DNA from: Candidatus Latescibacterota bacterium
GTDB lineage: Bacteria > Krumholzibacteriota > Krumholzibacteriia > G020349025
Direction of reading: 5' to 3'
NCBI GenBank assembly: GCA_020349025.1
Contig: CP070763.1
Coordinates: 2,156,503-2,193,623, forward strand
Length of the DNA: 37,121 nt
The notes beneath the pieces are model-generated. The model was not told where the DNA came from. It worked only from the letters and a program-made list of their open reading frames with translations, and ran no database searches. Of the stretch, positions 1-37,121 are shown piece after piece; position 1 is the stretch's first letter; every line of letters begins with the position of its first letter. The position numbers were made by a program, and so were the translations under genes.

Positions 1-483
1 CCAATCCACAGCTGCGATTCGTCGTTCAGACCTCCCTGCGCCCGAACAAGGGTGCAGAGTGCCTCGCGGCGTGTTCGTAAGATCTTACAGAACAAGCTCA
101 TTTTGGATCGAAACCGGTCGCGCGTCAAGCATTCTCGTGTGACCGACGCCACACGCAAGCTGCCGTGCGATCCGACAACGCTCCGACGCGAACGCTGCGA
201 TGCGGCGGCGCCGTGCCTGGCGCCTCACCGACAGCCGGCTTCGGCGCGAGGCCACCACGCCCGTGACGCAACGCGACTTCACGATCACGTCGCTCCGACC
301 GCCGTCACCGACGGCCGCCCGGCATCTCGTTCCGACACAAAGACGGACCGACGTCTGCCTCGGCTGCACAAGGGGGCGCCTTATTCTCGCTCTCTCGGAT
401 GTACGGCGTCAAGCGCCCACGGCACTCCGAGACGCGTGGATACGCATACCCCTCGCACCGGTGACCTGCACGGCTCGGCCGGG
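1..483. other. Gene-free left edge
   Basis: No reading frame here has a convincing start, ribosome-binding site or recognisable protein. The frames that stay open are arginine-rich shadows typical of GC-rich DNA. The stretch lies downstream of miaB, which reads leftwards and stops at 484. I see no clear terminator with a T-run. The only structured element is the palindrome at 72-94. A gene entering from outside the window cannot be excluded for the first few tens of bases. Confidence 0.6.
72..94. repeat. Near-perfect inverted repeat around a 12-bp palindrome
   Basis: A perfect 12-bp palindrome, GTAAGATCTTAC (77-88), is flanked by TGTTC on the left (72-76) and GAACA on the right (90-94), which are complementary with a single unpaired A at 89. 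This gives 11 paired bases per arm. It could be an operator for a dimeric regulator or a hairpin in a transcript. The T-run that follows on the + strand (TTTT near 101) is six or more bases away, so it is a poor terminator. Confidence 0.4.
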
Positions 484-1818
484 TCACACCCGTTCTCGTA
501 CGCGGCCGAGCGAGCCGCGCAAGGCGTGCCCGAGGAGAGTGTTGGCGGAGGCGGCTTCGATTCGGACTTGGGCAAAATCACCCGGTTTCAGGTCACCCCG
601 AGGCACGACGACGCAGCGGTTGCCGTCGTCGCGTCCCAGGAGGTCGTCGGCCGACTTGCGACTCGGACGCTCCAGGAGAACCTCCACGCGGCGCCCGATC
701 CGGTCGCGGTTGCGCGCCAGCGAGATCGCCTTCTGAATGGCGTTCACGCGTACGACCCGCGCGGTCTTGAGCGCGTCTGGGACATCGTCGTCGAACTTGC
801 GCTGCGCAATGGTGTTGCGTCGCTCGGAGTACTTGAAAACGAAGGCCGAATCGAAGCGCACGCGCTCGACGACGTCGACGGTGTCCTCGAACTCCGCCTC
901 CGTTTCGCCGGGGAAACCACAGATGATGTCGGTGGAGAGGCATACCTCTGGGATCGTTTCCCGGATTTCGTCGACCAGGGCGAGGAACTCCTGCTTCGTG
1001 TAGGTGCGGCGCATGCGCTCGAGGATGCGGTCGCTTCCGGCCTGCAGTGGCAGGTGGATGTGCTTGCACACTCTGGCGTGCGACGCGATGGCGTGCAGAA
1101 GAGGCCGCGGGAAGTCCTTCGGGTGGGGCGACGTGAAGCGCACGCGTTCGATTCCGTCGACGTCGGCAACGCGCAACAGCAGTGCTGCGAAGTCGGTGTC
1201 GTCGAAGCGGTAGGAGTTGACGTTCTGGCCGAGCAGCGTGACCTGCTTGTACCCCTCCGCTGCCAGCCTGCGTGCCTCCGCGACGACGCTCTCCGGATCG
1301 CGGCTGCGCTCGCGCCCGCGCGTGTACGGCACGACGCAAAAGGTGCAGAAGTTGTCGCAGCCGCGCATGCACGCGATCCAAGCGTTCACGCCGGGCCGCC
1401 GCTCCGGGTAGACGTCGCTGTACGTCTCGTACTCTGAAAGGTCGATCTCGAGACCCTTGCCACCCGCATCGCACACCGCGTGGATCAACCGCGGCAGCCG
1501 CTTGTACGAATCGGGGCCCACCACCAGATCGACGACGGGGTGCCGCTCCAGGATCTCTTCCTGCAGGCTCTGAGCCATGCACCCGAGGAGCCCGACCACG
1601 AGGGCCGGGTTGCGTCGCTTGAGCTGGTGGACGTGACCGAGACGCCCGTGAATCCGCGAGTGCGCGCTCTCGCGGATCGCGCAGGTGTTGAGCAGGATGA
1701 CGTCCGCGTCGGGAAGCGACTGCGTCATACGAAAGCTGCCGTTCTTCAGGATGGCGCGCACGATCTCCGAGTCGTACTCGTTCATCTGGCAGCCGTACGT
1801 TTCCAGGTAGACGTTCAC
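484..1818 (-). CDS. miaB: tRNA-2-methylthio-N6-dimethylallyladenosine synthase MiaB
   Basis: Radical-SAM methylthiotransferase that converts i6A37 to ms2i6A37 in tRNAs reading UNN codons, using two [4Fe-4S] clusters. With the chosen start the protein has 444 residues, normal for MiaB. The N-terminal UPF0004 domain supplies cluster cysteines C10 (ETYGCQMNE), C46 (LLNTCAIRE) and C80 (LLGCMAQ). The radical-SAM cluster is C154-x3-C158-x2-C161 (GCDNFCTFC), and a TRAM RNA-binding domain fills about 375-440. I take the GTG at 1818: it gives the family N-terminus directly, has GGAGGG four bases upstream, and overlaps the mtaB stop as GTGA. An ATG at 1845 would add nine unrelated residues. Last gene of a three-gene operon. 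MiaB is preferred over MtaB/RimO by the YGCQMN and NTCAIRE motifs. Confidence 0.95.
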   Translation of the reverse strand: MNVYLETYGCQMNEYDSEIVRAILKNGSFRMTQSLPDADVILLNTCAIRESAHSRIHGRLGHVHQLKRRNPALVVGLLGCMAQSLQEEILERHPVVDLVVGPDSYKRLPRLIHAVCDAGGKGLEIDLSEYETYSDVYPERRPGVNAWIACMRGCDNFCTFCVVPYTRGRERSRDPESVVAEARRLAAEGYKQVTLLGQNVNSYRFDDTDFAALLLRVADVDGIERVRFTSPHPKDFPRPLLHAIASHARVCKHIHLPLQAGSDRILERMRRTYTKQEFLALVDEIRETIPEVCLSTDIICGFPGETEAEFEDTVDVVERVRFDSAFVFKYSERRNTIAQRKFDDDVPDALKTARVVRVNAIQKAISLARNRDRIGRRVEVLLERPSRKSADDLLGRDDGNRCVVVPRGDLKPGDFAQVRIEAASANTLLGHALRGSLGRVRERV

Positions 1819-3169
1819 GCACCCTCCGCGCGCGCATCGTAGCACGCGCTCGGCACCAGACGACCCTTCCAGCGGGAGCCGTCCTGCTGCAGCAGCTCGA
1901 CCGTGGCGATCCGGTTCCCCAGGTCGATGCCGGATGGCGCGTCGACGCCGACGCGCACGTAGTTGTCGGTCAGGCCCACCCAGATCCCGTCCGGCTTGCG
2001 CTCTTCGAAGAGGACCTGAAACTCATGCCCCAGGAAGCGCGTGCCGAAGCGACACCGCAGGCGGAGATCCACCTCGTGCAGCCGTTGGCTGCGCTCCCGC
2101 ACCACGGCGCGCGGGACAGGATCCGCAAGGCGGTTGGCTCGCGTGCCGGGACGTGGGGACCAGCTGAAAACGTGCAGGTACGCCAGATCGTGACGCGTCA
2201 CCAGCTCACGCGTGGCGCGGAACGCCGCATCGTCTTCGCCCGGGAAGCCGACCATCACGTCGGTCCCGAGCGCCAGGTCGGGCACGAGCCTGCTGGCACG
2301 CTCGAACAGACGCTCGGCGTCGAGCGCGCGGTAGGGGCGGTGCATCGCCGCCAGCACGCGGTCGTTGCCGCTTTGAACCGGCACGTGGAGATGGCGACAG
2401 AGGCGCGGGCTGTCCGCGACGATCCGCAGCACCTCCTCGGTGAGCGTGGAGGGTTCGATCGAGCTGATCCGGAGGCGCTCCAGTCCCGGAAGCGCGTCGA
2501 GCGCGCGCAGGAGATCGGCGAAGCCGCGCGGGCCGTCACGATAGCTGCCCAGGTTGACGCCCGTGACGACGATCTCACGATGCCCGCGCGCGATGAACGC
2601 GCGCGCCTCCTCCAGGGCATCGTGAAAGGCGCGGCTGCGCGCTCGGCCTCGCGTCCGCGGGATGACGCAGAAGCTGCAACCCACGTCGCAGCCATCCTGG
2701 ATCTTGAGGTTGGCGCGTGTCTGGGCGACGTAGAGGCCCACGTCGGCGTGGGTGAAGACCTCCCCGCCGGGACGACGCAGGAGGACTCGCGCCGCGTCGT
2801 GTTTCTTGCGCGTGCCCTCGCGATCCAGAAGCTCCACCAAGCGAGGCTTGTCTTGGTTGCCCACGACGAGATCCACACCAGGAATCCGCTGCAGCGTGTC
2901 GCTGCCGAGCTGCGCGTAGCACCCCGTGACCGCGACGAAGCTCTGGGGGAATCGCCGTACGACGCCACGAATCAGGCGTCGACACTCCGACTCGCTCTGC
3001 GCCGTGACACTGCAGGAGTTGATCACCACGACGTCGGCAGCAGTCCCGAAGGGGACGATGCGATAGCCGCGACGGGTGAAGGCGGCAGCCAACGCAGCCG
3101 TCTCCGACTGGTTCAAGCGACATCCGAGCGTATGCAGCGCCGCGCGTGGAATGCGGGTGTCGAAGTCGG

Positions 3170-3173
<4 letters not shown>
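1815..3173 (-). CDS. mtaB: tRNA t6A37 methylthiotransferase MtaB
   Basis: Converts t6A37 to ms2t6A37 in tRNAs reading ANN codons. The 452-residue protein has the methylthiotransferase layout: N-terminal cluster cysteines C18 (HTLGCRLNQSE), C54 (INSCSVT) and C85 (TGCYAQ), the radical-SAM triad C162/C166/C169 (GCDVGCSFC), and a C-terminal TRAM-like segment from about 375. The TLGCRLNQ and NSCSVT signatures place it in the MtaB/YqeV branch and not MiaB or RimO. The start ATG overlaps the stop of the upstream radical-SAM gene as ATGA, and its own stop overlaps the miaB GTG, so all three are probably translationally coupled. TsaE and TsaB, which help make its t6A substrate, are encoded about 7 kb away on the other strand. 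Confidence 0.93.
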
Positions 3174-6019
<2,846 letters not shown>

Positions 6020-6129
6020 GGAGCGACTCCTCCTACGAACAGGACGGCGCAGCTGGAGAGGACGGGCGGTCCTCGAGTTCATCCGGCACGGGGCGGGGGT
6101 GTCGGCTTGGGACCGGTTCCCGTTGCTGC

Positions 6130-6158
6130 ATCGTAGCCCGCTTCCTGGAAGGGGTCAA
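6130..6158 (-). promoter_or_regulatory. Promoter of the radical-SAM operon
   Basis: Reading leftwards: -35 TTGACC (6158-6153), a 17-bp spacer, and -10 TACGAT (6135-6130). Transcription would start near 6123, leaving about a 100-nt leader before the ATG at 6019. Sigma-70-like by eye. Confidence 0.65.
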
Positions 6159-6196
6159 CGCGCCGCCGCAGCGCCTCGCAACCCGCAAAACGGCGC

Positions 6197-6225
6197 TCGG
6201 GCGACCCGAGGCCGAGCGCTATACT
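6197..6225 (+). promoter_or_regulatory. Probable promoter of the histidine kinase operon
   Basis: A good -10, TATACT, lies at 6220-6225. The -35 position 17 bp upstream reads TCGGGC, which is weak and suggests dependence on an activator or another sigma factor. A start near 6232 leaves about 28 nt before the GTG of the kinase. Confidence 0.45.
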
Positions 6226-6259
6226 CGCGCCGGGCGCGCCCCGCAACGAAGGGGAGAAC

Positions 6260-7555
6260 GTGAAGCGATCGCTGTTCGGACTCCTGCGCAGGCCGACTGC
6301 TTTCGGTTCGAGTCGGAACGTTCTGCTCGCTGCCTATTTTCTCGTCGGATTGGTCGTGGTCGGCTTCGTCGCGATTCTCTTTGCGGGACAGACGGCACGA
6401 CGCATGGAACGCCAGGCCGCGCTTCTGACCAACGTCTTTTCCCAGTTCATCAGCGAGACCGCGTTCCAGGTGGAGCGCGAGGGCTCCTTCCAGATCATCC
6501 GCGACATCCTCGCCGAGGTCGACTTTCCGGTCATCATCACGACGGCGAACGGCGATCCGCTCGTCTGGTCCGGGGTCGACGTGCCACCGCAGGAGTCGGA
6601 ACAACCGGGCGCGTTGTGCGACAGCACACGCAGCCTGGAGCAAGAGCGGCATTGCGAACGGCTCGCGGCGCTCGTGCAGGAGTTCGATCGCGACAACAAA
6701 CCGTATCCGATCGAGGTCGCCGGTGCCGTGCAGGGCTACGTGCACTTTGGGCGCTCGAGTCTGTCGCGGCGGCTGCGCTGGATGCCCGTGATCCTGCTGC
6801 TTGCGCTCACGCTCTTCGTGGCGGTGGGTTTCATGGGCTTTCGCTCGATCAAGCTCGGGGAGCAGCGCTCCATCTGGGTGGGCATGGCGCGCGAGACGGC
6901 GCATCAGCTCGGGACACCGCTGACCTCGCTCCTCGGTTGGGTGCAGCTGCTGCAGAGCGAGGACGAGCCACGCACGGGAGAGTCGCCCGAGGCGGCACGA
7001 CAGCGGCGTCGTGAGACCTACGCCGAGATGGCGCACGATCTCGGCCGGTTGTCGAAGGTGAGCGCACGCTTCAGCAAGATCGGGTCGGCCGCCGACCTGG
7101 CGCCGCTCGAGATCGACGCGGTCGTGCACGACACGGTGGAGTACATTCGCAAGCGAGCCCCGCACCTCGGAGCGCAGGTGCGCATCGAGGCGGCGCTGGA
7201 GCCTCTGCCGCCCGTTCTCGGTAATCGCGAGCTGATCGAGTGGGTGTTCGAGAACCTGTTGAAGAACGCGCTCGACGCGCTCGAGAACGGTGGCGAGATC
7301 CGCGTCCACGGTCGCGTCGCGGCGTCGGAGCGTTCTGTCGAGCTGCGTGTATCCGATAGCGGGCGCGGCATCCCGGGGCCGGCACGGCAACGCATCTGGG
7401 AGCCGGGCTTCACGACGAAGAGGCGCGGTTGGGGATTGGGTCTGACGCTCGTCCGCCGCATCGTCGAGGAGTATCACGGTGGACGCATCTGGGTGGAGGA
7501 CAACCCGGACGAGCGCGGCACCTGCTTCGCGCTTCGGCTGCGCGTCGCACCGTGA
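6260..7555 (+). CDS. Membrane sensor histidine kinase (PorY-like partner of the PorX-type regulator)
   Basis: A 431-residue inner-membrane kinase. Transmembrane helices at about 20-42 and 174-194 enclose a roughly 130-residue sensor region. The dimerisation helix has phospho-acceptor H215 in ARETAHQLGTPLTSLLGW, a form common in Bacteroidota and relatives. The N-box ENLLKNALDALE (331-342), G1 DSGRGIP (366-372) and G2 GWGLGL (390-395) show an intact ATPase domain. The start is the GTG at 6260 with AAGGGGAGA just upstream. The PorX-like response regulator is encoded 750 bp downstream with only a lipoprotein gene between, so it is the likely cognate partner. I see no HAMP domain I would defend. 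The PorY equivalence rests on gene order and H-box type. Confidence 0.88.
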   Translation: MKRSLFGLLRRPTAFGSSRNVLLAAYFLVGLVVVGFVAILFAGQTARRMERQAALLTNVFSQFISETAFQVEREGSFQIIRDILAEVDFPVIITTANGDPLVWSGVDVPPQESEQPGALCDSTRSLEQERHCERLAALVQEFDRDNKPYPIEVAGAVQGYVHFGRSSLSRRLRWMPVILLLALTLFVAVGFMGFRSIKLGEQRSIWVGMARETAHQLGTPLTSLLGWVQLLQSEDEPRTGESPEAARQRRRETYAEMAHDLGRLSKVSARFSKIGSAADLAPLEIDAVVHDTVEYIRKRAPHLGAQVRIEAALEPLPPVLGNRELIEWVFENLLKNALDALENGGEIRVHGRVAASERSVELRVSDSGRGIPGPARQRIWEPGFTTKRRGWGLGLTLVRRIVEEYHGGRIWVEDNPDERGTCFALRLRVAP

Positions 7556-8249
7556 CGGCCGGCGCCGCCGGGGGCTTTTCGCCGCGCTCGCCGCGGCAAC
7601 CTTCGCTGCATGTGGGGGCACCGAGACGCCGCGCTTGCTGCACCTTCCCCCTCCCACGCCGGCCGACAGCCTCGGTCGCCACGAGCGGCGCGACCCGACC
7701 ATCCGCGCCGCCTTCGAGATCCCTCTGCAGCCGGACGGCCGCGCGCAGCGCGAGGGGATCCGACTCCTCGGCTGGCATCCGGGCACGGATCTCTACGCGC
7801 TCGGGCGCTTGTACGGGATCGCGGCGGGCTCGGAGTGGGAGCCGAGCAGCAGCCCGAGCCGCCACGCGCTTCTGATCCTCGACGGCGTGGGACAGGTGCC
7901 GGCGTCCCCCGAGGTGGCGGAGTTCGCTGCGCTCGTGAGGCGCGCTCATGCGGCGCGCCGCGCGGCGGCGGCCGCTCTCCCCGGCGCGGATGAACACGAT
8001 CTCGACTGTATTCTCACCGATCTGCGTGGATTGCGCTCGAGGCTGCCCTTCCTGCACGACGAGATCGAAGGATGGGAGACGCTCGAGCCACGCCTGCGCC
8101 AGGCCACGGCGGCCGCGGCGTCCACGTCGCGCACGGGCAGCGGCGTCTGGGTGTGCCGGGCGGCGCGGAGCTCGCACATGGGACAGTTCATCTTCCTGGA
8201 CCACGACCTGCAGGTGCTCGGCGTGGCTCGCTACTGGTTGGGGGAGTGA
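7479..8249 (+). CDS. Putative lipoprotein of unknown function
   Basis: The reading frame encodes a lipoprotein signal: an RRRR cluster, hydrophobic GLFAALAAATF, then the lipobox-like FAAC (Cys codon about 7611), followed by roughly 210 residues I do not recognise. The body has Arg/Ala-rich helices and ends with a short aromatic segment (MGQFIFLDHDL). The start is a problem. The only in-frame ATG/GTG/TTG before the signal is the GTG at 7479, which overlaps the kinase gene by 77 bp and gives a 44-residue extension before the Cys. A GTG at 7552, overlapping the kinase stop as GTGA, is the start expected from the local pattern, but it is in another frame. One extra G in the GGGGG run near 7580 would join it. 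It sits between kinase and regulator, so it might be an accessory of that signalling system. Confidence 0.55.
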   Translation: MDASGWRTTRTSAAPASRFGCASHRDGRRRRGLFAALAAATFAACGGTETPRLLHLPPPTPADSLGRHERRDPTIRAAFEIPLQPDGRAQREGIRLLGWHPGTDLYALGRLYGIAAGSEWEPSSSPSRHALLILDGVGQVPASPEVAEFAALVRRAHAARRAAAAALPGADEHDLDCILTDLRGLRSRLPFLHDEIEGWETLEPRLRQATAAAASTSRTGSGVWVCRAARSSHMGQFIFLDHDLQVLGVARYWLGE

Positions 8250-8308
8250 GACGTGTGGCGAACGATGTATGATGAGTGCGCCCGTCGCAACCGGCACCGG
8301 GAGGGAGC

Positions 8309-9865
8309 ATGACGGACAAGCGGTCGATCCTGTGGGTGGACGACGAGATCGAGATGCTGAAGCCGCACCTGAAGTTCCTCGAGCAGCGCGGCTACAGCGT
8401 GACGCCCGTGTCGAATGGAGACGATGCGGTGAACATGGTGCGCAGCGAGGCGTTCGACATGGTCCTCCTGGACGAGATGATGCCGGGAAAGGACGGCCTG
8501 GAGACGCTGCAGGAGATCCGCCAGGTCAACGCCAACATCCCGATCGTCATGGTCACGAAGAACGAGGAGGAGTACGTCATGGACCAGGCGATCGGGCGCC
8601 GGGCCGACGACTACCTCTTGAAGCCGGTGAACCCGACCCAGATTCTGGCTGCGGTCCGGCGCATCCTGGAGCATCACAAGCTCACGGAGACGCAGGTCGC
8701 GCGCGATTACGTGTCGCAGTTCCGTGAGCTCGATCCGACACGCTTCGACGAGCTCGACCACCAGGGTTGGATCGAGACGTACCTGCGCATGATCGACTGG
8801 GACATCCAGCTCGACCGCTACCGCGAGACCGGGCTGAGTCAGACGCACGAAGACCAGAAGCGCCAGGCGAACTACGAGTTTTCGCGCTTCGTGGAGAGCA
8901 ACTACGGCAGCTGGGTACAAGGGCGCGACGGCCCGGAGCTGTCGCCCGACATCGTGCGCAACCACGTGTTCCCGACGCTGCAGCAGGGCAAAAAGACCGC
9001 CTTCATCGTCATCGATTGCATGCGCCTGGACCAATGGATCACGATGGAGCCGCTCCTGCACCCCTACTTTCGCGTGGAGCGCAAGTACTACTACAGCATC
9101 CTGCCGTCGGCGACGCCCTACGCGCGCAACGCGCTCTTCGCGGGGCTGTTCCCGCTCGACATCCAGCGCAAGCATCCGCAGTATTGGGACACGGATCGCG
9201 GTGAGCACAGCTTGAACCGCCATGAGCGCGAGCTCCTGGAGCTGCAGATGAAACGGCTCGGAGCCCCTCCCAACCTCAAGCTGCGCTACGCGAAGGTATT
9301 CGGCAGCAACGAATCGAACGAGCTCCAGAGGGCGATTCGGCGCAAGAGCGACATCGACCTCTTCGCGCTGGTGTTCAACTTCATCGACATCCTGGCGCAT
9401 GGACGCAGCGAATCGTCGATTCTGCAGGAGATCGCCCCCGACGAAGCCGCGTTCCGAACCCTCGCTCGCAGCTGGTTCGAGCATTCCGCCCTCTTCGAGA
9501 TGCTCAAGCAGATGAGCTCCGCCGGGATCGAGGTGTTCGTGACCACCGACCACGGGGCGGTGCAGGGAAAGCGGCCGACGATCGCCACCGGCAATCGCGA
9601 CACCTCCACGAACGTTCGCTACAAGTACGGCGAGAACCTCGGTTACGACGAGAAGGGTGCCTTCAAGATGCGAGAGCCGGAGGAGTTCATGCTGCCGAAG
9701 ACCCGCAGCACCGAGAACTACATCATCGCGAAGGAAAACTTCTATTTCGTCTACCCGACGAAGTACCGCAAGTACGAGAAGCAGTTCCTCGGCAGCTTCC
9801 AGCACGGAGGCGTGTCGCTGGAGGAGCTGATCCTGCCGATCGCGCACCTGCATCCGCGCGCCTGA
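8309..9865 (+). CDS. PorX-like response regulator: receiver plus PglZ-type phosphatase/phosphodiesterase domain
   Basis: A 518-residue cytoplasmic regulator from the ATG at 8309, preceded by GGGAGG. The receiver (about 5-122) has acidic D11/D12, phospho-acceptor D55 (MVLLDEMMPG) and K105 (LLKPV). A helical linker follows to about 225. The C-terminal PglZ domain of the alkaline-phosphatase superfamily shows IDCMRLDQW (about 235), catalytic-Thr motif SATPYARNALFAG (T269), TTDHG and FQHGG, as expected for metal and nucleophile sites. In Bacteroidota, PorX is the effector of PorXY, which controls type IX secretion, and its PglZ domain cleaves phosphodiester or cyclic-oligonucleotide substrates. 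No type IX secretion gene is present here, so the output in this organism is unknown. Stop and the following GTG are adjacent, leading into tsaE. Confidence 0.9.
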   Translation: MTDKRSILWVDDEIEMLKPHLKFLEQRGYSVTPVSNGDDAVNMVRSEAFDMVLLDEMMPGKDGLETLQEIRQVNANIPIVMVTKNEEEYVMDQAIGRRADDYLLKPVNPTQILAAVRRILEHHKLTETQVARDYVSQFRELDPTRFDELDHQGWIETYLRMIDWDIQLDRYRETGLSQTHEDQKRQANYEFSRFVESNYGSWVQGRDGPELSPDIVRNHVFPTLQQGKKTAFIVIDCMRLDQWITMEPLLHPYFRVERKYYYSILPSATPYARNALFAGLFPLDIQRKHPQYWDTDRGEHSLNRHERELLELQMKRLGAPPNLKLRYAKVFGSNESNELQRAIRRKSDIDLFALVFNFIDILAHGRSESSILQEIAPDEAAFRTLARSWFEHSALFEMLKQMSSAGIEVFVTTDHGAVQGKRPTIATGNRDTSTNVRYKYGENLGYDEKGAFKMREPEEFMLPKTRSTENYIIAKENFYFVYPTKYRKYEKQFLGSFQHGGVSLEELILPIAHLHPRA

Positions 9866-9925
9866 GTGCGGTTTCACCGGGTGGGGCCGCTCGCGTTCCC
9901 GCTCGGGCCAAGCCCCGGAGCCGAC

Positions 9926-10354
9926 GTGAGCGAGATCTGGAGCAGTCGGTCGCCCGCCGAGACGGAAGCGCTGGGCGAACGCTTCGGCCGTACACTTCGA
10001 GGCGGCGAGATCGTTCTGTTGTGCGGGGATCTCGGTGTCGGCAAAACGCAGTTTGCACAGGGAATCGGCCGCGCTCTCGGTGTGACCGCTCCGATCGTCT
10101 CACCCACGTTCACGTTGGCCGTGCACTACCAGGGCAACTGGCCGCTGGTGCACTACGATCTCTACCGCGTCGAGAGCGCAGAGGAGCTCATGGAGATCGG
10201 TTTCCTCGAGGAGGAGGATGAGCGCGCCGTGCGTGTGGTCGAGTGGGGTGATCGCCTGCCCCAACCGCGAAATGCAATCCGCGTGCAACTGACGATCGAA
10301 ACCGACGCGACGCGTCGCATCGAAGTGCACGCCGCGCCGGAGGAGTCGGCATGA
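9926..10354 (+). CDS. tsaE: tRNA threonylcarbamoyladenosine biosynthesis ATPase TsaE
   Basis: ATPase that cycles the TsaB-TsaD complex during synthesis of t6A37 in tRNA. It has Walker A GDLGVGKT (34-41), switch-like SPTF (SPTFTLAVHY), HYDLYR and the VVEWGDRLP block, all TsaE hallmarks. I place the start at the GTG at 9926 (142 residues, GGAG six bases upstream). A GTG at 9866 directly after the porX-like stop would add 20 Pro/Gly-rich residues not typical of the family. Its stop overlaps the tsaB start as ATGA. Coupling of tsaE to a PorX-like regulator is a conserved-looking order worth comparing. Confidence 0.92.
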   Translation: MSEIWSSRSPAETEALGERFGRTLRGGEIVLLCGDLGVGKTQFAQGIGRALGVTAPIVSPTFTLAVHYQGNWPLVHYDLYRVESAEELMEIGFLEEEDERAVRVVEWGDRLPQPRNAIRVQLTIETDATRRIEVHAAPEESA

Positions 10355-11109
10355 ACGACGAGGCGCCGCGCGACGTTCTCGTGCTGCACACCTCGGGCGC
10401 AGAGGCGGTCGTGGCCGCCGCCTTCTGCGGGCGCTTCGAGGTCGAGGTTCTCGACGCGCGGGCGCAGCACGCGCGCACGCTGCTCGGTGCCGTGGAACAG
10501 GTGCTGGAGCGACTGGGCATCCGGGTGGACGACCTCGAGGCGATCGTGGCGACGACCGGTCCGGGGAGCTTCACCGGGATCCGCGTCGGTCTGGCCACGT
10601 GCCAGGGGCTCGCGGCAGCGCGCGGATGGCGGGTCTGGGTGTGCGACAGTCTCGTGCCGGAGGCTGCAACACACAGTGGGCGTCTGGAAGCGGTTGCGGT
10701 CGTCGAGGACGCGCGCCGCCACGAGGTGTACGCGGCTCTGTATGATGTACGGGAGCCGGTGCCTCGAGCACTGGTGTCACCTTTCTGTGCCGCGCCGCAT
10801 GTCGCCGCGACCCGCTTGGGTGCGGCGGCCGAGCGCCGAGCCGTGGTGGCGCTCGGCAGCGGCGCTTCGATGCTGCAGCCGGAGTGGAGCGCGCGCGGTC
10901 CGCTCCAGGTCGTAGCGCGACCGCAGCGCGCCCGAATCGCGGCATCGCTCTACGAGCTGGCGCGACGCGGCGCCTGCGTCCCGCGCGGCGCGGAGATGTT
11001 GACGCCGGAGTACCTCAGGCGCCCCGACGTGCGCGCGCCAGGGCGCACGCAGGCTCCAAAAACAAGGCGACAACCGGGGCACGCCCCCCGCGAGTCGGGA
11101 GAGCCTTGA
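10351..11109 (+). CDS. tsaB: tRNA threonylcarbamoyladenosine biosynthesis protein TsaB
   Basis: ASKHA-fold pseudo-enzyme that scaffolds TsaD and TsaE in t6A synthesis. The 252-residue protein opens with VLVLHTSG and carries the family signature ATTGPGSFTGIRVGLATCQG (about 68-88). The C-terminal region ends with TPEYLR, as in most TsaB, followed by a basic Pro-rich tail of about 25 residues that is probably disordered. The start overlaps tsaE by ATGA, and the stop overlaps the next gene's ATG as TGATG. TsaD is not in the window. Confidence 0.9.
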   Translation: MNDEAPRDVLVLHTSGAEAVVAAAFCGRFEVEVLDARAQHARTLLGAVEQVLERLGIRVDDLEAIVATTGPGSFTGIRVGLATCQGLAAARGWRVWVCDSLVPEAATHSGRLEAVAVVEDARRHEVYAALYDVREPVPRALVSPFCAAPHVAATRLGAAAERRAVVALGSGASMLQPEWSARGPLQVVARPQRARIAASLYELARRGACVPRGAEMLTPEYLRRPDVRAPGRTQAPKTRRQPGHAPRESGEP

Positions 11110-11588
11110 TGTCCGTGCGATGCGAGAAGCTGGACATTCGACCCATGGAACATCGCCACCTGGATCAGGTGCTCGCAATCGAGCGCGACTTTGCCGCTCC
11201 CTGGACGCGCGAGATGTTCTTACAGGAGCTGCGACAGCGCTGGGAGGCCTCGGAGTCGCTCGTCGCACTGCGCGCCGAAACGGTGATCGGCTACGTGCTT
11301 TGCTGGTTCGTGGCGGACGAGATCCACATCGTCAATCTGGCCGTGTACGCGCAGCTGCGCCGTCGCGGCGTGGGGCGCGGCTTGATGGAAGAGGTGTGTG
11401 AGCGAGCCCGCGCTCGCGGCATGGCAATCGCAACCCTCGAAGTGCGCTGCGGCAACGAGGCCGCCATCGGCCTCTACGAGTCCCTCGGCTTCAAGCAGAT
11501 CGCCATCCGCAAGTCCTACTATGCCGACAACGGTGAAGACGCCATCGTCATGCTCAAGCCGCTCGTGCCGGAGACCTCCTGGCCGTGA
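11109..11588 (+). CDS. rimI: Ribosomal-protein-S18-alanine N-acetyltransferase RimI (GNAT)
   Basis: A 159-residue GNAT acetyltransferase. The acetyl-CoA loop RRRGVGRG (84-91), the preceding strand EIHIVNLAVY and the later GNEAAIGLYESLGFKQ and RKSYY are all characteristic of RimI, which acetylates the N-terminus of ribosomal protein S18 and often sits with tsaB/tsaD. The start ATG overlaps the tsaB stop by one base. The gene ends the operon and converges on the tonB-like gene, with about 65 bp between them and no obvious hairpin. A broader N-terminal acetyltransferase specificity is possible. Confidence 0.87.
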   Translation: MSVRCEKLDIRPMEHRHLDQVLAIERDFAAPWTREMFLQELRQRWEASESLVALRAETVIGYVLCWFVADEIHIVNLAVYAQLRRRGVGRGLMEEVCERARARGMAIATLEVRCGNEAAIGLYESLGFKQIAIRKSYYADNGEDAIVMLKPLVPETSWP

Positions 11589-11653
11589 CGCTCTGCGACC
11601 ACGCCGTCGCACGAGACTGCACGTCACAAAGACCCTCTCACGCAGGTCACGAA

Positions 11654-12385
11654 TCAGTCATGCAGCTCGAACCGGATCGGAATCACGATCCACACGGCGA
11701 CGGGGGTGCCAGACTGTAGAGCCGGCTTGAACACGGCGGTCCGCGCCGCCGCAAGCGCCGCAGCGTCCAGCATCGGAACGCTGCGAATCACGACGGCGTC
11801 GCGCACGAGACCATCCCGACCCACGAGAACTCGAACCAGAACCTCTCCCGCGACACCTGCTTCGCGCGCGAGCTCCGGGTAGCGCGGCGCGTCCATCTGC
11901 ACGAGCTGCGGGTAGACCTCGACGGCAACGAACGGTTCGTCAGCGGGTGACGAGGCCTGTTTCACCTCCACGACCAGGACGCCGTCGAAGTCCGGATCCC
12001 AAAGCGGCCGGGTGTCGACTCCCGGCCCGGACGGGCCAACGTAGTCCACGGCAAATACATCGTCGTCTTCGACCATTCTGAGTGCACCACTCGAAGAGCT
12101 CGGTGCGGGTGGCTTGGGTTCGACTCGCACCATGAGCGCTGGAGGGAGTGGCACCACGTCGGCGTCGATCAGGACGACCGGCCGGATCGGGACCGGGCCA
12201 GGGACTCTCTCACGCGGGCGTGCGCCGAGCCACTGACAGGCCAGGAAGAGCGCCAGCGCCAGCGCGTGCAGAAGGATCGTGGCCAGGAGTGCTGGCGCCA
12301 TGTGTTCGTTGATCTCGAACTTGTCCAGGTAGCCCCAGCGTGGATAGCGCCCGGAGCCGGGCCGGCCTGCAGCTGCAGCGGCCAT
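11654..12385 (-). CDS. tonB: TonB-like energy transducer
   Basis: A 243-residue protein from the ATG at 12385, with a G-rich ribosome-binding site upstream. It has a short basic N-terminus, one membrane helix (about 29-52, APALLATILLHALALALFLA), a Pro-containing periplasmic linker (about 60-140) and a C-terminal TonB domain (about 150-243) with the usual APRYPELAREAGVAGEV and KPALQSGTPV. TonB couples inner-membrane proton-motive force to outer-membrane receptors. No exbB/exbD gene is nearby. It diverges from blaI across a repeat-rich region. In other bacteria TonB domains are sometimes fused to M56 BlaR1-like proteins, so a link with the neighbouring operon is plausible but unproven. The open frame upstream of 12385 is non-coding. 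Confidence 0.85.
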   Translation of the reverse strand: MAAAAAGRPGSGRYPRWGYLDKFEINEHMAPALLATILLHALALALFLACQWLGARPRERVPGPVPIRPVVLIDADVVPLPPALMVRVEPKPPAPSSSSGALRMVEDDDVFAVDYVGPSGPGVDTRPLWDPDFDGVLVVEVKQASSPADEPFVAVEVYPQLVQMDAPRYPELAREAGVAGEVLVRVLVGRDGLVRDAVVIRSVPMLDAAALAAARTAVFKPALQSGTPVAVWIVIPIRFELHD

Positions 12386-12420
12386 GATGGACCCCCCAAT
12401 CGTTCCGGCGAGGTGTCGAC

Positions 12421-12450
12421 CCGCAGTGACCCGCGGTGACCCGCGGTGAG
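12421..12450. repeat. Three tandem 10-bp repeats in the tonB leader
   Basis: CCGCAGTGAC, CCGCGGTGAC and CCGCGGTGAG follow each other without a gap. Ten-base spacing puts each unit on the same face of the helix, as for cooperative binding sites, although replication slippage would also produce it. Confidence 0.7.
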
Positions 12451-12453
12451 AGG

Positions 12454-12491
12454 CTCCGGGTGGGCTGGAGCTCCGGGTGGCGTCCGGGTGG
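12454..12491. repeat. Three copies of a TCCGGGTGG 10-mer
   Basis: CTCCGGGTGG occurs at 12454 and 12471, and GTCCGGGTGG at 12482. Start-to-start spacings are 17 and 11 bp. The set lies immediately beside the 10-bp tandem repeats, within the region upstream of the tonB-like gene. Confidence 0.65.
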
Positions 12492-12591
12492 TGCTGGCAA
12501 GATGTGATGCCGAGAGCAGCCGAGCAAGTGGTCCCGCTGCAGGGCTCGAAGTTGTTGTTTTTGAGCCGTTTCAGGTTGTCGCGGAGAAAGT

Positions 12592-12605
12592 ACGAAACTT
12601 TTCGT
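12592..12605. promoter_or_regulatory. Candidate BlaI operator
   Basis: ACGAAA-CT-TTTCGT is a perfect 6-bp inverted repeat around a 2-bp centre, about 105 bp before blaI and 207 bp before tonB. BlaI/MecI repressors bind dyads of this size (classically TACAnnTGTA) and often repress their own operon. The site could therefore serve both divergent genes. Assignment is from position and symmetry only. Confidence 0.4.
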
Positions 12606-12709
12606 GGAGGCGTCCGTAAGAGAGGTCGATTGCACGCAGAGCGTCTGTCGGACGCTGCCCTTCGAGAGGTGGGTCGAGACGACGGTCGCCATTTTCGCGT
12701 GAGGATGTC

Positions 12710-13099
12710 ATGTCCGACAGCACACCCCGGCCGACCGACGCGGAGCTCGAAATCCTCAAGGTGCTCTGGGAGCGCGGGCCCAGCACGGTCCGCGAGATCC
12801 AGGAGATCCTCAACGGGGTGCGGCCCACCGGCTACACGACAGTCCTCAAGTTCCTGCAGATCATGACGGAGAAGGGCTTGGTCGACCGCGACGCGAGCCA
12901 GCGCACCCATGTCTACAGGACGCGGCGTTCCGAGGAGCAGACGCAGAGCCAGCTCGTTCGTGAGCTGCTCGGCCGCGCCTTCGGCGGCTCGGCTGCGAAG
13001 CTCGTCATGCAGGCGTTGTCGACGCGCAAGGCCACAGCCGGCGAGCTCGCCGAGATTCGACGCATGTTGGATGAGCTGGAAGGAGGCGACGCCACGTGA
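12710..13099 (+). CDS. blaI: BlaI/MecI/CopY-family transcriptional repressor
   Basis: A 129-residue winged-helix repressor. The N-terminal DNA-binding domain (about 8-75) has the family pattern PTDAELEILKVLWERGPSTV, then GYTTVLKFLQIMTEKGLV and a wing with YR. The C-terminal helical part (about 85-125) would mediate dimerisation and be the cleavage target of the partner protease. The stop overlaps the GTG of the M56 gene as GTGA. In the classical system BlaI represses until BlaR1 senses a ligand and triggers its proteolysis. Here the sensor domain is replaced by repeats, so beta-lactams are unlikely to be the signal. A candidate operator lies 105 bp upstream. Confidence 0.92.
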   Translation: MSDSTPRPTDAELEILKVLWERGPSTVREIQEILNGVRPTGYTTVLKFLQIMTEKGLVDRDASQRTHVYRTRRSEEQTQSQLVRELLGRAFGGSAAKLVMQALSTRKATAGELAEIRRMLDELEGGDAT

Positions 13100-15654
13100 G
13101 CGCTCTCCTCGAGCCCCACGAGTTGCAGGCTCTCGGTTGGACACTCGTGCACTTCCTCTGGCAGGGCGCCGCCATCTTCCTGGTGCTCGAAGGCGTCCTG
13201 TTGCTCTTGAGAAGGCATTCACCGCACACGCGCTACGTCGCCGCCTGCGGCGCGATGCTCCTCATGGCGTGGTCCCCCATCGGAACCCTGCATCGAGAGC
13301 TGGACGGTGCGCGCCTGGCGCAAGTCGAGAGCGCGAGCACGACGCAACCCGCGAGCGGAGGCGCAACGCCGCTCGACAGCGGTTGGTTAACGCAGCACGA
13401 GAGCGGCCGCGTGACGCCGGTGGACCGCGGCACGCTGGAGCGCATCGACGCAGCGTCACGGTCCGCACCGGTGTCGGCTCCGGTCGACGCGGCTTCGCTC
13501 GACAGCCGCAGGCGCGGAAGTTCGCCTCACCTTTTGGCACACGACGAGAAGAGACGCCATCTCACGTCGTTCGCGGCCGAAGCAGCGGCGCCAGGAGACA
13601 CGGCCACGCTTCTGCGCCGCTGGCTGCGTGCTGCCGAGGGCGTGCTCGAATCGCAGTTGCCACGCCTGGTCGCGATCTGGATTGCAGGCGTCCTTCTGCT
13701 CTGTGCGCGTCTGGCGGGCGGTTGGGCGCAGGCTCAACGACTGCGTGGACGCGGCACGCGTCCGGCGGCTGCCGCGCTGCAGGCAAACGCGGCGCGTCTG
13801 GCGTCGCGGCTGGGAGTGCGACGCGCCATCCGCGTCTTGGAGTCGACGGTCGCTGAGGTGCCCACTGTCGTGGGCTGGCTCCGGCCGGTCGTTCTCTTTC
13901 CCGCTGGCGCCATCGCGGGGTTGCCACCGCAACATCTCGAGGCGTTGCTGGCGCACGAGCTCGCGCACGTTCGGCGACACGACTACTTAGTGAATCTTCT
14001 GCAGACTCTGGTCGAGACGCTCCTCTTCTACCACCCGGCGGTGTGGTGGGTGTCGAGCCGCATCCGTCACGAGAGGGAGCACTGCGCCGACGATCTGGCC
14101 GTGCACGCGTGCGGCGACCGCGTCTTGGTTGCACGTGCGCTCACGGCGATGGAGGAGCTGCGTCTGAGTCCGCTCCATCCCGGTGTGGCGATCGCGGCGA
14201 ACGGCGGCAGCCTCGTGTCGCGCATCCAACGCCTGCTCGGCCGCACACGCGGCTCCGGAGCGCCTCGCGGCGCGCTCGGTCCCACGATGTTGGTGGCGAC
14301 TCTTCTCCTCGGCGTGGGGTTGCAGCGCGCGGTCGACGCGGGCGCTGCGATCGAGTCGCAGCGTGGGGAGATGGTGGTCGCGGGATCGAGCCACGCAAAC
14401 CATTCCGACACTGGGGTGCTGGGCCCGGAGACTGCATTCCATGGGGAAGCTCAGCCAGCGTCGCAGCTTCGAAGCCCAGCACACCCCCAAGCGCGGCCCG
14501 CCGTCGAGCCGCAGCCCGCGCCGCACCGCGCCCACGAAGCGTCGGTGGACGTGATCGTGAGCCTCACGTCCCAGGGTGTGGCGCCCGAATTCCTGCGCCA
14601 GATGGAAGCGTTGGGCTTCGTGGACCTGAACGATGTGCTGGCCCTGCATCAGCATGGGGTGCGGCCGGCCGGAATCCGTACGCTCCGCGACCTCGGCTAC
14701 GACCTGGATGCCGACGCACTCGTCACACTGCAGATCCAGGGCGTGGATGCGCGCTACATCCGCGAGTTGGCGCACCTCGGTCACACGCAGCTGAGCGTCG
14801 AGGAGCTCGTCGGACTGAGAATCCACGGCGTCAGTGCGCGTCGCATTCGCGAGCTCGCCCGCATCGGCTACGAGGACTTGAGCCTCGAGGAGATCGCGGC
14901 ACTCCACATCCAGGGAGTCGACGCTCGCTACATCCGCGAGCTGCGCCGCGCCGGCTACGAGGATCTGAGCGTGGATGAGCTTGTCGGGCTGCGCGTACAG
15001 GGCGTCGATGCACGCTTCATCCGCGAGCTGCGCCGCGCCGGCCTCGAGGGGCTCGACGTCGACGATGTCGTGACCCTGCGCATCCATGGCGCCAATGCCG
15101 ATTTCGTGCGCGAGCTGCGGCGGCAGGGCTACGACAACGTCGACACGGATGAACTCGTGCGGCTCCTCACCTGCGGTGTGAACGCACACTACATCGAGTC
15201 GATGCGTGAGGTTGGTTTCGAAGAGCTGTCTCTGGAGGAGCTGGTGTGGCTGCGCGATCAGGGAATCGACCCGCGCTACGTGCGCGACATGCGCGCTCTC
15301 GGCCTGCAGGAGCTCGACGTCGAAGAGTGGATCGAGCTGCGCAATCAGGGAGTCGACCCGCGCGACATCGAACGGATGCGCAATCTCGGCCTCGACGAGC
15401 TCACGATCACCGATCTGGTGGGACTGCAAAGCCAGGGACTCCACGCGCGTTACGTGCAGCAGATGATCGACGCCGGCCTCGAGCCGTCGCTGGAGGTGCT
15501 CGTGCATCTGCATCGGCACGGCGTCGTGCCACGGCACCTCCGTGCCATTCGCGACGGAGACGTCTCGCGACTTTCAGTCCAGGATCTCGTCACGCTGAAG
15601 AATGCGGGTGTCGACGGTGAGTTGCTCGACTCGATGCGGAAGGCGAAGCCATGA
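13096..15654 (+). CDS. BlaR1-like M56 metallopeptidase with a long 29-residue repeat domain
   Basis: An 852-residue membrane protease. Helices at about 14-38, 47-64 and 187-210 precede a cytoplasmic M56 zinc-protease domain with H287-ELAH-H291 (HELAHVRRHD) and the glutamate-containing HEREHCADDLA (326-333). A fourth helix lies at about 396-411. In BlaR1 the part after this helix is an external penicillin-binding sensor. Here it is a Pro/Ser linker (about 412-485) and 13 tandem repeats (487-852), consensus LVxLRIQGVDARYIRELRRAGYEDLSVDE, predicted as helix-turn-helix hairpins forming a solenoid. No SxxK-type penicillin sensor is seen. GTG start, coupled to blaI; its stop overlaps the next gene as ATGA. 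It is likely an envelope sensor that cleaves BlaI. The ligand is unknown. Confidence 0.88.
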   Translation: MSALLEPHELQALGWTLVHFLWQGAAIFLVLEGVLLLLRRHSPHTRYVAACGAMLLMAWSPIGTLHRELDGARLAQVESASTTQPASGGATPLDSGWLTQHESGRVTPVDRGTLERIDAASRSAPVSAPVDAASLDSRRRGSSPHLLAHDEKRRHLTSFAAEAAAPGDTATLLRRWLRAAEGVLESQLPRLVAIWIAGVLLLCARLAGGWAQAQRLRGRGTRPAAAALQANAARLASRLGVRRAIRVLESTVAEVPTVVGWLRPVVLFPAGAIAGLPPQHLEALLAHELAHVRRHDYLVNLLQTLVETLLFYHPAVWWVSSRIRHEREHCADDLAVHACGDRVLVARALTAMEELRLSPLHPGVAIAANGGSLVSRIQRLLGRTRGSGAPRGALGPTMLVATLLLGVGLQRAVDAGAAIESQRGEMVVAGSSHANHSDTGVLGPETAFHGEAQPASQLRSPAHPQARPAVEPQPAPHRAHEASVDVIVSLTSQGVAPEFLRQMEALGFVDLNDVLALHQHGVRPAGIRTLRDLGYDLDADALVTLQIQGVDARYIRELAHLGHTQLSVEELVGLRIHGVSARRIRELARIGYEDLSLEEIAALHIQGVDARYIRELRRAGYEDLSVDELVGLRVQGVDARFIRELRRAGLEGLDVDDVVTLRIHGANADFVRELRRQGYDNVDTDELVRLLTCGVNAHYIESMREVGFEELSLEELVWLRDQGIDPRYVRDMRALGLQELDVEEWIELRNQGVDPRDIERMRNLGLDELTITDLVGLQSQGLHARYVQQMIDAGLEPSLEVLVHLHRHGVVPRHLRAIRDGDVSRLSVQDLVTLKNAGVDGELLDSMRKAKP
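14554..15651 (+). repeat. 13 degenerate 87-bp coding repeats (M56 protein)
   Basis: Twelve full units and a 22-residue final one. Most units are 29 residues (87 bp); units 1, 2 and 11 are one or two residues shorter. Invariant or near-invariant positions are L4, G8 and G21, with a charged pair at the end. The units differ strongly at the DNA level, so the array is old and not a recent slippage expansion. Confidence 0.85.
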
Positions 15655-16781
15655 AGAGAAAGATCGCGTGGGCCCTTGTGGGTGTGGCGTTGATGCCCGC
15701 CTGGGCGCTGGGTGAGGTGCGCGGCACCTGGTTCGCCGAGCTGGAGGTGGACGAAGTCTGGATCGAGATGCGCTCGCGGTCGGGCCGCCGCAGCTTCCAG
15801 ACCAGTATCGAGGTGCCCATCGAGAAGCTCGAAGGTGTCGAGCGCCAGGTGCTGGCGGCGCGCAAGCAGGAGGTGCAGTTCGCGCTCGTCCGTGAGCCGG
15901 GTCGCTTCCACTTCGAGGGGGAGTTCGACGACGGGATCGGCTCCGGGAGCTTCCGCTTCGAGGTCGATCCCAGCTTCAAGGCGGGGCTGGAGAAGCGCGG
16001 CCATCGCTCGCTGCGCGAGCGCGAGCTCGCAGTCCTGGCGCTGCACGACATGACGCTCGTGTGGGTGGACCGTCTGGCGGAGCTCGGCTACGACGATCTC
16101 ACCCGGGATGAGCTGATGGCGGTAGCAATCCACGAGGTCACCCCAGACTTCGTGCGTGAGATGCAGGAGGCCGGTTACTCCAACCTCGACGTCGACGAGC
16201 TTCTGAGCATGCGCATCCATGGCGTCGATGCCGAATTCGTTCAAGAGATGGAAGGCCTCGGTTTCGGGCGCTCCACCGTGGACGAGCTGCTGAGCTTTCG
16301 CATCCACGGAGTGAGTCGAGAGTTCGTCGAAGAGATGGGCGCGCTCGGTTTCGCCGACCTGCGTGCCGAAGATGTCGTGTCGATGCGCATCCATGGCTTG
16401 CATCCGCAGTTCGTCAGCGAAATGCGCGCTCTAGGCTTCGATGACGCCAGCGTCGACGAGCTGCTTTCGTTTCGCATTCACGGCGTCACGGCGCGCTTCG
16501 TGCAGGAGATGCGCGAGCTCGGCCTGCGCCCCGCGGCCGACGATTGCATCAGCATGCGGATCCATGGCGTCCGGCCGCGCTTCGTCGAGGAGATGGCGGC
16601 GCTCGGCTACACCCATCTCGACGCCGACGATCTCGTCGCCATGGCGATCCACGACGTCGACGCCGATTTTGTCGAAGAGCTGCGCGAGATGGGCTACGAG
16701 GAGCTGTCGGTCGACGACTTGGTGGAGCTGCGGATCCACGGGGTCGATTCCCGCTACATCCGCAGACTGCGCGGAAAGTGA
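15651..16781 (+). CDS. Exported protein with an N-terminal beta domain and nine 29-residue repeats
   Basis: A 376-residue protein with a signal peptide (MKRKIAWALVGVALMPAWALG), so it is likely periplasmic. Residues about 22-118 alternate short polar and hydrophobic stretches (GTWFAELEVDEVWIEM, FHFEGEFDDGIGSGSFRFEV) and look like a small beta-barrel or sandwich. Residues 126-376 are eight full repeats and one partial, consensus LLSMRIHGVDxxFVEEMRALGFxDLDVDE, clearly the same family as in the preceding M56 protein. ATGA overlap with that gene shows tight coupling. It may be a soluble partner, ligand or competitor of the sensor. I do not know a named function for this architecture, though I believe similar proteins occur in Acidobacteria-like genomes. 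Confidence 0.85.
   Translation: MKRKIAWALVGVALMPAWALGEVRGTWFAELEVDEVWIEMRSRSGRRSFQTSIEVPIEKLEGVERQVLAARKQEVQFALVREPGRFHFEGEFDDGIGSGSFRFEVDPSFKAGLEKRGHRSLRERELAVLALHDMTLVWVDRLAELGYDDLTRDELMAVAIHEVTPDFVREMQEAGYSNLDVDELLSMRIHGVDAEFVQEMEGLGFGRSTVDELLSFRIHGVSREFVEEMGALGFADLRAEDVVSMRIHGLHPQFVSEMRALGFDDASVDELLSFRIHGVTARFVQEMRELGLRPAADDCISMRIHGVRPRFVEEMAALGYTHLDADDLVAMAIHDVDADFVEELREMGYEELSVDDLVELRIHGVDSRYIRRLRGK
16026..16778 (+). repeat. Nine degenerate 87-bp coding repeats (exported protein)
   Basis: Units fall at residues 126, 155, 184, 213, 242, 271, 299, 328 and 357. The motif MRIHGV or FRIHGV recurs in most. Within this protein the units resemble each other more than those of the M56 protein, suggesting separate expansion after a common origin. 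Confidence 0.85.
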
Positions 16782-16900
16782 GACGGGAGGAGCCGCGCCC
16801 GACGTCTCAACCGCACTCAGATCAACTGCTTACGCGTGGTCCCGACAACGGGGCGGGCCCCGGCCACGTCTTTCGCGCCGTTCCCCCGGCGTCGAAATGC

Positions 16901-16928
16901 TTGTGGCACCCGGGGCCCCGCCTATAAT
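16901..16928 (+). promoter_or_regulatory. Promoter of accD-folC-ROK
   Basis: -35 TTGTGG (16901-16906), 16-bp spacer containing the GC-rich CCGGGGCCCCG, and a consensus -10 TATAAT (16923-16928). Transcription from about 16935 leaves a leader of about 46 nt. Confidence 0.75.
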
Positions 16929-16980
16929 CGCTTCGATTCAACGCCTCGGCGCGCCGGGCGTAGCGAAGGGATCTTGAGCG

Positions 16981-17988
16981 ATGTCGTGGCTGCACCGCGC
17001 CAAGAAGGGTGTCCGCATCCAGCGGACCGCGGAGAAGAAGGAGCTTCCGGAGGGGATGTGGACCAAGTGTCCTGGATGCTCCGACATCGTCTATCGGGTC
17101 GAGCTCGACAAGAACCTGTGGGTCTGCACACGCTGCAGCTACCACTTCCCGCTGAACGCGCACCAGTACGTCGACGTCCTCACGGATGCGGGGACCTTCG
17201 AGGAGACCTTCCGCAACATCACCTCCCTGGACCCGCTCAACTTCCGCGACGCCAAGGAGAAGTACCGCATCAAGCTCAAGAAGACGATGCTGCGCACGAA
17301 CCTCACCGAGGCGGTGCTCACGGGGCGCGCCCGGCTGCACGGGCGCCCCATCGTTCTCGGGGTCTTCGACTTCTCCTTTCTCGGCGGCAGCATGGGCTCC
17401 GCCGTGGGGGAGAAGATCGCACGCGCCGGACTCGACGCGCTCGAGCGCCATTCGCCCCTGATTGTGCTGTCGCGCTCGGGTGGGGCACGGATGCACGAGT
17501 CGGTGCTCTCCCTCATGCAGATGGCGAAGACGAGCGCAGTGCTCGCCAAGCTGCATGAGGCGCGCGTCCCCTTCATCTCGGTCATGAGCAACCCGACGAC
17601 GGGCGGCGTCTCCGCCAGCTTTGCCAGCTTGGGGGACGTCAATCTGGCCGAGCCGCACGCACAGATCGGCTTTGCGGGCCCGCGCGTCATCCGCGAGACG
17701 ATCAACCAGGAGCTGCCGCCGGGATTCCAGACGGCCGAGTTCGTGCAGGAGTGCGGCTTCGTCGACCTGATCGTCAGCCGGGGCGAGATGCGCTCCGTCC
17801 TGCATCGATTGCTCTGTTTCCTCTGCGGCTCCGAGCAGGAGGAGAAGATGCTGAAGCCGGAGGTGGAGGAGCCCCCGGTGGCCGAAGAGGCACCCACCCG
17901 GGAAGCGGATCCGACGCCATCACCACCCGACGTCCTCGGAACGCCCGATGAGACCACGCGCGAGATCGGTCTGCATGGACCTGCCTAG
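16981..17988 (+). CDS. accD: Acetyl-CoA carboxylase carboxyltransferase subunit beta
   Basis: Carboxyltransferase beta subunit, which with AccA moves CO2 from biotin to acetyl-CoA to make malonyl-CoA for fatty-acid synthesis. The N-terminal zinc ribbon has C30-x2-C33 and C49-x2-C52 (CPGC, CTRC). The crotonase-fold core carries GGSMGSAVGEK, SRSGGARMHES and NPTTGGVSASFASLGD. The core ends near residue 285. An acidic Pro/Glu tail of about 50 residues follows and is unusual, since most AccD stop soon after the core; it is probably disordered. The start is ATG at 16981, spaced from a GAAGGG. accA is not in the window. The next gene, folC, overlaps the end of accD, an arrangement common in bacteria. 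Confidence 0.95.
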   Translation: MSWLHRAKKGVRIQRTAEKKELPEGMWTKCPGCSDIVYRVELDKNLWVCTRCSYHFPLNAHQYVDVLTDAGTFEETFRNITSLDPLNFRDAKEKYRIKLKKTMLRTNLTEAVLTGRARLHGRPIVLGVFDFSFLGGSMGSAVGEKIARAGLDALERHSPLIVLSRSGGARMHESVLSLMQMAKTSAVLAKLHEARVPFISVMSNPTTGGVSASFASLGDVNLAEPHAQIGFAGPRVIRETINQELPPGFQTAEFVQECGFVDLIVSRGEMRSVLHRLLCFLCGSEQEEKMLKPEVEEPPVAEEAPTREADPTPSPPDVLGTPDETTREIGLHGPA

Positions 17989-19330
17989 CCACGCCCAATC
18001 CCTGACACCCGAGATCGACTTCCTCTACAAGCGCCGGCGCGGCAAGACCCGACTCGGTCTCGAATCGACTCGCGATCTCCTGCGTGCGCTCGGCTCCCCG
18101 GAGCGGGGTGTGCCCGTGCTGCACGTGGCCGGCACGAACGGCAAGGGGTCGACGACGGCCATGGCTGCGGCGATCCTGCGCGAGGCCGGGTTGCGCGTTG
18201 GGCATTTCACCTCACCGCACATGCTCAGCGTCGAGGAGCGCATCCGTGTCGATGGCGTGCCGATCACGAGCGACGCGTTTCGCGCCCGAGTGCGCGAGAT
18301 GCGCACGCGGATCGAGCGCGCCGACGCGTCCTTCTTCGAGTCGGTGACTGCAATGGCGGCACTGCACTTCCGCGATGCGGGCGTGGATGTCGCGGTGTAC
18401 GAGGTGGGTCTCGGCGGGCGGCTCGACTCCACGACCGCGCTTCCAGCCGAGGTCACCATCCTCACCGGTGTGGGCCACGACCACGAGTCGATCCTGGGGC
18501 GCGGCCTCGGCGCCGTCTGTCGCGAGAAGCTCGGGATCGTCCGGCCCGGCGTCACGCTTCACGCAGCTCTCGACGACCCCGCGCTGGTGCGTCAGGCCCG
18601 ACGCCACTGCGACCGTGTCGGCTCGCCCCTACGGCTCGTACCCGAAACCGCCGTCCGTGTCCTCGATCTCGACCTGTGGTCGGGGATGCAGTTCGAGCTC
18701 GGCGATCCGCCGCGTTGCATGTGGACCCGGTTCATCGGCCGGCACCATGCGCGCAACGCCGCGCTCGCCTGCGCGGCCGCGGCCGAGCTGGCGCGTGAGC
18801 GCTTCGGCATCGTCGAGCTCGATCCGGTGCCTGGCTTGGCGCAGGCGCGTCTCCCCGGGCGCTTCCAGGTCTTGCCCGCCACCGACAAGGAGCCGCTTCT
18901 CATTCTCGACGTCGCGCACAACCCGGAATCGTTGCAGGCCACGCTCGATGTCGCGAAGCAGCTTCTCGCTGATGCGCGACCCATCGTGATTCTCGGAATG
19001 CTGCGGGACAAACGCCTCGACGGAGTCGTTCCTCGACTCGAGAGCTGGGCGCTCGGCCTGCGCCTGACGACGCCGCGCGTGGCGCGTGCGTGGAAGCTCG
19101 AGGAGATCGCGAGGCGTCTTCGACGCCGCGCTCCCGGTCTGTCGATCGAGGTGTCGGCGAATGTGGGCGCAGCGCTCGACGCGACGCGCGGGACGGCACC
19201 CGTCCTGCTCCTTGGGAGCCACTATCTCGTCGGTGAGGCACTGCCTCTTCTGGCAGCTCGTCGTGGCCTGACGACACAGGCGTTGCTGGATGGCAGTGCG
19301 CCCGAGATTGCAATTCGAGCCGCAGGGTGA
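17975..19330 (+). CDS. folC: Bifunctional folylpolyglutamate/dihydrofolate synthase
   Basis: Mur-ligase-family enzyme that adds glutamate to dihydropteroate and to folates. The 451-residue protein has LGLESTRDLLRALGSPE, the ATP loop GTNGKGS (53-59), the Mg-binding FFESVTAMA, YEVGLGGRLDSTT, TGVGHDH and the C-terminal LDVAHNPESLQATL, all FolC hallmarks. I choose the ATG at 17975, overlapping accD by 14 bp; the ATG at 17948 would add nine basic residues. Neither has a strong ribosome-binding site, as expected for a coupled gene. Its stop overlaps the next gene's first GTG as GTGA. Confidence 0.93.
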   Translation: MDLPSHAQSLTPEIDFLYKRRRGKTRLGLESTRDLLRALGSPERGVPVLHVAGTNGKGSTTAMAAAILREAGLRVGHFTSPHMLSVEERIRVDGVPITSDAFRARVREMRTRIERADASFFESVTAMAALHFRDAGVDVAVYEVGLGGRLDSTTALPAEVTILTGVGHDHESILGRGLGAVCREKLGIVRPGVTLHAALDDPALVRQARRHCDRVGSPLRLVPETAVRVLDLDLWSGMQFELGDPPRCMWTRFIGRHHARNAALACAAAAELARERFGIVELDPVPGLAQARLPGRFQVLPATDKEPLLILDVAHNPESLQATLDVAKQLLADARPIVILGMLRDKRLDGVVPRLESWALGLRLTTPRVARAWKLEEIARRLRRRAPGLSIEVSANVGAALDATRGTAPVLLLGSHYLVGEALPLLAARRGLTTQALLDGSAPEIAIRAAG

Positions 19331-20322
19331 CCCAACGCATGCCGGGGGACGTCGTGAAGTTTCGCACGGTTGGGATCGACGTCGGTGGGACCAACATCAA
19401 GATCGCGGCGCTTTGGAACGGCGGAGGCGTCATCTCGGCAGAGAGCATTCCGACGCGCGCGGAGCGCGGGCCGGTCGACGCGGCGGAGCGCATCCTTGTC
19501 ACGATCCGGGCGCTGTTGCAGCGTGAGGGGATCGACCCCGGCGGCATGCATGCCGTCGGTATGGACTGCGCCGGCATCGTCGATCCGGAGCGAAACGTCG
19601 TCATCGATTCGCCCAACCTGCGCTCCTGGGAGAACGACCCGCTGGCGCAGCGCCTCGCCGACCGACTCGGTGTCCCCGTCTACTTGGAGAACGACGTCAA
19701 CGCCATGGCTTACGGCGAGTGGCGTTGTGGCGCGGGGCGCGGTGCGGACCACATCGTCTGTCTGACTCTCGGCACCGGCGTGGGCGGTGGCTTGATTCTC
19801 GACGGCCGCCTCTATCGCGGTGCGCACGGCGCCGCCGGCGAGCTCGGTCACACGACGCTCGATCTCCGCGGCGCGAGCTGTACCTGCCCCAACATCGGCT
19901 GCCTCGAACGCCACGTCGGCGCGGCGTACATCGTCGAGCGCACCCTGCGTCACTTGCAGGAGAGCGCGGCTCCCAGCCGTCTGCGTGACCTCGAACCGCA
20001 GGACATGGCGCCGCGCGACCTGACGCTGGCGGCCGACGCGGGGGACCCGGTCGCCGCGGCCGTTCTGCGCGAAACGGGGGAGTTGCTGGGCAAGGGGCTC
20101 GTGAGCTTCGTCAACATCTTCAACCCGGAGCGCATCGTGGTGGGGGGCGGCATCACCAAAGCGGGCGATCGTCTACTCGAGCCAGCGCGACAGATCGTGC
20201 GGCGGCACGCGATGAGCCTGCCCGCCTCGATGGTGGAGATCGTACCCGCCGAGCTCGGCGACGATGCGGCGGTGGTCGGGGCGACGCTGCTGGCGCTGGA
20301 GCAGCATCCAACGCGTGGTTGA
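19327..20322 (+). CDS. ROK-family sugar kinase (probable glucokinase)
   Basis: ATP-dependent hexose kinase of the ROK family. Phosphate-1 motif GIDVGGTNIK near residue 17, LENDVNAMAYGE with catalytic Asp, GTGVGGGLILDG, the ExGH motif GELGH, and the ROK zinc motif C185-T-C187-PNIG-C192-LE (consensus CxCGxxGCxE, here with Pro for Gly). No N-terminal helix-turn-helix is present, so it is a kinase and not a NagC-type regulator. Three starts are possible: GTG 19327 (GTGA overlap with folC), ATG 19339, or GTG 19354, which has GGGGGAC upstream and gives the most typical N-terminus. Glucose is the likeliest substrate; N-acetylmannosamine or another hexose cannot be excluded. Confidence 0.88.
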   Translation: MTQRMPGDVVKFRTVGIDVGGTNIKIAALWNGGGVISAESIPTRAERGPVDAAERILVTIRALLQREGIDPGGMHAVGMDCAGIVDPERNVVIDSPNLRSWENDPLAQRLADRLGVPVYLENDVNAMAYGEWRCGAGRGADHIVCLTLGTGVGGGLILDGRLYRGAHGAAGELGHTTLDLRGASCTCPNIGCLERHVGAAYIVERTLRHLQESAAPSRLRDLEPQDMAPRDLTLAADAGDPVAAAVLRETGELLGKGLVSFVNIFNPERIVVGGGITKAGDRLLEPARQIVRRHAMSLPASMVEIVPAELGDDAAVVGATLLALEQHPTRG

Positions 20323-20347
20323 AGCGGCGGAGGCGGCGGGGTGTGGT

Positions 20348-20387
20348 GCTCGGGCATCCTGCCCCGGCTTGCGGCCACGTGACGCCG
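20348..20387 (+). repeat. Dispersed intergenic repeat, copy A
   Basis: Forty bases matching copy B near the right edge (37081-37120) at 34 positions: an identical GCTCGGGCATCCTGCCC block, a 14-base variable part (8 identical), and an identical GTGACGCCG. The first block can form an inner hairpin, GGGCA-TCC-TGCCC. Both copies lie just downstream of a coding gene. Confidence 0.7.
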
Positions 20388-20585
20388 TCGCAAACACCCG
20401 CACCGCACCCGCCTCCCACTCGGCGCGTCCGATTCGTCGGCACTCCACCCGGCGCCGGTCGGCTGTACGCGATCGCATCGATCTGCGCGTATAGAGACCA
20501 AGGGACGGCGGCAGCACGTCGTGCGGAACGGCTCATCGCCGCCGCCGCCGCGGCCGAATGGCACCCGCGTTGCCCGCCACGCGTG

Positions 20586-20612
20586 TTGTTGCAGCATGGA
20601 ATCGCTTATATT
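20586..20612 (+). promoter_or_regulatory. Possible promoter of lptD
   Basis: -10 TATATT at 20607-20612, with TTGTTG at 20586-20591 (15-bp spacer) or TGTTGT at 20584 (17-bp spacer) as -35. Transcription from about 20620 leaves a leader of about 120 nt before the GTG at 20742. Confidence 0.45.
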
Positions 20613-20741
20613 GACGACGGTCCTCCGACGGGGAGAGCCGGCGTGCGCAGGAGGCGAAGGGTGGATGTGTGGAGGCGCGGGCCCGCTCCCGTTGCCCCTG
20701 AAGAGCCTGCCCGGGTCCACCCCTGCGTGGAGCCGGATGAC

Positions 20742-23700
20742 GTGAGACCCCGAAGCGAAACTCGTCATCCTGCCGACGCGGCACGCGCGCGCCGTGCTTC
20801 GGCGCGAGTGGGCGTGCGTCCGCTCGCCGGGTGGTGCGCGCTTCTGACGTGCGTTGCGCTGCTGCCCGTGCTCGGTGCGGCGCAGGAGGAGGAGGGGCGG
20901 CGCTACAAGCTCACCGGCAAGCAGATGCGCATCGACCCCGTACGCAACGTCCACACCTTGACCGACAGCGTGCGTCTGGAGTACGGAACCGCCACCGTCG
21001 TCAGCGACCGTGCGGTGTCGCACGGCTCGCAGGGGCAGGAGCACGTCTACTTCTACGACAACGTGCGCATCACCGACCGCGCCGTCGAGATGACGGGCGA
21101 CGTCGGCGAATTCGTACGCGAGCTCAACTACGCAGAGCTGCGGCAGAACGTCGTCATTCGTGACTCGACCGGAATCATCCGCGCGCAGCGGGCGCGATAC
21201 TACCGCAACGAACGCACGCTCTGGTTGTGGGGCGACGTCGACTTCCAAGACCCGAAAACGCGTGTCCAGGCCGACAGCGTCCACTACATGGAGGACCAGG
21301 CGATCGGCGAAGCTTTCGGTCACGTCGTCATCACCGACATGGAGAGCGGCTCCATCGGCCGCGGCCCCCACGCCACCTACGACCGCAACAGCGGCCAGGC
21401 GCAGCTCCTGCGCGAGTCGGTGCTGTCGCTTCGCGATGACGCCGGCCAGCTGACCGAGGTCTACGCCGACAGCGTGGACTACGACACCGAGCGCAACGTG
21501 GTGCGTGCGTACGGCGACGTTCGCATCCTGCATGGCGACACCGAAGCGCTCGCCGACTCGGCACTGCTGTTCCAGGACAGCAACGACCTCGAGCTGCGCG
21601 GGCGGCCGTCGGTGCATCAGGGCAACTCGCGCATCACCGGAAACGAGATCGACGTCGACTACGGCGGTGGCCAGGTGGAGCAAGTCGTGGTGCGGCGAAA
21701 CGCACGCCTGGTGCAAACGCGCGCCGACACGCTCCTCGTCGCCGAACCCAACGTCGTCCAGGGCAATGCCGCCGTCATGGAGTTCGAGTCGGGCCAGCTC
21801 CGGCGCGCGGTGGTCAGCGGTCGTGGTTCCAGCACCTTCGTTCCGGCGATGGATCGACGCGACCGTCTGGCCCTCAACGAAGCCACCGCCGATTCCATCG
21901 TCATCCTCTTCGAGCAGGACGATGTCGAGGAGGTGCTGTTCATCGGCAACGCCAGCGGCACCTACCGATTCTACGAGGGCAACGTGGACTCGCTGCGCCA
22001 GCGCCGGCCCGCACAAGTGGACAGTGTCTTCGGCGTCGTGGTTGCGGACACGACCGCGTTCGACTTTCGCAAAGAGGCGCAGGTCGTCGAGTACAGCGGT
22101 GAACGCATTCTCTATTTGACCCCGATCAACGATCTGCACATCAGCGGCTCGGCGGATGTCTTCTACGAGAACCGCACGCTGCGAGCCGGAAGGATCACTT
22201 TCGATGCCGATACGGACGAGCTCACGGCGCGTGAGAACCCCATCTTGATCGAGGGCACGGACCGCCTCTACGGCACCGAAATGGGATACGACATGGAGAG
22301 CCGCAACGCCTACGTGGACGCTGGTGAAACGGAGTTCGACCAGGGCTACTACCGCGGCGAGCGCATCGTGCGCCAGCCGGACGGCTCGCTTCGTGTCGGC
22401 GAGGCCCGGTACACGAGCTGCGACCTCGCGGGTCCGCACTACAACTTCAAGAGCAAAGAGATGAAGATCGAGTTGAAGGACATGGTCGTGGGCCGACCGG
22501 TGGTCCTGCATCTGGGCCACGTCCCGGTGCTCTACCTTCCCTTCTTCTTCAACTCGGTCAACGAGGGGCGGCGTTCCGGGTTCATCCAGCCGCGCGTCGA
22601 TTTCGGACTCGGCAGCAACAGCCGCTTCATCCGGGGTCTCGACTACTACTGGGCTGCGAGCCAGTACTGGGATCTTCTCTTGTCGAGCTCCTACACGGAG
22701 CGCGATCGCGTGGATCGCTCGAGCGTGCAGGCGGTGCTCGCCAACCTGCAGGGCACGCGCAACATCCAGGTGTCGGCAAACCTGCGCTACAAGGTTCGCT
22801 ACAACATGGAGGGCAATCTGCAGTACAGCCGCTCCGACGACATCGACTCCGATGCCAGCTTCGTGACCTGGCGTGGCTCGCACCGCCAGACGATCGGTCA
22901 GAACATGACGCTGAACGGCACACTCGATTTCGCCAGCAACGATCTGGCGGTGCGCGTCAACAACCGCAACACCGACTTCGAACGTGCCCGCCAGCGACAG
23001 CTGACCTCGAGCCTGACCTTCACGCGACGCGGAGGCTTGGCGACCACGACCATGAGCCTGCAGCGGCGCCAGATCATCACGCCGGACGAGAGCTTCATCG
23101 ACCGCCCGATCGTGAGCCAGACGCTCCCCAGCTTCTCGGTGCGCTTCCGTTCGATCCGCTTGGCCCCACGCCCGCGCGATCCGCGCAGCGCGTCCTGGAT
23201 CCAGAACTTCCTCAGCGAGCTGCAGTTCTCGCCGAACCTCAACTTCCGGCATACGATGGACGACATCCTGAGGAAGCTGGAGATCGGCGTCGGACCGACC
23301 GGCACGGTGCCCGGGCCGAGTGACCCCGGGCGCGCGGACACGCTCGTGGTTGGCGGCGACTCCCTGCAGAGCACGAACCGCACGCCGACGATCCTCTTCG
23401 AGGAGACGCTGCGGCGATACGAGGCCTCCACCTCGGTGGCGCTGGCGCGCCAGGGCACCGTGGGTTTCCTGAGCGTGACGCCGTCGGTGTCCTACTCCGA
23501 GTCGTACGTCGATGACGACCGCAACCCGCTCGCTTTCGGTGACCGTTTCACGCGCAGCGTGCGTGCCAGCATCGCGACACAGACACGCTTCTTCGGCTTC
23601 TTCTATCCGAAGCTCGGGAGCCTGACGGCGCTGCGACACACGATCGAACCGCGTGCGACCTGGTCGTGGACGGCGGCCCCGGGTCGGCGCCCGCGCCAGT

Positions 23701-24485
23701 CGGTGGCGCTCAGCCTGAGCAACCGGATCGACATCAAGTACCGCGCCGAGGAGGAGGAGCGCCGACGCGACGGCCTCTTGGATTGGGCGTTGAGCACGAG
23801 CTACGATCCGGATCGGACCGCGCTCATCGATGGTCAGACTGTGGGGCGAGAGTGGGCCGACATCGCCAGCACGCTCACGCTCAATCGCCAGGGGCCCTTC
23901 CGCGTCACGGTGACGCAGGTGTTCGATCCGTACAGCGGCAAGATCGTCAGCACCTCGGTCCCGCTCACGCTGCGCTTCTCCGGTCGCTTTCCCGACTTCG
24001 CTGCCGCCGAGGAGGATGCGCCGCAGAACCGCGTCGTCCGGGAGGAGGGGGAGCCGGAAGCACCGACGGACTCGCTCCGCCTGGAGGACCAGTGGGGGTT
24101 CCAGCCGCGAGCCGAGGACCCGCTCCGGGAGATCGAACCCATCACCCGGGCGGGTCCGGGCGGCGAGCTGGGCTGGGATGTGGGGCTGAGCTACTCGTTC
24201 CGGCGAGCCCAGGGGCGCAACATCCCCAGCAGTATCGGGGTGTCGGCTGGGATTCGTCCAACGCGCAACTGGACGCTGCGCTACCGCGCCAGCTTCGACC
24301 CCAGGACGAACAAGATGACCAACCCCGGGATCTCCATCGAGCGCGACCTGCACTGCTGGACCGCGAGCTTCGCGCGCGTCTTCGATGCCTTCGAAGACGA
24401 GTGGCGTTACTATTTCCGCATCTACGTGAAACGGCACCAGGACGAGCTGTTCCTGGAGTCGGGCGACCGCAGCTACGGGCTGTAG
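20742..24485 (+). CDS. lptD: LptD-like LPS-assembly outer-membrane protein
   Basis: Very large LptD/OstA-type protein (about 1247 residues), expected to insert lipopolysaccharide into the outer leaflet. A signal peptide (WCALLTCVALLPVLGAAQ) leads into an extended OstA/LptA-like beta-jellyroll region (about 50-590), with repeated RADSVxY, DVDFQDP and SGSADVFY type strands. The barrel follows (from about 600, GFIQPRVDFGLGSNSRFIRGLDYY) and runs to the end, with many alternating aromatic strands. E. coli LptD is about 780 residues, so both parts are enlarged. This resembles LptD of FCB-group bacteria. Start choice: GTG 20742 has GGAG upstream, while GTG 20808 gives a shorter, more standard signal peptide. 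I see two Cys close to the barrel start and end, but cannot confirm the E. coli disulfide pattern. Confidence 0.85.
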   Translation: MRPRSETRHPADAARARRASARVGVRPLAGWCALLTCVALLPVLGAAQEEEGRRYKLTGKQMRIDPVRNVHTLTDSVRLEYGTATVVSDRAVSHGSQGQEHVYFYDNVRITDRAVEMTGDVGEFVRELNYAELRQNVVIRDSTGIIRAQRARYYRNERTLWLWGDVDFQDPKTRVQADSVHYMEDQAIGEAFGHVVITDMESGSIGRGPHATYDRNSGQAQLLRESVLSLRDDAGQLTEVYADSVDYDTERNVVRAYGDVRILHGDTEALADSALLFQDSNDLELRGRPSVHQGNSRITGNEIDVDYGGGQVEQVVVRRNARLVQTRADTLLVAEPNVVQGNAAVMEFESGQLRRAVVSGRGSSTFVPAMDRRDRLALNEATADSIVILFEQDDVEEVLFIGNASGTYRFYEGNVDSLRQRRPAQVDSVFGVVVADTTAFDFRKEAQVVEYSGERILYLTPINDLHISGSADVFYENRTLRAGRITFDADTDELTARENPILIEGTDRLYGTEMGYDMESRNAYVDAGETEFDQGYYRGERIVRQPDGSLRVGEARYTSCDLAGPHYNFKSKEMKIELKDMVVGRPVVLHLGHVPVLYLPFFFNSVNEGRRSGFIQPRVDFGLGSNSRFIRGLDYYWAASQYWDLLLSSSYTERDRVDRSSVQAVLANLQGTRNIQVSANLRYKVRYNMEGNLQYSRSDDIDSDASFVTWRGSHRQTIGQNMTLNGTLDFASNDLAVRVNNRNTDFERARQRQLTSSLTFTRRGGLATTTMSLQRRQIITPDESFIDRPIVSQTLPSFSVRFRSIRLAPRPRDPRSASWIQNFLSELQFSPNLNFRHTMDDILRKLEIGVGPTGTVPGPSDPGRADTLVVGGDSLQSTNRTPTILFEETLRRYEASTSVALARQGTVGFLSVTPSVSYSESYVDDDRNPLAFGDRFTRSVRASIATQTRFFGFFYPKLGSLTALRHTIEPRATWSWTAAPGRRPRQSVALSLSNRIDIKYRAEEEERRRDGLLDWALSTSYDPDRTALIDGQTVGREWADIASTLTLNRQGPFRVTVTQVFDPYSGKIVSTSVPLTLRFSGRFPDFAAAEEDAPQNRVVREEGEPEAPTDSLRLEDQWGFQPRAEDPLREIEPITRAGPGGELGWDVGLSYSFRRAQGRNIPSSIGVSAGIRPTRNWTLRYRASFDPRTNKMTNPGISIERDLHCWTASFARVFDAFEDEWRYYFRIYVKRHQDELFLESGDRSYGL

Positions 24486-24513
24486 GTGGCCGGCGCCGTA
24501 CGGAGGGCAGGAC

Positions 24514-26031
24514 GTGGCGTTGACCGACGTACATCTCTACGCCGACTACTGGGCCTCGGTGCTCGGGATGCGCGGCGTGGTCAGCCGCGAGGTGCAGCGC
24601 CACGGCTTCGTGGATCTCGACATCTTCCGGACCTGCCTGAACCGGCCCGAGACGCGGCTGCCTGGCATCGGGTACTACCTGCTGGTGCTCTTCCTCGGTC
24701 CCGTGCTCATCCCCTACCGTATGATCCAGCGCATCGCATCGCGGCTGCACGTGCCGCTCGCGGGGGAAGCGGAGGCGAGCGATCTGCTCGCCCCCTACCG
24801 GCTGCGGCTCACGCGAGAGGCCGAAGGAGGCGTGCAGGTCACGTGGAAAGGGGAGCGACTGGCATCGGGCCTCGCCGACCCGGAACGGCCGGAGGTGGTC
24901 TTCAGCGTCGTCTACCCCGCCTACGAGATCCTGGTCGCGGCGCTGCTCGCGATGGCGCTGTCGCTCTTCTCGCACTGGGTGTCGAAACGGCCGGGCCTGG
25001 AGGCGTGGCTCGGCCAGCTGCTCCTGTTCGGCAACTTCCCGCTCCTCGCCGCACTGCTCTGGTTGATCTTCCGCGACTGGGTGACGGCGCTGGTGGCGCC
25101 GCTGCCCGTTTTCGTCGTGCTGTGGGTCGTGGCGCTCCTGAGCCCCGTGCGCGAGCTGCCGCTCGGAACCTTCCCCGCCGTGCTGGCTGGTCTGGCCGTG
25201 GCATATTTCGTCGTGGACGCGTTCCTCGTCCCGCGCAGCACTTCTCCGACGCTCTACCTCTACGTCAACGACCCGCAGAGCCCGCTCTTCCCGTACGAAG
25301 ATTCTCAAGCGCCCACCTGGTTGCGGGGCCGCAGCTACTGGGTCTGGCGTTTCGTCTCGGCGACCCCGGCCGAGGTGCACAAGTTCTGGGAGAGGGACTG
25401 GGAGCGCGTGGAGGTGTGGGTGCGCGCCGATGGCGACGACGCCGGCGCCATCGAGTGGATCGTGCACGACTTTCATTTCAGGGAGCTCTGGATCCCGTAC
25501 GAGCGCACCGTGTCGAAGCGAACCGAAGCGGAGCAGCGCCACCTCCTCGCCGAGCTCCGCGCCAAGCCGCATCGAGCTGCCGCCTGGGTGATCGAGGTCG
25601 ACGTGAATCTCGTCGGCCACGTGCCCGAGCTCCGGGGAGTCTTCCTGCTGCCGTTGCGACAGGGGTGGCGGCGTGCACGCTGGAAGCAGCTGGCGAGTTC
25701 GCTGCGGATCCAGGTGGAATCGGACAACCCGAGCGACTACCGCGGCATCGTGCGCCACCTCCGGCTCCAGGGGCCCGATTTCATCGACGACGTGCCGGAG
25801 ATCCTGCGTGGCTTCGCCCTGCGCCGCCTTCTCACCATCCCCTGGCGCTACTGGCGCTACCCGCGCGGCGCCAACGCCGTCGCGCGCCCGCTTCTCTACT
25901 CGGGAGAAGCGGCTCTCCAAGTCGCCGCCTCCTGTGAGCCGCCGCTGCAGTTCAAGGCACCGCCGGCGCCGGCCCCCGGTGACACCCACTCGCGTCGAGC
26001 TCGCTCCGCGGCAACGCCCAGCTCGGCCTGA
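24514..26031 (+). CDS. Polytopic membrane protein of unknown function
   Basis: A 505-residue protein from GTG 24514 with a strong CGGAGGGCAGGAC site. Hydrophobic helices fall at about 51-70, 130-155, 168-190, 192-212 and 217-240. The cytoplasmic-looking C-terminal half (about 250-470) is rich in Trp, Arg and Asp/Glu (for example SYWVWRF, KFWERDWERVEVWV), and the last 35 residues are Pro/Ser-rich. A leading Asp/His-bearing stretch (LTDVHLYADYW) is noticeable. I do not recognise a family. It follows lptD by 28 bp and is probably co-transcribed, so a role in the envelope is a reasonable guess. No clear terminator follows. Confidence 0.75.
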   Translation: MALTDVHLYADYWASVLGMRGVVSREVQRHGFVDLDIFRTCLNRPETRLPGIGYYLLVLFLGPVLIPYRMIQRIASRLHVPLAGEAEASDLLAPYRLRLTREAEGGVQVTWKGERLASGLADPERPEVVFSVVYPAYEILVAALLAMALSLFSHWVSKRPGLEAWLGQLLLFGNFPLLAALLWLIFRDWVTALVAPLPVFVVLWVVALLSPVRELPLGTFPAVLAGLAVAYFVVDAFLVPRSTSPTLYLYVNDPQSPLFPYEDSQAPTWLRGRSYWVWRFVSATPAEVHKFWERDWERVEVWVRADGDDAGAIEWIVHDFHFRELWIPYERTVSKRTEAEQRHLLAELRAKPHRAAAWVIEVDVNLVGHVPELRGVFLLPLRQGWRRARWKQLASSLRIQVESDNPSDYRGIVRHLRLQGPDFIDDVPEILRGFALRRLLTIPWRYWRYPRGANAVARPLLYSGEAALQVAASCEPPLQFKAPPAPAPGDTHSRRARSAATPSSA

Positions 26032-26227
26032 CAGGCGAGCGCGGACGCTCCGATCGTCCACGGCGTGGACGACGTGCGGCTCCGAGACGGCGCCCCGGTC
26101 GGTGGCCGTCGCCGCCGGCGGTCGTTTCCGCACGCGGCACGCGGCGTGCTGCTTTGCTCGCGCAAGAGACCAAGACGTCTCTTTCGCCCGAAACGTTCTC
26201 CCGCTTCGCTTGCAGGGGTGAACCCGT

Positions 26228-26530
26228 TTGAATCGAACCGATCTGGTCGAGGCGCTATCACAGCGCAGCGGTCTCTCAGCGCCCGTCGTGCGTCAGCTCG
26301 TCGATCTGCTCTTCGGCACCGGTGTGCGGCCCGGTCTGATCGCCGAGACGCTGCGAGCCGGCGACTGCGTGCAGCTGCCCGGCTTCGGGGCCTTCCGGCC
26401 GCGTCGCCTCAGCGCTCGAGCCGGAGTGCATCCGCGCTCGGGAGAGCGCATCCTGATTCCCGCTCGGGTCCAGGCACAATTCCGCCCGGCGGCGGCGCTC
26501 AAGACGCTGCCTGGGAGCGCGGAGCGCTGA
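26228..26530 (+). CDS. HU/IHF-family DNA-binding protein
   Basis: A 100-residue nucleoid-type protein. It starts with TTG at 26228 (AGGGGT upstream) as MNRTDLVEALSQRSGL. The typical HU core is present: helix pair, then GDCVQLPGFGAFRPRRLSAR, HPRSGERILIPA and the closing FRPAAALK. The DNA-binding arm has the Arg-rich ARAGVHPRSGE form. It probably bends DNA as a dimer. No other start within the frame gives the conserved N-terminal helix. It stands alone, with about 200 bp on each side. Confidence 0.85.
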   Translation: MNRTDLVEALSQRSGLSAPVVRQLVDLLFGTGVRPGLIAETLRAGDCVQLPGFGAFRPRRLSARAGVHPRSGERILIPARVQAQFRPAAALKTLPGSAER

Positions 26531-26636
26531 GGAGCGGCGCGGCGCTTTGGGAAATCGGGCCGGCACAGCCCGGAACCCGCGGGGGTCCGCAGGTGTTGGG
26601 TGAGGGAGAACGCCGTTCGGCCCAGGCTGGAACGGC

Positions 26637-26664
26637 CTTCAAGGGCCGGCCGATCCGGTATAAT
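26637..26664 (+). promoter_or_regulatory. Promoter of the candidate selenoprotein gene
   Basis: Consensus -10 TATAAT at 26659-26664; the -35 region is weak (CTTCAA at 26637-26642, 16-bp spacer). Transcription from about 26671 leaves a leader of about 97 nt. A GGCC/GGCC inverted repeat overlaps the -35 region. Confidence 0.6.
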
Positions 26665-26767
26665 CTGTGCTGCAGTCACTCGAGCGAGCGCCCGCAGCCG
26701 GTGGGCGCATCCCCTGGCACAGATGGTGTCTACAAGCGCGGATTGAACGACCGAAAGGGGTGAAGTC

Positions 26768-28117
26768 GTGACGAGACGGGTGCTTCTCGCCCTCTCCGTG
26801 ATCGCAGCGTCCTGGGGCCTCTCCAGCACACAGATCGAGGGCAAGGACCGCCCACCCGAAACCGAGCTCGTCTTCCTGTACCACAGTGACACGAAGGGCG
26901 AGATCGAGGAGTGTGGGTGAAAGTCGGGACGCAAAGGCGGCCTTGCTCGGAGAGCAACGGTCATTGACAAATACCGAAACAACCACGCCAACGTCTTCCT
27001 GGTCGAGGGCGGCAGCTGGGCGCTGGGGCAGAGGGAGTCCCAGAAGTTCCAGAGTCTGTTCGTCGCCGAGATGATGGGCGTCCTGGGTTACGACGTTGTG
27101 AACGTCGGACCCAACGACCTGCTCTACGGTCTCGAAACCCTCGAGGAAACAGCCGCGAAGAGCGGCTTCAAACTGGTCTCGTCGAACATCCTGCGGAAGT
27201 CGACGGGCAAGCACCTGTTCGATCCGTACGTGATCCAGGAGATGGCCGGGTTCAAGGTGGCCTTCCTCGGAGTCGTGCGCGAGAACGCGCGGCTCCAGAG
27301 CGCCACGAAGGAGACGGACGACTTCGCCGTGGCCGACGTCGAGGAGTCGCTGAAGGAGATCATCCCGAAGGTGCGCGAGAAGGCGGACCTCGTGGTGCTC
27401 TTCAGCCATCTCGGAAGCCGCACGAGCCAGAAGCTGGTGGACGAGATCGACGGCATCGACGTCGCATTCAACGGTGGCGATCCGCTCGTCAACTCGCGCC
27501 CGTTCGAGGTTGGCAACGAGGAGGTGGGGTTCTCCCTGGTGTGCTCTGCGGGTGACCGTGGCAAGTACATGGGTGCGCTCCGCCTGGTCGTCAGCGAGCA
27601 TGGCGACATTCTGCGTCACACGCACGAGCTGCACGCGCTCGACAAGAACGTGCCGGAGAACGAGGAAATGCGCGCGCGTCTGAACGACTTCAAAGAGCAG
27701 CTCCGCGAGGTGAAGAAGCGCGAGCGCGTCGAGTCCGTGGTCGGGCAGGAGACGGCCGGGCCGAAGGAGAAGTTCCTCGGTGCCAGTGTTTGCGGCCGCT
27801 GCCACGAGTCCGCCTACGAATCGTGGCGGGAGAGCTCGCACGCGCACTCGCTCGCTTCTCTGGAAGGGAAGTCGATGGAGCAGTCGGGCGATTGCCTGCA
27901 GTGCCATGTCACGGGGCACAAAGATCCGGGTGGTTACAGCGTCAACAAGACCGATCTGGCCATGGTGACCTGCGAGCAATGCCACGGTTACGGCACGCTC
28001 CACGGCTCGGATGGTTTCGTGGCGCGGCCGACCGTGGAGTCGTGCAAGACGTGCCACGACACCGAGAACAGCCCGCACTTCGACTACGCTTCCTACTGGG
28101 AGACGATCGCCCATTAG
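26768..28117 (+). CDS. Candidate selenoprotein: degenerate metallophosphatase-like domain fused to a tetrahaem cytochrome c
   Basis: Read through the in-frame TGA at 26918-26920, the gene encodes 449 residues with Sec at position 51. GTG start at 26768 with AGGGGTGA upstream; signal peptide about 1-22. Residues about 30-290 resemble the UshA/5'-nucleotidase metallophosphatase fold (LVFLYHSDTKGEIE, GPNDLLYG, LVVLFSHLG), but the metal motifs are altered: DTKG for DTHG, GPND for GNHE, GGDP for GHxH. The Sec falls in ECGUKSGRKGGLARRA; from memory, relatives have CGC there. The C-terminal part has four haem c motifs: CGRCH (342), CLQCH (376), CEQCH (402) and CKTCH (426), cytochrome c554-like. Frame continues uninterrupted on both sides, so decay is unlikely. 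Likely a periplasmic redox protein. Followed by a strong terminator. Confidence 0.88.
26939..26962 (+). promoter_or_regulatory. Candidate bacterial SECIS element
   Basis: Stem GGCC-TTGCTC (26939-26948), apical loop GGA (26949-26951), stem GAGCAA (26952-26957), one bulged C (26958), then GGTC (26959-26962). That gives ten pairs including one G-U. The loop begins 28 nt after the TGA, inside the 16-37 nt window accepted for bacterial SECIS, and has G at both of its first two positions. The same bases encode GGLARRATV, so the element is constrained by protein and RNA at once. Confidence 0.75.
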
Positions 28118-28139
28118 CATCCGACGACTCCACCAGGGG

Positions 28140-28913
28140 ATGTGCAGCGAGGGGAACGGGCTCGACCGTTCCCCTCCTCTTTTGTCGCTCCTGTGCGCGG
28201 CGGCGCTGGCGCTGCTTTTGCCGCGCGGCGCGGAGGCGCAGCTCGAAGTGCTGCTGCGCGGCGTCGAGCCCACCGAGCCGCGAGTGGGTGCGTGCGGCCT
28301 GTACCGCTTCGAAGCGCGTGAGCCGAGCGGCGAGCGCAGCGTCGAGTTCCGTGCCTGTATCGAGGAGGGGCCGGAGCGGGACACCGTGCTTCTGCATCTC
28401 TGGTCGGGAGACAGCCTCGAAGCGCGCGTCGAGCTGGCCGCCGAGATGTTCTCGGGTGGCGGATCGCTGCTCGAGCATGTGCGCAGCGTGGTGCAGATCG
28501 AAAAGGGGCGGGCCCAGAGGCTGGAGCCAGAGGATTGGCAGGAGCTGCCAGCGTTGTCTCCGGCACCGCAGCTTCCAGTCGTCGCCGATTCGAGTCTCGG
28601 AGTGCAGCGACACCCCGGAACCGGACTGGAATGCCACGGGCGCTTTCTCGAAGAGGCGCGCAGCAGCACACGTCGGATGGGCGAGGTCGAAGTCACCCAG
28701 GCGGAGGAACGCCGGCTGCAGATCTGGACCGCGCCCGAAGCTCCCATTCTCGGTGTCGTCAGCGCCTGGGCGGTCGTGCGCAGCGAGCGGCGCTTCTCGC
28801 AGCCGATTCCGGGTGTGCCGCAGCGCGGGCCGCGTGTATCCCACTATGCGCTGGAACTGCTCGAATACACGCAGAACGGAGCCCCCGATCATGGCAGCTC
28901 ACCGCATGACTGA
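28140..28913 (+). CDS. Exported protein of unknown function
   Basis: From the ATG at 28140 the protein has 257 residues; a TTG at 28182 would give 243. A signal peptide (LLSLLCAAALALLLPRGAEA) is clear in both cases. The mature part begins QLEVLLRGVEPTEPRVGACGLYRFEA and alternates beta-like strands with Glu/Arg-rich stretches; it ends with HYALELLEYTQNG. Cys residues occur near CGLYRF, FRACIEE and LECHGRF. I do not recognise a family. The ATG start places the terminator of the preceding gene inside this coding sequence, so the gene may be expressed by readthrough, or the TTG may be used. Stop is followed by the exonuclease promoter. Confidence 0.7.
   Translation: MCSEGNGLDRSPPLLSLLCAAALALLLPRGAEAQLEVLLRGVEPTEPRVGACGLYRFEAREPSGERSVEFRACIEEGPERDTVLLHLWSGDSLEARVELAAEMFSGGGSLLEHVRSVVQIEKGRAQRLEPEDWQELPALSPAPQLPVVADSSLGVQRHPGTGLECHGRFLEEARSSTRRMGEVEVTQAEERRLQIWTAPEAPILGVVSAWAVVRSERRFSQPIPGVPQRGPRVSHYALELLEYTQNGAPDHGSSPHD
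28149..28184 (+). terminator. Intrinsic terminator after the cytochrome gene
   Basis: An 11-bp perfect stem, GAGGGGAACGG (28149-28159) with CCGTTCCCCTC (28166-28176), a 6-base loop, and CTCTTTTG directly after. It begins 31 bp beyond the cytochrome stop and overlaps the start region of the next gene. Confidence 0.8.
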
Positions 28914-28941
28914 TGTCTGAACGGGGCTGCGGATGGCGCGT

Positions 28942-28971
28942 TTGACACCCTCTTGCTAATTCCCGTACAAT
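28942..28971 (+). promoter_or_regulatory. Promoter of the exonuclease gene
   Basis: -35 TTGACA (28942-28947), an 18-bp spacer, and -10 TACAAT (28966-28971). The predicted start near 28978 gives a leader of about 40 nt. Confidence 0.75.
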
Positions 28972-29017
28972 GAAGGCATTAGAACGTCCGCGCTCAATGC
29001 TTGTCTGAGATGGTGGT

Positions 29018-29875
29018 ATGGATCCGCAGGTGAGGGCGTCCAAGCTGGACGAGGTCTACGAGTTCGTCAGCCGCAACGCCCGCCCGACCCCCTCGTATCT
29101 CATCGGCACACGAGTCCTCGACCTCAGGTCGCGGGACCGGCGCCAGATCCGGCGTGCGGTCCGCCACCTGCTCTCGCAGGACAACCGCTTCCAGGAAGTG
29201 CACGCCGGCCACTGGGAGACGCTGAACCACGACTACGGCGGTGTCCCCCTCGAAGATGCCGAGTTCCGCGTGCTCGACCTCGAGGTCACCGGCAGCGACC
29301 CGCGGCGTCACGCCATCATCGATGTGGCCGTGTTCGGTGTCTGCAGCAACCAGGTGCGGCCGCTGCTGTCGAGCCTCGTCGACCCGCAGATTCCCATTCC
29401 ACCCAGCATCCAGCGCCTCACCGGGATCAGCCAGGCGATGGTGCATGGAGCTCCGACATTCGCCGATCTGTTGCCGCGCCTGCTGAAGGTGCTCCGGGGT
29501 GGGATCTTCGTGGCCCACAATGCGGCGTTCGACTACCACTTCGTGAAGACCTGGATCGAGAGGTCCACCGGTGACCGTTTCACAACGCCCCACCTCTGCA
29601 CCGTGAAGCTGAGTCAGCATCTGATCGAGACGCGCTCCGGCGGCCGCAAGCTGCACCACCTGGCCGTACAGCTCGGCATCCCGCTCAAGAACCGTCATCG
29701 CGCCTACGACGACGCGTACGCGACGGCCCGCATCCTGGTCGAGCTCACGACGCGCCTGCGCGAGCGGCAGGTGCGCACGGTCGGTGAGATGAAGTTGTAC
29801 GAATCCGGCGTGCCCTTGGCGACCAAAGGCGACCGCGACCGCGACGGCAACGGCAAGGGCTCCTGCCCTGTCTGA
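29018..29875 (+). CDS. DnaQ-type DEDDh 3'-5' exonuclease
   Basis: A 285-residue protein. The exonuclease domain (about 82-245) has all five DEDDh residues: D87 and E89 (LDLEVTG), D172 (HNAAFDYHF), H227 and D232 (HRAYDDAYAT). It resembles the epsilon subunit of DNA polymerase III and its stand-alone relatives. The N-terminal 75 residues (KLDEVYEFVSRNARPTPSYLIG) look like a small winged-helix-type domain, which epsilon lacks. The last 40 residues are polar and Gly/Asp-rich. ATG at 29018; only a weak GAG/GGTGG ribosome-binding site. It could proofread replication or process nicked DNA or RNA; the N-terminal domain would provide substrate or partner choice. Convergent with the YkgJ-type gene. Confidence 0.87.
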   Translation: MDPQVRASKLDEVYEFVSRNARPTPSYLIGTRVLDLRSRDRRQIRRAVRHLLSQDNRFQEVHAGHWETLNHDYGGVPLEDAEFRVLDLEVTGSDPRRHAIIDVAVFGVCSNQVRPLLSSLVDPQIPIPPSIQRLTGISQAMVHGAPTFADLLPRLLKVLRGGIFVAHNAAFDYHFVKTWIERSTGDRFTTPHLCTVKLSQHLIETRSGGRKLHHLAVQLGIPLKNRHRAYDDAYATARILVELTTRLRERQVRTVGEMKLYESGVPLATKGDRDRDGNGKGSCPV

Positions 29876-29887
29876 GACGCCCCCGAT

Positions 29888-30346
29888 TCAGCCTTCAACG
29901 CCTCGACGGCCGTTGCGCGCCACGGCCCTGTCGCGCTTGCGGCCGCGCTGACGACGGAGCCGTTGACGCTCGTCGTGCCACTGGTCGAACTCTTCGAGAC
30001 AGGTGAAGTAGTGGCGGTCGCCCGGGCCGAGCGCGAACTCGCAGGCGGTCGGTTGCAGGTCACGGCAGATCTGCGGCCGCGTCTCGTAGATGCCACACCG
30101 TCCGTCGTCACCGAGATAGCGGCAGGTCGAGGCGAACTGCAGGAACCAGCAGCCCTCGGCATCGACGTAGACGCGCACACCCGGGTGCATCAGGTACCAG
30201 CGGATGATGTCGATGTCGCGCGCGCTCGTCGGCGGGTCGATCTCGGTGGCGACGTAGTGGCAGCAGTGCGCTGCGCAGCGCGCACAGTTGTGGTGGACTT
30301 CGATGGCGTCCGCGGACGCGAAGCCAGCCTGCGGCAGCCTAATCAC
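29888..30346 (-). CDS. YkgJ-family cysteine-cluster protein
   Basis: A 152-residue protein with the family's cysteine arrangement: HNCARCAAHCCHY (C-x2-C-x3-CC) near the N-terminus, then CRYLGDDGRCGIYETRPQICR, plus later CEF and CLEEF. The cluster binds zinc or an Fe-S centre; the role of the family is not known to me. GTG at 30346 is preferred because GGAGA lies seven bases upstream; an ATG at 30406 would overlap acylphosphatase by 23 bp and has no such site. The C-terminus is Arg-rich. Probably co-transcribed with the acylphosphatase gene. Confidence 0.82.
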   Translation of the reverse strand: MIRLPQAGFASADAIEVHHNCARCAAHCCHYVATEIDPPTSARDIDIIRWYLMHPGVRVYVDAEGCWFLQFASTCRYLGDDGRCGIYETRPQICRDLQPTACEFALGPGDRHYFTCLEEFDQWHDERQRLRRQRGRKRDRAVARNGRRGVEG

Positions 30347-30383
30347 TGCAGATCTCCGTTTCGGTTGAGAGCCTTCCTGTCGT

Positions 30384-30665
30384 TCAGCCGGTGATGTCGA
30401 AGGCATCGTACTGCGGAACCGGGGTCAGGTTCTCGCACTGCACCGACTCGACACGCGCGGCGCGCGGCCCCTGGCGCAGTCTGTCGACCAGACGCTCGAG
30501 CGCGCCCTCCTCGCCCACGGCAACAACCTCGACGCTGCCATCGGGGCAATTGCGGGCGTAACCGCGCAAGTCGAGGGTTCGGGCTTCCTGCAGCACAAAC
30601 CAGCGAAAGCCCACGCCCTGCACGACGCCACGCACGCGGGCACACAACGCGCGCGTCTGCACCAT
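30384..30665 (-). CDS. acyP: Acylphosphatase
   Basis: A 93-residue enzyme hydrolysing carboxyl-phosphate bonds. The family signature VRGVVQGVGFRWFV carries the phosphate-binding loop and catalytic Arg (about residue 21), and YARNCPDGSVEVV supplies the catalytic Asn (about 39). GGAGG stands three bases before the ATG. The promoter just upstream predicts an almost leaderless mRNA. Downstream the YkgJ-type gene follows after 37 bp. Confidence 0.92.
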   Translation of the reverse strand: MVQTRALCARVRGVVQGVGFRWFVLQEARTLDLRGYARNCPDGSVEVVAVGEEGALERLVDRLRQGPRAARVESVQCENLTPVPQYDAFDITG

Positions 30666-30680
30666 CGACCTCCGGGGGCG

Positions 30681-30709
30681 ATTATCCGACCACCTGGGAG
30701 CACGGTCAA
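30681..30709 (-). promoter_or_regulatory. Promoter of the acylphosphatase gene
   Basis: Reading leftwards: -35 TTGACC (30709-30704), 17-bp spacer, -10 GATAAT (30686-30681). The start would fall near 30674, at the edge of the ribosome-binding site (30673-30669). Confidence 0.7.
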
Positions 30710-30856
30710 CGTTGGAGCAAACGTCGTCCGATCCGAAGCCCTACACACTGCAGGGCGTTGACGCCCCGGGGGAGGGTTCATTACCCTGCGCGCAGGCCGT
30801 GCGTCGCGTTCGCAACCATCACGCGCAAGGGAGGACGGGAGCCATCCCGGAGCCCG

Positions 30857-32245
30857 ATGACACCTCGACCGATACCATCCGACTGGGACGTCAAAGACAG
30901 CATCATCGACACGATCGGGAACACTCCGCTCGTGCGTTTGAACCGCGTGACCGAGGGAATCGGAGCCACGGTTCTTGCCAAGCTCGAGTTCTTCAATCCT
31001 GGGGGCAGCATCAAGGACCGGATCGGCATGCCGATGGTGGAGGACTTCGAGAAACGCGGCTTGCTGCGTCCGGCCGGCACCGTCGTGGAGTGCACGTCGG
31101 GCAACACCGGCGTCGGATTGGCGATGGCCTGCGCCGTCAAAGGCTACCGCTCCACGTTCACGATGCCCGACAAGATGAGCCTGGAGAAGATCCGGCTCCT
31201 CAAGGCTTTTGGCGCCCGCGTCATCATCACGCCGACGGCGGTGCCCGCCGACTCGCCGAAGAGCTACTACAGTGTGGCCAAGCGTCTCGTCGAGGAGACA
31301 CCCAACGCCATCCACGCCAACCAGTATCACAACCCCGCGAACCCGGAAGCGCACTACCGCTCGACCGGGCCCGAAATCTGGCGACAGACACGAGGCCGGA
31401 TCGATGCTTTCGTCGCCGGGATGGGAACGTGCGGCACCATCAGTGGCACCGGGCGCTACCTCAAGGAGCAGAATCCGGAGATTCGCGTGGTCGGTGTCGA
31501 TCCGGAAGGGTCCATCCTGGCGGAATACGTCAACAAAGGCACGCACGGCGAGGCGCAGACCTACAAGGTCGAAGGAATCGGCGAGGACATCATCCCGACC
31601 ACGCTGCACAGGGAGTACTTGGACGAGGTCTTGACGATCAGCGACAAGGCGAGCTTCACCATGGCGCGACGACTGGCGCGCGAAGAGGGGATCCTCGCGG
31701 GTGGCTCGGCCGGAACCGCGGTGGCTGCCGCGCTCGAGGTGGCGCGCCGGTTGCCGGACGACGCCGTCGTCGTGGTCATCATTCCGGACACGGGGGAGCG
31801 CTACCTCAGCAAGGTGCACTCCGAGGAGTGGCTCAAGGAGAATCGCTTGCTGGAGGGATTCGACCCCACGATCCGCGATGTGCTGGAGCGACACCCGGAT
31901 GGGGTGCCACCCCTGGTCCAGGTGGAGGAAGCGACACCCGTGCGCGACGCCATCAATCTCGTGCGCCAGTACGACGTCTCGCAGCTACCGGTCCTGCGCG
32001 GCGACGACAACCGGGGTGTCTTGCTGGGAGCGAAGCTTCTGCGCCTCGCTCTCGAGGATGGCACCTTCCTCGAGAAACGAGCCGCGGAGGTGATGGATCC
32101 ACCTCTGCCGGAGATTGCCTTGAACGAGACCGCGGATCGCGTCAAGGAGTTCCTTGCCCACCGGGACGCCGCCGTTCTCGTTCGCGACGGTGAGCGTCTC
32201 GTCGGCATTCTCACACGCTACGATCTGATCGACTTCATTCTCTGA
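30857..32245 (+). CDS. Cystathionine beta-synthase (PLP enzyme with CBS-domain pair)
   Basis: PLP enzyme condensing serine (or O-acetylserine) with homocysteine to cystathionine. The 462-residue protein starts at the ATG at 30857 (CGGAG upstream). The fold-type II domain has TIGNTPLVRLNR, catalytic K53 in NPGGSIKDR, and SGNTG. Residues about 345-462 are a pair of CBS domains (VRDAINLVRQYDVSQLPVL; VKEFLAHRDAAVLVRDGERLVGIL), the regulatory module of true cystathionine beta-synthases. It is followed 35 bp later by a gamma-lyase/synthase gene, completing transsulfuration. A cysteine synthase activity is possible, but the CBS pair and the neighbour favour cystathionine synthesis. Confidence 0.92.
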   Translation: MTPRPIPSDWDVKDSIIDTIGNTPLVRLNRVTEGIGATVLAKLEFFNPGGSIKDRIGMPMVEDFEKRGLLRPAGTVVECTSGNTGVGLAMACAVKGYRSTFTMPDKMSLEKIRLLKAFGARVIITPTAVPADSPKSYYSVAKRLVEETPNAIHANQYHNPANPEAHYRSTGPEIWRQTRGRIDAFVAGMGTCGTISGTGRYLKEQNPEIRVVGVDPEGSILAEYVNKGTHGEAQTYKVEGIGEDIIPTTLHREYLDEVLTISDKASFTMARRLAREEGILAGGSAGTAVAAALEVARRLPDDAVVVVIIPDTGERYLSKVHSEEWLKENRLLEGFDPTIRDVLERHPDGVPPLVQVEEATPVRDAINLVRQYDVSQLPVLRGDDNRGVLLGAKLLRLALEDGTFLEKRAAEVMDPPLPEIALNETADRVKEFLAHRDAAVLVRDGERLVGILTRYDLIDFIL

Positions 32246-32280
32246 GGCCGACCCGATCCCGCGCGCACCGAGGAGTCAGC

Positions 32281-33444
32281 ATGGGCTTCAGTACCGATGC
32301 GGTGCACGCCGGCCAGGAGCCGGAGCCGCGCACCGGCGCAGTCATCCCGCCGATCTACCAGACTTCGACATACGAGCAGGAGGGGTTGGGGCGACCGCGC
32401 GCCGGGTACGAGTACGCGCGCACGCAGAACCCGACACGTGCCGCACTCGAGACCAACCTGGCGACGCTGGAGGCAGGCAAACACGCCATCGCTTTCGCAT
32501 CCGGGTTGGCTGCGATCGGCAGCATCCTGCAACTTCTGCAGGCTGGCGATCATGTGGTTTGCACGGACAATGTCTACGGTGGCACCTATCGTCTGGCCGA
32601 CCAGGTGTGGCGACGCTTCGGCCTGCAGTTCTCTTTTGTGGACACCTCGAAGCAGGACGCGGTCGCGGCGGCGATCGCGGAGCGGACGCGCCTGATCTTC
32701 GTCGAGACGCCGACGAATCCGGTGCTGACGCTGTCCGATCTGACGGAGCTGTCACGCCTCGCGCGCGAGCGCAATCTCCTCTTGGTCGTCGACAACACGT
32801 TCATGACCCCCTATCTGCAGCGTCCGCTGCAGCTCGGCGCCGACATCGTCGTCCACAGCACCACGAAGTACCTGAACGGGCACAGCGACATGGTGGGCGG
32901 TGTGGTCGTCCTGAACGATTCGGAGCTCGCCGAGCGTCTGCGCTTTCTCCAGAACGCCGCCGGAGCCGTGCCGGGGCCCTTCGATTGCTGGTTGGTTCTG
33001 CGTGGCGTCAAGACGTTGGCGTTGCGCATGATGCAGCATGATCGCAATGCGCGCGAGCTGGCGCGTGTTCTGGCCGCTCACCCGAAGGTGCAGAAGGTGT
33101 ATTACCCGGGACTCGCGAGCCATCCACAGCATGAGCTCGCCTGTCGCCAGGCCAGCGGCTTTGGCGGAATGATCTCGATCGAGCTCGGGACACTGGAGAA
33201 CGCCAAGGCTTTCATGGAGTCGTTACGACTCTTCCTGCTCGCAGAGAGCTTGGGTGGCGTGGAGAGTCTCGTCTGTCACCCCGCCAGCATGACGCATGCC
33301 GCCGTACCCGAGGAGGAGAGACTGCGGCTCGGGATCACCGACAGCCTAGTACGCTTGTCGGTTGGGATCGAGGACGTGGAGGATCTGGTACGCGACGTCC
33401 AGGACGCGTTGGAGCATGTGCAAGCGGCAACGACGCGAGTGTGA
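32281..33444 (+). CDS. Cystathionine gamma-lyase/gamma-synthase family PLP enzyme
   Basis: A 387-residue Cys/Met-metabolism PLP enzyme. GAGGAG precedes the ATG. Key motifs: YEYARTQNPTRAALE (phosphate and substrate site), FASGLAAI, DNVYGGTYRL, the PLP lysine K196 in HSTTKYLNGHSD, and SLGGVESLVCHPASMTHA. With cystathionine beta-synthase directly upstream, gamma-lyase (cystathionine to cysteine, 2-oxobutyrate and ammonia) is most likely. Gamma-synthase shares these motifs and cannot be separated by sequence alone. Second and last gene of the operon; a separate promoter follows. Confidence 0.9.
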   Translation: MGFSTDAVHAGQEPEPRTGAVIPPIYQTSTYEQEGLGRPRAGYEYARTQNPTRAALETNLATLEAGKHAIAFASGLAAIGSILQLLQAGDHVVCTDNVYGGTYRLADQVWRRFGLQFSFVDTSKQDAVAAAIAERTRLIFVETPTNPVLTLSDLTELSRLARERNLLLVVDNTFMTPYLQRPLQLGADIVVHSTTKYLNGHSDMVGGVVVLNDSELAERLRFLQNAAGAVPGPFDCWLVLRGVKTLALRMMQHDRNARELARVLAAHPKVQKVYYPGLASHPQHELACRQASGFGGMISIELGTLENAKAFMESLRLFLLAESLGGVESLVCHPASMTHAAVPEEERLRLGITDSLVRLSVGIEDVEDLVRDVQDALEHVQAATTRV

Positions 33445-33494
33445 TGAGATGTTGTCGATGGAACACATCTGCTTGACATGCCGTGTGTGGAGTC

Positions 33495-33523
33495 TTGACC
33501 GATTCCGAGAGTTCCTGTTATGT
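33495..33523 (+). promoter_or_regulatory. Promoter of the small zinc-ribbon gene
   Basis: -35 TTGACC (33495-33500), 17-bp spacer, -10 TTATGT (33518-33523) with an upstream TG. The predicted leader is about 100 nt and contains a hairpin. Confidence 0.65.
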
Positions 33524-33594
33524 TGCCGCACCAAACGCGCACCTTTTGAACGGGAGTGATCTATCGAGAGTGCACGATTCGTATCGGTGGTGTT

Positions 33595-33614
33595 GGGGAA
33601 TTCATTTCTTCCCC
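33595..33614 (+). promoter_or_regulatory. Leader hairpin before a strong ribosome-binding site
   Basis: GGGGAA (33595-33600) pairs with TTCCCC (33609-33614) around an 8-base loop. It ends about five bases before the GAGGAGG site of the next gene, so it could modulate translation or mRNA stability. Confidence 0.4.
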
Positions 33615-33629
33615 CGAAGAGGAGGAAAA

Positions 33630-33815
33630 ATGATGCGGCGTGGGGATACGTTGGTGCTCGAGAACGACGAGAAATACGTCAAGTTCACGAGGCTTCTCGA
33701 AAAAGCGGTCTCGGAGGGACGCATCGATGGAAGGTACCGTTGCCAGGTGTGCGGCATGCGGTACAAGGATGAGAAGGAGAGCTACGACTGCTGCGCGCGG
33801 GTTCCGAGACATTGA
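33630..33815 (+). CDS. Small zinc-ribbon-like protein
   Basis: A 61-residue protein: MMRRGDTLVLENDEKYVKF, a short helical part, then CQVCGMRY and a later CC (SYDCCARVPRH), which could make a one-zinc knuckle. GAGGAGGAAAAA just before the ATG gives one of the strongest ribosome-binding sites in the window, and an own promoter precedes it, so it is likely highly expressed. I do not recognise a family. A second zinc-ribbon gene follows 25 bp later. Confidence 0.72.
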   Translation: MMRRGDTLVLENDEKYVKFTRLLEKAVSEGRIDGRYRCQVCGMRYKDEKESYDCCARVPRH

Positions 33816-33840
33816 TGACCCATCCTGCTTTTGAGAGGTC

Positions 33841-34260
33841 ATGATGCAAGGTGGGGAAATGGTATCGACGCGCACGATTCGCCAGTACTGCTCGGTCTGC
33901 AAGGCCACCCTGGACATGGGCGTCGTTGACACCGTCCAGGATCACGAGGTGACGTGGCTCAAGTGTCCGCGTTGCAATGGCATCCTCCCGCACATGCTCT
34001 CCAGCGAGGAGGACCCGCCGAAGCAGGACGAGCCCGAGGCGGTCGTCGAGGAACCGCAAGCTGGCTTCGACGAAACGGAGCGCTCGGCGGCAAGCGACTA
34101 CGACGCGTCGGGTACCTTCGAGGTGGGGCAGGTCGTCTACCACCGGTCTTTCAACAAATTCGGCCGCGTCGTGGAGAAGACGACTCTGGCCGGACAGCGG
34201 GCGGCGATCCGTGTCTGCTTCGAAGATGGCGACGAAATGACGCTGCGGGAGCAGGTCTGA
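33841..34260 (+). CDS. Zinc-ribbon protein with a C-terminal Tudor/DUF3553-like domain
   Basis: A 139-residue protein. A four-cysteine ribbon (CSVC about 17-20, CPRC about 42-45) is followed by an acidic Pro/Glu linker (about 57-88) and a beta-rich end (FEVGQVVYHRSFNKFGRVVEKT, VCFEDGDEMTLREQV) that resembles the small Tudor-like domain at the C-terminus of UvrD/PcrA helicases and related CarD-like modules. This suggests a protein that contacts RNA polymerase or another nucleic-acid machine. Alternative starts at 33844 and 33859 exist. The stop overlaps the presumed CTG start of the next gene. Confidence 0.78.
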   Translation: MMQGGEMVSTRTIRQYCSVCKATLDMGVVDTVQDHEVTWLKCPRCNGILPHMLSSEEDPPKQDEPEAVVEEPQAGFDETERSAASDYDASGTFEVGQVVYHRSFNKFGRVVEKTTLAGQRAAIRVCFEDGDEMTLREQV

Positions 34261-35033
34261 TCCCGCGTGCGCTGACCCTCGTCGCGCTCTGGCTGACGGC
34301 GCTGACCCTCTCGGCGCCGTCCAGCCGAGCCACGCCCCGGGGCGTCTACCTCGAGATCCCTCCCTGGTACGATGCCGCTCTCGCAGACACGAGCCTATCG
34401 ATGGGTCTCGGCGTCACCCATGTCGATGCCCCTGATCCCGCCAACCTCTACGTCGTCGATCTCACCCCGATTCGCCGCGGCCCGGTAGAGTTCGCTTTGC
34501 ACTGGAGCTACATCTTCATGCGCGACGCGAGCGGACACCGCTTCGGTGCGGGCGACCCGAAGCTGTTCGGCCGCGTGCGCATCCCCTTCCAGCGTCGCTG
34601 GCCATTCGACATCTACATCGATGCCGCAGCGCGGCTGAGCACCGCTTCGGCCAGCCTGTTCCCGTACGCACTCGGTGGTCAGGACATCGAGCTGGGAGGC
34701 AGCTTGGCCTTGCGGCCGATCGTTCTGGCGCTGGGCGCTGGACGCGTGATGACCTATCCGCCCTCCGGAACCGATCTGACGACCGCGGACGTCCCCCGTG
34801 CCAATCACTTCTGGATTCTCTTCACGCAGCCCATTCGCTCCCTTCTCCTGTCGCTGCGCGTTGACACGTTGCTCTTCGAGATCAAGGACGACTGGCGCGG
34901 AAGCGGACGCGCCAGCGTAGTGCGTCGCTCCGATCGCGGCTTCAGCGTGGCGCTCGAATGGATGAGTGAGTTCGGGCCCAACCGCATTCTCGACAACGCG
35001 GTGACGCTGCGCTTCGCCATGCGCATCCGTTGA
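34257..35033 (+). CDS. Exported, outer-membrane-like protein of unknown function (presumed CTG start)
   Basis: The frame encodes a clear signal peptide (IPRALTLVALWLTALTLSAPSSRA) and about 230 residues of alternating strands with aromatic ends (VEFALHWSYIFMRD, FDIYIDAAARLSTASASLF), finishing in a Phe/Arg-containing strand (VTLRFAMRIR), as in small outer-membrane barrels. No ATG, GTG or TTG lies between the upstream part of the frame and the signal peptide. The CTG at 34257 overlaps the previous stop as CTGA, matching the local ATGA/GTGA coupling, and GGGAGCAGG stands before it. I therefore propose CTG initiation. 258 residues. Confidence 0.68.
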   Translation: MIPRALTLVALWLTALTLSAPSSRATPRGVYLEIPPWYDAALADTSLSMGLGVTHVDAPDPANLYVVDLTPIRRGPVEFALHWSYIFMRDASGHRFGAGDPKLFGRVRIPFQRRWPFDIYIDAAARLSTASASLFPYALGGQDIELGGSLALRPIVLALGAGRVMTYPPSGTDLTTADVPRANHFWILFTQPIRSLLLSLRVDTLLFEIKDDWRGSGRASVVRRSDRGFSVALEWMSEFGPNRILDNAVTLRFAMRIR

Positions 35034-35167
35034 AGGCTCGGCCGGGTCGGTCGCGTGCGCCGTTCTGGGCACGCCGCGGTCTTCCCGGGGAACTCCTGGG
35101 AGCGTGGCATGCTCCTTGCGCTTGGAAAAACTGCAGTCACGACCCGACTCAACCTGGGAACAACAGC

Positions 35168-35761
35168 ATGGGATTGCGTCCGGGTGAAGATCAAGGCAGC
35201 GAGCGGCGCATCGTCGTCGTCGATGACGACGAGCTCTCTCGCTACGTCGTTGCGCGCCGTTTGCAGCGCTGGGGCTTCGAGCCCATGGTTTTTGCCAGCC
35301 CCAGCGACGCCCTGCATTGCTTGCGTGATGAAGGAGTCAGCGCGCTGATCTCCGATGTCTACATGCCGGAGGCGGATGGCCTCTCGCTGGCGCGTGCCGT
35401 GCGCCTTCGACGCCCCGATCTCCCGGTCCTGCTGATGACTGCGGATCCCGCCCCCGAGCTCGTCGAGCGCGCACGTGCCGAGGGCGTGCGCGCCGTGATC
35501 ACCAAGCAAGCGGGGTCGGACCGCGAGCTGCGCAGCGCGCTCGAGCGCGCCCTGGATGATGCCGGTGCTCCCAGTGTGGACCTGGAGCTCGCGCACTCGC
35601 TGCGAACACCCCTGACGGCGCTCAAGAGCGCGATCGATATCCTGGACAACAGCGACCTGCGGTACTCGGATCGGCGTTTCGTCGGAATCGCGCAACGCAA
35701 CGTCGACCAGATGATCGTTTTGGTCGAAAGGCTGCTCGATCGCTCCGGCACGCGACACTGA
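35168..35761 (+). CDS. Response-regulator receiver fused to a kinase dimerisation (HisKA-like) stub
   Basis: A 197-residue protein from ATG 35168; the frame is open from 35030 but the extra 46 residues look non-coding. The receiver (about 14-130) has D19-D21, phospho-acceptor D63 (ISDVYMP) and a lysine near 113 (ITKQ). Residues about 137-195 match a histidine-kinase dimerisation domain with H143 in AHSLRTPLTALKSAIDIL and end in VERLLDRS. No ATP-binding N, G1 or G2 box follows, and the stop is at once. It may relay phosphate, titrate a kinase or be a remnant of a hybrid kinase. The ribosome-binding site is weak. No obvious partner kinase is adjacent. Confidence 0.82.
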   Translation: MGLRPGEDQGSERRIVVVDDDELSRYVVARRLQRWGFEPMVFASPSDALHCLRDEGVSALISDVYMPEADGLSLARAVRLRRPDLPVLLMTADPAPELVERARAEGVRAVITKQAGSDRELRSALERALDDAGAPSVDLELAHSLRTPLTALKSAIDILDNSDLRYSDRRFVGIAQRNVDQMIVLVERLLDRSGTRH

Positions 35762-36159
35762 TCCGACTCGCCCGGCCGCGTCCCGCGGCTGCGGAGCCCC
35801 TTCAAGCCACGCATTCCACACTCGACGGTCCGCATCCTTCCACACCACCATGCCTGACACCTGGCCAGCTCGCGTGCAAGTCTGGAGAACAAAACCGCGC
35901 GTGCACAGCGTTCTCGTGCAAACGTCGCGGGCACGCGCGTGGCCGCAACTGGTCTGGAGATGCAGACCATACGGCGCGCGCCTAGATTCCAAACGGGTTT
36001 CCGCGCGAAAGTCGGAATTGACTGGAAGTCGAGTCCTCCGATAATGGCACCCGGATTGCGTGGCATCTGGACAAGGCCGGTCGAACCCGACCGCCAGGTG
36101 CCGCGGACGCTCCGGCAAGCTGCCTGAGCCCGTGGGATGATGTGGAGGAGGAGGACGTG
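35762..36159. other. Non-coding region before the ParB-like gene
   Basis: About 400 bp with no credible gene; the short frames are Arg/Trp-rich shadows. It contains a promoter at 36018-36045, a small CCGCG/CGCGG inverted repeat just after the receiver gene (about 35777), and scattered CGTGCA motifs (about 35875-35922) of unknown meaning. Confidence 0.6.
36018..36045 (+). promoter_or_regulatory. Promoter of the ParB-like gene
   Basis: -35 TTGACT (36018-36023), 16-bp spacer, -10 GATAAT (36040-36045). Transcription from about 36052 leaves about a 108-nt leader. Confidence 0.65.
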
Positions 36160-36930
36160 ATGTTCGACGAGAAGGTGGCTGCAGACCAGGAGGTTCTGGG
36201 CGGTCAGGATCTGGATCAGGGTTGGACCGTTGAGGGCCCGAGTGTCAACACCCAGAAAGACCAGACGGTCGTCCCCCCGAAACCCGGCGACAAACAGACA
36301 CCGCGCGTCATCCAGGTGGATACGGCGGAGGCTCAGGAGCTGGTGAACGGAATCGCGACGGCGGTTGGCCAGGTGGCGGGCACGGTGGCTCCGGCCACGG
36401 CGCCCATGACGCTGGATCTGGGCGGGCGTCCGCTGCACGTGCCGGCGACCGAGTCCACCAATCCGAAAGTCCGGCAGGCGATGTCGCGCATGAGCAGTTG
36501 TCGCGAGACCTACCGCAATCTCTCACCAGAGGCGATTGCCGAGGAGAACGCCGACATCAACCGCCGCCTGTCGCAGAAGTACCGGACCGACTGCCAGCTG
36601 CCAGCAGCCGGCGGCGCCGTTTCGAAGAGCTACTACTACGACTCCAAGACCATCGAACGGCTGGAGCTCGACATCAAACAGGTCTTGCTCGAGAGCGACG
36701 TGCCGCGTTCGACGATCATCGAGGTTTGCCGGTTGCGCGACCCAGAGGACCAGAGAGCCCTGGTGTTCGATATTCTCGACAAGAATCTGAGCTGCCGCGA
36801 GACGCGCCAGGTCGTGCAGCTGGTCGTGAAGATGCGCTCGCGTCCAGGCACGAGCGTGCAGAACCACCTGACGCCGAAGCTGGCGAACCTGTTGCGTCAA
36901 CACGCTCCATTCTTCGTGCGCATCACCTGA
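36160..36930 (+). CDS. Orphan protein with a ParB-like helix-turn-helix segment
   Basis: A 256-residue protein from ATG 36160 (GGAGGAGG seven bases upstream; a GTG sits one codon before). Residues about 1-100 are acidic and low-complexity with an Ala/Val/Pro-rich stretch. The C-terminal half has a segment (about 165-235: STIIEVCRLRDPEDQRALVFDIL, LSCRETRQVVQLVVK) that follows the second part of the ParB DNA-binding domain, where DPE-Q and LSVRQTE are typical. The N-terminal ParB nuclease/CTPase motif GERR is absent, as is a clear dimerisation tail, and no parA is near. It may be a transcription factor or nucleoid protein. The ParB link is a weak similarity by eye. Confidence 0.68.
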   Translation: MFDEKVAADQEVLGGQDLDQGWTVEGPSVNTQKDQTVVPPKPGDKQTPRVIQVDTAEAQELVNGIATAVGQVAGTVAPATAPMTLDLGGRPLHVPATESTNPKVRQAMSRMSSCRETYRNLSPEAIAEENADINRRLSQKYRTDCQLPAAGGAVSKSYYYDSKTIERLELDIKQVLLESDVPRSTIIEVCRLRDPEDQRALVFDILDKNLSCRETRQVVQLVVKMRSRPGTSVQNHLTPKLANLLRQHAPFFVRIT

Positions 36931-36945
36931 GCGACGTCCACAGTT

Positions 36946-36988
36946 CGCAAACACGGGTCGGAGTTCGCTCCGGCCCGTGTCGTTTGCG
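36946..36988 (+). terminator. Strong hairpin downstream of the ParB-like gene
   Basis: An upper 13-bp stem (36951-36963 with 36968-36980, one T-G pair) is capped by a TTCG tetraloop. Alternatively the base extends with CGCAAAC (36946-36952) pairing GTTTGCG (36982-36988) across a 3-nt bulge. No long T-run follows, so it may be a terminator with other factors or a 3'-end stabiliser. Confidence 0.6.
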
Positions 36989-37070
36989 CGAGCTTCAGCT
37001 CGGTGCTCCGTCCCATGCGGTTCGGGCGGACGTTCGCGCGCGCGCATCCAGCGCGCGCTGGCTCACTCGG

Positions 37071-37120
37071 CACACGCCCGGCTCGGGCATCCTGCCCTCG
37101 CTTTCGGGCGTGTGACGCCG
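37071..37120 (+). repeat. Dispersed intergenic repeat, copy B, with flanking 10-bp stem
   Basis: Positions 37081-37120 match copy A (20348-20387) at 34 of 40 bases. Here the element is also enclosed by a perfect stem, CACACGCCCG (37071-37080) with CGGGCGTGTG (37105-37114), around an inner GGGCA/TGCCC hairpin. Copy A lacks the outer stem. The window ends one base later. Confidence 0.7.
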
Positions 37121-37121
37121 C

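Follow-up and report, generated by a model that had tools for sequence, protein, structure and literature searches.

The gene at positions 26768-28117 of the window, the whole stretch of 37,121 nucleotides analysed here, is most likely a selenoprotein gene of a catalogued family, found in a new lineage-wide context. In our estimate, made from sequence comparison, the in-frame TGA at its codon 51 is almost certainly decoded as selenocysteine (Sec). The product is probably a periplasmic member of the NF041198 family, with a predicted Cys-Gly-Sec loop on a 5'-nucleotidase-type fold, a four-haem cytochrome and redox chemistry centred on Sec. In the proposed mechanism SelB would bind a hairpin and Sec would be inserted at codon 51. 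Once the protein is exported and its haems are attached, the selenolate of Sec would attack a sulfur substrate, most probably a thiol or disulfide of the periplasm, and electrons would be exchanged between this site and the four haems. The old phosphatase fold would serve as the binding scaffold of a redox enzyme, its hydrolase role gone. The locus has the following features.

20319-24485, + strand: LptD open frame, upstream neighbour, with the true start further in (PF19838, 110.2 bits)
26228-26530, + strand: HU-type DNA-binding protein gene, upstream neighbour (PF00216, 67.9 bits)
26768-28117, + strand: selenoprotein gene, with a signal peptide (predicted by eye), an UshA/5'-nucleotidase-type domain and a tetrahaem cytochrome domain (NF041198, PF13435, fold)
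26918-26920, + strand: in-frame TGA, codon 51, most likely Sec, in the motif Cys49-Gly50-Sec51 (codon counts, 89 loci)
26939-26962, + strand: bacterial SECIS-type hairpin (pairing across 81 Sec loci as compared to 8 Cys loci)
27791-27805, + strand: haem motif 1, CGRCH, residues 342-346 (sequence)
27893-27907, + strand: haem motif 2, CLQCH, residues 376-380 (sequence)
27971-27985, + strand: haem motif 3, CEQCH, residues 402-406 (sequence)
28043-28057, + strand: haem motif 4, CKTCH, residues 426-430 (sequence)
28140-28913, + strand: downstream partner of 257 aa, export predicted by eye, a LolA/RseB-like half-barrel in the model (fold)

Direct reading gave a frame of 450 codons (449 residues and a stop) that starts with GTG at 26768, preceded by AAAGGGGTGAAGTC, and ends with TAG at 28115-28117, 398 codons lying 3' of the codon-51 TGA. 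This confirmed the original prediction of an in-frame TGA with the frame open on both sides and a GTG start. The Sec motif of the window protein reads ECG-U-KSGRKGGLARRA. The stretch before the TGA retains the family pattern in the alignment of relatives, and codons 26-50 share 20 of 25 residues with L020, a TGA locus of the nearest genome, with changes at codon positions 1, 2 and 3 numbering 5, 1 and 5. TGA otherwise serves as an ordinary stop in the window, as 13 of the 15 clear genes checked end in TGA and two in TAG, and genome-wide reassignment of TGA was rejected on this ground. No Rfam family matched at gathering score anywhere in the 37,121-nt window, and ARAGORN found no tRNA within it.

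Relatives were collected by searching 80 genomes of the phylum, most likely Krumholzibacteriota, with the window protein, which gave at least about 150 matches among those listed. From these, 90 loci (window included) were read, one of which is an ordinary nucleotidase. All four-haem members were fetched except fragments at contig ends. The weaker matches left unread, some with a TGA and some not, mostly lack haems or are ordinary nucleotidases; about a dozen of them have a TGA, and about 20 have neither haem motif nor stop and are probably Cys forms. Position 51 was U or C in each of the other 89 loci read. Codon 51 was TGA in 81 of these and TGT or TGC in 8, counts that describe the loci read and are no census. 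A Sec-form locus turned up in 73 of the 80 genomes, and none was found in the other seven (G005, G029, G064, G071, G073, G077 and G078); with a TGA locus in 73 genomes, sequencing error was rejected as the source of the TGA. Among 48 relatives from the protein database, 32 start only past residue 51, as expected for genes cut at the TGA. The other 16 reach residue 51, and 12 of them have CGC, in line with the Cys that had been predicted for this position in homologues, while four are nucleotidase- or SoxB-like proteins without the motif.

The source genome, a single contig of 3.84 Mb with 86.6% completeness, carries the full set of Sec machinery genes on which the prediction depended, each above its curated cut-off: tRNA-Sec (76.2 bits, cut-off 47), SelA (E 3e-125), SelB (375 bits, cut-off 242) and SelD (392 bits, cut-off 125). 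Across the phylum 72 of 80 genomes have a tRNA-Sec match above the Rfam cut-off, though those barely above 47 bits may be other tRNAs; among control genomes, 5 of 14 pass this threshold too. The SelD gene of the source genome itself contains one in-frame TGA (L016, G000:C1:1552743-1553666). A second UshA-like TGA gene lies elsewhere in this genome (L097, G000:C1:2901500-2909000, match 2904730-2905608); it reads EPCGU-RSGRLGGLARR, has no haem motifs and scores 129 bits to NF041198, below the cut-off. With TGA in SelD, the window gene and L097, the source genome most likely encodes at least three selenoproteins. The nearest genome, G001, has three TGA UshA-like loci (L020, L049 and L098).

A hairpin with a GGA loop downstream of the TGA had also been predicted, and one is present at 26939-26962. 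The 6-bp core stem (26943-26948/26952-26957) carries the GGA loop (26949-26951) at a distance of 28 nt from the UGA, and the lower stem (26939-26942/26959-26962) is set off by a bulged C at 26958. Folded alone, the window hairpin reached -14.8 kcal/mol (z -0.94) and 33 of 200 shuffles folded equally well, which is not significant; the hairpin gains significance only across relatives. The 81 Sec loci were aligned without gaps from the TGA, giving 486 cells for the 6-bp core. The core stem was paired in 473 of these cells (97.3%), as compared to 366 +/- 7 and a maximum of 386 in 500 synonymous redraws. Both sides had changed in 27 cells, a count that none of 500 shuffles reached (6.1 +/- 1.9), and pairing fell to 35-53% when the partner strand was slid. 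Two coarser ones among the five covariation measures were weaker: three pairs had changed on both sides, which 44 of 500 shuffles equalled, and there were 10 further pair types, which 10 of 500 equalled. Two of the three double-change pairs join third codon positions. Pairs of a Leu/Val codon with an Ala/Val codon occur as GC, GU, AU, CG, UG and UA, with 22 double-change rows, and in the window's family the Ala-Arg third-position pair has become UA in place of CG. Because these two pairs fall on third codon positions, most compensatory changes are silent in the protein.

The eight Cys loci showed no excess of pairing, with 29 of 48 cells paired against an expected 28.1 +/- 2.3, and all six core pairs were formed in 72 of 81 Sec loci as compared to 0 of 8 Cys loci. 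Stem pairing exceeds the synonymous expectation at Sec loci only, so something beyond the encoded protein maintains the hairpin, and within this sample it does so solely together with the TGA. The gene thus has a SECIS-type hairpin with a covarying 6-bp stem. A wider contig scan (best 80 of 122 matches) gave 18 TGA and 11 Cys loci by motif pattern; one chance match was dropped and the remainder has no motif, many being cytochromes alone. Eight of the 18 TGA loci among these best 80 of 122 are phylum loci, and only two of the ten from beyond the phylum have all six pairs in the same register. The prediction that Sec stands here in place of Cys is upheld by four findings together: the conserved codon, its exchange with Cys codons, the covariation in the hairpin and the full Sec machinery.

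If the TGA were instead a true stop, the upstream frame would be short and a working cytochrome would start downstream, for example at ATG 27071, with neither Sec nor signal peptide. This would suit the 32 of 48 public relatives that are listed shorter, such as P0002, 348 aa, beginning MMGVLDYD, but the starts of these shorter relatives vary over query positions 56 to 191 and leave a c-type cytochrome without the export signal it requires. Moreover, the 25 codons ahead of the TGA are conserved as protein, codon 51 is TGA or Cys wherever it was read (89 of 89 loci), and selection on the hairpin is visible solely where the TGA is present. We rejected a true stop with a downstream start on the coding before the TGA, the codon conservation and the TGA-linked hairpin, and consider it highly improbable.

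The original prediction had described the gene as a new selenoprotein and as a fusion absent from listed families, and neither description held. The window protein matches NF041198 (UshA_like_PCGU) with 287.9 bits (E 1.3e-85), above the cut-off of 275. This cut-off is tight, as L028 (CGU) and L074 (CGC), each trimmed N-terminally, reach 274.8 and 274.6. The model has 519 positions; the N part of the protein matches 15-267 with 171 bits and the cytochrome part matches 351-519 with 118.7 bits. As both parts match when fed apart, the UshA and cytochrome fusion is the plan of NF041198 itself, and a new protein family was rejected because the matches exceed the cut-off across both domains. The CxU (or CxC) motif ahead of the GGLARR helix is present as C49-G50-U51. 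UshA-like proteins with CxU were already among the GOS selenoprotein families in 2008 (PMC2398784) and were relisted in 2022 (PMC9312934) and, together with NF041198, in 2026 (PMC13188914). The pertinent passages of these three papers make no mention of function, cytochrome domain or neighbourhood. Open-licence PMC literature gave nothing on point for multihaem selenoproteins or MccSep, nothing for Krumholzibacteriota with selenoprotein and, judged by title, nothing on point for LptD with selenocysteine.

The domains themselves had been called correctly, as profile matches and fold comparison bore out a phosphatase-like domain followed by a four-haem cytochrome. The predicted fold has a mean pLDDT of 86.1, and PF13435 (Cytochrome c554) matches residues 341-407 with 49 bits (gathering score 20.8). 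All eight haem Cys are kept in 70 of 70 other four-haem relatives. Further His residues at 358 and 412 (62 of 62 rows) and 449 (58 of 62) could, from their conservation, be distal haem ligands.

Comparison with known systems places the window protein closest to NF041198, with which it shares a passing equivalog score, CxU ahead of GGLARR and UshA plus multihaem C-terminal parts. It differs in having ECGU instead of PCGU and in the loss of the metal-ligand set in the window lineage, and six tested members of a clade of the phylum with xGU motifs score 186-220 bits, below the cut-off of 275. As far as their passages go, the UshA-like CxU proteins of the GOS selenoproteome (PMC2398784; PMC9312934, PMC13188914) are COG0737 relatives that likewise have Sec in CxU. 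NF049981 (UshA-like (seleno)protein family 2) belongs to the same superfamily, but the window protein reaches only 48.2 bits of its cut-off of 140, its motif is CxxU, and the match to its 262 positions stops ahead of the cytochrome. UshA, CD73 and SoxB share the fold of residues about 30-320; unlike them the window protein is without the metal ligands and has gained the Cys-Gly-Sec loop, and a tetrahaem domain replaces the nucleotidase C-terminal domain. The profile match to Cytochrome c554 (PF13435; PDB 1bvb) has E 2.6e-18 to 1bvb, and here this cytochrome is fused behind an UshA-type domain. Going by their database names, ExtKL (NF040886) and MccSep (PDB 9wt8) each carry Sec together with c-type haems on a single chain, but their matches are weak (14.2 bits and E about 0.8) and confined to the haem part.

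The two-metal ligands of UshA, which we take to be D41, H43, D84, N116, H217 and H252, were compared with the residues at the aligned places. The window protein has D41 and H214 there and K43, S83, P115 and G237 instead of ligands, and so does not have the UshA/CD73 two-metal site; it scores 102.9 bits against the SoxB equivalog (cut-off 550). Among relatives D41, D83, H214 and H237 are kept in 51 of 62 rows (36 with Cys49, 15 without), and 10 of the 62 rows have lost the four-residue set, through 3-4 events. One of these took place in the window lineage, and the window protein forms a long tree branch (1.29). Cys49 was lost in one clade (15 tree rows, support 100/100; L064-L095, families f4 and f5), where the motif reads AGU, FGU, SGU, GGU or YGU and Sec is kept. 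Of the 70 four-haem relatives, 67 have Sec and 3 have Cys. That Sec outlasted the loss of Cys49 and 3-4 losses of the metal set is new here, and the retention of Sec and haems through these losses argues for redox chemistry rather than hydrolysis.

Two other functions were weighed against this. A metal-dependent phosphohydrolase or SoxB-type thiosulfohydrolase, with Sec minor or structural, is quite unlikely: the window protein has S83, P115 and G237 at ligand places, the canonical DxH histidine is H in just 3 of 62 rows, scores are far below the SoxB (550) and UshA (600) cut-offs, and Sec and all haems persist where the metal set is lost. In the wider family there may still be a metal role, given the 51 rows that keep the four residues. 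Sec might also be a metal ligand, its selenolate replacing the lost DxH histidine in a two-metal or haem-coupled metal site. Loss of that histidine in rows that otherwise keep the metal residues would fit, as would the 15 of 15 xGU rows that keep all four, yet the window lineage has Sec without the metal set. All 10 metal-lost rows have Cys49, but this restriction is weak evidence since xGU is one clade. We consider a ligand role unlikely and favour Sec-centred redox chemistry.

The Sec forms share the neighbourhood LptD-HU-selenoprotein-(LolA/RseB-like protein), and the few haem-bearing Cys forms do not have it. An LptD-cluster member was found in 35 of 37 loci reaching far enough, an HU-cluster member in 56 of 63 and an adjacent partner homologue in 54 of 63. 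LptD has two Cys in its mature part, and all 33 rows that cover both positions have the pair. The partner at 28140-28913 has no Pfam match, and the window partner matches that of relatives with an hhalign probability of 99.0. Its second Cys is present in 28 of 39 CGU rows as compared to 0 of 17 xGU rows, a pattern that may be a single event since xGU is one clade. Elsewhere in the window, at 12710-16781, the ORF list has a small frame resembling a BlaI-type regulator. It is followed by a peptidase-like frame whose end carries many repeats, each about 25-30 residues long (VDARYIRELRRAGYEDLSVDEL), and then by a second exported-looking protein made of the same repeats (names given by eye).

Among disulfide enzymes in the 80 phylum genomes, DsbA was found in 3, DsbB in 0 and VKOR in 1, in a loose first-pass search that may miss diverged thiol oxidases. 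The phylum seems to be without known disulfide-forming enzymes save in very few genomes. DsbD_TM was present in 79 of 80, indicating a reducing path. G001, unlike nearly all the others, has VKOR and DsbA and no DsbD match. A bold candidate reading is that a Sec/haem thiol oxidase replaces DsbA/DsbB, Sec51 oxidizing envelope cysteines and the haems feeding the respiratory chain; the first substrates would be the two-cysteine LptD and the LolA/RseB-like partner, which has a conserved Cys. We regard such an oxidase as improbable. The seven genomes without a Sec-form locus also have no DsbA, DsbB or VKOR match, the DsbA genomes G001, G002 and G052 retain the Sec form, an HU gene sits between LptD and the selenoprotein gene, and the near-universal DsbD_TM also counts against it. 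Many anaerobes manage without disulfide oxidation. PF01323 (DSBA domain) is absent among the nine Pfam matches of the window protein (E up to 1), and any DsbA likeness would be functional only, without family membership. If the thiol-oxidase reading is true, outer-membrane assembly in the phylum would depend on selenium.

Public annotation cuts many such proteins at the TGA, which hides both export signal and active site. Lists have included UshA-like selenoproteins since 2008, with no function given in their passages, and this locus and its relatives give three handles on the family. Sec and haems are kept while the metal site and neighbouring Cys are variable, pointing to electron chemistry at Sec; the LptD-HU-partner neighbourhood of the Sec form is conserved; and known disulfide-forming enzymes are scarce in the phylum. 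Together these handles make the role of the family directly testable.
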